Shown: in pieces, positions 1 to 64,000 of the stretch
Layout of the letters: the number at the start of each line of letters is the position of its first letter
Numbering within the stretch: position 1 is the stretch's first letter
Origin: Cloeon dipterum
Lineage: Eukaryota > Arthropoda > Insecta > Ephemeroptera > Baetidae
NCBI RefSeq assembly: GCF_949628265.1
Contig: NC_088787.1
Span: 4,702,501-4,766,500, forward strand
Direction: 5' to 3'
Length of the DNA stretch: 64,000 bases
Position numbers and translations under genes: made by a program
Notes under the pieces: model-generated
What the model saw: the letters and a program-made list of their open reading frames with translations, nothing else
Told to the model about the DNA's origin: nothing
Databases searched by the model: none

Positions 1-1784
1 ATTGAATTGGAAACTAATTTCCGGTTTCAAAAAGAGATTTTTTTCTCAGGAAAATAATTTTCTTACTGGTGGAAGTCAAGCCATTGAAGGTTCCTGAGTT
101 CAGCAAAGAATCCCAACGGCTTATTCGGGTCGACGATTTGAACTCCGACCAAAACGAGCGTTTCTAGTTTCGGGCATGCGTTGAAAATCGATCTGAATTC
201 GTACTTCAGTTTCATTTCGAATAAATTGCAGACGCACAAGGTTTGCAGTTTTCCTCCGTATCTGCCTAAAAATCTGTCCAAAATTGCTTCAGTCGGGCAG
301 TCAAGCAAAACTAGCGATTTTATTTGGAAAAACTGCAGAAGTGCTTCCATTTCTTCTTCATCTTTATTTTCTCCGTCATCGTCCTTCACTTGCAGGTCTA
401 CCTGAGATGAACATCACGTTTAAAATAATTTATTTTGTTTTAAATTGAGTCATAAATACCATCAAATGAGTGACATTTGGAAACCAAGTCAAATGTTGAG
501 GCCTGAATTTTCCCAGAGCGACGCACAAGTGTCTCAGGGCCGACGGTGCCGAGGGTGGCGCCATCGGAAGGGCGTAGCTTTTGTCCACACTCCTCACATA
601 AGCTAGATTTTGAACCACTTCCAGGGAAGGCAAGTTTTGGATGCAGTATTGGCTGAATTTGTCGCTCTTGACTTGGAGGTAAGTGTTGTAAATCCGCATG
701 AAAATCCTGAACATAAACACTTTCAGACGTGCAAAGCTCTCCAGAAAATCTTTGTGGCTTCTTTTCCGGAAATGTGGCACGAAAACGGATGAAACGTCGA
801 CGTCCACATAGACCAAATTTTGCAGACACTTGCAGATTCGCTTCAGGTCGTAGAAGTCGATTACGTAGGCGTAAATGCACAGCATCTTCAGTTTGGACAT
901 CCGAATCATCTCGTCAATCGCATTTTTGGGCAACACCAGAGTGTGAAAAGTGTGACTGGAAACTGTCTCCTCCCCAGTCGTGAGAAATTCGATGTTTGGA
1001 GCGTTCGTGGCGATCAATTCCACAACCTTTAATTTTGGAATAATTTGTTTAAAAAAAAATGGTTTGATTAATAAAGAATAACACCTTTGATAACTGCTCT
1101 GCTACAAATGGAGCGGGACAAAATGACATGAAATACCGCAGCTCGATTTCCCTGGTCTGCAGATTTAAAAAAAGAGCCAAGACTCTCAGGCGGTTTTGAA
1201 ACTCGTCTTTATCTGCACGCCACCAGCACTTCTGGCCCAACAGCCGGTTTAGAATTTTCTTGCACAGATTGTTTGCTGTAAATTACAATTTTTAAAATAA
1301 ACAAGAAAAAAATAAGGTATCTATTTTTGCTCGGCGGAGGAGAGCAGGTTTTCTGAATTGCCAGTTATTGTTTTTGGCTAATCAGAGCGAACTGGGTAAA
1401 GGGTTGCTGATAATCATCTCTGGTTTTTTGTTAAAATAATTCCTTTCCAATGACACCTCTCTGACTTTATATAAATTAATTTTAACGTACGCAAGAGAAG
1501 AGATTTCTGCCCGTCATTTTCACCGTGTGATCCAAATTTGGTCAAAAGACACTTGACTGCAAAATAAGAACAATATACAAAAAATTAAAAAAATAGGTGC
1601 TTTTTTAGAAATGTGAGAGTCACTCACATCCAGGCTCATCCTGTTGCAATTTGTTATCTTTTGGGACAGTAGAGCGGTTGAGGAGCAAAACAACATTTTC
1701 AAATGCGAGATCCATCAAAGTCGGCTTTTGAGGCGTAATTGCAGTAATTTGTTCCACCTGCATTTGATGGTCGATCATCTCCAT
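1..1784 (-). CDS. LRR-family protein, subfamily 1 (3' end beyond window)
   Basis: Proposed exons read on the minus strand: 1784-1628, 1556-1491, 1275-1085, 1026-460 and 401-67; the last exon lies left of the window. Each exon is bounded by GT and AG and the running phases (1,1,0,0,2) equal those of the intact relatives at 3082-5265 and 15006-17039. The start is ATG at 1784, giving MEMIDHQMQVEQ, aligned with the first exon of those genes. The product has a helical N-terminal part, a segment ending ELRYFMSFCP, and leucine-rich repeats of the ribonuclease-inhibitor-like type such as CPKLETLVLVGV and LRNLQWLDF. I see no clear F-box. Function unknown; a protein-binding scaffold is inferred from the repeats. 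I do not recognise a named orthologue. The exon model is fairly sure, the function is not. Confidence 0.75.
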
Positions 1785-2475
1785 GTTGAAAATCTAATAA
1801 AAATATTTCAAATTAATTTCTTCTTGTAGATAAATAAATATCTGATTCCTTTCAAGTCACGATGTTTATATTTCTAATACTATTTTCAAGAAGCAGTTCA
1901 TCACACAGTAATTGAAACTAAACACTTACAATTTGAGGTGAAAATAATTCGCCGCTATAGTAGAAGTTAAAGAGTGTCTTTTGATGCGAGCTCAGTGCAA
2001 CTAACGCTTTATACCTGCTCTGTAAATATTCAACTTGTTGTTTTATTTGCTTCAAAGCAAACATGGACTTTGATCTTTGGAACTATATTTATCAAGCCAC
2101 CAGAATTGTTCAAGATCAATATATTTATCAAAAACAAACAAAAGTCAATTAATTTTAATGTCGAAATTTATTATAATTTTTAATTTGGATAATTTCTATA
2201 AAAAAAACTTACGTTTACTGACTGTGAGAGCAGGATTTTAAGAATGATCACAAAATTTACTTTGTCAGGTAAGATGAATTTTATTTACTTTTCATCCGGC
2301 AAAAAATTAGACAAGCGAGAATATACACGCGTATTCAAAAAGCCTTTTTTGAAAGTATCTCTTATGGTCATCTCAACGGATATCTAATTTCTTGCTGGGA
2401 AGTTGTGGATGGTCGCGCAGTTTTAATAGATTGGAGGCTTCGTGTTGCCAATATCTGCAGTTATTTTATCATGTA

Positions 2476-2961
2476 TCAACGATTCCATTTTTTTTTAGAT
2501 AATTCCTTACCGAGACTTGATTTAGGCAGCACATAAGAACTCAACGCCAATTTTTTCTCGCTGGATTTCGGTGAGAGGTCGTTTTTGGTGCGGAATTCGC
2601 TGTTGTCGTCATTCGTAAGCAGTAAAATTTCCTTCGATTGATCGATTTCTTTCATCTGTGGATTGATAAACTGTCGTAAGTTGTTCAATTGAATTTTGAA
2701 CTTTTCCGGTTTTTCCGCTTCTCCATTCCATCCCGCTTTGCTCAGTAGTTGCTCTAGAATTGCGTCAATGGCTGAAAATTTGTCTTTTATTCCGAATTTT
2801 CTTTATAATTGTTTAACAGACTCACGCATATAAGTCGTTTTTTCTTCAGGGACGGCACTTCCGATAAATCTCACGAATTTCTGCACCGCCAACTCACAAA
2901 GACTCTCAGGCCGCATTAGATTTTGCAGAATCATTTTTGTGAGTTGCAGTCTTTCGTCCAC
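2476..2961 (-). pseudogene. Truncated LRR-family gene: first two coding exons only
   Basis: Exon 2961-2826 encodes a family-type N-terminus (DERLQLTKMILQNLMRPESL) and ends at a GTGAGT donor in the usual phase. The codon where relatives start is GTG here, so the normal start is lost, although an ATG ten codons further in is usable. The next exon begins at 2771 (PIDAILEQLLSK) and keeps homology up to KEIDQSK. It then runs into an unrelated tail of about 45 residues and stops near 2476. The middle and C-terminal LRR exons are missing, and the next sequence downstream is another family member. Most likely a decayed 5' fragment from tandem duplication; a short expressed protein cannot be excluded. 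Confidence 0.65.
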
Positions 2962-3081
2962 GATGGGAAATACCAATTAATACTGTGACTCTAACTGTTT
3001 GATTAAAAATGTTTTCAAGTCAATATATACAAAATAAATATTTATTCAGCAGAGCTCAAAGTACATATTTGTCAATATTAA

Positions 3082-5265
3082 TTATTTGATGGACGGAATA
3101 AACAATGGCAAATTAATCCTTTCAGCGAATTTGTAACAACTTTTATAAAACTCATCATAATTTTCTGGGTGCTCTGGGGTTGATGAGCGTAAAAATTGCG
3201 AGATTGATAAGTGTCTAATCGAAAAAATCGACGTTTCAAACAAAACAACTTGCGGGAGGTAGGCCAAAGCGTTCTTTGTTATTTCAACCCATGCTTTGAA
3301 AAAGTAATCTGTGAAAAGGAAAAGAGCAGGATACGAAATGCATTTGAAAACCCGAAGATTTTTTAGGATCTTCTTGTTTTTTATCAGGGTTGACAGCTCC
3401 TTCAGGTCTTCCAGTTCAAATTTCATGTTTTGTAAGTCGACGTGTTCCAGTTCCGGTGACGAAAGCACATTAGACAATCTGAACGTGCTAGAACTGAGCA
3501 AAATATTCAAATTAAATTTATTTTAAATTGCCAAATTATATCCACTTACTACAACACATTTGTTATTTTAATGAACTTTAGATGATTGATGCAATTCAAA
3601 GGTGTTGAGCCAGTCAGCCTTACTCCAGATAAAATAAGAGTCTCCAGCTTGGGACAAAGCTTGAAAATAGTCCAGAGCTCATATTCTAGTCCACTACGAG
3701 GATTGAACAGACAAAAAGTATGCAGGTTCTCTCCGTAAGCTTTTAAAAATCTATCCGTGGTTGAAGAAGAAACACGATTCTGCAGGATTAGAGATTCAAC
3801 TCTTGAGAATTGGCATAGGGGAGCCAATTTTCGCTCTTCAGAGTCGTTACAAATAACCTGTATAAGCATAAAAAAGCTAATTAAGATTTTCATGTGTTGG
3901 AGCGCAATAAAATAGTTCATTTTTCATTTGCAAACAATAGTACCAGTTTGTCAATTCTTGGTAAATAAACGATATCAATTTAAATTTTTCAAGACGAAAT
4001 GTATCTACAGCGATGGTTTTAAAGACAAAAACAGTTAAATTGGATAAAAATGTTTTACCATCAGATGAGTGAGGTTAGGAAACCATTCCACATCTTCGGC
4101 TTCCAACCCTCCCGATGAGTTGATGCACATGTGGCGCAAGGCATAAGATCCTGTCGTTGGTGCTTGCCTTGGGATTGGGAAGACAGTGAAAGAATTTTCA
4201 GCATAATTTTCCGCGGTGGCCGAATTCAGAACTGCTTCCAGAAGCGGCAGGTGTTGCAAGCAAAGTCTTGTAATTGTGACCTGGCTCTTATATGGCTCTG
4301 TTTTATTTTCCGAATATGCCCTGAAGAGAAATGATTTCAGGTTGGAAAAGCTCTGGATAAATTCCTCAACGCCGTTTTTAGATTGCAATTCCAAATCTTC
4401 GTTTTCGTCAACGTGCAGATCGACGTTGACGTAGTTCAGACCTTTTAACTTTCTGCAGATGTTCTTCAAGTCCGAGTATCTGATTCTGTAGCCACGAAAT
4501 CGGAGCGTTTTCAGCTTTTCCATTCCACGGATCGCCTGCACTGCGTTTCTGTTTAAAATATTGCTTTTGTTGCAATAATGGTCGTCGTTTTCATCACCAA
4601 AGCAAGCAAAAATTCCTGCTTGAATTGCGAGTGATTCGATGTTAGGGGCCCGTGCTTTAATCAGTTCCAAAACCTGCACAGTAAAAATAATTAACCATTT
4701 TGTGAGCTGATCGATATCAGCAAAGGGCTTTTAATTATTTACCTCTGTAACTTCTACCAGTTGATTCTCAGTAGCGGGGCAAAAAGACATGAGATTGTTC
4801 AAGTCTATTTTTCTAGTCCTCGAATTTAGCAATTGAGCGACTCTATTTTTCATTTTGGCGAATTCCGTTGTGTCTCCAATATTGTTGCTGCATTTCCGAC
4901 TCAGAACTCTCTTTAAAATTTCCTCGATTACATGATGAGCTGCACATGTAAGCATTAATTAAAATCCTCACAAACTATTTTTAATTTCATTACTCACGCA
5001 ATTTCAAAAAGATTTTCGACATTTTTTTACCCTTTTTACCAAAATATTTTTGCAGAACTGGTTGCGCTGAAAAGAAAACTAATAATATATAGAAAAACAA
5101 AATATGCAAGATTTTGGACTCACCAAACCGCTTTTTGTCACTGGGTTGAGATATGAAGGAATCTACGTTTGTTACGACCTTTTCTACTAATATGTCGAAC
5201 AAACTCTGTTCCTGCAGATTATGCAGTCGAATTTGCGCCAGTTGCAATCGATCATCGGGGTCCAT
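3082..5265 (-). CDS. Intact LRR-family protein, subfamily 1, 580 residues
   Basis: Six exons: 5265-5124, 5066-4998, 4939-4743, 4673-4059, 3857-3550 and 3493-3082. They join without a stop into 581 codons, and all introns are short with GT/AG ends. The start is MDPDDRLQLAQIRL. Residues 1-70 are helical and basic towards the end; residues 71-136 hold the family signature RKIDLNNLMSFCP. From about residue 137 on, repeated hydrophobic motifs (GMEKLKTLRF, CRKLKGLNYVNV, FPNLTHLMV, CPKLETLILSG) indicate ribonuclease-inhibitor-like leucine-rich repeats. There is no signal peptide or membrane segment. The role is unknown. This gene is the best reference for the six-exon form of the family in this window. 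Confidence 0.85.
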
Positions 5266-5809
5266 GGCAGGTTGCGTATATTGTTGAAAATATCTTAACT
5301 GAATTTAAGTTAAAAATATTGGAACTCTCCAAGTATGCAGCTATTCTGGTCCGAGGGAATAGTTAATATGGCTTAGAGCGCTCAAAATACAATAATATAT
5401 GTGCATCAATTTTGCTCTCGTCAAATATTAAATACTTTAATTTTATATTCATTGCACGGAATAACAATTCATTGATGTTTGATTTCAAAGTCAGTAAATG
5501 ATTTTATTGTTACTAGAATCCATGAAATCTTTTTTCTTTGTTGTCTTGATTAAAAATGTTGTACATAAAAATCATTATTAGGAATATCTTAACGGCCGGG
5601 GGCGACCGATTTAGAACATTAATTCCGAAACCACTTCATAATGTATAATATAATTTATTTGTACAAATTTAAATGAATTAATACTTATATATTTCAAGTC
5701 AATAAATAACAGTCTTGTATTTACTAAGCAGAAGTCAATATACATTATTCGCTATTATCGTTTTTAGTTTGTTATGCAGTTAACATAGTTTAAGAATGGA
5801 TGCAATTGC

Positions 5810-5856
5810 AAATTAATACGAAATTTTGCCAGTTGAAATCTATCATCAGTGTCCAT
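5810..5856 (-). pseudogene. Relic of LRR-family first exon
   Basis: On the minus strand, ATG at 5856 opens MDTDDRFQLAKFR, clearly related to MDPDDRLQLAQIR of the neighbour at 5265. Similarity then fades and no further exon follows. It is a 5'-end fragment only. Confidence 0.6.
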
Positions 5857-5860
5857 GACA

Positions 5861-6899
5861 GACTATTTTTAAAATGTAATGGTGAAATTAAAGACCGGTT
5901 GCTTTTCCTGACCGAATAAATAGTTTAATTTATTTGTTTATAAAAATTTATCTTTAATATATATCCAGCATTCCTCAAACATTATATATGCATTCAAAGC
6001 AAATTTGATTGTTCAGGCAATCCTGATTTAAATATAAAAAAGTATGTATGGGATTTGTTAGTGTAATTATAATGTTTGTTCAATTGAAACAGAATAAATT
6101 GAATGAACAATAATCCGAGACCCGTCCATTGCATAGAAATTACAAATAATTACGACATTTTAGTTTCTTTGTCGTGTCGTGACACTGTTTGATTTGAAAC
6201 ATGTTTGAAGTTATTGATAATTTTTTAATTTTTTTTTAGAACCTCTGCACAGCACTTGAAAAGATGAGTAAACATCACAGCAGACGGTAGCGGCCACTCG
6301 TGTGCAACGTGTGAAATTTAAAATTAAAAGCGAATTTGGAGTTCAATTGGACGTGATTTTTTTGCGTTAAAATTTATATTTGCTTAAAGTAAAGAGTTTG
6401 AAGCGTTTAGGGTTGAAATGTAGCCCGTTAAATTCTGCACAAGCAGACCAAGTTTCATAGGTGCAATCGCGATAGATTTGCTGAAATTCGAATTTGAATT
6501 TAAAAACTTTTGCTTGAGGCCGCTTGACCGCGCATGGACTTTGAGCAGCGAGTTCGCCTCTCTCATTCTTCAAGTTAATTTATTCGCATTTTAATTTATT
6601 AGAAACACCAAGAGAGCTAAGGGCAGACCAATGAAGGTCAAAATTGACCTTCAGGGTCTGTGCCTGAAGTGACCCTGAGATAAAAAATTTCGAAAATTTC
6701 CAATTTCATCGAACTTCAAGTATTTTCATAGGTTTTCACTGCCGTGAAATATTTAATTTTTATTAAAAAATTCTTTTGTTATTTATAAATTATATAAAAA
6801 AACTAAGTTAGTATATGTATGTTTTATTTTTCATATATGCAGAGTCATAATTGAAACAGAGATTTTTCAAACAGTTTTAATCCTTAAAACTTCTCTTTT
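5861..6899. other. AT-rich gap with no gene recognised
   Basis: About 1 kb of AT-rich sequence. I see no convincing coding exon. It contains two neighbouring inverted repeats (see 6632-6678) and, near 6185, a TGTCGTGACAC string resembling the end of the foldback element at 29019. Confidence 0.4.
6632..6678. repeat. Two adjacent short inverted repeats
   Basis: TGAAGGTCAA and TTGACCTTCA (6632-6653) form 10-base arms with a 2-base spacer. Directly after, TCAGGGTC and GACCCTGA form 8-base arms. The half-site AGGTCA resembles a nuclear-receptor site, but the arrangement is not a standard ecdysone element. It may equally be a transposon end. Confidence 0.4.
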
Positions 6900-7115
6900 T
6901 TACAATGTTCACGTTATTAACGTCAACATATGACAAATTCGGAAGTTTTTTACAGATCATCTTAAGGTCACCAAACCTGATTACACGTTCGTGCACTTTC
7001 AGGACTTTCAGCTTTTTCATTCCGGCAATCGCTTGTATGGAAATTGGATTTAATATCTTTCCCCAGTCGCAATCTTCATATAACTCGTAAACGGTAACTC
7101 CTGGTCGAATATTTA
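6900..7115 (-). pseudogene. Internal LRR-family exon fragment
   Basis: The minus strand reads NPISIQAIAGMKKLKVLKV followed by FGDLKMICKKLPNLSYVDV. This matches the middle of the large LRR exon in the gene at 3082-5265 (GMEKLKTLRF, LKNICRKLKGLNYVNV). No other exon of that copy lies beside it, and it sits just 3' of the BTB gene. It is a decayed fragment. Confidence 0.65.
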
Positions 7116-7127
7116 TATTTAATTAGT

Positions 7128-8781
7128 CTACAATTCGACGTAGCTGATTCTCTTCAAAATGCAATAATCATTCGTCAAATCGCCTTCGTCGGTCTTGACG
7201 CTGATTTTCGGAGGTTCGATAAAGGTGTTTTCGTGCTCCTTGAAATCAGGGCTGGCGACGAGGTTGCGGAGAAAGCGCGGCCGATCGAGCCGCAGCCGCA
7301 GAGTGAGGCGTCCGCCGGCGGGCACGGTCATGCAATGCTCCACAAACATCCAGCCGTCCTTTTCCAATTTGGTGGGAAACTCAATTTGCCGGCAGAAACT
7401 CTTCTCGAACACCGACACCGAGCACTCGCCCTCCAGGTTGCACGGGTATCCCTCTGCCTCTCTGTTGGTTCATTTTTACCAAATTAAGAAATACAATAAA
7501 CACGGATTAATATATATTTTACCTGATCTCTTCCAGAAATTCCTTTTGCAAGTCCAGCTCGCAGAAAATCTCAAATCCAGTGAGTTTAATGCATTTCTTT
7601 GTGCGCAGTTCCAGCGAAAATTCAAGACTGCCCTGGGGCTCAAACCAATTTCCCTCCCTGAAAATGACCTTTGAACTTTGGATTTCGTGCTCAGGGACCA
7701 AATCCAAAATCCTGGCTTTCCTGGTTCTCCTCTTCGTTGTGTTGGGGCAAATTGTTTTGGGCGTGGGCGGCAGGTCGATAAAACAGCGTTGAGAAGGACT
7801 CGCGGAGTAAAACGCGAGGTATTCTTGCTCTTCGCGCGTCAGGTAGGAGAAAAATCGAGGAAGGTTGGAAAAATCATCAGCATTCAGGGCAAGGAGGCGC
7901 AGTTTTGGCAGGCAGCAATTTCGGAAGAATTTTCTGTTGAATTGATATTAAAATTAAATTTGAATTAATTTTACAGGAGTTGTTACCGTGGATCAGTTTT
8001 TTTCTCACTGATCTCGAGACTGGCGGAGACGAGCGCAAACTCGGAAATATCAGCCATATCTCTCAGGGACAAGAATAACCTGAACGGTTCTTCTTCTAGG
8101 TCGCAGAAACTTCCGTTTTGCAGGCATTCCTTGGTGTTCACACTCAGAAACTGAAGATTGACAGTTTTAAAATAGTCTTAAATATACTATATTTTAATAC
8201 CTTGAGACAAGTCGTAGAGATGGCAAAACTATTGTAGTGCGAGTTTAAGACGTTCCAAACGTTCTCTGCGGAGAGGAACTTGTTCATCAACAATTTGGCG
8301 CTAAATTGGTCTAAACCAATGATTTCGAACCAATCAGCAGCAACAGCTAACTGCACGCAAGCGTCCAAACTGTCCACTTCGGACAACAGGTTGCCGTTAA
8401 GGTGGATGAACCTAAATAGCGTTCGTCAGAATGAGATATTTAAATAAATTTTCAGTCCATACTCGATGGCCAACTTAAGGACGCCTGCATCGATGTCTTT
8501 TAACACTTTTTTCGGCTTTCCTGAAATCGGGTACGCCAGCTCCAAAAGGCGCTTGCTACCTAATGTAAGTAGGTCACTATGAAAAGCTTTGACCTCCTGA
8601 GGAAGAGGATAGAGTTATAATCTGAAAATAAACTATAATTCCGTGATCTTACCGTCATAGTTTGGTCCTTGTTGACGACTTTGATAGCGTAGTCGGCCAA
8701 CTTGTCCATATTTTGGTACCTAATGCTGAGCCAGTTAACTTTGGGGTAGTTTGCCGACAAAGGAATTAACGTCTCTCCCAT
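7128..8781 (-). CDS. BTB-BACK domain protein with probable C-terminal PHR-like domain, 460 residues
   Basis: Six exons: 8781-8653, 8596-8463, 8411-8201, 8150-7987, 7933-7523 and 7461-7128, giving 461 codons including the stop. Residues about 25-125 look like a BTB/POZ fold: FHSDLLTLGSKRLLELA, then VLKDIDAGVLKLAIE and CVQLAVAADWFEIIGLDQF. Residues about 126-215 fit a BACK domain (LSAENVWNVLN, CLKFLSVNTKECLQ, FALVSASLEI). The C-terminal 170 residues look beta-rich with the ending CILKRISYVEL; together with the BTB-BACK order this suggests a PHR-like sandwich as in BTBD1/2/3/6 proteins, but this last call is inference. Such proteins often act as Cullin-3 substrate adaptors. The N-terminal 157 codons and upstream region are duplicated at 13866-14491, where they are fused to zinc fingers. 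Confidence 0.82.
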
Positions 8782-9309
8782 TTTGAGTTGAAATGCAGCT
8801 GATAACTAAGACACGACTTGACACTCTGAAGGATGCAGACGTACTCACTCGCTGGTTTGAGGATTGGTGGTCTTATATGGAAAGACACAATACAAAAGAG
8901 TTCAAAGTACAAAATGCTCCAATATGATTGGTTTAGATTAAAATATTTGTTTTCCTACTGTACACAAACAGAATATACAAGTGCTTGTTTCTTGAGTAAA
9001 CAAATCTTTTTTGAGCTCAAATTTTGTCCACACTTTAATCGCATAACACTTCTTAATTTCAGAATTCTAATTTCACTAAATTTGAAAATTAAGTACGTTC
9101 TATAAAATGTTTAATTTTCTGTAAATTTCTTGAATTATTGTCAATAATTACAATTTTCTGTAGGATTTGAATTATCTTAACTAACTACACCCATACCGAG
9201 AAGAACGCACTATAGTTTCATTACATATAGTATAGTTGAGTAGCAAATATCGGACTCTCAAGTTAAGGTCTGGTGCAGAGCTCCATTACTTCCACATTTT
9301 TGACTTGAA
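8782..9309. promoter_or_regulatory. Shared upstream region of divergent BTB and LRR genes (copy 1)
   Basis: This stretch separates the start of the minus-strand BTB gene from a plus-strand LRR first-exon relic. It is clearly similar to 14492-15005, which lies between the same two gene types. Shared blocks include the segment next to the BTB start (CGTACTCACTCGCTGGTTTG) and the segment just before the LRR start (GAGCTCCATTACTTCCA). A bidirectional promoter is inferred. Confidence 0.5.
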
Positions 9310-9410
9310 ATGGGTATCGAAAAAGATGAGCTGGAAATTATAGCAATACCGCCGACGAAAAATAACAACCTGAGACGAATTTGGTGGAACTTGTAGTCAA
9401 TCTCTGCTTG
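9310..9410 (+). pseudogene. Relic of LRR-family first exon (duplicate of gene at 15006)
   Basis: ATG at 9310 opens MGIEKDELEIIAIPPTK, matching MDIEQDELEIIAMLPTK of the intact gene at 15006. A frameshift follows near codon 18, though the nucleotides still match for another 30 bases (TTTGGTGGAACTTGTAGTCAA). All later exons are missing and ZAD-zinc-finger flanking sequence takes over. Confidence 0.75.
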
Positions 9411-9718
9411 TTTTGTGTATATAGTGGTCTATCGCTTTTGAATATTTTGCGTTGTTTAATCGAATGAAAATAAACTTTGATTTCAAACTATTTATTAGAC
9501 AATAATGCTACAATTTCAATGCATATTAATCGATTTAGAAATTTGTCACTTTATTGCTACAAAAGAATAATAGATACCTTTTACCTCAATGTTGCAAGCC
9601 AAAAACTTAAACCAACAAAGGACATAGTTTATAAATTTCACGCCTGCAAAACAACCTCAGCCTATTTAAAATTTGGATATTTTAAACAGTTCAACATTTG
9701 TAAGAAAAAAGGGCACAG

Positions 9719-11668
9719 TTAAGGATTTTCTATGCCGTGAATAGTCAATAAATGTATTTTCATACTGCTGCCAGTCATTGATTTTCCGCACACCTTGCAA
9801 GTGTCCAGAATTTTGTTTTTTAAATGTGTATTCCTTAAATGTTTAGCCAGGAAATACGGGGAAACGAATTTCCGTTCACACTGGTCACATTCAAATTTGC
9901 GCTCAATCAAAAAGTGCGTCATGGCCAAATGATTTTTCAAGAGTTCAAAATCGGAGAAGCTTTTGTGACAATGCGCGCAATGCTTTAAATTCAGTCTCTT
10001 GTGAATACGATGTAGGTGCTTTGTCAGTTGTTTTTCATTTTTGTAGTAACTTTTGCACGGTTCGCACTTGAATCCTAAATTTTTGTACTTCAAACCGCGC
10101 CAGGAATTGTTTCTGTGTTTCATTTTCAAGTGGTATTTCAGTTCATATGGTGTTTGGAAAGTGTTTGGGCAATTTTTGCATTTCATAAGAGTTTGTTTGC
10201 AATCTCTCAAATGCGATTTGTACAAACCAGAGCATTCAAATTCATTCTTGCAGCGCATGCAGTTCATTCTTTTCAAATGGCGACTCATATTCCCAACAAT
10301 AACATCTGAATTGCAAATTAAGCACACCCGAGATTTGTGATTTTTTCTTACATGATCTGCCAGATGCTGCTTGGTGGACAACATTTTGTGGCATTTGTCG
10401 CACTTGATGGTCTTTGGCAAATGCAAACGAGAAACGTGAAGTGACAATTTCCCTTTCGTTTTAGATTTGAACTCACAATGGTGGCAATTGAAGACTTTTG
10501 CCTCGTCTTCTTCCTTGTGAAAAGCTTCAAAGTGGAAAATCATTTCAGTTTCTGATTTGAAATAACAGAAGCATCCAAAGATTGTACATTTAACCTGAAA
10601 CTTGGCATGTGCACGACGAATATGCCTTCTCATGTCATTGGACCACCGAAGCTCTCTCTCGCAAAATTTGCACTTGATCAATTTCTTCGCTTTGGACGAT
10701 TCGTGCACTTCATTGGTGTGGCTCTCCTTTTCTTCAACAGTGTGGAAATATGTGGCACAATTCCGATTGTCACACCTGATGGCATTTGCGTGCATTTTCC
10801 TCACGTGATACCTAATTCGTGCGGCCACTTTTCCACAGTAGAAACATCTCTTCTTGCTATTTTTACCGTCAGTCTTTGCCTCGTGCTCTGCATTTTGTTC
10901 AGTCTCGCTTTTCAGCAGCTCAATCTTCTCCAGCTGCACCCAGCACTGCTCTACTTTTCCTTCTGTAACAATTAATTCATTTATCAAAATTTGGAAATAC
11001 AAGATAATTGATTTAAAAACATTCTAAAATAAATCTTTAAAATTTTCAGCAAAATATTGATGAAGTATGTATTTGAAGGGTTGGAATGTTTCGTCAATCA
11101 CGGTAAAACGATAATTATTAACTCTTTGTCGTGAAATTATGAATTATTCCAAATAAATTTGCTTATTATATTTAGATTCTCTTCAATAATAAAATATGAT
11201 TTGTGCTTTAGTATGTAGTTTCTGCTATTTCTTAATCCGTAATAACCACCCAATTGTAACTCTCACTAGGCAACATTTTTAATAGTTACCTCCCATATAG
11301 TTCTAAAATAAATTTATAGCTAATTTACCTAGATACTTCCTCCTCAGCTCCTTCACCACGTCGTCTAAATAGACCAGATGCGGCGTCCACCAAGCCAAAG
11401 CTTCGAACTCGCTGACATATTTAGCATGAAACCTAAAAAAATCGTAATTAAAAAAGTCGAAAATACAATGCCACTGCAGCTCTTACTCGGCGTGCCAGAT
11501 GCAGAAACAGCAAATCAGATCTTCGTCCTCGATTTCCTTTGCAAATTCATTGCCGCAGATGTTCAAGAACCAAGTCTGCAGCTTATCTTTTTCCAATTGG
11601 ACAGCCTGGACAGCGCCGTCCGCCGTCGGACGCTCGCAAACGTGGCAGAGCGGCTTCACCAGCGGCAT
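9719..11668 (-). CDS. ZAD-C2H2 zinc-finger protein, copy 1, 509 residues
   Basis: Three exons: 11668-11487 (182 bases), 11432-11329 (104) and 10962-9719 (1244), total 510 codons. The start MPLVKPLC is chosen because it is conserved in all copies. Exons 1-2 encode a ZAD: two CxxC pairs (LCHVC near residue 8 and CCFC near residue 54) with the conserved WW in ALAWW. ZAD domains dimerise and mark insect transcription regulators. Exon 3 encodes about 13 finger units: 11 of C2H2 type and two degenerate ones ending in Cys (CLICNSDV..., MRCKNEFECSG...). The last finger is CKVCGKSMTG with HLLTIH. A nuclear DNA-binding role is inferred. Flanking DNA is shared with the other copies at 18571, 41969 and 44750. 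Confidence 0.88.
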
Positions 11669-11996
11669 CACGGCAACTCGAAATGGCGCGAATGAGATCG
11701 ACACAGCTGCTGTTCGTCAGGGTAGTCAGGTGGATTACAGAGTAAACAAAAAGGAGAAGGAAACGATTGACGAAACTTCGGTAAATATACCGATTTTAAT
11801 GAAGTTAATTTAATAATGAAGTAAATATTAATGACTAGTTTTTAATTTTTGGTTTTTCGTCATTAATTTACATATTTATATTCATACAATCTGATTAAAA
11901 CTGTCAAGATAATTCAGCTCCAGATCAATGTTCTATAAAATAAAGAGGCAGGGGTAGAAGCATTAGTACTCTCCCTTCTCTCCCTTTGACACTTCT

Positions 11997-12008
11997 TGGC
12001 GCGTTGGG
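11997..12008. promoter_or_regulatory. Conserved TGGCGCGTTGGG motif upstream of ZAD-zinc-finger copy 1
   Basis: The same string occurs upstream of copies 3 (20915) and 6 (47010), and a decayed form before the split copy (43649). It lies 300-350 bases 5' of each start codon, next to a pyrimidine-rich TCTCTCCCTTTGA block. TTGGCGCG resembles an E2F/DP site; that reading is inference. Confidence 0.45.
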
Positions 12009-12014
12009 AAACTC

Positions 12015-12310
12015 TTGGTTCGTAGGCATCTCACAAACAAATTTAAAAAAAAAATGTTTTGCATTTTACGTCGAGCAACAAGCAATTCATTAATAATGCT
12101 TTTCTTTGGAAGAAATATCATCAGGTCACCGTGTAATTTGCACTGCAACAGAGACTCTCCTTGGAAAATTCGGTTCCGGCGAACCATTTAAATTCGCCAG
12201 GTGTGCACTTGATGTCTATATTTCATGAAATTGTGATATTTTGAGGGCTTTCAACCACAGTCTCGTTGACTATTGGGTTGACACAGACTTAATTCATCAC
12301 TCTTCGTTCG
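12015..12310 (-). pseudogene. C-type-lectin-like relic a, with LRR exon-1 trace
   Basis: The minus strand shows shifted pieces of a C-type lectin-like domain: PGEFKWFAGTEFSKESL, then a C-terminal cysteine region (VKCKTFF, FVCEMPTNQE). Frameshifts separate the pieces. Just upstream, 12310-12240 resembles the LRR first-exon relic at 17954-18061. The same pair of relics sits next to other zinc-finger copies. Confidence 0.6.
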
Positions 12311-12379
12311 AGTGTTGCAAAAAAAGCATTTTCTGCAGGCAGCAAACCAAACCTATTGTGGTCTACCTGATGCTTTGAA

Positions 12380-12700
12380 TATATTTTTTTAGTCAAATGA
12401 AAATAAACTTTGATTTCAAACAATTTATTAGACAGTAAAGCTACAGAGTTCAAATCCGTCGATTTAGAAATTATTTGTTATTATTTCAATTATAGCTCAA
12501 AAAATATAATTCTCCAAACCTTACCCTTATTTATTACGACAAAATATTAAAACCATTATCCTACCAAACGAAAGGACAATATTTATAAATTTCATTAATA
12601 GAAAACAACCTCTGCCATTTTAAAATTCTGATATATTCAAAAGTTCAACAATTGTATGAAAAAGGGGCATAATTAAGGATTTTCTGTGCCGTGAATTGTC
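12380..12700. repeat. Shared 3' flank of the zinc-finger gene copies
   Basis: The block containing AATAAACTTTGATTTCAAAC and TTATTAGACA, followed by about 250 AT-rich bases, precedes the 3' end of every zinc-finger copy (about 9465-9718, 12390-12700, 18290-18570, 27430-27700 and 44490-44750). It marks the duplication unit and probably carries the 3' untranslated region. No gene is seen in it. Confidence 0.55.
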
Positions 12701-12774
12701 AGTAAATGTATTTTCACACTTTGGCGAGTCACACATTTTCCGCACACCTTGCACGTGTCCAGAATTTTGTTTTC

Positions 12775-14491
12775 CTAATGAGTGAATCTTTTATGAAGAG
12801 CCAGGAAAGACGTGGAATCGAATTTTCTTTCACACTGGTCACATTCGAATTCGCGGTCAATCAAATTGTGTTCCGCAGCCAAGTAGTTTTTCAAGTTTGC
12901 AAAATCAGTGTAGCTTTTGGGACAGTCCTCGCAGTGCTTCAAATTCAGTGTCTTGTGAACATGATTCAAGTGGTCTTTCAGAATTTTTTCACTTTTGCAC
13001 GGATCGTTTCTATGTGTCCTATTCAAGTGGTATTTCAAAAGAGAATACTTCTGATAAGTCTTTAGGCATTGTTGACATGTGAAAAGAGATTGTTTGCATG
13101 TTTTCAAGTGCGATTGGTACAAACCTGAGCACTCAAAATCATTTTTGCAGCGCGTGCAGCGGGTTCTTTTGCAATGAAATTTGAAATATTTTACAACGAC
13201 ATTTGATTTGCAAGTTGAGCACATCCGAAACTTGTGTCTCTCATTGACATGGTGAGCCAGAATTTGCTTCGAGGCGAACATTTTTTCACATTTGTCACAC
13301 TTGACTGACTTGGGCAAATGAAAACCAGAAATGTGGGTCGTCAAATTGTAATTCCTTGAGGTTTTATACTCGCAATGCTGACACATGAAGACTTTTTCGT
13401 CGACTTTCTTGTGAGCTGTATCAAAGTGAATCTTCATTTCGAATTTGGTTTTGAAATATGAAAGACAACCACGAAAATTGCATTGAACCGGATATTCAGA
13501 ATGAACACGATGAACATGCCTTCTGATTGCACAGGTCCCCCGATACTCCTTTTCGCAAAAACTGCACTTGATCAATTTCTTCGCTTTGGACTTTTCATGC
13601 ACGTCCTTGGTGTGTGCCTCCCTTTCCTCGAAAGTTTGGAAATAAGTGGCACATTTATGATAGCCACACCTGATGGCATTCTCGTGTATATTTCTCACGT
13701 GACTACTAACATTTGCGAAAACATGTCCACAGTAGATACATTTCTTCCCGCTCTTCCGCTCTTCCGTCTTTTCTTTGTGATCTGCATTTTCTTCCTTCTC
13801 ATTTTTCGCCAACTTAATCTGCAAAATTTCGTTTTGCAGGCAATCGTTGCTTTCGACACCCAGATACTAAAAATTAATATTAGTTAACAATTAGGTAAAA
13901 TATACCAAATTTATACCTTGAGACAAGTAGTAGAGATGACAGAATTGTCTTTGTGTGAGTTTAAGACATTCCACACATTCTCCATGGAGAGGAACTTGTT
14001 CATCAACAATTTGGCGCTAAATTGGTCCAAACCAAGGATTTCGAGCCGATCGGCCGAAACAATTAATTGTAAGCAATTGTTCAAACTGTCCACTTCGGAC
14101 AACAGGTTGCCGTTGAGGTGGATGAACCTAAATAGCGTTTGTCAAAATTAGATAATATTTAAATACAATTTCAAGCCTTACTCGAGGGCCAACTTAAGGA
14201 CGTCCGCATCGATGTCTTTTAACACTTGTTTCGGCTTTCCAGGAATTGGATACGCCAGCTCCAAAGAGCGCTTGCTGCCTAATGTCAGGTCACTATGAAA
14301 AGCTTTGACCTCCTGAGGAGAGAGTTAAAATCTGAAAATTAACTATAATTCCGTGAACTTACCGTCACATTTTGGTCCTTGTTGACAACTTTAATGGCGT
14401 AGTCGGCCAACTTGTCCATTGCTTGGTACCTGATGTTGAGCCAGTTGACTTTGGGATAGTTTGCCGACAGAGGAATTAACGTCTCTCCCAT
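12775..14491 (-). CDS. Chimeric BTB/BACK - C2H2 zinc-finger protein, 520 residues
   Basis: Exons 14491-14363, 14312-14182 and 14127-13917 copy exons 1-3 of the BTB gene at 7128-8781, with the same phases. Exon 4 (13866-12775) starts like BTB exon 4 (YLGVESNDCLQNE) and passes without a stop or frame change into the zinc-finger exon of the ZAD family (LAKNEKEEN..., CIYCGHVF). Residues 1-157 give the BTB fold and start of BACK; the rest holds about ten usable finger units. Finger 10 is cut by an in-frame deletion that leaves DPCKSEKILKDH. Finger 12 ends at TAG (12775-12777) where relatives have TTG, and an in-frame thirteenth finger (CKVCGKCVTR) lies unread beyond it. The promoter comes from the BTB gene. 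BTB plus C2H2 is the layout of BTB-ZF transcription factors such as Tramtrack. The model is supported by phase; expression is unknown. Confidence 0.75.
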
Positions 14492-15005
14492 TTTGAGTTG
14501 AAATGCGACTGATAACTAAGACACGACTTGACACTCTGAAGGATGCAGACGTACTCACTCGCTGGTTTGAGGATTATTGGCGGTCTTGTGGAAAGGCACA
14601 CAATAAAAAAGGTCAAAGTACAAAATTCTCCAACATGATTGGTGTTTAGATTCAAACATTTATTTTCCTTCTGTAGACACACAAAACAAACAAATGCTTG
14701 TTTCTTGAGTAAACAAATCTTTTTTCGTCTTAAAAATTGTCCTCAATATTTCTTTAATCGCTCATATCATTTCGTAATTTCAGAATTCCAAATTCATTAG
14801 ATTTCAATCACCAAAGTTATAGTGTAATAATTCTGTAAATTTATTGAATTATTGTGTGTGGGACTTGAATCATCTTCGTCTAACACCCAATACCAAGAAG
14901 ACCGCACTATAGTTTGTTCAAAGTATTTAAGTAGCAAAATATATAACGGACTCGCAAGTCCAAGTCTGTTGCTGAGCTCCATTACTTCCATATTTTTGAC
15001 TTCAA
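14492..15005. promoter_or_regulatory. Shared upstream region of chimeric BTB-zinc-finger and LRR genes (copy 2)
   Basis: Diverged duplicate of 8782-9309. A TATA-like ATATATAAC lies near 14938, about 68 bases before the LRR start codon at 15006 and in the right orientation for it. The BTB-proximal half is nearly the same in both copies. Confidence 0.5.
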
Positions 15006-17039
15006 ATGGATATCGAACAAGATGAGCTGGAAATTATTGCAATGCTGCCGACAAAACGACATGAAACGAGTTTGGTGGAACTTGTAGTCAAAAATATTAT
15101 ACATAATATGGAGCAATACATCCCAAAAGATGAAGAGGACGTGCTGAAGAAGGATAATCTAAGTGGGTTCTCACATTTTAATTTAAAATTAACATATAAC
15201 ACGTTTCTTGCTCATTAAGTAACGAAAATTTTGAGGATATTCAAAATTGCTGAGCAGAAAAGGAAGAAAAAAATTATATTGCGTAAGTGATTCAAAAAAT
15301 TTATAATTTGGATTTAATTCAAACATTTAATTTCAGCCCATCATCTGTGCAATAAAATTCTGGAGACACTGTTGACACAGGAAAGCTGGGATACGAATGA
15401 AAACGCGTTCCAGATCCACCTGAAATTCCTCCCCAATATCCTCAACAGCCAGACGAAAGAAGTCGACCTGCATAGCTTCATGGCATTATGTCCTGAGCCC
15501 CTTCGAGCAGCGCAAACCTTAAATGTTGTACGAATCATTGCAAAATTCGCCCCGAACATCGAGTTTTTCACAATCGGAGAAGATCCTGAACAAAAATCTC
15601 TTTCAAAAATCATGATGTTGGAGCGAAAAATTATTTTTGATATTAGCAGAATGAAAAAACTGAAGATGCTGGTGATTTTAAATTTCGTAATCAAATTTAG
15701 ACACCTGAAGAAGATCTGTAAGAACCTCAAAAAACTGGTTTACGTAGATGCCAATGTTGCCTCATCTCATAACTCTTATTATTCAATCACTGCGCCGGAA
15801 TGGTTTGACCGCGACTTCGAGGAAAGTTTTTCCCGCCTCAAAGTGTTCCTATTCAGGCTTTATTCGAGGGATGGATATTCATACACACTTGATAGCCCTA
15901 ACAATTTAACCCGTCGCTGCATCCAACTCTTGCCCTCGCTGGAAATCGTCCAACACCACGCTTACATCAAAACTTTCTATCAGGGTTACTTCCTTCCAAT
16001 GACACCACCATCGGCACCTTCATCCCTGAGACACCTATGCGTTTTACTAAGAAATTCATCTTTCGAAATTGATCAGCTGGCTTGGTTTCCAAACGTCACC
16101 CATTTGTTGGTAATTCTTAATTCTAGCACTGCTGGAATTTCATTGTTGACACCCTCAGGAAAGTCAGGAACCTGTCAAAAATGAAACTCCAGCTCATTTA
16201 AAATGATACCTAAAATGAACCAATTCCAGATCAACATGTACACATTCACTGATGACCCCAGGATGATCACTCCCAAGGAAATCGACGCATTGTTGCAATT
16301 TAATGCACATTTAAAATCACTCGCTCTGCTCGGCTGCCCTAGAGAGGACATTCTGGACAGATTTTTAGACAGATACGGCAAAAACTTGCACACTCTGTCC
16401 GTCTGCAATGTAATAGATAGAGATCTGAAATATAAGTTCAAGAAAATATTCAACGCTTGCCCGGAACTGGAAACACTGGTTTTGATGGGAGTTGTCATGA
16501 CTGATGAGGAGCCGTTCAACTCTTTTGCTCAGCTGAAAAACTTACAGTGGATTGAACTAGCCCCGTAAGAGCTTGGAAATTTTAAGATGATTTTATTTGT
16601 TTTTGTTTTTAATTTCAGGACAAAAACAGTCAACCTATCAAACGTCTTGCGAGCTCCAAAACTGGAGAATTTTTACATGCTTGACTCTTGCCAGAACTTG
16701 GAGGATATTAAGCACGTTTCGACCCTGATTAGTAACAAGCAAATCCCGAGCAAATTGAACAAATTCCGTTACATCTCGCACTGTGGGCCTTACATGGACA
16801 TTGATTCACTTCTTGGAGAACTAGTCAAAACGTCTCAAAGTGCCCTTGATTCTCTACCAAAATTATCAGCATTTGAGGCATTTTTCTTTAAGTCGAATTT
16901 TTTCACAGAGAATGAGTTGCCTTTGGACTGCGCGATGATTGCTTTAGATATTATGAAGCTTGCAGACAACGTGAAAATCTTACACGAAGGTGTAATGCTT
17001 CATTCCCATCGTTTCACTTTTCCTTCGTTTATTGTCTAA
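15006..17039 (+). CDS. Intact LRR-family protein, subfamily 1, 582 residues
   Basis: Five exons: 15006-15162, 15220-15282, 15337-16109, 16230-16564 and 16619-17039, giving 583 codons with the stop. It starts MDIEQDELEIIAMLP. Compared with 3082-5265, the intron after exon 3 is absent: the reading passes straight from TKEVDLHSFMALCP to VVRIIAKFAPNIEF. Leucine-rich motifs are easy to see (MKKLKMLVIL, CKNLKKLVYVD, CPELETLVLMG, LKNLQWIEL, SNVLRAPKLEN). The protein lacks a signal peptide and transmembrane segment. It lies head-to-head with the chimeric BTB gene, 514 bases apart. Function unknown. The exon 3 acceptor (CAG before CCCATCATC) and exon 2 (63 bases) follow the phase of the relatives. Confidence 0.85.
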
Positions 17040-17313
17040 ACACAGGTTTTTAAAGTTTTTCGGTTAAAATAATATTATAGATTTCACTGTGGGCACTCAA
17101 TAAATAAAAATGGAAATAAAACAAAAGCACAAAGTTTAAACTGTTAGATTCTCATTATTGTATTGCACATATACCTTGTTTAAAAACAAAAATCACATCC
17201 TGATGAGATATACTGACTCTCACATAAATTGAGACAAGAGGATAGCGTCAAAGCATTCTCGGTGAGGTTAAAATATTAATTTATTTGGATAAAAAAAACT
17301 TCTAAATGGCACT

Positions 17314-17385
17314 ATGGAAAACGACGAGAGACTTCAACTGGCGCAAATGCGGCTGCGAAATTTTCAGCGTCCCAACAGCCTTCTA
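17314..17385 (+). pseudogene. Relic of LRR-family first exon
   Basis: ATG at 17314 opens MENDERLQLAQMRLRNFQ, very close to the first exon at 5265 (MDPDDRLQLAQIRLHNLQ). After PNSL the sequence changes to repeat DNA also present near 27170-27240. No later exon follows. Confidence 0.7.
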
Positions 17386-17489
17386 TCTCCTGGGCCCTTT
17401 TACATTTTGAATTCTTCCCTGTTCAAATTACGTTATTTGATCTCAGCTCTTAGAGAAATTTATGAGTCTCTTTTTTATTATTGAGGAAA

Positions 17490-17575
17490 TGAGAGAGCAA
17501 ACATTTCGGAGCGCCAGAAAATTGGGAGTATATGCAACCCGCGGTGACTGCGAGTTTCGCGTTTTGCATAAGAAT
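17490..17575. repeat. Copy of a short conserved flank repeat
   Basis: GGGAGTATATGCAACCCGCG and GACTGCGAGTTTCGCGTTTT recur near 21160, 27290, 43880 (decayed) and 47260. In each place the sequence accompanies a lectin relic or a zinc-finger flank. It appears non-coding and marks the duplicated block. Confidence 0.5.
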
Positions 17576-17699
17576 TGTTTAATATTTTTATTTTCCCGAC
17601 GAGTCTCTTTAGCAGTTAAAAATAAAAAATTACAATGTAAAAGCGTAATATTTATTAATCCAGTGTTGCTGTAAAAAATGATTACAGTGTAATATTATA

Positions 17700-17953
17700 T
17701 CAGAGAGTTTGTAGCTTTCTTGGATCGGAGGCAGCTCACAAATAAAATTAAAAAAATATATTTTGCACTGCACATTTATCAACTCATTAGAAATGCTGTT
17801 CATTGGAAGATGTACGCACGTTTCGAGACCTGCACCGAAATCTTCCGGGTCACCTTCAGATTTAAACCAGAAAAGACAGTCCTTAGAAAACTCGATTCCG
17901 TCGTACCTTTAGAAGTCGCCAGGTTCACGTCCGATGTCCAATGCCCACAACCA
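17700..17953 (-). pseudogene. C-type-lectin-like relic b
   Basis: The minus strand reads LDIGREPGDF, a stop, then RYDGIEFSKDCLFWFKSEGD, PEDFGAGLETCVHLP and FICELPPIQE. This is the second half of a C-type lectin-like domain, with its conserved final cysteines. The TAA after GDF replaces the usual Gln/Arg codon. It abuts an LRR first-exon relic at 17954. Confidence 0.7.
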
Positions 17954-18061
17954 CTAATTATGATGAAATTTGGTTATTTTGTGGTTTTCAACCGCAGTAT
18001 CAAACAGGCTTTGGAATTGACACATGTTTCGCAGCCTTAATTTTGTCAGCTCCATCTTCAT
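17954..18061 (-). pseudogene. Relic of LRR-family first exon, joined to lectin relic
   Basis: The minus-strand ORF MKMELTKLRLRNMCQFQSLF runs 35 codons and ends in TAG. It resembles the LRR N-terminus (LQLAQIRLHNLQEQSLF). No donor or later exon is present; the lectin relic follows at once. Unusual junction of two gene families. Confidence 0.55.
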
Positions 18062-18570
18062 TATATATTAATCTTAATCATTGTTCTATAAAAAATATAT
18101 GCTCCAAAATCGCTTAAATCGGAAACACACGACAATCATTGGTGGCGCTGGTTGCGTTGCGGTTTCCTTTCCCTCCACCTTGTCATTCATTGTTGACGTC
18201 ATTCTTCTTGCGGGATGCATAAAAGCTGCTCTTCCTGCACGCGGTGAACTGATCAAGATTTTGATTTTTCAATATACAATGAAGTGAAATTAAACATATT
18301 GATTTCAAACTATTTATTTGACAATAAAGCTACAGGCAGCTACAGGTTGCATATACATATTCATCAATTTAGAAAATTTGTTATTACATCACTTTAATTG
18401 CTACAAAAAAAGTATAATTTGCGTCTATATACCTCACCCTTATTAGTCAAGACAAAAAAAATTAAAATCATAATACGACCAAACGAAAAAACAATAAAGC
18501 AAAACAACCTCAGCCTTTTTAGAAATTTGATATTTTCAACAGATAAAAAATTGAATGAGAAATGGCACGG

Positions 18571-20561
18571 TTAAGGATTTTCTTTGCCGTGAATTGCCAG
18601 TAAATGTTTTTTCACACTTTGGCGAAACATTGATTTTCCGCACACCTTGCAAGTTTCCAGAATTTTGTTTTTCAAATGTGTTAGTCTTTTATGTTTAGCC
18701 AAGAAAGAAGAGGAAACGAATTTCTTTTCACAGTGGTCACATTCAAATTTGCGTTCAATCAAAAAATGCGCCGTCGCCAAGTGGTTTCTCAAGCGAGCAA
18801 AATTAGGGAAGCTTTTGGGACAGTGTGCGCAGTGCTTCAAGTTCAGCTTCTTGTGAATACGATTCAAGTGGAGTTTCAAGAGTTTTTCACTTTTGTAGTA
18901 CCTTTTGCACGGCTCGCACTTGAATCCAAGATTTTTGTACTGCAAACCAAACATGGAATTGTTTCTGTGTTTAATTTTCAAGTGGTATTTCAGTTCAAAT
19001 GGATAATGGAAAGTCTTTGGGCATTTTTGACATTTGAAAAGAGTTTGTTTGCAATCTTTCAGATGCGATTGGTACAAACCTGAGCATTCAAATAAATTTT
19101 TGCAGCGCTTGCACGCGGTCTTTTTCAAATGATTTGTCCTAGATTCCACAGTGATATTTGAATTGCAAATTTTGCACATCCAAAACAAATGTTTCTCATT
19201 GACATGCCTGGCAAGAAGTTGCTTCGAGGCCAACATTTTGTCACATTTGTCACACTTGAACGTTTTAGGCAAATGAAAACGAGAAATATGACGCGTCAAA
19301 TGGCTATTCTTTGAGGTTTTATGCTCGCAATACTGACACTTAAAGACTTTTTGCTCGTCTTCTTTCTTGTGTGTTGAATCAAAGTGAACCTTCATGTCGA
19401 ATTCAGTTTTGAAGTATGAAAGGCAACCACGAGAATCACATAGTACCGGAAATTCAGAATGAACACGTCGAATATGATTTCTGATGTCTCTCGACCACCG
19501 AAACTTCATCTCGCAAAAATTGCACTTGATAAATTTCTTTGCTTTGGACGTTTCATGCACCTCTTTGGTGTGGCTCTTCTTTTCTTCAACAGTGTGGAAA
19601 TATGTTGCACAATTCTGATAGTCACACCTGATGGCATTTGTGTGTTTATTTCGCATATGAGTACTAATTTTTGCGACAACTTGTCCACAGTAGAAACATT
19701 TTCTCCCGCACTCTCGATCGTTCGCATTTTCCTCGGGCTCTGCATTTTCTTCCTTCTCGCTTTTCGGCAACTCAATCTTCTCCAGTTGTACCCAGCACTG
19801 CTCTGCTTTTCCTTCTGTAACAATTATTACACACCGATATTCGTAAATAAAAGATAATTTATTTAAAAACATACAAAAATGTTTCCATAAAATTTGGACC
19901 TTTAAAGATATAATGCGTTTGATGGTTGGAATCAACCGCGGTAAATCCGTAATTTCTGCCAGTTTGTCGTGAAATTATAAATTATTATCCCTAATATATA
20001 ATGTGAAATTATAAATTATTAAATTGTCCCTAATATATAATTTCACTCTCTTCAATAAAAGTATACGATTTGCGTTCCAGTTGATTCTGCTATATTTCTT
20101 AATCCTTAATAATTTCCTTACTCGTTTATTCCGAATTCTACCTCTATTTTTCTTTCTAGCATTTTTAACAGTTACCTACCGCATATAGTTATAAAATAAA
20201 AAAATGTAAAGCTAATTTACCTAGATACTTCCTCCTCAGCTCCTTCGCCACGCCATCCAAATAAACCGAATCTTGCGGCCACCAAGCCAAAGCTTCGAAC
20301 TCGCTGACATATTTAGAATGAAACCTATGTAAAAATTTTATATTAAAAGTCAAAAAAAGAATTCGGCTGCAGCTCGTACTCAGCATGCCAGATGCAGAAA
20401 AAGCAGATCAGATCTTCATCCTCGATTCCGTCGGCAAATTCATAGCCACAAACATTTAGGAGCCAAGTCTGCAGCTTCTCCTTGTCCAATTGGACAGCCT
20501 GGACAGCGCCGTCCGCCGTCGGACGCTCGCAAACGCGGCAGAGTGGCTTCACCAGCGGCAT
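18571..20561 (-). CDS. ZAD-C2H2 zinc-finger protein, copy 3, 509 residues
   Basis: Exons 20561-20380, 20324-20221 and 19814-18571 have exactly the lengths of copy 1 (182, 104 and 1244). The ZAD holds LCRVC and CFFC pairs and ALAWWPQDSVYLDGV. A Glu-rich acidic linker (about residues 100-135) leads to 13 finger units, starting CFYCGQVVAKISTH and ending CKVCGKSMFRQ with HLLAIH. Fingers 7 and 8 end in Cys instead of the second His. Most linkers are longer than the TGEKP type. A sequence-specific DNA-binding regulator in the nucleus is inferred from the family. The reading frame is fully open, so it is probably functional. A lectin relic lies upstream and LRR debris downstream. Confidence 0.88.
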
Positions 20562-20914
20562 CACGGCAACTCGAAATGGCGCGAATGAGACTTGAACAGC
20601 TGCAGTAAGTCAGATAAGTCAGTTTCGTCAGGTGGAATATAGGGTAAACGAGAAGGAGAAGGAAAATGGATTGACAAAACTTCACTAAATATACTGATTT
20701 TAAAAGAGATGAATTAAATAAAGAAGCAAATTGCAATGTACAATTTATACTTTCTTTATATTTTAGTCTTAAAATTACATTTTGACTCATAAAATTCAAT
20801 TCATAAATTCAAGTAGATTCAGCTCCAGGTTGATCTTCTATATGAGATTCAATCGGCAGGGGAGAAGCAATAGTACTCACTCTTCGACTCTTCTGCTTTC
20901 CCTTTGAATCTTTT

Positions 20915-20926
20915 TGGCGCGTTGGG
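20915..20926. promoter_or_regulatory. Conserved TGGCGCGTTGGG motif upstream of zinc-finger copy 3
   Basis: Same motif as at 11997 and 47010, 354 bases 5' of the ATG, again after a CCTTTGAAT block. Retention in independently diverging copies suggests a regulatory site; E2F-like by appearance. Confidence 0.45.
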
Positions 20927-21329
20927 TTACTGATAACCATCATTCTAAAGCTGTCATTTTATATTTAATTCGCTCCCATATATTCCTTGATCGTAGCTTA
21001 AATCCTTTAATACGCACAATAAGCTAGATAAGAAGCGAATTGGTTCAGTTTTTTTTAATTAAATTTGTTTTTTTATTTTTGATGACGTTTGATAAAAAAA
21101 AATAAAAATTATTTTTCCTTTAATTCACTCCGAGAGTTAGAATTGAAGCGCTTGAAAATTGGGAGTATGCAACACGCGTACACTGCACGTGTCGCGTTTT
21201 ACATAAATGTATCACATTATTTGTATTTCACCGTCTCTCTTTTGCAGTCTAAATCAAAACTAACAAATTAATAGCGTGTCATCTTTATTAATTCAGTTTA
21301 ACCAAAAATGATTAGAGCGTATCTGAGAG

Positions 21330-21847
21330 TTAGTAGCATTCTTGGTTCGGAGGCAGCTCACAAACAAAATTGTAAACATGAGTTTTGCATTCCACGTCGA
21401 GCAGTTCATTATCAATGCTCCTACTTGGGAGGTACACGCAGGTATCGTGACCTGCACCGAAATCGTCAGGGTTGCCGTGTTATTTGCACCACAACAGACT
21501 GTCCCTGGAAAAAACGGTGCCGTCGTGCCACTGGAAGTCGCCAGGTTCGCGTCCGATGTCCGACGCCGACAACCACCACTTTGTGTCTAAATTGGCCAGG
21601 AAAATTGTCACGATAAAATTTTTATATTTACTTTTTACTTACTGGGGTTTATTTCGTTTGATTTTATGCGAATATGATCGATTTCTTGTGCCGTCTTGGG
21701 AGAGGCCAAATTCATCAGTTTGCTTTTGCTTCGAACCAATTCATCTAAATTTTATTATTATTAAAATTAAATTGAAAGCAATTTATTGATATAGAGCTTA
21801 CAGAAAAATTGGCGAAAAAGTATTTTCTTGTCTTCCAATGTGGTCAT
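21330..21847 (-). pseudogene. C-type-lectin-like gene c with premature stop
   Basis: Three phase-compatible exons: 21847-21802 (MTTLEDKKILFRQFF), 21744-21643 (KSKLMNLASPKTAQEI) and 21586-21330. The last reads WWLSASDIGREPGDFQWHDG, typical of insect C-type lectin-like domains, then meets TAA after SLLWCK. Beyond the stop the frame continues as DDFGAGHDTCVYLP and FVCELPPNQECY to a normal end. The first half of the domain lacks its usual Trp and Cys and there is no signal peptide. Best read as a recently broken lectin gene; the most intact of five relics. Confidence 0.72.
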
Positions 21848-21849
21848 GT

Positions 21850-22290
21850 TCACACCTTGAAGGATTTTTTAATTTTCTAGAGTTAGGGGTAAATTAAATC
21901 AACTCAAGGATCAGCTCGCAAATACGGCTCTTCAAAGCCTGAACAAATTTTAAAGATTAATTTTATTGATCATTTTTCCTTTAGTTAAATCGAATTTGCG
22001 GAATTTGCGCTTCAGAAATTTATATAATTAACTGATAGCACCGCAGAGAGAAAAGGATGTGGCCTGCAACTATCGCTGCAAGCCAAGGAAAAAGGAAGGC
22101 AATTTTTTGCTTTTAACATTTACTTAATATTAAAAAAAAAGTGAAGCGCAGTTAAATGGTAATTTTTATTTGATCGCAGACCGGTCCAATTTTAAATACT
22201 GCAATGCTGATTTAGTAAACCAGAGTCGGTGAGTGGTCAATGTGGTCATGTAAAAAGAATAAACGAGTCATCAGTCCCGATAAGAGAGTG
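21850..22290. other. Gap with no gene recognised
   Basis: AT-rich sequence between the lectin relic and a dispersed repeat. No supported exon. Confidence 0.4.
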
Positions 22291-22445
22291 AACGCAGCGG
22301 GAATGAAATTATTAGGTCGGCACGCCCCTTTTCCGGCGCTTCTGATTGGCCGCTGGACTGTCTCCTGATTGGCCTCCATTATTTCAACGCCATATTGACT
22401 GCTGACCGGCCAAGAACCAACACAGATTGCAATCCGGACCCGCCC
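22290..22445. repeat. Dispersed repeat R1, copy 1
   Basis: Contains GGAATGAAATTATTAGGTCG, TTCTGATTGGCCGCTGGACT, GCCATATTGACT and GAACCAACACAGAT. The same ordered blocks occur at 54395-54740 and 55320-55450. It carries CCAAT boxes on the minus strand. Type of element unknown. Confidence 0.6.
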
Positions 22446-22701
22446 GTGAGAAAAATGAAACACATGTGAGGAAAATACGTTAAAATGATTTTTTGATACG
22501 AATATTTCGAGAGCGTGTGGTGACGCAGAGAAGCATCGGTTGATAGCGACGGGGCCGTGGACGAGCAGAGATCACTCAATTGACCTTTCACTTCGTCCAA
22601 AAGGAAAGAGCAGGCGATTCGTCCGATTTAATTAATTCCATTCACAGTTTTGAAAATCAAATGGTTTTTGCTGCGGTATAAATATATACATAAAAAATAA
22701 T

Positions 22702-22801
<100 letters not shown>

Positions 22802-23443
22802 GAAAAAACAATGCGAGTGCGCGTGTTAATTTATTTTTGCTTTACAATTTTCAATTTGATTGCCTTCCTGCCTGTCTGTTTGCCTGTAGGTAGCCAATAA
22901 AATACTATAATTTGAAATACGAAATTTATATTTTTTTTCTAAAGAAGAAAACATCAATCTCTTATTACTCCAGCAGTTTGCCTATCTGAGAAAGAGATAA
23001 AAGCTGATGCTCTCTTGACCTTTTGCGATATAAACGCGTACTGTACACCCTCTCGTATATTCTAATACATTTCGATTTTATGCAAATAATATGGCATAGG
23101 ACCCAGCTGCACTTCTTAGTTTTATTAAAGATTAATAATGCAGTGATAAATTGGAGCAAAGTTTATAAATTAGTAAAATTTAATATAGCCTTATTTGTTT
23201 TTAAAAATAATCATCTTTCATTAAAAATATAAAACTTTCTTTATTAAACAATAAAAGTTGCAGTTGATGTCATGTCTATTTTCCTAAAACAATAATTATT
23301 AGAATAATTATCTTAATGCCAAACGCCAAACTCTTCTCAATCACGTGGAATGACTGTGTGCTGCAAAGTCTTTAATATTGCCCTGACCTCTGATATCGGA
23401 GGAGGAAAACGGAGGAGGACTGATTAAAGTAACTCGAGACGAT

Positions 23444-23450
23444 TATATAA
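23444..23450 (+). promoter_or_regulatory. TATA box of serine protease gene
   Basis: TATATAA lies about 94 bases before the proposed start codon at 23544. TCA-type initiator sequences (ATCCCATCACGC) occur about 15-25 bases downstream. Confidence 0.55.
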
Positions 23451-23543
23451 ACTTCATCCCATCACGCATTGCTGGCCAGAGACGCAGAGTTGTTTGGCAC
23501 AACAGACGCGTGTATCAAAATGCCTTCGCCGAGTGCATGAAAA

Positions 23544-25911
23544 ATGGGTTTCAGATTCAGATATTCTTTAGTTCTCCTCCTCGGCTTGGTGGTCAGCCTC
23601 GCTCAATGCAACATTCGAGCTCCATGTGAGTATTTGTATTTTAGTTTTTGATTTGTCTTTTTTTAATCTAAAATACGTCTTCTGCCTACCAAGTTTTCAA
23701 CACAGGAGAAAATTTGAGCTTTAACGAGTGTGGCGTTCGGGATGAAAAGACAAACCGCACCTCGTGGGTCGCATTTTTGAAAAGTTCTGACGGGGTATGC
23801 GATGGCATAGTCATTTCTCGCCGGACCATTCTAACACGTAATTAACTTAAGAATAAAAAATGCGTTATATTCATTTGAGCTTAATTATAAAGGCCAATGC
23901 AGTCTCAGAAAGAGAGATGTCCAAAATATGATTGCTCTCGTTGGAGATTGTTCTGAAAGAAACACCTTGGGCGACTGCATTCTTGACGAGCTTGAGGTAT
24001 TATTCAAGTTTTCTTTAAAGCATATTAAAAATCCTTTTTTATTCTAGATTAAAGATATGATTGAAATAAAAGTGGCAGATCCAACTGGCGGGGCGAGAGA
24101 TAACATCTCTCTCCAACTTTTCATCTCAGAGAAAATGCCCAAAAATATCCGGCCTATTTGTTTGTTCAACCGCGGCCAGGAAATGGACTTGGCAAACCTT
24201 GTTGATTCACCGTACTTTAAAATGCGATGGATTTTTGATTTCGTACGTAGAATTTACATCAAAATCCCTATTTATACACATGTTTTTAGAGTGATGAAGA
24301 GGATCTTTCTGATTTGCGAGACGAGCTGGAGCCACGTGAGTGTTTACCAAGACACATTGTTTCCTTTTAAGTTGGGATTTATATTTTTTTAGTAAATATT
24401 GTGCCGCATGATATTTGTTTCAAACAAAGCACAGAATGGGAGCAACGTTTTGGGGACTTACTGCATCATTCTCAACGATTTCTTTGTGTTGACGATCCTG
24501 AGCATTATAATGGTAATTTTCATTTAATTTATTTTATGAAATATTACTAATTTTTGTCTTTTATATAAATACAGATGGAGTTCTCGTGAATTTTCATAGC
24601 GGACGCTACTTTTTTCGGGGTTTTTCGGCACTTTCCATCAGCGAATCAGTGGAACATGGCCTTTATTTGGACATTTTGCCACAAATCGATTGGATCGGCC
24701 AACACGCGGAAGGAATCTCTGTTTTACCCGCCATCCCGCCATCAAAACCGTGCAGAGGTAATTAATAAAACATGCGTCAATTACGTAAATTATTTGTTAC
24801 GTTTATAGGTTTCAAAAATCCAAATAATCTGAGTTTCCGACACTGCGGGAAGAAACCGAAAATCAGAAAGAAACGAGACGACGACTATTCTAATGAAGAT
24901 GAGGATGTTGATGCCAGTGGGTATATACTCAATGGCTACAACGCTGAACACGAGCACCCGTGGCACGCTTACGTCGAAAACACTGCAACTGGCGACTTAT
25001 GTGGCGGAACCCTTATCTCGAGGAGGACGGTTTTGACTGGTGCGTGCGATTAATTGCGGATAAATCATTATCGCTTGCATATAATTAATTCATTCCAGCT
25101 GCTCATTGTATTTATGGACAGAGAGCAAACCAACTCAGAGTTTCTGTCGGAATGTATGACAAAAGATTAAAAAATGGTGCAACCGTGCAAAAGAGAAGAG
25201 TAATAGAAATAATTCATTTTATTACTAATTTTTTTACAAAATGGAATTTTCAGCCCAGACGAATTATCTGTCACCCTGGCTACAAAGATAAACAGTTTAA
25301 ACACGATGTTGGCCTGATGATTTTTGATAAAAATTTTATCTTGAACAAAAAGGTCCGTCTGATTTGTCTGTGGAACGAGGACTCGAGTTTGAGCCTCGTC
25401 GCTAAACGTCTCGGCGTGGTAAGTTTAAATCTACTAAAATGAATTAAAAATCATCTTTTTTATTAAAATAGGTGGTTGGATACGGTTTAAATGAGAACGA
25501 CAATGTGCCCAAGAAGTTGCAGGAGGCTCAGCTGCCAATTAGATCGCACAAAGAGTGTTACAAGCAGCACCGAAAATTCTTCGCAAAATATTTGTACCCC
25601 GGAGACAATTTCTGCGCCGGCTACTCGAACGGTCAGTCTCTTTTTTCTATTTTGTCTCCAGTCTAATAAATAAGTATTATTTTTTAGGAACAGGCACATG
25701 CAAAGGGGACAGTGGCGGCAGTCTCGCCGTGGAAAAGAACGGCCGGTGGTTTGTTAGAGGAATTGTCAGCTTCGGAGTTACTAAAATGGTCATGGTTGAT
25801 AACGAAACAGAATCGTTTTGTATGCCAAACAGATACTCGTTGTTTGTTGATGTTGCTAGTTACATTGATTGGATTGTGGAAAACACTCCTGACGTCTCTT
25901 TCAAGGACTGA
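23544..25911 (+). CDS. Secreted two-domain serine protease: inactive N-domain plus active-looking S1 domain, 584 residues
   Basis: Twelve exons: 23544-23625, 23694-23837, 23893-23996, 24048-24242, 24290-24335, 24393-24512, 24575-24757, 24809-25039, 25099-25199, 25254-25418, 25472-25631 and 25688-25911, joining into 585 codons. Residues 1-22 are a signal peptide (YSLVLLLGLVVSLAQC). The first chymotrypsin-like domain has lost the triad: TRQC stands for AAHC, DNISL for HDIAL, and no GDSGG is present. A linker rich in Lys, Asp and Glu follows. The second domain keeps AAHC, KHDVGLM and CKGDSGGS. The residue at the base of the S1 pocket is Gly, not Asp, so trypsin specificity is unlikely. The layout recalls insect Gd/ModSP-type proteases of extracellular cascades. 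A six-codon upstream ORF starts at 23520. A poly(A) signal AATAAA lies at 25948. Confidence 0.85.
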
Positions 25912-25978
25912 AATTGATGTTGGCCGTGTTCTTTTCTCTTTTTAGAAAATAAATTTCAATTTAGTTCAGCTATTCTAT

Positions 25979-26470
25979 TAACTTCAGTAACGTAATTATG
26001 GCCAATTTCGCGATTGAAAGTCTTTTTCTCTCTGTTAGAGTCTCTCTGAATAATAAACCAAACAACCTAATTTCTAAGCCCAAATCTCCGCTGTTTATTG
26101 TCTTTCTCTTGACCAGCAATATAATTAAAGGACAAATTAATCTGAATATTCCATCATTAATTAAGGGCTCACTTAAGGAGCAGCCTTTTTCTGTCTTAAA
26201 GCTCATTGATTATTATTTAAAGTGATATTACCGCGGCATGTCCTGATTATTCTCGGCTTGTGGCCTCGCGTGGCTCTCGACGCTGAATAATTAAGATTGG
26301 CTCCGGGACTTATCAATTGTTTACAAGTAAATCTTAGTTCGACTGATCTTGTTTGGGCCCTCCTGGCCGTTGAAGGAGTTAGAACAAAATAGTAAGAATT
26401 AAATAATATCTGCGAGACGCTTGATCGTGAGAGACAGCCGCCGCAACGATGAGTTAGAGGAATAGTATGG
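25979..26470. repeat. Long dispersed repeat R2, copy 1
   Basis: About 490 bases closely match 36645-37130 in the same orientation, from TAACTTCAGTAACGTAATTA to ACGATGAGTTAGAG. One copy is just 3' of the protease gene and the other is inside the 13.65-kb insert. No coding frame is conserved. Nature unknown. Confidence 0.7.
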
Positions 26471-26825
26471 GCGTAGTATTAATTCTACACACTTTTATTG
26501 TGGGTATGGCTGCAGAGGTATTATAGCCGATAATTTTATTTATTCGTATATCTTATTTTGGGTAATTAAGTAATTAATTGTTTCCCTTTTACAGTGTATA
26601 GAGACTTTGAGGCGCTCGAGAACTTTCAGGATGAGCGCAAAAATTAAGCAGGAAAGTTGCTGGCAGAATATTAAATATAAAAAATGAGCATAAAATGCTA
26701 AAAAAAATTAAAAACGTTTTTCGCTGGCCAACAAAAAATTATTTTTGACCTTAAAATCATGGGAGGAAATATAAAACAAGAGTCGCGCGGCCTGAAAACC
26801 ACAGCAAGAGCCGCAACATTTTATC

Positions 26826-27095
26826 ACGCTGGCAACTGTTCTCATAGATTTTCTTCTGAAGTGATAATGAGACGAAGTCTGGTGACCCGGAGCGAGGTTT
26901 TTCATCCTCCGAGTATTTATAGAAATTAACCCTTGAATAACACCTTGAAAATCATGTTGAGACTATGCTGAAAGTATTGATTTGCCGTTGATTTATATTG
27001 AGGGAAATTAATAAATAAACACAGTTTAATTCAGTCAGAGAACCAAGGATTATTTATTACTTCCGTTTGATATCCGAATTTTTGGAAAAACTCTT
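26826..27095 (-). pseudogene. Duplicated 3' end and flank of an LRR gene
   Basis: These 270 bases match 48715-48940, which holds the end of the last exon and the downstream flank of the LRR gene at 48880-51100. The coding end (FGYQTEVINNPWF) lies at about 27031-27095, and the rest is 3' flank. No other exon remains. Confidence 0.65.
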
Positions 27096-27542
27096 TTCTC
27101 ACCCATTCCAAATTCTCAAATCAAAACAAAATAGTGTTTGTGTCCGTTCCCAATATCTGCTGCAGCCTCCTCTGGAACTTTTGACCTTTGGAATTGATTC
27201 CTGTTCAAATGAAGGTATTTAATGTCGCAGCTCTTAGAGAAAATTAACAAGCTCTTATTTATATTGTGGATATTGGCGAGTTAAAATTTTTGGGAGTATG
27301 CATGCAACCCGCGGTGACTGCGAGTTTCGCGTTTTGCATAATCGTATCACAATATTTGTATTTTACCGTGCCTCCCTTGTAGATTAAAAATGAAGACTCA
27401 CAATTTAATCAAGTGTAGTTAAACTTTTATTTCAAATTATCTATTAAATAATACAGCTACAGGTTGCATATTCATCAATTTATATTTTTTTTAATACATC
27501 ACTAATTACTACAAAAGAATTTTAATTGTCTATACCTTACCT

Positions 27543-28313
27543 TTATGTACCAAGCCAAAATATTAAAATCACAATACAACCAAACGAAAGAAGAACAATA
27601 TTTATAAATTTAATTCCTGCAAAAAACGCAGCCTTTTTAGAATTTTGATATTTTAAACTGTTAAACAACTGGATGAAAAATGGCACAGCTAAGGATTTTC
27701 TATGCCGTGAATTGTCAACAAATGTATTTTCACACTTTGGCGAATCATTGATTTTCCGCACACCTTGCAAGTGTCGAGAATTTTGTTTACCATAAATATG
27801 TATTAGTCTTATATGTTGAGCCAAGAATGAAGAGGAAACGAATTTCCGTTCACACTGTTCACATTCAAATATGCGTTCAATCAAAAAGTGCACCGTCGCC
27901 AAGTGGTCTTTCAAGCGAGCAAAATCAGGGAAGCTTTTGGGACAGTGAGCGCAGTGCTTCAAATTCAGTTTCTTGTGAACGCGATTCAAGTGGACATTCA
28001 GTTGTGCTTCATTTTTGTAGTACCTTTTGCACGGCTGGCACTTGAATCCAAGATTTTTGTAATGCAATCCACGCCATGAATTGTTTCTGTGTTTCATTTT
28101 TAAGTGGTATTTCAGTTCAAATGGATATTGGAAAGTCTTTGGGCATTTTTGACATTTAAAAAGAGTTTTTCTGCATGTTTTCAAATGCGATTTGTACAAA
28201 CCTGAGCATTCAAATTCATTCTTGCAACGCTGGCAATTAGTCTTTTTCAAATGCTTTTTCCTGTAATTTACAACGACGTTTGTTTTGCAAATTTTGCACA
28301 TCCAAAACAAATG
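27543..28313 (-). pseudogene. 3' half of a split ZAD-C2H2 zinc-finger gene
   Basis: Reading starts inside AAACATTTGTTTTGG and gives FWMCKICKTNVVV, which is finger 7 of the 13-finger array, then fingers 8-12. No ZAD exon, promoter or start lies nearby. A net 4-base insertion after QHIRLIH shifts the frame, so finger 13 is lost and about 60 unrelated residues follow before a stop. The matching 5' half is at 41969-43315, on the same strand, and stops at exactly the same place in the gene. Confidence 0.82.
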
Positions 28314-28623
28314 TTTAATTATTTAAACAAACTGAAGTAAATAAAATCGATTTACGATACGGGAATTTAATTAATTAAATATTTCAGGCACTCAGGGTCG
28401 GAATTAAAAATCACGAGATCTGGTTTACACGATTTTCTCGACAGGAATGTGTCTAAAATAATTAAAATTTAAATAACTAAATTAATTATAAATACTTAAT
28501 TTGTCAGGCAGCCAAATTCAAAATGAATTATAAATCCAATAAATCCATTCAAATCATGAGTATTTTTTGAAAAAAAATAAACCTCTCTTAAACCAATTGA
28601 ATTAATTTCTATTTATAATTTAG

Positions 28624-28852
28624 ATGGAGTCAATTGTCGATGGCTTCCCAGATCTAAAAACACCAGCTGAAGAAAAGAAACGCATCATCGCCATGCTTTT
28701 ATGCGCACAGGATAAGGATGCAAAACTCTACAGAAAGTGCTGCAAACAGCTGTTCAACTGCTTCCTGACTAAAGAAGAGATAGTCACTCTCACTGCAGCT
28801 GGATCAGGGGAACGCAAGGGAGTTGACAAGAAAATTTTGGATGCTGTAGTGG
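28624..28852 (+). CDS. Coding exon of a probable BEN-domain protein (partial)
   Basis: ATG at 28624 directly follows a TTTAG acceptor and the exon ends at a GTAAAT donor. It encodes 76 residues. The stretch KLYRKCCKQLFNCFLTKEEI, then LTAAGSGERKGVDKKILDAV, resembles the N-terminal half of a BEN domain: the basic helix, the LF..EE motif, a Thr/Gly turn and a Lys-rich LD helix. BEN proteins bind DNA and often repress transcription. The second half of the domain was not found downstream; a foldback element sits 170 bases on. It may be an orphan exon captured by the insert. Confidence 0.5.
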
Positions 28853-29018
28853 GTAAATTAAACTCTATTGTTCTAGATATAAATTTTTATGCTGTATGGC
28901 TATGATAACTCACTCGCAAGCTACACAAGAAATGTAACAATTTAAATTATTTTAAAAGCCCATTGGATCATTCATAAAAAATTGTGGGGTTTTACCTGAT
29001 AAATTATTGAATAATTAA

Positions 29019-29278
29019 TGTCGTGAGACTTCTCAGTCTGATCTGCCGCGACAGGCGCTTGTAGACACACGGCACGGCACGCAACCGCCACCCAAGAATC
29101 ACCGTTTTTGTAAAAATTGGCTTTTGAATTTGAAAAGCTATGCACCGCGCACGTTGGAAGTGTGTGTTAGTTGTCTCGGTGGTGGCGCCGAAACGGTGGT
29201 TCTTGTGTAGCGGCCGCGCGCCGCGCCTGTGTCTGCAGGTGCGCGTTGTGGCAGATCAGACCGATTAATGTCACGACA
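29019..29278. mobile_element. Foldback/MITE-like element with about 90-base imperfect inverted ends
   Basis: The left arm starts TGTCGTGAGAC and contains CAGTCTGATCTGCC and AAGAATCACCGTTTT. The right arm, read in reverse, starts TGTCGTGACATT and contains CGGTCTGATCTGCC and AAGAACCACCGTTT. Total length is about 260 bases and there is no ORF. Arms are GC-rich (GGCGCGGCGCG type). No clear target-site duplication was seen. Confidence 0.75.
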
Positions 29279-30412
29279 CTTGAGGCACTATTTTTTTGCT
29301 GCTCAGATAACAATGGTTTACTTCATTTTATTTTACCGCTCAAAAAATTTTACATTTTCGGACTGTAATTTAAGAACCAATTTACTAAAAAAAAATTAAA
29401 TTAAAATCGCGTCAAATCGACCTCCAAATTCGCAAAAACTTCTCAGTGGGTTGCTTTGTTGATTATAAACATATTAAGCAACGATAATAAATTCAATAAT
29501 TATTTAAATTTGCCCATGTTGATATTTAACAGGACAATTTTTAATTTCCCAGAAGATTGTAGCATCAATATTTCTTTCAATTATCCAATGATTTATTTAT
29601 AGTAGGTCACCAAACTCCTCCACCATTTCGATTTGAAATTTCTGCTCGGCGGCTGTTGCTCGTAGCAGTTTGCTCTGGTCGAGATTTATATTCGCGCTGG
29701 TTAGACCATCACGGGCCGGTGAGTGCTAGATATTTGTCAAAGAAAATTGTCTCTGCTGTTCGTTGCACTCTGATCGCATGCAAATTTGCGACCCTCTCTT
29801 GCCAAGATTCGTGCTCGCTGGCGAAAATGCGCGCCATTTTTATATACGCAAAGTGGTATATGCATATCCTCCAAAGCACTTTTGAAGCTGGTAATGTGTT
29901 TTTCTAAATGCTCCTCGCTTGGTGGCCATCGGCGCTTTTTATGAGACCACTCTTTGGTGTTTTTAAAATATTATCACGGATTTCATTAATTTTTTAAAGA
30001 AACATTTTTTTTAAACGACATTGAAAAGAAAATTCATGAAAAATGCGTTGTTTTAATTTAATTGGACATAAAATCAAAATTAGAAATTGAATCAAATGAC
30101 GAGAGCGATCCCAATGTATTAAAGTTAGACGAATAATTTAATGTCCCATTTGACGGTGGCAAATGTAGCAGCAGACTCGAAATCCCGTTTGCGCGTTTTG
30201 ATCGCTCGAGTGTGATCATTCGGCGCCTCCGAAAGCGCTTCCCATGCAAAACTCGGTCTTTTTACAATGACTCGCGCGAAAGTGTTGTTTGCGGATCGAC
30301 TGGGTGGCAGTTGGGGGGCACAACTTGAAACAACAAAGCACCTGCTGGCCATGCGGAATGTCCATGAGGACTGCGTGAGTGCCTTTGTAGTGAGCGAGGC
30401 TCTCTTTCCTTG
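29279..30412. other. Gap with no gene recognised
   Basis: Mixed AT-rich and moderately GC-rich sequence within the insert. Short ORFs overlap on both strands without homology or splice support. Confidence 0.4.
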
Positions 30413-30556
30413 TCGCAGCTAGGACGTGTGGGGTGGCCGACAAATATGCAGCCGCAGGTCATGCAGTCACCGCTCAGGTGCACTCGACTGCTCGTAAAGA
30501 ATGTTCTGCTTATTATGTCACAGTCGCACATTTTTCATGATCCTATACCCTTATCG
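30413..30556. repeat. Repeat R3, copy 1
   Basis: About 145 bases, from TCGCAGCTAGGACGTG through GTGCACTCGACTGCTCGTAA to TTTTTCATGATCCTA, repeated at 34058-34202 in the same orientation. Non-coding. Confidence 0.7.
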
Positions 30557-33500
30557 ATCACACTAGTTGTGGGCACCTCAGTGTGCATTATATTTGCTGT
30601 GAGGTTATTTTATTTGTTCCCTTTCAATTACACCTAAAAAGGAACAAAAATTTAATGCTAAACTCTCATGTGAGAAGGGAAGGACACATATATATTCTCG
30701 GAACAGGAAACGTCAATCAGGATTATCTTTTTTCACACAATAAACTGGACGCTGTCAAAAGGGAAAAAAGCAATTTATATTAAATCTGTTCATGGTAAAA
30801 ATCACAGCCATGTAGCACCAATATCTTTTAAATCGTAAAAATGAGTCATAAATTCTTGTTGAGCGCGGTAGTTCCACCTGAGTTGTTTTTACAGTGGTTT
30901 CACAAATGTTTTTTATCCGTCAATCCGTGTACAATACATATAGAACAGATTAAAATTAAGCTACATGAACAATGCGGCAATAAAGCGAGAAGCAGGAACT
31001 GCATAACCGACACGTCAGACACGTGCCAATCATGGTGCAGTGTGCAGCGACTGATGCGCGTCAGCAGGCTGCAGCGCGTAATTCCAGTCAGAATATTTAC
31101 CTCAAATCCAGCCCCTGCTGCGAGCGAAAAAAGGTTACGCGATACAATGGAGAAGTTGTCAAGCGTATTTTAAAATACGAACAATAAAAGACACCCATCG
31201 CACTTGACTACCTGCGAAACATAATTCATATTATGACGACTGTCGACAAAGAAAACTATTTTGCCTATTATACAATTTGGTCTTCAATAGACGATCTTCA
31301 ACGGAGCCAATCTCATCTTCGTATAAATCCGATTCGAGCATTAACTTCAGATTAGTTCGTCCATCAATTACAAGTTTATATATATAGTAGCTGGTCCGTC
31401 TCCATACGCTACAGCCTATCGGCCAGGTTTCCTTTATAAACATACATTTCGCCATAGTAAATTTACGATTCACAAAGGAACAACAACAGTTTGGAAACAA
31501 ATTCACATTGAGAATATGCTCACAAAAATTGATTTGAACATCAGTTCAAGTTACAAAGGTACGCAGATCCGCACCAGAGCATGCGTTATATTATATGGGG
31601 ACATGGCCCGTCGTGGTCATGTTCGCCTTCAACGCGAGCTACGTGCTGCACTCGGCCAGACACGCGCACTCCTCATGCCAGGCTTAATATTTATGAGTAT
31701 TCGCTTTTGCCGGCTCACAAACATTCTGAATAGCGAATTACAAATATTTCCAAATACATCCCTTAGATGGCGAAACATATAAACATTCAACGAGTGATAT
31801 CCAATTACTCGTTACAGCCTCTCTATAAATTATTCAACATTTGATTCACCATAGTTGAAATTGAGGTTTACAACTTACAACTATGGATTAAAAGGAAATA
31901 ATTTTGAGAAAACTTAAATTAACAAGGATTGTCAATTTGTTATGAATAATTCTTAATGTGCAAATAAACTTATTCCATAGCCATAAACAACAAGCTTTTA
32001 GTCGATCATGAAATTTGATTTCGATCCTTGTCCAATGAAGTCTTTCCTGAATAGCCTTCTAATGGCCAAATGCCATTAATCAAAATTTTAGTTGAAAAGT
32101 AAGGAATGCCAGCTTATTTATTTAAATTCTAACCTTAAATAAGCAAAAGGTACGCAACTGAATTCTTATCCAGGATTTAAATCAAAATTAAGTTCAAGGG
32201 TTCGCTGCGGCCATCCGATTCGTAAATCTAATTGACACGAAATTCAAATTTCCGGGTGAAACAAAGAAAATGAGACTAGCGACAATTCAAGAAAATAAAA
32301 AAAAATACTGCTGCCAGTTTATTACAAAAGACTAAATGTTGTATGGTGATGTGTCATCTTTTGTCTTGGCAAGTATAAAAAAAAGGAAGAGGTTAGTAGG
32401 GGTTGACATTCGTTGTGTGTGAATTTGCGCTATCAAAAAAATAATTTCGTACTCATCACTGTAAACAATACATTGGTTCGCGCGAAACTTATACAATTCA
32501 AATTTTGATAGCGCTTGTGTGTAGGGGAGATAGTAGAAGGAATAGAGTAATAAAAAAATTAAAATAAATTATTCTCTTTTCGAATAATTACGTGTCTGAT
32601 TTAATCTTAAGCCAATAAACTAAACAACGTTATAGCCTAAAAATTATGACGAATCGATTTAGTAACCAGAGGTACAGTTTATTGATTCGGAGAATCGGGA
32701 TGTGCTAGATGAAGTAAAATTCGAGTGAAGTCTTGCGACGTGCTCGAGAGTGTAGCGGCAAAGTCAAAGGGATGGCTCACCTCACGCTAGAGCGGGCGCC
32801 CTTTTTAAACATTCCGCTCACTCAAAGGGCCTCTTTGTCCTTTAACCCTGCGGCAGTGGCAGCTCCGTTTCATTCTCTGCCGCTCCATAATGCGCGCGCT
32901 CATTTTTTTGACTCTTTTATTCTCTTTACACCCTTTTATTTCGCCAGCGCCGCAGCACCTATAACTTAATAAAAATGAGTCGTGAATGCAAATTCTGTTG
33001 GCGGAGAGAAAAAACAGAGGAAACAGGCAGCGACAGGTGCTTGGGTGGCGCCAGAGAATTTATTTTCTTAATCCGCCTTTTTTCACGCGCCAAACAAGGC
33101 AAAGCAGCCGACCCTTTTGTTTTCATGCTGATGAAAAACGTGCAAACGGTTTGACGGACGTAAATTAACGCGGCTCAAGTCACGCTGGCATGAGTTTGTA
33201 AATTATTTCTATCCCTTGCGACCTTTCCAAATAAAAAAATAATTTATTTTAAGGTTGGAAATTTGATCCAATTTTTCCTTATCCATTACAGGTCGCTAAG
33301 GTTTTGCATGCGTTTACTTATTTTATGTTTGAAGCCTGAAATATGGATAAAGTAACATTTCCGAATTTCACCAAAAATAAAGCTAACTGGACCGCGGTGG
33401 ACCGTCAGCACTTTGGATCTGTCCTGGTATAGAAAGAAAGTTTGGAATCTAATATTCATTATACAATTATAATATCATACAAGACTTCTCACTTCTCAGT

Positions 33501-33730
33501 AAGATCAGTAAAAAATTCACCAGAAAAAAGTTAGCCCAAAAGAGAACACGTATGAAATTTTCAAAGAAATTCTCGATTCACAAGACGAACTAGCGTCTGG
33601 AAAGACGTTGATTAGACTTTTAGTCGTTCAGTCGCGTCGAGCGGGCTGCACAATCACTCTCTTTCTTTCTTGGCGGAGCGGAGCACGCAAGATTGATCGC
33701 TCCTGCAAAACGACAATTTCAGCAGTGCAG
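30557..33730. other. Gap with no gene recognised
   Basis: About 3.2 kb within the insert, with many stops in all frames. A run near 32880-33170 is GC-richer. I found no supported exon, RNA gene or long repeat. Confidence 0.4.
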
Positions 33731-33731
33731 G

Positions 33732-33769
33732 CTCTCTCTCTCTCTCTCTCTCTCTATCGCTCTCTCTCT
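33732..33769. repeat. (CT)n microsatellite
   Basis: A CT run interrupted once by ATCG. Confidence 0.9.
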
Positions 33770-34057
33770 ACTCTTGGTGGCTGTTGGCCCAGCAGATTGT
33801 GATTATCGATGCTGGCGGTTTATTGGCGGTAATTATACAGGCGGCCCCATTGATGGCGCAATCAGCAATACGCAGAATTATTAATCGTTCCAGGTGGGCG
33901 GTCGTCAATGCTATGTTTACTAAACAGCACTCAAATTAAATTGCAAAATGTTTGCTTATATCATCAGTTAATTGAAAGACTGCGACGCGTCAAAATTTCC
34001 CTCCCTGTGTTGTGAGAGTGTGATTCACTTACACGCAGTTATGCGCAGTTCCTATGG

Positions 34058-34202
34058 TCGCAGCTAGGACGTGCGTGGGCGACAAATAGGCAGCCGCAGG
34101 TAATGCAGTCACCTCAGGTGCACTCGACTGCTCGTAAAGGACGGTCTGCTTAAATGCTTATTATGACACAGTCGCACATTTTTCATGATCCTACCCTTAT
34201 CG
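34058..34202. repeat. Repeat R3, copy 2
   Basis: Second copy of the 145-base unit at 30413-30556, with small indels such as an extra AAATGCTTA block. Confidence 0.7.
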
Positions 34203-34439
34203 CGCTAACATTCAGCGGATGCTGAGTGGTGTTTTTAAATAACTTGTACTTGCATGATGTGTGCTTTGAAACATCATTAGTTTTTTTAGAAAAATAAAGA
34301 TAAGGAGTGGCATCAAATAAAATATTTGTTTAAAGTTTATCAAATTTTTATTTAACTTTTAGACCTTCAGTCCAACATCAATTTGTTGAACATCGTCAAA
34401 ACCTCTTTAATCAAAAACTAGAAACAATAAACTAAACAA

Positions 34440-36155
34440 TCACTTCATCATGAAATTTTGCCAAAAATGTTCAAAGTCCTTCACACTCCAAAAATGGCAA
34501 TCGTCCACCGAGCATGTTTCATTAGCAGTTGACAAGGACAGCTCAAATCTCTCAGGTGCGCTGATGGATGTTGCAGTCGAAGACGGATTGCGTCGCTATA
34601 TGTTTTTGTACATTTATAAAGGAGTAAAAAAAATTAAATTGAGTAATCGCCCAACCACAATTAATGCTTTTGCTATTTATTTGCATATTTATTACACATG
34701 GAATTAAAAAGCAGTAATAAATAGAAAAAGTAGACGAAACGGAAAAATTTGATTAAATGAACTCACATTTCCGGTGTGAACATTGCTGCCTTTGGCTCCT
34801 TTTTTGTCAAGTTCAGTGGTTATCTTGACTTCTCCAAAACTAGCTGAATTGCTCGTGCTGGGGTCACGGACAACGTGAGCAGTATTGCATCTCTTCGATA
34901 CCTTTTGTGACGCTTGATTGCAAGGTGGAGCGCGACGCTAAAACAGATTAATTGGTAATTAAATAAAGCAATGAAAAAAAATCTTTAAGAAAACATTGAA
35001 TCATATGAACTAACCTTTCTGGTTGGAACAGTTTTTTCCTTGGCATTCAACTCATAATATTTCTGAGTGGTCCGCCCGCCACTGCCGCCACTGGTGTTGA
35101 TGTCGTCTCTTTGCAAAATGTGGGCTTGGACTTGAGAGTAAGCACTTGGACCAGCGGAAGACATTACTGTCTTGAAAGTGCTACTTCTTTCCTGACTTGC
35201 TACCACCTGGCTGTGTTTCGGGATGACGGTGGTGTGCGATTTGTCTGAAGGCAGGTACGGACTTTCAGGGGTACGTGCAACCACTTTGCTGGGGCTTGGG
35301 CCGGATGTAGCGAGGGCAGCAGCTTTGACAGCAGTGTTCGAACATTTTTCTTGCTGATCGCGATGACTGCTGATACCAATCGTCGTTGGTCCGGCAGTTT
35401 TCTTGGTTGTTGCTTTTGGGACATTGCGACCTGAAGATGGATAGTTGGTACAAGGGCTCCTGTAAATCAGCGGTCGTGTAATGGTGCTGCTTCGGTACCA
35501 CGGTGGCAAATGAGTTTCGTTTTGCCTATCAAAGTAGCCGGTGTTTGGATCGACAAAGGCTGGTGAGGTGGAGCCACAAGGCAGGCGTGCACTTTCGGGG
35601 GTAATGGCAAGCTCTCTTCCTAATCCTTGACAAGTTACTGGTACTTCTGGTCTTGCAGGGCAACTTCCTGCACCAGGTTGATCTTTGTCATCTCTTAAAT
35701 TATTAATTATGCTGCTGCTGCTTGGGCAGGGAACAACGGGGGGAGGACGAATAAGAGGGTTAAAGAGCGAGTTCAAGTAACTCGGGCTAATAACCGGCGG
35801 TGATATAAAAACTCGTTGGGACATGGAAGCCTGCTGATAACACCAACCGTTGCTGAATATTTGGTGTGAAATATAGTTGGTTTGGCAGAAAATCATGTCA
35901 GAAGGAGGGTCAACTGAAGATATTGGCTAAAACAGAGCAATAAAGGAAATGTACTACTCGTTATAAAATATGGAAGCTTTTATTTCATTATCATCTATTT
36001 AAAAAATTAAAAAATAAAATTTGTAAGAGTTAAAATTAAATTTTTACCTCGCCTTGTGAGGAGCTTTGACTGTCGTTTGAAACAGGAGCAGAGCTTCCAT
36101 CTGGCATTTCCTCTTTGGTTTCTCTCAGTTTATTCATTCCATGCATGTTGCAAAG
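34440..36155 (-). CDS. Ser/Pro/Thr-rich, probably disordered protein (5' end uncertain)
   Basis: Exons 36155-36048, 35926-35015, 34937-34767 and 34595-34440 are all in phase 0 with GT/AG borders and join into a continuous reading frame. The first available start is MHGMNKLRE at 36146, giving about 445 residues; an acceptor before it hints at an upstream exon. The protein is rich in Ser, Pro, Thr, Lys and Gln (PSPSKVVARTPESPYLP, SGGSGGRTTQKYYELN) and ends CHFWSVKDFEHFWQNF. I recognise no domain and no signal peptide. It lies within the 13.65-kb insert, with a half foldback element about 80 bases upstream of its first exon. It could be insert cargo or a captured host gene. Confidence 0.62.
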
Positions 36156-36237
36156 CTGAAAAAATTAAATTGACAAGAGATTTTTAGAAATCAAAGTTTG
36201 TAAATGTTTTAAAAAAATTGGAATTTATAAAAAATAT

Positions 36238-36365
36238 TGTTGTCGTGACACGACTCGGCCTGATTTGCCCTAACATGCGCCTGCAGACCTAAGGCGCGGC
36301 GCGCGGCCGCCGGACGCTCAGCGGCCGCTATACCCAAGAGCCACACCGTTTTATGTATAAAATTG
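36238..36365. mobile_element. Solo arm of the 29019-type foldback element
   Basis: TGTCGTGACACGACTCGGCC, then GGCGCGGCGCGCGGCCGC and AAGAGCCACACCGTTTT, match one arm of the element at 29019-29278. No opposite arm was found nearby. Confidence 0.6.
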
Positions 36366-36644
36366 GTCTCTCTTTATTTTCCCTTAAACGACAAGCGAGC
36401 ACTGTTTAACTTAAAGGAACTGTGGCACCGCAAACTGTAATTTTCCCATCTCTGGCTGGCACGTGACACCCCAAGCAGTGTCACACCCCCGCCCCCCGAG
36501 CCTTGCCATCTCGGTCCGGTTATTTCCTGGCCTCTGCCGAGCAGCAACTCTCCTGCGCCTCTCCCTACTAGTTGCCCCTCTTTTGCCTCGCCAGTGACAG
36601 TAATAATTATTTATCTTTTATTTTCAAAGTCTCGTCCGCGTAAC

Positions 36645-37130
36645 TTAACTTCAGTAACGTAATTATGGCCAATTTCGCGATTGAAAGTCTTTTTCTCTCT
36701 GTTAGAGTCACTCTGAATAATAAACCAACAACCTAGTTTTTAAGCCCAAATTTCCGCTGTTTGTCTTTCTCTTGACCAGCAATATAATTAAAGGAATACT
36801 TAAACGATAAAGGAACCTGAATATTTCATCATTAATTAAAGGCCCACTTAAAGAGCATCCTTTTTCTGTCTTAAAGCTCATTGAATAATATTTAAAGTGA
36901 TATTACCGCGGCATGTCCTAAATTATTCTCGGCTTGTGGCCTCGCGTGGCTCCCGACGCTGAATAATTAAGATTAGCTCCGGGACTTATCAATTGTTTAC
37001 AAGTAAATCTCAGTTTGACTGATCTTGTTTGGGCCCTTCCGGCTGATGAAGGAATTAGAGCAAAATAGTAAGAATTAATTATCAATAACTGAGAGACGAT
37101 TGACCGCCGCGACGATGAGTTAGAGGGATG
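36645..37130. repeat. Long dispersed repeat R2, copy 2
   Basis: Same orientation and nearly the same length as 25979-26470, with small indels. The copy sits inside the insert whereas the other lies outside it. Confidence 0.7.
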
Positions 37131-38879
37131 GCTCGGCGGCGGCAGCGAGAAGGCTCGGCGAGGCCAAGAGGCCGCTCCAGTTCTGCGGGCTTTAAGCTAA
37201 CGGGTCGGAGGCAGGGCAGTAATCATGTATTTTGGTATATAGCTGTGTTGCAGATATTCGCAACAATTATAAATTATGTCCCTGCTAAAGCCAAAGTTGG
37301 CAGGCAACGAGCCTTGCGATCAATACCATTGCAAACGAAGAAATATGAGACACAGCACACTCGACAAAGGAAAAGCACGGCACCAAAATTGAATCACGCT
37401 AAATCGACACAAAATATATGCATCGCACTCAGTGTTTGAAAGTCAATGTATTTTCTTCCTAAACTCTGTTTGTTCACTCGATGCATTTTAAGACCTATCC
37501 AAATTTTGAATCAGAAAATATTCTATTCAATAAAACAATTATTTAAAATTGTTGTTTTTATAATAAGTTTTAAGTAACCTATTTTTTATTAAACGATCAT
37601 TTAAATATTATTTTAGAATTGTTTTCTGTGGCTTTTAATTGATATAAAAACCAGTGTTACCTAAGTTTAATATGACGATGTAGACATGAATAGTATTAAA
37701 CATGTTATTTAGCTGAGGTTTTATTCATAAATATGACATTGAAAATATAAAATTATATTGAAACTCACGCGGCAATTGTCTAGTGGAACTAGAAGATGGC
37801 AAAAATATCGACGGAGTACAAAAACTGAAGAAGAAATAATATAAATCAAGTCGAAGCGAGGAGGACTAATTATACGGCTACCCAAGTCGTCTTCCAGTCG
37901 ATAATTAAATTTTTAGGAAAGCGCATACTACTGAGCAACTTTATTTACAATTCTCAAACAAACGATCCTTAGAAGAAAATTAAAAAAATGTTTACGCTAG
38001 ACTGACAAAAGTGATTGTAAATATTAGAATAAACTCTGAACAGTAAACAAAATTTTGAAACGCCGAATTCACATTCACCTTTGATCTCCTTATTTGAGTG
38101 AAGCCGACAATTAAAGGTGGTCCAGTACCTCATCCTTTTGGTTTTCAGAGGAGTTTGCCTCTGAAAATCTTTAAATTATTAAAATGAAAAACAATTTTTT
38201 CTGAGAAGATTCTTGAATAAATTAACTTAATTTTGGGTATTTTTATTTTTCGCAGAAAAAAATTAAACATACTTTAACGGCCAGACGATTTTTTTTTTAA
38301 AGAATAAAAGGGGTATAGGCAGACGACGCCGGCTGTCTCTTTGACTACAAAGAGCTGTTTACTCTGGCCTCCCAGGAGCCACATTACTGTGAGATATATC
38401 TTTCATTTACAACAACAACCCCTAACACTTGAAATTTCTCTGACAACAGCAGGCACAAGAACTGCGTGTACAACGCACTAGCAATAAGCGAACACACAGC
38501 ATAAAATATCATGATTCGTATATTTATTCAATGGTGCCGCAAAATGATGCTGTGGCCCTCGACAGCTCAATATCTCATATTTCATCCCTCGGGAGACTCA
38601 CAATACAAACGAATGTATTGTGACAAACATACATGCACAACAATAATACCAGACGAAAATTTAAACTTGTGTGGGACAGACACATTCCTTTTAAAGCAAA
38701 ACACACACAAAAGAAACTTTGGTACGTACGTTTCGTAATATATGGGACTGCGGCTGGAATTTGCTTTTGGTATATGCGGCCTACTGCACTGCACTGCACA
38801 CGGCCTTGGCTGGCTGCGCATTTGGAGCCAAAATATTTGGCGCGCATAATTTGCCGCTCGCGATCCTGCCCTGTTTTCA
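37131..38879. other. Gap with no gene recognised
   Basis: AT-rich, with scattered ORFs of about 100 codons lacking homology. A segment at about 38205-38290 resembles 51943-52024 (TGAATAAATTAACTTAATTT, then ACGGCCAG), a further short duplication. Confidence 0.4.
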
Positions 38880-40620
38880 CGCAACAGCTTTTGCACGATC
38901 TCTCGCCCGGATAGATGGCACGAAAATCGCTCCGCCGGTCCGGTTGTCGGTCGACAAACACCTAGGCGCTCTGTTCGAGGGTTTCAGGTCGGGGGACCCT
39001 GAGAAAGGTCCGCCGGCTGCGGCAGGTTGAAGCGCTCGGCGGGCACTTTCGAATGAGGGCTCGCGGTCGACGCTGTGGCGAATACTCGAATTTTGGCAAA
39101 AATAAAACTGTTTCGCTCGGTGCGTGTGCACTGCCTTGCACGCGATTTGCACACCTAAAACCGAAAATCGCCTATAAATCGAATTTTGGAAGTGCTACGA
39201 CGGTCAAAATTTGGATTCACACCCCCGCGCACTCAGCCGTGGGTGTGCGATGGTCAAATTCGAGATTCAGCGCCCGGCGGCTCCGCGGCGCCGACGCGCG
39301 TTTTTTTCAGCCTGTTTTTTTCCATTCTGGGCAAATCGCGGATTTTCGATGCGCCGCCGTGATTCGCCTATGGCACGGATTTCCGCCAAATTCGGTTTGC
39401 AGGGCCTGTTGGCCGGGCGGAAGAGCGTGGCACAGCAATCGCGGCCCAAAAGAATTTTTTTCGGCCCGAAATCCGAATTCCAATTTCCCATGTTAAGCTT
39501 ATGGGAGGCGAAAAACCCTTCCGCGCCGCGCGCCAAAGTTTATACCTCCCAGGGTTTTCATCCGATCAGGTCGAATTTGGTCTTAAAATGCTCACCGATA
39601 AATTCCGCGTCGACTCTAGAGGCCCTTTTTTTGAATTTTTGCCCAGGTCAGAAGTTATACCTGCCGAAAGGTGCGGACCGGAAAATGGGCAAAATTTGCC
39701 TGTTTAACAACTTTTTCGGTATGGGGCGGAAAAATCTTTTCCGGACACCGTTGGCCTCCTCCAGTTGTCGCCTGCACGAATCTCGAGTTTGGGGGCGCTG
39801 GGGCCCATAGGGGTCCCGCGGGGGGCCCCGAGTACCGAAAAATGGCGTTTTTCAACTTTGAAGGGTCACCGGTGACCCTGAGGAGGTCACCCGGATTTCA
39901 TACTCGGTGTGCCTTAGTTTTTTTGGCAAACCTAAAGATTGGCTATCTTGGAATTTCGATCCCAGACAAAGTGGGCACCCGTGTTAATCTTATGGGAGTT
40001 TCGACTTTTGCCTGTTTTTTACCCTTTCGGGGCTTCCACCTTCCGCGCGGTTCAAGCAGGATGGCGGTACTACCCGTCAAAATGAAGCTAATTGCAGCCT
40101 CTTTCGAATGAGAGGTCGCGGTGGGCCGTCGGACGTATTGGGACTTTGCGGGGGCTCCTCAAAAAAAATAATTTTTGTCCAAACCACGTTTTTCGGCCTT
40201 TGGAATTTTATATCTCGGCTCCTATGGGACCTGTGGGCCAAAACCGGTGTTCATTAAATCCGCGGTTAAATTCTGCAGCCGATGGCGCCGGTTTCAAACC
40301 CCGAGCTCCCCCGCTGCCCCCGTGAGAGCGTCGAAAAGGCCCTTTTTGGTTTTATTTTTTTTTAAATTCGGCTATGGAAGGAATCCGGGCTTGCACACCT
40401 GAAAACGCGTTCGTGGGCGACCCTGCGTCGGCCATCCGGGTGTCGCCCCGATCCGCCCCGAAACAACCAGAATACATACGCGTGTGTGTGTCTTCGCTCG
40501 AGCAGGGAACAAACTTAGCTCGCTCTCTCGCCTGCCCCGAAGCCACCTCCCGGCGGGAGACGGCTGCAGCCGACAATTCGTGTGGCGTAGAATTGAAAAT
40601 ACCATTGTAACGAGTATTTG
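38880..40620. other. GC-rich island of unknown nature
   Basis: About 1.7 kb far richer in GC than its surroundings, with blocks such as GGGGTCCCGCGGGGGGCCCC. ORFs up to about 200 codons overlap in several frames on both strands, which GC-rich sequence produces by chance. A similar texture appears at 58745-59640, where TCGGCTCCT and GGCCCC-type blocks recur. It may be an element body or a CpG-rich regulatory region. Confidence 0.45.
39863..39878. repeat. Perfect 16-base palindrome
   Basis: GGGTCACCGGTGACCC, followed by a related GGTCACCC at 39886. It is a self-complementary dyad within the GC-rich island. Confidence 0.85.
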
Positions 40621-41784
40621 GATACTCGTTTAGTTGATTTGTTTCTGCCATCTGTTAGGGCGTTTGAGAAAGAATTGTATTTGTGAATTTGTGTTATTTT
40701 GTAAGCCAGCAGGGGCTTTATGCTCAGCTCGGCATAAGGAGAGTGTAGCTGGCCGAGTGCAGCACGACTCGTCCGCCTAGGGTGGCTTGGCCGCGATGGG
40801 CCAAGACCACGAGAACGGTTTCGCATTGAGTTGCGGATACAAACCATTTCAAGTTGATTGTACAATCTACCCAAATTTTTGTAAGTAATATTGTACTTCA
40901 AAAATAGTCTCTGTTGTGATTTTGTTTATTGGAATGTATTTTGATGTTGGCATAAATGATTTGTTAAAAAGGATACCTGGCCAACTGGCTGTAGTGCGCC
41001 CATGTGACGACTACAAATCTGATATAGGATAATGCGGTGATGACGGCGGAAGATCTGAGTTTAGAGGACCTTGTACCAACGGATTTGAAACGTTAAAGTG
41101 CAAGACTCTGAGTGAAGTCCAACGTTCATGTCAAACGCCCTTTCTGTGTATTGATAAGTATGAATGTGCAATATTGTATTGACTAACCCCTGAAATTATC
41201 ATTTGGCCGAAACGTCTTTATAATTAAATCGACGTCTTTAAAAGAATTTTATAAAAATTCCGATGTTTGATTGCTACGTCTTTCCACAATTTGTGTGATA
41301 ATGTTGAGAATTTCCAAATACTTAAGCCACCCTAAAGAATCTTGTTCTCCTGTACTGGCATCCCACCTTCTACAGTGATACCATCAATATTAATTCTTAA
41401 TCGATTTTATTGGATTTCAGTTCTCCCGAGAGAAAATGAAAACGCGGATGTGGAACTGCGATAGCCACCACCAAAATAAAATATATGCTGGTTATCCACG
41501 GCTTGAAGAGCATAACAAAACTTGAAAACGAAATACATCGATTCTAACAGATAGCATCCTTTTGATCATTTTCAATAGGAAAAAAAGGACACCTGCTTGC
41601 GTGGTTTTTGGAACACACGTCACTGCGGGTGCGGGCTCAAATTTAGAATTTCGTGGTTGGGTGCAGGTGAAAAAATCCACCCGTGCAGAGATGGCTCTGG
41701 GAGCCTAGATAATCGCGGCAAATCAACGTTGCATTCTGTTATGTTATAAAATATGAGAATTTCCCCAGCAAACGGCCAATTTTG
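40621..41784. other. Gap with no gene recognised
   Basis: Right part of the insert. No exon, RNA gene or long repeat could be supported. Confidence 0.4.
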
Positions 41785-41865
41785 GGGGATTTTAGACGGT
41801 TTTAGACTGTTTCAGGCGGGTTTAGACGGTTTTTGGCAATTTAGACGGTTTTAGACGATTTTAAG
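41785..41865. repeat. Degenerate TTTTAGACGG minisatellite
   Basis: Variants of TTTTAGACGG follow each other about six times, about 100 bases inside the right edge of the insert. Sub-terminal repeats are common near transposon ends. Confidence 0.7.
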
Positions 41866-41968
41866 TGGGTGTCAATCGCCATCATTTTTCATGATTCGTG
41901 AAGATTTCATGTTTTTGGAAAGAAATAGAGCACAGAAAAAAATAGTCGATCGTCTAAGTTTCCCAACC

Positions 41969-43315
41969 CTACAAATGTTGCTTATTGACATGATAAGCCA
42001 GAAGTTGCTTCGAGGCAAACATTTTGTCACATTTGTCACACTTGACCGTTTTAGGCAAATGAAAACGAGAAATGTGGTTCTTCAAATTGCTGTATTTTGA
42101 GGTTTTAAACTCGCAATACTGACACTTGAAGACTTTTTCCTCGTCTTCTTTCTTGTGAGCTGAATCAAAGTGAATCTTCATGTCGAATTCAGTTTTGAAG
42201 TATGAAAGGCAACCATGAAAAGCGCATCGGACAAGAAACTCAGAATGAATCCGATGAATGTGCGTTCTAATGTGTGAGGACCACCGAAACTCTTTGTCGC
42301 AAATATTGCACTTGATCAATTTCTTTGCTTTTGATTTTTCATGCACTTCATTGGTGTGTTTGTCCTTATCCTCGACAGAGTGGAAAAATGTGACACATTT
42401 GCGATAGTCACACCTGATGGCATTCTCGTGCATATTTCTCACGTGTTTACTAATTTTTGCGACCACTTTTCCACAGTAGAAGCATTTCTTCCCTTCATTT
42501 CGATCGTTCGCATTTGCCTGGTGCTCTGCATTTTCTTCCTTCTCGCTTTTCGGCAACTTAATCTTCTCCAGCTGCACCCAGCACTGCTCTGCTTTACCTT
42601 CTGTAACAGTTAATTGATACCAAAATTCGGAATAAAAGAGAATTGATTGAACAACATGCTAAAATGTATTTATAAAATTGTAACAAAAATATTGATGAAG
42701 TACTTGAATAGTGGAATGTTTCGTCAACCACGGTAAAACCGTAATTTTTTATCACTATATCGTGAAATTATGAGTTTTTCCAAAATATGTTCGCTTAATT
42801 TATTTCCATGTTCATCATAAATAAATTTTGATTTGTACTTCCGCATACTTCTATAAATTCTGCTATTACTTAATCCGTAACAATCACCTTCTCACTAATT
42901 CCGAATTATATCTCTCTTTAGGCGACATTTTAATTTTATAGTTACGTTCTAAAATAAATTTAAATCTATTAATTTACCTAGATATTTCCTCCTCAGCTCC
43001 TTCTCCACGTCGTCTAAATAGACCAGATGCGGCTGCCACCAATCCAAAGCTTCGAAATCGCTGACATATTTAGAATGAAACCTAAAAAAATCGTCATTAA
43101 AAAAGTCAAAAATAGAATGCCAATGCAGCTCACTCAGCGTGCCAGATGCAGAAATAACAAATCAGATCTCCATCCTCGATTTCCTCAGCAAATTCATGGC
43201 CACAAACATTTAGGAGCCAAGTCTGCAGCTTCTTCTTGTTCAATTGGACAGCCTGGACAGCGCCGTCCGCCGTCGGACGCTCGCAAACGCGGCAGAGTAA
43301 CTTCACCAACGGCAT
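41969..43315 (-). pseudogene. 5' half of a split ZAD-C2H2 zinc-finger gene
   Basis: Exons 43315-43134 (182 bases) and 43081-42978 (104) are as in intact copies and encode the ZAD (LCRVC, CYFC). Exon 3 runs from 42600 to the insertion edge and ends HVNKQHL, then TAG at 41969. It has fingers 1-6 only. The product would be about 305 residues: ZAD, acidic linker and six C2H2 fingers, so a truncated protein is still encodable. The missing fingers 7-13 are at 27543-28313. Confidence 0.82.
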
Positions 43316-44079
43316 CACAACTCGAAATGGCGCGAAAAAGACCTGAACAGCTGCAGTTCGTCAGGCTCGTCAGGTGGATTACAGGGTAAATGAAATGGAG
43401 GAGGAATCGTTTTACGAAACTTCGGTATATGTACTGATTTTGAAGAGAACAATTAAATAAGAAAACAAATAATTATAAAAAAATTCTATTTTATATTTTC
43501 GTCTTAAATTTACATTTTTTTAAACATAAAATTCAATTTAAGTATTCAAGTTAATTCAGCTCCAGATCAACATTCTATAAAAATCAAGCGGTATAGGTGT
43601 AGAAGCAATAATTGTGCTTAATACTCTTCTCTCCCTTTGAATCTAAATGGCGCGTTCTGAATTCTGAAACTGAAAAGAGGTTTATTTTACTCACTGCCAA
43701 TTTCCTAAATATTTGCTTCCATTTTTTACTGTTCAAAATAAGCTTAGTACTTTATTAAAAAATAAAATTGGTTCAGTTTTTGCTGAACCAAATTTTATTT
43801 TTACATTTGATGGTGTTTAATAAAATAGAAATTCTTTTTCCTTTAATTCCCTCCGAGAGTTAGAATTGGAGCACTTGAAAATTGGTTGTTTGCAACTTGT
43901 GTTGACTGAGAATTTCACGTTTTGCATATTTGTATCACATTTGTATTTCACCGTGTCTTATTTGCGGTTAAAATTAGAAACTAACAAATTAATAGCGTGT
44001 CATCTTTAATAATTCAGTTTTACCAAATTTTTAAAATGATTACAGGGAATAATTGTATCAGCGAGCTGGTATAGCATTC

Positions 44080-44140
44080 TTGTTTCGGTGGCAGCTCACA
44101 AACAAAATTAAAAAAATTGTTTTGCATTCCACATGAGCAT
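44080..44140 (-). pseudogene. C-type-lectin-like relic d (fragment)
   Basis: A short stretch equal to the 3' end of the lectin relics (plus strand GGCAGCTCACAAACAAAATT, then TTTTGCATTCCAC). It covers only the last 15-20 codons. Confidence 0.5.
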
Positions 44141-44749
44141 AAGTCCGTAATTAAAAACCAATGAATTTCCCCTCCTGATTTGAATAGATTTAAAAAAATT
44201 GAAGCATGAAAAAATAATTAAAAATGAATGAAAAATGCAATGTACATCTATGCGTTCATCTCTCCGCTCAAAGTGTTGCCATGCACGGTAATTTTCAATG
44301 TTCAATCATTGCAATCATTGTTGGCGCTGGCGGCGGTCTCCTAGTCTCCTTCCCCTGCACCTGCTCATTCATTTCTGACGTCACTCTTCTTTCGACTTGC
44401 ATATATACTGCTCTTTCTGCAGGCAGCAAACTAAACCGACAGTGGAGTCTATCATTTTAGATTATTTTGTGTTCATTTTTTTGGTCAAGTGAAATTAAAC
44501 TTTGATTTCAAACAATTTATTAGACAATAAAGCAATACAGAGTTCAAATCCATCGATTTAGAAATTGCTTGATATTACATCAATTATTGCTACAAAAATA
44601 CAATTTACAATACCTTATTTATCATATCAAAAAATTAAAACCAAACGAAAGGACATTATTTATAAATTTCATTCCTGCAAGACAAACTCTTATTTAGTAT
44701 TTCGATAATTTCAAAAGTTCAACAATTGGATGAAAAAAGGGCACAGCTA

Positions 44750-46702
44750 TTAAGGATTGTCTAAGCCATGAATTTCCAGCAAATGTCTTTTCACACTATG
44801 GCCATGCATTGATTTTCCACACACCTTACAATTTTCCAAAATTTTGATTTTCAAATGTGTTATTCTTTTATGTTTAGCCAAGAAAGAAGAGGAAACGAAT
44901 TTCTTTTCACACTGATCACATTCAAATTTGCGTTCAATCAAAAAGTGCGTCATGGCCAAGTGGTTTTTCAAGTTTACAAAATTAGTGAAGCTTTTTTGAC
45001 AATGTGCGCAGTGCTTCGAATTCAGTTTCTTGTGAATGTGATTCAAGTGAACTCTCAGTTGTTTTTCACTTTTATAGTACCTTTTGCACGGCTCGCACTT
45101 GAATCCAACTTTTTTGTACTGCAAACCACGCCACGAATCGTTTCTGTGTTTCATTTTCAAGTGGTATTTCAGGGAAGAATGCTTCTTATAAGTCTTTGGG
45201 CATTTTTGACATTGAAAAAGAGATTTTCTGCATGTTTTCAAATGCTGTCGGTACATACCTGAGCATTCAAATTCATTCTTGCAACGCTGGCACGTAGTCT
45301 TTTTCGAATGATATTTCCTATATTTAACAGCGACGTTTGAATTGCAAATTTTGCACATCCAAAAAAAATGTTTCTCATTGACATGCCTGGCAAGAAGTTG
45401 CTTCGAGGCAAACATTTTGTCACATTTGTCACACTTGAACGTTTTAGGCAAATGAAAAAGAGAAATGTGACGCGTCAAATGGCTATTCTTTGAGGATTTA
45501 AACTCGCAATACTGACACTTAAAGACTTTTGCCTCGTCTTCTTTCTTGTGAGCTGAATCAAAGTGAATCTTCATGTCTGATTCGGTTTTGAAGTATGAAA
45601 GGCAGCCACGAGAATCACATCGTACCGGAAATTCAGAATGAACCCGACGAATATGCTTTCTGAAGTTAAAGGATTTCTGAAATTCTCTTTCGCAAAAACT
45701 GCACTTGATCATTTTCTTTGCCTTGGACTTTTCATGCACTTGCATGGTGTGGCTTTGCTTTTCTTCAACAGTGTGGAAATATGTGGCACAACTCTTATAG
45801 TCACACCTGATGGCATTCTCGTGCATATTTCTCACGTGACTTCTAATGTATGCGACCACTTGTCCGCAGTAGAAACATTTCCTCCCGCTCTTTTCACCGT
45901 CAGACGTTTCCTCGTTCTCTGCATTTTCTACCTTCTCGCTTTTCGGCAACTTAATCTTCTCCAGCTGCACCCAGCACTGCTCTGCTTTACCTTCTGTAAC
46001 AATTAATTGGTAACAAATTTCGGAATAAAAGATAATTGATTGAACAACATACTAAAATGTATTTATAAAATTGTAACAAAAATATTGATAAATTATTTGA
46101 ATAGTGGAATGTTTCGTCAACCACGGTAAAACCGTAAATTTTTACCACTTTGTCATGAAATTATAAATTATTCCAAATACATTCGCTTTTCATATTTCAA
46201 TTCTTTTCAATAATAAAATATGATCTGCGCTCCAGTAGATTCTGATATTTCTTAATCCGTATTAATCACCTTCTCGCCCATTCCAATTTCTATATCTCTC
46301 TTTAGTCGACATTTTTGTATAATTACCTCCCACATAGAACTAAAATAAATTTATAGCTCGCATTTACCTAGATGATTCCACCTCAGCTCCTTCGCCACGT
46401 CGTCTAAATAGACCAGATGCGGCTGCCACCATGCCAAAGCTTCAAACTCGCTGACATATTTAGAATGAAACCTACAAAAATCGTCATTAAAATCATCGAA
46501 ATGGAATCCATGAAGCTTACTCGGCGTGCCAGATGCAGAAATTGCAAATCAGATCGTCACCCTGGATTTCCTCTGCCAATTCGTAGCCGCAGACGTTCAA
46601 GAACCAAGTTTGCAGCTTCTCCTTGTCCAATTGGACAGCCTGGACAGCGCCGTCCGCCGTCGGACGCTCGCAAATGCGGCAGAGCGGCTTCACCAACGGC
46701 AT
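44750..46702 (-). CDS. ZAD-C2H2 zinc-finger protein, copy 6, 509 residues
   Basis: Exons 46702-46521, 46471-46368 and 45993-44750 again measure 182, 104 and 1244 bases. The ZAD has LCRIC and CNFC pairs. The acidic linker contains NAENEETSDGEKSGRK. Finger units run from CFYCGQVVAYIRSH to CKVCGKSMHGHS with HLLEIH: 11 of C2H2 type and two ending in Cys. Residues at the DNA-contacting helix positions differ from copies 1 and 3 in several fingers (for example finger 3, FQKSFNFRKH), so target preference may have diverged. No stop or frameshift is present. The DNA-binding function is inferred from the family. Confidence 0.88.
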
Positions 46703-47009
46703 CACAACTCGAAATGGCGCGAATAAGACCTGAACAGCTGCAGTTAGTCAGGTTCGTCAGGTGATTTACAGGGTAAACGAAAAGGAGAAGCATTCGATTG
46801 ACGAAACCTTGGTAAATATACCGATTTTAAAGGGAAAGAATCAAATATTAATAAACAACATTTAATTTAAGCTATATTTTCGTAAAAAATTTGCAATTTG
46901 AATCAAAAATTAAGTTAAAGTGTTCAATTTAATTCAGCTCGTGATCAATCTTCTATAAAAGTACACAGTTGTAGTTGTACAATCACTCTTCTCTCTCTTT
47001 GAAACCTGA

Positions 47010-47021
47010 TGGCGCGTTGGG
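47010..47021. promoter_or_regulatory. Conserved TGGCGCGTTGGG motif upstream of zinc-finger copy 6
   Basis: 308 bases 5' of the start codon, in the same context as at 11997 and 20915. A TATAAAA string at about 46963 is shared with the other copies, but its plus-strand orientation does not fit this minus-strand gene. Confidence 0.45.
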
Positions 47022-47439
47022 AAACTGATAACCACAAAAGCAATGTCAATTTATATTTATTTCGCTCTCACATTCCTAAAATTTTTACTGTGCGCAAATA
47101 GGCTGGATAAAATATTAATAAAAAGACAATTGGTTCCCTATGCAGGCTCATATATTAAGTTTTCGTTGAATAAAAGTTTGTTTTTATTTTTGAATAAATT
47201 GTTGATGCATTTGATAAAATAAATGATCTTTTTTCTTTTAATTCTCTCTTTTAACATTGGGAGTATGCATAACATGCGGTGACTGCGAGTTTCGCGTTTT
47301 GCATAACTGTCTCGTATTTGTATTTTCCACGTCTCTTTTGCAGTTAATATTAAAAACTCACAATTTAAAAGTTTCATATTTATATACATACGTATTTAGT
47401 CTTACCAAACATTTGAAAGAGCGGCGTATCAGGGAGTTA

Positions 47440-47640
47440 GAAGCATTCTTGGTGCGGAAGCAGCTCACAAACAAAATTATATAAACATGAATTTTGCATT
47501 GTCGTTGGAAGGTATATCGTCAGGGTCACAAAAGACTGTCCTTGGAATAAATTCGGTGTCTTCGTGGCACTGCAAGTCCGATGTCCGACCACCAAAATGG
47601 ATTTCTAAATTGGTCAAGAATATTGTCATGAGAGATCAGA
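47440..47640 (-). pseudogene. C-type-lectin-like relic e
   Basis: The minus strand retains nucleotide similarity to relic c (CCAATTTAGA, GGACAGTCTTTTGTG, TTTGTGAGCTGC), with deletions and frameshifts. It lies upstream of zinc-finger copy 6, as relic c does for copy 3. Confidence 0.6.
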
Positions 47641-48879
47641 GAATAGCTCAGGGTTCACGGAATAGCCAAGGGTTGCGAATGGTCTCATGCAATAGGACTC
47701 GTCATTACGCGTCTTTTGAGACTAAATTTTCTAAAATAGCTTTGAATGCAGCTGAGATATAAGGGTCTGAAGTATGAAAAATTTCCATTTCGCAACTCTC
47801 CCATATGATTAACATGGAAATTTGGAAATCGAGAATTTTTCTACAATTTCCACTTAGAATTTTTTGAGTTTTTCACTCGGGATTAACTAAAAATTACACC
47901 AAATGAAAAGTAAACGAGTTTCAAGGCCGTGGAGGCGAGAGAAAAATTTATATATATAGTTTTTTAAAATTTGAACGATTTACGTCTCGACACGAATGCG
48001 GTGCGTAAAATCAAGGGTTGCGCGTTGAAATTTGGGGCTTTTGGCATTATCGCTTTACATTATACCACCTGATAGTGCTGCACCAAAAATTTGAGCCACG
48101 GGGCACGCTTCATACCCGAGATATAATGGACTTTGCAAAAAATGCTTTTTGCCATTTTCCCATTAACGACGCGTTATGTGCAAAAACGCGAAAATGGTTC
48201 TTCATTTTATTTAAAATCGGCCGCTCGTCGTATCGTCGACCTCAACACTTCATCGGATTTTACCTGAGAGACCCTAACGACCTTTTTCAGGGTAGTTCCA
48301 CCTGAGATCCTGTCCGCGGAGGATCTTTTGGAACAGAATACTCTTCTCGTCATATACTCATTTGGTCGAACCAGCTGGGCATCGTGGCTGGTGGTTCTTT
48401 GAAAATACTCGCTACGCGCTGTCGAGGTGCCTCTCTATTCCCTTTTGTGATATTTTGTTTTTTAGTTTGGTGTTTTTGTTGAAATATCAATTAAGACTTG
48501 TCTTGTTATTCATATTTTTAATCGACCTGCTTTTACGGGAAACAACGAAAATCCATTTTGTCCAATCATAACAAATATGTTTACTAAAAGGCATCTTGAG
48601 TTTTTAGCTGTGAATTAAGTTAAGATAATGGAAAGTGAGCAGCAAAAGTTGAGCGCTAATGCTCTAAAACATTTTCCGCTGCCTCTGCTTCTGAGATTAA
48701 GAGTGCAGAGTTTTTCTTCTGAAGTGATAATGAGACAAAGTCTGGTTTTTCATCCTCCGAGTATTTATAGAAATTAACCCTTGAACGAACACCTTGAAAA
48801 TCATGTTGAGACAATGCTGAAAGTGTTGATTTGTCGTTGAATTTATGCTGAGGAAATTAATAAATAAACACAGTTTAAT
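47641..48879. other. Gap with no gene recognised
   Basis: No supported exon. Its right part (48715-48879) is the 3' flank of the next LRR gene and is duplicated at 26826-27030. The middle (about 47990-48430) is GC-richer and of unknown nature. Confidence 0.4.
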
Positions 48880-51100
48880 TCAGTCAAAGAACCAAGGATT
48901 ATTTATTACTTCCGTTTGATTTCCGTATTTTTGGAATAACTCCGAAAATGGAACAATGTGTTTAGCAATTAAAGAAAGGATGCGTGGCGAAAATGACCCA
49001 TTATCTGGCGAGTTCAACGTCGTCTCAAACCCTATCAAATCTGGTAAAAAAACTGACGCGTTTTTCGTCAGCTCGCTCATCGTCTCAAAATAACAGCAGT
49101 GGATTCCAATGAACGGAATATATTTGAAAGTCTTCAATTGGCGCAGGATTCTCTTCTGGGAAATCAGGGTCGAGACTAGTTTTGTGTCCTTCTGGTTCAT
49201 AACAAAATCCGACATGCTTATATTCTCCAATTTTGGCGCTGATAGGATGTTTGGGATGCGAACGTATTCTGATGAACTGAAAGTTTTTGTCAACAAACAT
49301 TTAACTATTAAAAGACCGTCTTTTACGAGGTTTCTGAGCACATTAATCGATTCCTGAGGGTCGAATTAGGCATAGTGGATGATTTTCCGACCAAAAAGTA
49401 CAGCGTGATGCGCGAACTTTTTCCCGCCAAAACAATATGAACGTATTTGCGAGAACTGCGCATGCGTGAGAGCTGGTTTGAGCACTTGCAGAGAGACCAC
49501 CTATACGGATGACTTCTTTGTAAGATCCAGCAAGCTCTGACGCATGCGCACTTCTCACATTCATATTGTTTTGGCGGGAAAAAAGTTCGCACGTCGCTCT
49601 GGACTTTTTGGCTGGAAAAAATATCCACTTTGCCTAATTCGACCCTCAGGAATCGATTGGAGAGCTCAGAAATTTCGTCCCAAAGATCATTTTAAAGAAA
49701 AAAAAATCCTGACTTACTTATTTCGACCCATCCACTGGAAGTTTTTCAGCTCTGCAAAAAAGTCGAGCGGAGCTGGGTCAACCATTCTCAATCTGCGCAA
49801 AGCCAGAGTCTCCAGTTTTGGACAGGCTTTGAAAATTTTTCTGAATTCATACTGAAGTTCCGTACAAAGACCGTTGCATATGCAAAGCGTGTGCATCCTC
49901 TGGCCATATTTGTTCAGAAGCAGATCCAAAATTTCAGCATTTGAGCAATCATTTAAAACCAAAGACTCGATTTTCGTAAATTGCAGCAAAGCAGATATTT
50001 TTCCTTGGGAAATACTTTCAAATCTGCATCCTTTGAGGCATATCTATACATTAAATTAAATTACGAAATTATTACAATAAAATATAAATTAGACAAACCC
50101 TCAAATGAGTGACGTTGGGGAACCAGGCCAATTGTTCAGGCTTTATTTTACGAAGGTCAACACATAAGTGGCGCAGCTGCGAAGGAGCCAAAGGAGGCTC
50201 TGTTGGAAGTTCAAAGCCACCAAAACTTTTTGTGTCTGCTTTCATTTCAACAATTTCCAGCGTGGGCAATTGTCTGAGGCAGCGTTGAGTCAAGACGCCA
50301 CTCTCTGTGATTGAAAAAGTTCCTTTTTCGCGCTCAAATGTTCTGAATGTGAACACTTTCAGACGAGAGAAGCTTCGTTCAAAGTCCGAATCACTGCATT
50401 GAAACTGATTGCTTCGTTTAGTCACGTCTGAGACGACGTCGACGGCCACATTGACCAAACTTGGCAGACTTTCACAGAGTTGCCTGAGAAAGGTGAACTG
50501 AATTTTGTATCCATCGATTTGGAGCGTTTGAAGAGATGACAAGCAGCTGATCTGTCGAGTTGTCTTTCGGTGCAAAAATGTATCACACTCGGAATCTCCA
50601 AAAGCGAGAGATTTGAGCTCAGAAGCGCGTGATGCTAACAATGCCACAACCTAAAAGGACAATTAATTTTTCACAATATATTAAAGAAATGTATGGTATA
50701 CCCTTGTTTCCTGATACAGCTTGACTTTATTCGGGCAGAAGGACATGAAATTTGACAGCTTGATGTCCTTCGTCAGGGGAGTGATTAAATGAATAAAGTA
50801 ATTCAACCGAATTTCGAATTTTTCTCCGTCTCTTATTGAGCTTGTATTCCTCAGCAGTTGGTCCAGAATCATCTGGCATGCGTGATCGGCTGAAAATTGT
50901 ATTTTAATTTTAGTGTGTTGTAATTAAAGAGAACACTCACGAATATATACGGTTTTCTTTTTGGATTCATCTTTTTCGTGGACGGAGCATTCGATGATTC
51001 TAACAAATTCTTCGATCGCAATGCTGAACAGACTCTTTGGCATTCGCAGATGTTGCAACCTAATTTTCGTCAGCAGCAGTCTGCTATCGCTTTGATCCAT
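48880..51100 (-). CDS. Intact LRR-family protein, subfamily 1, 540 residues
   Basis: Five exons: 51100-50941, 50889-50702, 50650-50099, 50043-49718 and 49276-48880, giving 541 codons with the stop. It starts MDQSDSRLLLTKIRLQHL. The short exon 2 of relatives is absent; exon 1 is slightly longer and joins the next exon in the same phase. The mid-region signature is TKDIKLSNFMSFCP. LRR motifs include ISCLSSLQTLQIDG, CESLPSLVNVAV, FPNVTHLRV, CPKLETLAL and NILSAPKLENISM. The last intron is 441 bases instead of about 55 because it holds a foldback element (49305-49700). The frame is open, so splicing of the enlarged intron presumably still works. Confidence 0.83.
49305..49700. mobile_element. Foldback/MITE-like element in an LRR-gene intron
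   Basis: Left part ATCGATTCCTGAGGGTCGAA and TTTTTCCCGCCAAAACAAT; the right part is the reverse complement of the same strings, so the arms exceed 100 bases. Outer similarity extends to the ACTATTAAAAGACC end. The loop carries CTGCGCATGCG. No ORF. It sits in the last intron of the gene at 48880-51100. Confidence 0.8.
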
Positions 51101-52225
51101 CTCTATTAGCGAACTCGATTTTATTTCTAAGATCCAAAAGGTTTAGACTCACAAACTGAACTGTTATCTAAAGCTTTTAGTTCGACTCTGAAGCCAACAT
51201 CGCTCCTCTGCTTATTAATTTTTAAATATTTGCTTTGTGTCCACAGCAGATTTATTTAAAATACAAAGGTTATAAAGCCGCGCGTGTCACATACTTGATC
51301 CGAAAAATAGATTAATAAATAATATTACGCCTTTTTGTAAATTAATTTTTTTTCAATTTCCTTTTTCACCGATGGCTGAGAACTCTATTTTTCTAATGTG
51401 CTGCTGATTTCTTTACTGGAATTATTTCAAGCAATATTAATCATTTTGTGATTTCCAACTCTTCTGATGCAAACCAGCGAAGATATGACCGCTTTTGATT
51501 TTCTCCCACATTCGCACACTCATAATTGAAATGCATATTTCCCAAATGCTTCTGGAAAGAGGTGGATATAACAGTTAGTAGGCTACTTTAACCTATTTTT
51601 TGCAAGTAAATTTATTTTGTTAGGCATTACAATTAATGCCTTTCGCGCCAGAAAATTTAAATTTTTAAATATGAGATCATCTGATTGGTTGAGGAGTTTC
51701 AATCCCAAATCAAGTGACTACTTGTTTCAGATTGACTTCAATTCAGTTCATTCATTCTTTCTGTACGCTGATTGAACAAAAAGTTGGCAAGTTTTGAGGT
51801 GATTTTAACGATTGCAGAGACGAACAATTTTTTTTAAAACAATGTCATGTCATCGTTTTCTAGATTTCAGCTGGTTTAAAGCTGAAACAGATAATCCACA
51901 AACCCCAGCAGCTCGACTGATAAGATAAAAAACACTTTTCAGAGATGACTTTTGAATAAATTAACTTAATTTTGGATACATTGATTTTTCCAAAAAATAT
52001 TATAGGTTCTCAAACGGCCAGTTGAAATTTTCAGACGAATTTAGTAAATTTATTAAAAAAGTTGTCTACCAGGCCAGGTGGAAGGTTTACCACCTGGCAA
52101 CCATATCGCTCAACACAGGCTGCTCTCCTTTTCTCAGACGCTGTTTGTCCGCCTCCCGCGCAAGTCGTCGATTTATCTCCGCCTCACAAACTGTTCACTG
52201 CGCTCTCCCTTTCAAAGCAACAAAA
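51101..52225. other. Gap between LRR subfamily clusters
   Basis: No exon is supported. It separates the head-to-head LRR genes at 48880-51100 (minus) and 52226-54215 (plus) and should contain their promoters. 51943-52024 resembles 38205-38290. Confidence 0.4.
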
Positions 52226-54215
52226 ATGGTAAGAGCAATTTTTAAATCCTGTTTCTTTTCTCCTAGCGTTGAACTGCTTAAAATGATTGATAAATAATTC
52301 CAGTGTCTCGAGCATTACGAAGCAAAAACAAACAGCTAACCACCTGTTAGAAATATATAAAAGCATTAATAAGGGATTTAATTTAATTTTTTCTTACAGA
52401 AGTCAACCAGCCTTTTGCATAAGGCTATCGAAACTGTGTTTGAAAACATCGATAAATACGACAAGGACTTGGTTAAGGTCGTAATTGGTGAGTTAAACTT
52501 AAGATTAGACAAAAAATGATAACTTTTAGATGCTTATAAAGTTCCCCAAAATGCATTGGAAAGTTTATAGTTATTCAGACGGACATTAATTATCTTTATT
52601 TTTATTTTAAGAAGTTTGTATTACAATCAAAATAATATATAATAAAAAAACAAATAATTTGATGAATGAATGAATTTTCAGAGCCTTTTCGAGGGAAGCT
52701 GCTTGACGAAATTTATCATAAGGCAATATACCACGATTTCTTGTGCGACGGTCGAGATGATCACGTTGACAAACTATGGGCAATTCTGCCTTGCTTGATT
52801 AACTCGAAATTCTACACAAAACTTGACACCACCGAACTCCCTCACAACTTCTGCAAATTCTCTACCTTGTCCAACTCTCGCTTTCAAGAGGTAAATGCAT
52901 TTTAAGTACTTAATTCCATTCCGTAAATTCACGAATATAATTATTATTTCAGTTCATCCGGAGTTTAGGATCGAACACTCCGAACCTGAGGGAACTACAA
53001 ATCGATACAGAACTCGGATGTAAATATTCGCTTGAAGAACGTGAATTGGCTTCGATTGTTCAGCTCAAGAATTTGACCTGCATTGAAATCTATAACGTTC
53101 AAGTTCCGTTGTCAGGAATTTTGGATGTCACTCGTCAATGCGAAAATTTGGAAAGCATTATAGCGAATAGTGTCAAATTTGATGTGGAACTCTCATTCAG
53201 GGATGACTTTGTGTATGTCCAAGTCGAGGCGTCAGATCTTTACCCTTGGCATACAGACCTGAAGATGAAAACTACGATGCCAACAACAGACCCAAAATTT
53301 GCAGCTCATACGCATTTTATGGAATTGAGGCTAACGCCAAAAGAAAACCTAGACATTTTTTTGGCACAACAGTTTGCTGAAAAACTAACGGAAATACACG
53401 TAAGAATTTAATTCCTTTTTACTTATGCTAATACTAACAATAATTAACAAATTAATATTTCAGTTTCATTCTAGTGAACTTACAGAAATGGTCGAATTTC
53501 CACACCTTCCACAAATAAAATACGCAATGATTTACTGCGACAACAAATCGGTGCACGCTTTAAGGTGTTTCATGAAACGAAACGGAGAGACTCTTCAGGA
53601 GTTGAATCTAAAGGGTATTAGCAACAAGGAGAAGATGACCTTTGGCGAAATCTTCGGCTTCTGTCCTAATCTTCAGTCGTTGACATTGTTTTTTTGCACT
53701 TTGTCTGGGAATGACGCACCTATCGATGCGATGCGCCAACTGAAACGATTTGATTGGATTTTGGCAAACCGGTAAGAAATCATTGAAAAATACTAATTAT
53801 TTTTTTGGTAGCTATAACTAAAGCTATCTTTTTCTTTTACCCTGTTCGGTATTTTAGGCATCTTTATATTTTTACATTTATTAGCTTATTTTAATTTTGA
53901 ACTAATTTGACTAATTTTTCGTTGTTATCTCTCATTAAAATTTTAAATCATTGCAGATTTCTTTCTGAACAAGTCGCATTTTCAAGCATCTTGTCAGCAC
54001 CACTGCTGGAAGACCTCATCGTTCACCTATGCAATATTGATTTCAGCGACAACGCCACCATCATAGCTCGAATTCAGAGGCGCGAAATCTTGCAGAATCT
54101 CAAGAAATATCATATGGTTCAATTCACTTCCGAGAATGACCTTGAAAACTCTATCTTATACTTAAAAAGTTTCAATGAGTTGAAAAACGCCATTGCTTCA
54201 GCAATTTCTGAATAA
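52226..54215 (+). CDS. LRR-family protein, subfamily 2, 437 residues
   Basis: Six coding segments: 52226-52228, 52400-52487, 52682-52890, 52953-53399, 53464-53771 and 53957-54215, total 438 codons. The first coding exon would hold only the ATG, directly before a GTAAGA donor, in AAAAATG context. Exon 2 gives KSTSLLHKAIETVFENIDKY. Exon 3 encodes the marker [20 protein letters not shown]. Later exons carry LRR motifs: [57 protein letters not shown]. The subfamily differs from the first one in its N-terminus but shares the [13 protein letters not shown] final exon and the phases there. Function unknown. Confidence 0.8.
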
Positions 54216-54394
54216 TTAACCACGGCTATACAACCTACTGCATGTCATAACTTTTTAATTCAAATAAAATCTTCTGCTCACCAATTCGAATATATATTTA
54301 ATAACCTTTTTATGTAATTCTGTAAAAAAATTCCCTTCAAGGCGTTCAGAAAATGGGTCTTCTTCAGGCTTAAATTTATTTTAAATTCACCGGG

Positions 54395-54900
54395 GTCCGG
54401 ATTCACGCGACGCGCAGATATGGCGTCTTCTAGAGCCCGGCGGGAAAGTCACAAACGTAATGAATGAAATGAAAATACCGTCAGAACAATTAATGTTTCT
54501 GTTGTTATTTCTTTAATAGCAGCTGATTAGCCCGGTAATTGGCAAATCGACCGTTAGATGGCACATCAAGGCAGATGGAAATGTAACAAAATACACGGGA
54601 ATGAAATTATTAGGTTGACACGCCCCTTTTTCAACGCTTCTAAATGGCCGCTGGTCTGTCTCCTCTGATTGGCCTCCGCTATTTCGACACCATATATTGA
54701 CTTCTGACCTGCGGGAACCAACACAGATCGCAACCCGAGCCCCGGTGGGAATTTTGACTGCGCAAAAGGTTTTGATTTGGGTCACACATGCGCAGTAGTG
54801 AGTTTTAGCTTCCCTGTGGAATGAAGAGGCGATCTGAACCTACTGCGCATGCTTGAGATGCGAACAAGTTTACTGCGCAGCTTCAAAATCGGCGTACATT
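54395..54900. repeat. Dispersed repeat R1, copy 2, with inverted GCGCATGC motifs
   Basis: Same ordered blocks as 22290-22445 and 55075-55690. It adds a 3' part in which CATGCGCAGTAG (54787) and CTACTGCGCATG (54840) form perfect 12-base inverted arms. These resemble NRF-1 sites. Confidence 0.6.
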
Positions 54901-55074
54901 CAAAGCATGCATTAAAGGAAACGTCAATTCTCCACCATTTTAGAGTTTTCCCCCTCTAAAACGGTCTGATTAACATATCAAGTCATTCAAATTTCCAATT
55001 AATTGAAATTTAATCCCGTAAGTGACCGAAAAAATACATTAGAAGGTCAACTCTTTTGGGTATATGTACCAAGG

Positions 55075-55690
55075 CCTGGATTCACGCGGCGGTCAGATGT
55101 AGCGTCCGGTACAATGCGGTGGGAAAATTAATAACGTAGAATAATATTGGCTTGCAAAAGATTTTATATCAGGAAATGAATATTTTCGGTCTAACTTCTT
55201 TATTAATTGCTGATTACGCCAGTAATTTGTGAATCAACTATAGATGGTACAAAAACTGCTTGGCGTGTGCTAGAGACACGCAAATACGCAATGCTCAGTT
55301 TCATGCATGTCAAGTGAAAGCGGAAATGAAATTATTAGGGTCGGGACACCTCTTTTTTACGCTTCTGATTGGCCGCTGGACTGTCTCCTTTATTTTCGAC
55401 GCCATATTGACTTCTGACCGGCAAGAACCAAACACAGATCTCAATCCGGTGGGAATTTCGACTGCGCAAAAGGTTTTAAATTGGGTCACGCATGCGCAGT
55501 GATGAGTTTCAGCCTCCCTGTGAGATGAAGAAGCAATCTGAGCCCACTGCGCATGCTTAAGTTGCGCACAAGTTTGCTGCGCAGCTTCAAAATGAGCGAA
55601 TTTTCCAAGCTGACTGACTGGCCTCCAATACTTCGACGCCATATTGACTTCTGACCGGCAAGCAACAACACATATCGCAATCCAGAGTGG
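55075..55690. repeat. Dispersed repeat R1, copy 3 plus partial copy
   Basis: It starts GGATTCACGCGGCGG, like 54395. The core is at 55320-55450 and the GCGCATGC part at 55460-55600. A further partial core (CGACGCCATATTGACTTCTG) follows at 55633-55680. The tandem layout with copy 2 suggests local duplication. Confidence 0.6.
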
Positions 55691-56201
55691 ATTATAAAAT
55701 TGTTTTAAGAAGAAAAACCTGTTTCCATAACAAACATTGCTTTCTTTGCAATGAAAAACGCGGTCATACGAAATGACCATTATTAAAAAATTTCCGAAAA
55801 ATTCGACCTATGCAACATGCATGAAATCAACCATCTTGTGATTCCAAGACATATTCCAAATGAAAATTATAGTTAAAAAATACTCGAAGGAGCTGGCTCG
55901 TGCACTTTAACGATTACTATTTCTTAAAGAACCTATCAATTTGCATCAATACTATGAAAAAATGGCCTGATGCCTGTATGGATCCAGATTTAGCAGCTGA
56001 TTTCTGAATTCAATTGAAAAAAACTCGGGCAAAGAGTGCTTTGGTCATTTTTGATGTCTTCAGGGAAAATTGTCAACCCTAACTGAATTTTCTTATATCT
56101 TTTGTAGAAAATTGCATAAAAAGAAAAGAGGCAATTTAATAAAAATGTACATTCAATATTTTAATATTAAAAAATATGCAGTTGATTTCGTATATCGATG
56201 A
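55691..56201. other. Gap with no gene recognised
   Basis: Short AT-rich spacer before the 3' end of the next LRR gene. Confidence 0.4.
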
Positions 56202-58485
56202 TTAAGCAGAAATTGCTTTTCGAAGAGCGTCATTTAACTCTGTGTAACTTTTAAAGTATTTTGAAAAGTTTTCATCGTTCTCAACCTCGGAAATTTGCCT
56301 CGCTTCTTCAATATCCATAACAAATTTCTTCAGATTCTGCAAGATTTCGCGTCTGTTAATCCGAGCTATGACGCTGGCGTTGTCGCTGAAGTCAATATTT
56401 GGTAGGGAAATGTAGATGTGTTCAAGTAGCGGCGCTGACAAAATGCTTGAGAAAGAGACTCCATCAGATGAAAATCTGCAATGATTCAAAATTAATATGA
56501 GTGGTACAAGACCGAAAAATTTGTCAATTAATTGAAATTTTAACTTTGATCCTGCCTGCCTTTCCTTTTATTTTATTTTTCTTGAGATTCAATTATATAT
56601 GCAGCAAATTATAAAACAAAAGCAAAAAAAAAAACTTTTTAAAACCAAAGTGAAAAATTAAAAATCCAACAAAAGGGATTCCAGGGTTACAAAATAAAAC
56701 TGGATGAAAAATTCAAAAAATCATGCACCCGCTCGTGTGTAATAAGCATAAAATACCAACCAGGATGACAAAAAATGTTTGATTGTTACTGAATAAATGA
56801 AAAATATTATACTATGAATAATTTACCGGCTTTCAGAGCTCCATGCGAATTCTTCCAATTGTTTCATCGCATCGACAGGGGCATCATTCCCAACCAAAGT
56901 GCAACAATGTAATATCAACGCCTGAAGATTAGGGCAGAGTCTGAAGATTTCGCTAAAGGTCATCTTCTCCTTGCTGTCAATATCGTTTAGAGTCAACTCC
57001 TGAAGTCTCTCGCCGTTTCTTTTCATGAAACACCTTAAAGCGTGCGCCGATTTATTGCCGCATTTAATCTCTGCGTATTTTATTTGTGGAAGGAGCGGAA
57101 ACTCATCCATTTCTTCCATATCCTCCATTCTAGAGAGAACTATCTGAATTACAACAATGATGATTAATTTACTTGAATTTAATCATGTCCCTATAATTAT
57201 TTCTTACTTCTAATTCCGTAAGTTTTTCAGCAAACGAACAAACCAAACTTAAATCCGAGGTTTTTTTTGGCCGTAAACTCAATTTGGTGTTGGGCTCGCC
57301 ATCTGGGTCCCATGTTGGCATCGTAGTGTTCAACTCCAACTTTAGCCTCCCAAGTTTACAATCATCCGCATCAATGGAGACGTTTACGAAGTCATTCCTG
57401 AAGGTGACACTTGGAGATTCCACGTCAAATCTGACAAAGTTTGCTTGAAGTCTTTTCAATTTTTCGCATCGACGAGAAATGTCCAATATTCCTGACAAAG
57501 GGACATGAACTTGAAATATCGTAAGGATGGCCAAATTCTTCAGCTGAATAATCGAATCCAATTCGCGTTCTTCAAGTGAATATTCTTCATCCCTGGTTGG
57601 GTTATTGATTTTTAATTCTCTCAGGTTAGGAGTGTTCGCCCCCAAACACCTGATGAACTGAAATCGTAATAAACATAATTAATTTGTAATATTATTTTAA
57701 TTCATGAATTTACCTCTTGAAAGCGAGAGTTGGACATAGTAGAGGAAGCAGGGCAGTACATGCTCATATCATGGGTGTCAAGTTTTGTGTACAATTTCGA
57801 GTTGATCAGGAAAGGCAGCATTGCCCATAGTTTGTCTTGGTGATCATATTGACGGTCGCATTTTGAATAATGTTTTTTTGCCATTTCTAACATTTCTTTA
57901 AGCATCTTCTGTCGAAATGGTGCTGAAAATTAATAAATTATAATCAATTTATTTGACTTTTGTGATACAGTTTAACATCATGTTAATTTTTTAACCAATT
58001 TTCAGTACATTCCGTGGGATGTGAGTTCACTGAATGTCTAAAAACACCACTGAGAGGAGAACATTGGGCCCGAATGGCCATCTTTTTGCCTCCACGCACA
58101 GAGATCATTTGATTGAAAAGCCAGAAATAACTCTCTTTGCCATCACTGACATTAGTTAACGATTATAAGATGCTAGAATTGCTGAAAAACTCCCATTACT
58201 TTGACAATCTTTTGATTGCCTTAAAAATTCGAGTCAACGTGCTACTGGTAACAGTTCTTAAATCAAAATATTTAAATAGTATTAGTGGCTAACTGACATT
58301 ATGTTCCAAAATTTTTTGTGGACATTTAAAAGCAACTTAAATTTTGAAATTTGTTTTAGTCCATATAACCATAACTTATCGATAATGCTTTACTTACCAA
58401 TAATGGTTTTAACAAGGTCCTTGTCATATTTGTCGATGTTGTCAACCAGAGCTTTGATAGCCAGGTCCAATAGACTGGGAGGATC
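56202..58485 (-). CDS. LRR-family protein, subfamily 2, about 446 residues (start codon unresolved)
   Basis: Coding exons 58485-58398 (88 bases), 57922-57714 (209), 57657-57208 (450), 57143-56827 (317) and 56475-56202 (274). The phases equal those of the gene at 52226-54215, where the 88-base exon follows a three-base ATG exon. I could not find that ATG exon here; a CAG/GTCAGT donor near 58662 may end a 5' untranslated exon. The protein starts [20 protein letters not shown], contains [20 protein letters not shown], and has LRR motifs such as [23 protein letters not shown] and [13 protein letters not shown]. It is closely related to the gene at 61409-63727, with intron sequence also conserved, so the duplication is recent. 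Function unknown. Confidence 0.77.
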
Positions 58486-58744
58486 CTGCAAGAAAAAAGA
58501 TATTAAGTTTTTTATTAGCAAGAAGTTAAGCACATAAGAAGAAGATAGCATTTGATTTGAGGCGCAGAATTATTTCTCATGGCAACGAGGGTGAAAGGCA
58601 GAAATAAAATCGTTAGATCACCTTTTTGATAAAATATTCTCTGCTTTTTTGAACTGAACTGACCTGCACAAAAATTACAAGTAAGAAAAATTTAAAATAG
58701 AAAATAAAACAAAAAATAAACACGATGGCTGTTATTTTTATTTA

Positions 58745-59640
58745 AACAAGCGCTTGCTGTGGCGCGCTTGGCGCCTCCCGCCGGGCGACTGTCCGTCGAG
58801 ACTGGTGCGTTGATTGAGTTGAAGCTAATCGACCTTGTCGATTCTCGTGAATCGTGTTCAATATACCGAAAAATCGCAAGTGGTTGCGTCGGAACGGTCA
58901 GCGCGGCGTTGGAAAAATCGCGAAAAATTGCCCCAGGGCCAATTTCGCGGAAGTAATAAAATGTTTAAAAATAACCGAAAAAAGGGGTAATTTTGATTTG
59001 AATAAAAAATTTATTAATATATTAATAAAAATCCCTCAAAATGGATACCTGTTCGGTGTGGCAAGCCGCTAATAGCCATTAAACTCGCGTTCAAACTAAA
59101 ATTCGAACAACTTTTCGACCTCGACTTTTGCGAAAATTTTGCCCTTGGAAGAAGCGTGGTTTCTCTCAGAATGATCGGATTTTGCAAAACCGCACACGGC
59201 CAGACATGCACCACCGAGGCGCATCTCACCGTGCAGCAATCGGGGCCCGGCGACCCACGGGACCCTGGCCAGGCCCCGAAAACAAAAAATTTGCAATGAC
59301 TAATTCGCGTTTTTCAACTGGAAAATTCAAAGCTCGGCTCCTGTTTTTCGCACGGTCAAAAAACAATGTTGGACACACTCGTGATAAAATTCTGCGAATG
59401 AGAGAAATTGTCGCCTGCCCCGCACGCCCCACCCCACCCCACCATCGAACCACCAAACATCGCCGTAAAAAGGGCTACATTTTATTAATTTTTCTATGGG
59501 CCCCGAGGAAGGTTGTTCATTTAGCGCCGTGCGGCGTCGATCGGAATGGATTTGATTTTTTTACCCAGGATCATAAGGAAGCGATTTAATCGGCGGGTTC
59601 CTGCTGGGCCCCTATGGGCCCGCGGGCGCGTATTAGCTTT
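58745..59640. other. GC-rich island of unknown nature
   Basis: GC-rich stretch (CGCCTCCCGCCGGGCG, GGGGCCCGGCGACC) in AT-rich surroundings. ORFs are short and overlap on both strands. It is similar in texture to 38880-40620 and lies upstream of the minus-strand LRR gene at 56202-58485, so a promoter island is possible. Confidence 0.4.
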
Positions 59641-60830
59641 GTTAAGAGTGAATGAACAATGTGCACGCTTTTAATTGCGTTTACGAAGGAACTAGTAATG
59701 ATTCACATCTCAATCATCGCGACACAGTTTCAAAATTCATTTGCACTAGCCGATTTTTAAATAGAAGCGTGGCTGCGCGTAATTATTCAAAATACACGCC
59801 TTAAAATTATTAGCTGGCACTGTTTTTGAATTTTAAGCAGCGAGAAATTATGGAAGAAAACTGAAATGCGAGTTATGAAAACTGTTCTTACCATTTTTGT
59901 TGTTTGTGCAGTGGGAGAGAGAACAACACGTAGCGAGCGAGCGAGGGTGAACACACGACTGAGCGTCTCCTTGCTTTTGCGGGAGAATCGAGGAGCCTCT
60001 TTTCCGTGCGCGCATGGCGGGTGCGGGTATTATTGTTGCCGCAGGTGGTAAATCTGGCGGCGGCCTCAAACGCTTCGTAATAAATGACGAAATCTTTCCT
60101 TATATACCGCCGCGTTGCTCGACACTTAAATTACCTTTTACGTAATTTTACCAACATATTTTCATCATAGCTCACAAGCAATAAATATTTTTACACCAAA
60201 CATAGTTTTGTAGCTCTGTAACAGCAGGCGCCAAACACGCGCGTTAAGTGGCGCTGGGCGGGGAGCAACAGGCTAAATGAACTGTCTAAAATTCCAAAAT
60301 ATTTTTAATTTTACTCAATAATAAATTGATTTTTGTTAAAAATATTTCTCTTAAGTGAGCGAGCCCGTTTTTCGGGTGTGGGTTTTTCCTGTTGCATCTC
60401 GCTGCTTTCATAAATTTAGGCAAGTGGCATCTTTGTTCTTTTTCCTTTGCTTGGGGCGCTAGCAATCGCGTCAATCGCACAGCGACGAAGAAAATCAGGG
60501 GCAAAAAGGACAGCAAAAGACCAGCCGCACGATGCGCGTGCAGCGCTGCGTGCATTTTCGATGATACATATAATAATTGTCGAGAAAAACTACTTCGAAT
60601 GCAGATTTTGACTGCTTTTTGAGGCATCGAAATGCATTGGACGGCTTAGATGAGTTAATTAAATCTTTTAATAAAATTAATTCACGCACAATCAAGGTTT
60701 TTAATTATCTTTTCTCAATATTTCATCTTTTTTCTGCTTTGGTAAGGTTTTTTCATAATAAAAATTATTAAATCTGATTAATAGTGCGAGAGAAAATAAT
60801 GTGCGTCTGCTGGCCGGCCGCCCCACCAGA
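59641..60830. other. Gap with no gene recognised
   Basis: Includes a moderately GC-rich part near 59900-60070 with a 43-codon ORF (MAGAGIIVAAGGKSGGG) that lacks support. No RNA gene was recognised. Confidence 0.4.
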
Positions 60831-60990
60831 TCTGACGCATGCGTAGTTCGCGCACAAAAGGTTCATATTATTTGGCGGCAAAAAAAGTTTCCGCGAGTGC
60901 TACGCACGTCACGCTGAACTTTTTGGTCGGAAAAAATACCAAATTTACCTAATTCGACCCTCAGGAATCGATTCGTGTGCTCAAAATTTT
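60831..60990. mobile_element. Solo arm of the 49305-type foldback element
   Basis: TCTGACGCATGCG, TTTGGCGGCAAAAAAAG and AATTCGACCCTCAGGAATCG match the right arm of the element at 49305-49700 in the same order. The left arm is missing. Confidence 0.7.
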
Positions 60991-61408
60991 CGTCAAAGTG
61001 GGCCTTTAATGGCACTGAGTAATTTTAACCCGAATTAATCACTGAATTTAATCTTTAGAATTTAACTAGAGTCAATTTAATTTACTATTTTTTGCCTGCT
61101 GAACTGGGTGGTCTTCGCAGCTCAGAGACAGATTTACGAGATTAGCGCTGAGCATTAAATTTGTTAATTCCATCTGCTGGTTGGGGGGTGAAAGGTCGGT
61201 TTCGAGGGAAATAAAAGGTCGTTGTCCGATGAATGAACGGCGAGGGCGAGAATAAAAGAGGAAGGAAAAGAAGCAGGTGAATGGATCGAGCCAGAAATCG
61301 GGTAAGAGGATTATAGCGCGCGCGATTTCAGTAAAATACATAATTTAATATATACAATATTTTTATTTTAATATTGAAAAATATGGAATCGATTTTGTGT
61401 ATCGATGA

Positions 61409-63727
61409 TTAAGCAGAAATTGCTTTAGCAATAGCGTTATTTAACTCTGTGTATTTTTTTGAGTATTTTGAAAAGTCAATTTCGTAAATGAACTTGGCCA
61501 TTTCAATACGCATTTCAAATTTCTTCAGATTCCGCAAAATTTCGCGTCTTTCAATCCGAGCAATGACGGCGGCGTTGTCGCTGAAGTCAATATTGGGATG
61601 GTCCATTTTGACGTATTCCAGCAGCGGTGCAGACAAAATGCTCGAAAAAGTGGCTTCATTAGAAAATTCACTGCAATTACTCAGAATTAATGTGAGGCAA
61701 AAGAACGAAAATATATTTGTCAATTCATTGAAATTTCAACATGGGTCCTGGCTGCTTTCGTTTCGTGATGTTTTCTATTGTTTAGATTAAATTACATGTT
61801 CTGCAAATTAAAAACCAACAGAAAAAATAAACTTTTTTAAAATCAAAGTGAAAAATAAAAAATCTAAAAAAAGGAATTCCAGGGTTACGAATTATAGTTG
61901 GCTGACAAATTCAAAAATCGTGCACCCTCGTTTGTAATAATTATAAAATACCAACCAGGATAATAAAAAAATGTCTGATTGCTTCTAATTAAATGATAAA
62001 TATTTTACAATCAATTTCTTACTCAATTTCTCGAGAGAACCATTCGAATCGCTTCAATTGGTGCATCGCATCGACAGGGGCATCATTCCCAACCAAAGTG
62101 CAATGATTTAATTCCAACGACTCAAGATTGGGGCAGAGACTGAAGATTTCGCCAAAGGTCATCTTCTCCTTGCTGTCAATCTTTAAGAGGGTCAACTCCT
62201 GAAGTCTTTCTCCGTTTCTTTTCATGAAACACCTTAAAGCGTGCGCCGATTTTTTGCCGCAATCAATCCATGCGCTTTTTATTTGTGGAAGGAACGGAAA
62301 CTCATCCATTTCTTCAATATCCTCCACGTCAGAGGAATTAAACTAAAACAATAAATTGAAAATTAGTTTAAAAAATGTTTACTTAAATTTAGTGATGTCA
62401 CTAAAAAGGAATCCATTTCTTACTACTACTATTTCCGTAAGCTTTTCAGCAAACAAACGAACCAAATTAAAATCCGAGGTTTTATTTGGCCGTAGACTCA
62501 ATATAGTGTATTGCTTGTTATCTGCGAATCTCGGGACCCATGTTGGCATTGTAGTATTCAACTTCAAATCAAGACTCCAATCATCAAAATTACACGCATG
62601 GATGGAGACGTATACGAAGTCATTCCTGAAGGTGACACTTGGAGATTCCACGTCCATTCCGATATCAGTTGCTTCAAGTCTTTTCAGTTTTTCGCATCGA
62701 TGAGAAATGTCCAAAATTCCTGACAAAAGGACACGAACGTAACGTATCTCAAGGATTTCCAATTTTTTGAGCTGAATAATCGAATGCAGTTCGCGTTCTT
62801 CAAGGAAATATCCTCCTTTGAAGTTTGGATCATAGATTTTTAACTCCCTCAGGTTAGGCGTGTTCGCCCCCAAACACCTGATGAACTGAAATCGTAAATA
62901 TAAATAATTTGTAATATTGTTTTAATTCATGCATTTACCTCTTGAAAGCGAGAGTTGGACAAAGTAGAGGAACGGCAGTACGTGCGCATATCACGGGTGT
63001 CAAGTTTTGTGTACAATTTCGAGTTGATCAAGCAAGGCAGAATTGCCCATAGTTTGTCTTTGTGATCATCTTGGCCGTCGCATTTTGAACGATGATTGTG
63101 TACCATTTCTAACATTTCTTTCAGCATCTTCTGTCGAAATGGTACTGAAAATTAATAAATATATCGATTAATTAGACTTTTGTGATACAGTTTAACATCA
63201 TGTTAATTTTTTTACTCCTTTTCAGTGTATTCCGTGGGATTTAAATTGAATATAGCCAACCGCTGACAATGAGCGGATAACATGGGGCCCGAGTGGCTGC
63301 AGAGTAGCGTATTGGGTCCAATGTGGCCATCATTTCGCCTCCACGCACAGAGATCATTTAATTGAAACGCCAGAAATAACTCTATTTGCCATCAGTGACA
63401 TTAGTTAACGAGTACTAGATGCTAGACTTGCTGAAAAACTCCCATCACTTTGACAAATCTTTTGATTGCCTTAAAAGTTCGAGTCAACGTGCTACTCGTA
63501 ACATTTCTTGAATCAAAATATTTAAATAGTATTAATGGCCAACTGACATTATGTTCCAAAAATTTGTTGTGGAACTTTAAAAGCATCTTATATTTTGAAA
63601 TTTGTTTAGTCCATAATTTTTCGATAATGCTTTACTTACCAATAATGCTCTTGACAAGGTCCTTGTCATATTTGTCGATATTGTCAACCAGAGCTTTGAT
63701 TGCCAGGTCCAATAGCGTGGGAGGCTC
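61409..63727 (-). CDS. LRR-family protein, subfamily 2, about 446 residues (start codon unresolved)
   Basis: Coding exons 63727-63640 (88 bases), 63144-62939 (206), 62885-62424 (462), 62342-62023 (320) and 61670-61409 (262), in the same phases as the neighbour at 56202-58485. The N-terminus reads [20 protein letters not shown] and the marker is [23 protein letters not shown] motifs include [34 protein letters not shown] and [13 protein letters not shown]. The ATG is not seen before the 88-base exon; a CAG/GTCAGT donor near 63903 may close a 5' untranslated exon. The 495-base first intron is conserved with the neighbour. No signal peptide. Function unknown. Confidence 0.77.
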
Positions 63728-64000
63728 CTGCAAGATAAAGATAATTTTGTTTTATAAGCAAGAACTGCTTCGTATAAGAGGAAAATAACATTTGATTTGA
63801 GGCGCAGGATTATTTCTCATGGCAACGAGGTTTAAAGGCGGAAATAAAATTGTTATACGATATTTTTGATCCAATATTCGGTTTTTATTTTTAACTGGAC
63901 TGACCTGCGCAAAAAATACAAAGAAGTAATAAAACGCGTTATAAATAAAAGTAAATAAATAAACACGCGGGCGATGTCCGTGAAGACAGGTGCGCAGATC

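What the first reader, a model, noticed from the sequence alone, without database searches (positions are those of the whole stretch)
12775..14491. In-frame fusion of a BTB-BACK gene to a C2H2 zinc-finger array makes a new BTB-ZF gene
Seen: exons 1-3 and the first 13 or so codons of exon 4 copy the BTB gene at 7128-8781. The same exon then continues, in frame and without a stop, into the finger exon of the neighbouring ZAD family. Known: BTB plus C2H2 is the layout of a large transcription-factor class. Inference: unequal recombination between adjacent duplicated genes replaced the ZAD with a BTB domain and gave the fingers a new promoter. Both source genes survive nearby, so the junction (about 13826-13840) can be read directly.
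Basis: partly seen in the sequence, partly recalled or inferred. Interest (0 to 1): 0.92.

Follow-up and report, generated by a model that had tools for sequence, protein, structure and literature searches.

The report
Mayfly BTB–zinc-finger fusion gene pair
In a mayfly genome the front of a BTB-type protein gene has been joined in frame to the zinc fingers of a different gene, and the joined gene was later copied; this looks like a new DNA-binding protein gene caught early, though nobody has yet shown that it is switched on.

Summary
The fusion is real. On the minus strand at 14491-12775 a four-exon model with canonical introns encodes 520 aa: a BTB-family front end, then C2H2 fingers, joined inside exon 4 at 13827-13820. 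The genome is Cloeon dipterum. A second copy with the identical junction lies 137 kb away in inverted orientation (94% DNA identity), so this is no assembly slip.

The donors share no homology at the junction and at least 2 filler bases are present, so non-homologous joining or deletion fits better than unequal recombination. The neighbouring finger gene is the least similar of 19 unfused finger exons compared, so the finger donor is unidentified. Three of 13 finger units are broken or lost, all before the copies split. The BTB and ZAD labels fail Pfam on these sequences; BTB is supported by a relative with the same exon boundaries, ZAD is not.

Selection evidence is mixed. Frame-breaking indels are absent where about 6 are expected, and the fused BTB part evolved about four times faster than unfused copies in coding, but mostly not in non-coding, DNA. 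But likelihood dN/dS does not exclude 1, and gene conversion confounds. Expression is untested. Most likely a young chimeric gene; a decaying fusion is the main rival.

The parts
14363..14491 (-). fusion exon 1 (BTB-derived, ATG at 14491)
   Evidence: GT donor, in phase; 90.7% aa identity to the BTB gene over 43 aa
14182..14312 (-). fusion exon 2 (BTB-derived)
   Evidence: AG/GT sites, in phase
13917..14127 (-). fusion exon 3 (BTB-derived)
   Evidence: AG/GT sites, in phase
13828..13866 (-). fusion exon 4, BTB-derived start (13 codons)
   Evidence: alignment with four BTB copies
13820..13827 (-). junction: last BTB-like bases plus at least 2 filler bases; a 7-bp inverted repeat, 13838-13832 / 13826-13820, spans it
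   Evidence: the repeat was read by eye
12778..13819 (-). fusion exon 4, finger-derived part; finger units 1-9 and 12 keep their ligands, 10 and 11 are broken
   Evidence: alignment of 21 finger exons, motif scan, count by eye
12775..12777 (-). TAG stop of the fusion; cuts off finger unit 13
12673..12774 (-). former finger unit 13 after the stop, frame still open to the ancestral stop in both copies
   Evidence: second copy; this copy
12189..20002 (.). segment with an inverted copy at C2:4847861-4855682 (93.4% over 7,879 columns), which carries the second fusion copy
7128..8781 (-). unfused BTB-family gene, six exons, 461 aa (same family as the front-end donor)
9719..11668 (-). neighbouring ZAD-like/C2H2 gene, three exons, 509 aa (same family as the finger donor, not its closest member)

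Best explanation
A chimeric gene of Cloeon dipterum. Shown: a BTB-family gene's first three exons and 13 codons of its fourth are joined in frame to the finger exon of a ZAD-like/C2H2 gene, and the fused gene was later copied in an inverted segment. Inferred: a head-to-tail pair (BTB gene upstream of a finger gene on one strand, a layout still seen elsewhere) lost about 3 kb between them by non-homologous end joining. That removed the rest of the BTB gene, the finger gene's own promoter and its ZAD-like exons, so the fingers came under the BTB gene's promoter. The 520-aa product would use its BTB-type part to pair or to bind partners and its remaining 10 fingers to bind DNA, that is, it would work like a BTB-ZF transcription factor. 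Whether it is made, dimerises or binds DNA is not shown.
For: Intact spliced frame with GT/AG sites. Identical junction in two copies 137 kb apart, inverted. Of 7 close BTB loci, the 2 fused ones lack the later BTB exons and the 5 others keep them. At C2:3999000-4008999 a BTB gene is followed on the same strand by a ZAD-like/finger gene whose finger exon begins about 3 kb after BTB exon 4. No alignable homology at the junction. Between the two copies 0 frame-breaking indels in 1,556 aligned coding bases against 22 in 2,663 non-coding bases of the same duplication: 12.9 expected by length (P 2.6e-6), 6.1 after scaling by divergence (P 0.0023). Coding mismatch 46/1556 against non-coding 167/2663, P 1.2e-6.
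Against: dN/dS between copies: 0.48 by counting (bootstrap 0.25-0.98) but 0.73 by likelihood, not different from 1 (2dL 0.78); finger part alone 1.01. Branch models: stem of the fusion 0.79 in fingers and 0.99 in the BTB part, tips 0.77 and 0.44, none significantly different from 1. The chance of no stop among 46 neutral changes is 0.13. Exon 1 diverged about as fast (12/129) as upstream DNA (16/154), while exons 2-4 and introns 2-3 all differ little, which looks like gene conversion between the copies. Three finger units are broken or lost. No listed protein of either C. dipterum assembly spans the joint in the two searches made, though annotation of the whole family is thin.
Confidence: 0.55

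Rival explanations
1. A real but non-functional fusion: the deletion made an open frame by chance, it was copied along with its segment, and it is drifting towards a pseudogene.
For: Branch dN/dS near 1 on the stem in both parts. Three finger units broken or lost, one of them damaged further in the second copy by a 9-nt deletion. The fusion's finger score is below the Pfam zf-C2H2 cut-off (17.4 bits against 25.2) while the neighbour's passes (34.4). Survival without a stop is not unlikely, P 0.13. No listed protein spans the joint.
Against: No frame-breaking indel in either copy where about 6 are expected. Start codon and the splice sites of all three introns kept in both copies. Fusion coding DNA differs less than non-coding DNA of the same duplication, although conversion can also cause this.
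Confidence: 0.35
2. Made by homologous unequal crossing-over between duplicated neighbours.
For: Direct and inverted duplicates are abundant around it.
Against: BTB exon 4 and the finger exon share no alignable sequence at the breakpoint, and filler bases lie between them.
Confidence: 0.07
3. An expressed fusion that acts mainly through its BTB-type part (for example by pairing with the unfused BTB proteins) while the fingers are passengers.
For: Between-copy dN/dS is lower in the BTB part (0.43, 2dL 2.4 against 1, not significant) than in the fingers (1.01).
Against: Most finger ligands are still kept in both copies; the BTB part itself changed fast on the stem.
Confidence: 0.1
4. Assembly or mis-join artefact.
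For: None found; repeats in the region could in principle mislead an assembler.
Against: Two copies with the same junction, 94% identical and inverted; no N in the 164 kb read.
Confidence: 0.02

Closest known systems
BTB-ZF (ZBTB / POK) transcription factors
   Same: N-terminal BTB-type part, linker, C-terminal C2H2 array in one chain; the class is described in PMC1257465 and PMC11426971 (passages read).
   Different: The BTB part comes from a local BTB-family gene with a long C-terminal region, is not hit by Pfam BTB, and was joined recently; the class described there carries a BTB with an N-terminal extension that allows dimerisation, which was not tested here. Similar layout by independent origin, not by descent.
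Insect ZAD-ZNF genes
   Same: The fingers derive from a locally expanded ZAD-like/C2H2 family, as ZAD-ZNF genes expand in insect lineages (PMC7655104, passages read).
   Different: The fusion has no ZAD-like exons, and Pfam zf-AD did not ring on the neighbour's front end or anywhere in this C2 cluster.
Arthropod TTK-type BTB factors
   Same: Arthropod BTB proteins with C2H2 fingers (PMC11426971, passages read).
   Different: I see no FxLRWN motif by eye in the fusion's N-terminus, and it has about 10 fingers where that paper gives usually one or two.
Chimeric genes from joined genes (for example jingwei, Sdic; recalled, from no call)
   Same: New reading frame made of parts of two genes, with relatives of the sources surviving in the genome.
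   Different: Here the product has the layout of a known transcription-factor class and already exists in two copies.

Membership tests
BTB-ZF | BTB domain at the N-terminus | tested here: inconclusive
   Pfam BTB does not match the fusion or its BTB relatives P0001, P0003, P0004 (only BACK on P0004, E 0.11, below cut-off). A relative at C2:2469700-2472200, whose exons (joined by eye) end at the same points and match P0003 at 39% over residues 91-161, scores 42.6 bits for BTB against a cut-off of 20.5. Structure model too poor to judge (mean pLDDT 45.5).
BTB-ZF | C-terminal array of C2H2 fingers | tested here: met
   A motif scan finds 8 non-overlapping units in each fusion copy and 11 in the neighbour; with two units that the scan skips, counted by eye on the alignment, 10 of 13 units keep all four ligands (units 7 and 8 as C2HC). 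Pfam finger scores of the fusion are below the cut-offs, so this rests on the ligand pattern.
BTB-ZF | BTB dimerisation through an N-terminal extension | not testable with these tools
   needs protein work
BTB-ZF | acts as a DNA-binding transcriptional regulator | not testable with these tools
   no expression or binding data
ZAD-ZNF | N-terminal ZAD | tested here: not met
   the ZAD-like exons of the finger family are absent from the fusion; exons 1-3 are BTB-derived
chimeric gene | one open frame made of two source families | tested here: met
chimeric gene | transcribed | not testable with these tools
   no RNA data held

The most novel reading that the evidence does not exclude
A BTB-ZF-type regulator born recently and independently in a mayfly by swapping a ZAD-like front end for a BTB one through a single non-homologous deletion. 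It changed quickly after birth (fused BTB part 41 changes against 10 in the unfused L009 copy, with non-coding DNA about even in that comparison) and is now held in frame as a diverging pair of copies. It would be a live example of how a transcription-factor class can arise again from parts.
Probability: 0.35. Interest if true: 0.72.

Novelty: new variant of a known kind. Interest (0 to 1): 0.52.

Why it matters
[quoted passage not shown] Here the joint, members of both donor families and a duplicated descendant can all be read in one genome, so the steps from accident to gene can be tested: deletion, damage to fingers, fast early change, copying. None of the titles and abstract starts listed in my eight paper searches (some searches listed only part of their hits) reports this fusion.

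Tried and rejected
Neighbour as finger donor: rejected by tree and identity. The donor stays unidentified: in the tree the fusion sits on its own long branch, and the best match changes from window to window along the exon, as conversion among paralogues would give.

Missing annotation as evidence of silence: rejected. Of 61 proteins found with the neighbouring finger gene only 9 lie on the 37.46-Mb contig, while one search finds 88 finger places there; and the intact neighbour is itself not listed at full identity.

Positive selection: stem dN/dS is not above 1. Readthrough of the TAG: the frame after it is still open in both copies, but 100 bases are too few to mean anything.

Row choices: one search used 21 places, the fusion's two copies and 19 of the other 110 places, those for which DNA was in hand, leaving out one cut by a locus end; the finger branch models used 10 of those 21; the BTB models used 7 loci. 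The Fisher tests used counts rounded. One search counted only sites at which the three unfused copies A, L009 and L010 agree. Searches counted two bases beyond the stop codon as coding.

Full report
Where it is. The window is C2:4702501-4766500 of a 190-Mb genome in 10 contigs. Protein names of the closest database matches, two of them on a contig of exactly C2's length, make it Cloeon dipterum, a mayfly.

The gene model. On the minus strand exons 14491-14363, 14312-14182, 14127-13917 and 13866-12775 join in phase, each of the three introns with GT and AG, and encode 520 aa; the stop is TAG at 12777-12775. The unfused BTB-family gene (8781-7128, six exons, 461 aa) and the neighbouring ZAD-like/finger gene (11668-9719, three exons, 509 aa) also give clean models.

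The joint. Searching the genome with 2,101 bases around the fusion, matches to four unfused BTB loci end at query base 878 and matches to finger loci begin at 881 or a few bases later, window 13823 and 13820. In the letters, the BTB side agrees to 13827 and the finger side from 13820; two to six bases between fit neither donor. The stretch 13838-13832 is an inverted repeat of 13826-13820, which is what a snap-back repair step would leave; this is inference from one junction, read by eye. The joint lies about 38 bases inside the finger exon, so the ZAD-like exons and the start of the finger exon are gone; on the BTB side everything after codon 13 of exon 4 is gone.

Two copies. The same fusion lies at C2:4853160-4855263 on the other strand, 94% identical, with all four exons, the same stop and an open frame of 517 aa. 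It belongs to an inverted duplication, window 12189-20002 against C2:4847861-4855682, 93.4% over 7,879 columns. Of 7 close BTB loci (13 exon matches), 2 carry the fusion and 5 keep the later BTB exons. A search with a BTB relative gives 74 exon-level matches, the close loci included, so more distant relatives are numerous.

How it arose. At C2:3999000-4008999 a BTB gene is followed on the same strand by a ZAD-like/finger gene, with about 3 kb from BTB exon 4 to the finger exon. One deletion in such a pair gives the fusion. This is inferred; that locus's own finger gene is not the closest one.

State of the fingers. Against 19 unfused finger exons, units 1-9 and 12 keep their ligands; 57 missing nucleotides (one or two deletions) break unit 10, a His-to-Tyr change breaks unit 11, and the stop removes unit 13. 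All three are shared by both copies, so they predate the duplication; the second copy also lost 9 nt in unit 11. In the tree the fusion sits on its own long branch, and the neighbour lies in a fully supported clade that excludes it; the neighbour is the least similar of the 19 (72.1% against 79.5%).

Is the front end BTB? Pfam does not say so for the family itself. A relative at C2:2469700-2472200 has matching exon boundaries by eye, matches P0003 at 39% over residues 91-161, and scores 42.6 bits for BTB. So it is a diverged BTB by relationship. The ZAD label rests only on a Cys-x2-Cys ... Cys-x2-Cys pattern: no zf-AD match on the neighbour's front end, and none of the 40 zf-AD matches found in the genome lies in C2:3-4.9 Mb.

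Selection. For a working gene: 0 frame-breaking indels in 1,556 coding bases against 22 in 2,663 non-coding bases of the same duplication (expected 12.9, or 6.1 scaled by divergence); coding mismatch 3.0% against 6.3%; non-synonymous differences 31/1251 against 167/2663 (P 1.2e-7); synonymous differences do not differ from non-coding (15/300, P 0.45). Against: likelihood dN/dS between copies 0.73, not different from 1; fingers 1.01; fingers stem 0.79 and tips 0.77 (background 0.49); BTB part stem 0.99, tips 0.44 with 2dL 3.1 against 1 (background 0.51); none of these is significantly different from 1. P is 0.13 of escaping a stop by luck. Conversion between the copies is likely: exon 1 differs at 12/129 and upstream at 16/154, but exon 2 at 1/131, exon 3 at 6/211, introns 2 and 3 at 4/104. 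AT-rich non-coding DNA may also gain indels more easily than coding DNA.

Speed. In the BTB part the fusion took 41 changes against 10 in the unfused L009 copy (outgroup A; 41 to 11 with outgroup L012). Against L010 it is 45 to 9 and 43 to 11. Non-coding DNA gives 23 to 19 and 18 to 23 against L009, 25 to 11 and 19 to 19 against L010. So coding sped up in all four comparisons and non-coding in one. Changes before the duplication are over-represented in coding DNA (32 stem, 13 crown) against non-coding (13, 24), P 0.0017. This fits fast change after birth and slower change later, or relaxed constraint plus conversion; the data do not separate them.

Annotation and literature. No listed protein spans the joint in two searches, but the family is thinly annotated. 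None of the titles and abstract starts listed in eight paper searches reports this fusion (three of them listed only part of their hits). For the classes I read passages of PMC11426971, PMC7655104 and PMC1257465, not whole papers.

Verdict. A real, duplicated, in-frame gene fusion with the layout of a BTB-ZF factor by independent origin. Function is somewhat more likely than not but unproven.

Noticed in passing
C2:2.3-4.9 Mb and C4:29-32.2 Mb: Large local expansion of ZAD-like/C2H2 finger exons, at least 112 places (88 on C2, 24 on C4), nearly all with open frames (2 of 124 rows hold a stop); database annotation on C2 lists few of them.
   Followed up: partly
L012, C2:35823741 downwards: The unfused BTB gene there has TG instead of AG before exon 2, and the annotated protein P0004 (LOC135935784), which fits this locus by eye, begins only at exon 3.
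   Followed up: partly
proteins P0001, P0016, P0025, P0060, P0068: Predicted proteins of the other C. dipterum assembly seem to join this family's exons to BTB, trypsin, ankyrin, caspase or lectin parts (by Pfam accessions and names listed); probably gene-caller run-ons, but some could be real fusions.
   Followed up: no
12774-12673: After the fusion's TAG the last finger unit is still in frame up to the ancestral stop in both copies.
   Followed up: partly
C2:4840772-4842344 and 4842859-4844435: A 1.6-kb inverted repeat of 99.2% identity, more alike than any other repeat of 600 bases or more listed in that 164-kb comparison; recent copying or conversion.
   Followed up: no
window 56077-63975 and onwards: Dense direct and inverted duplicates, 81-95% identical, over frames that look leucine-rich-repeat-like by eye.
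   Followed up: no
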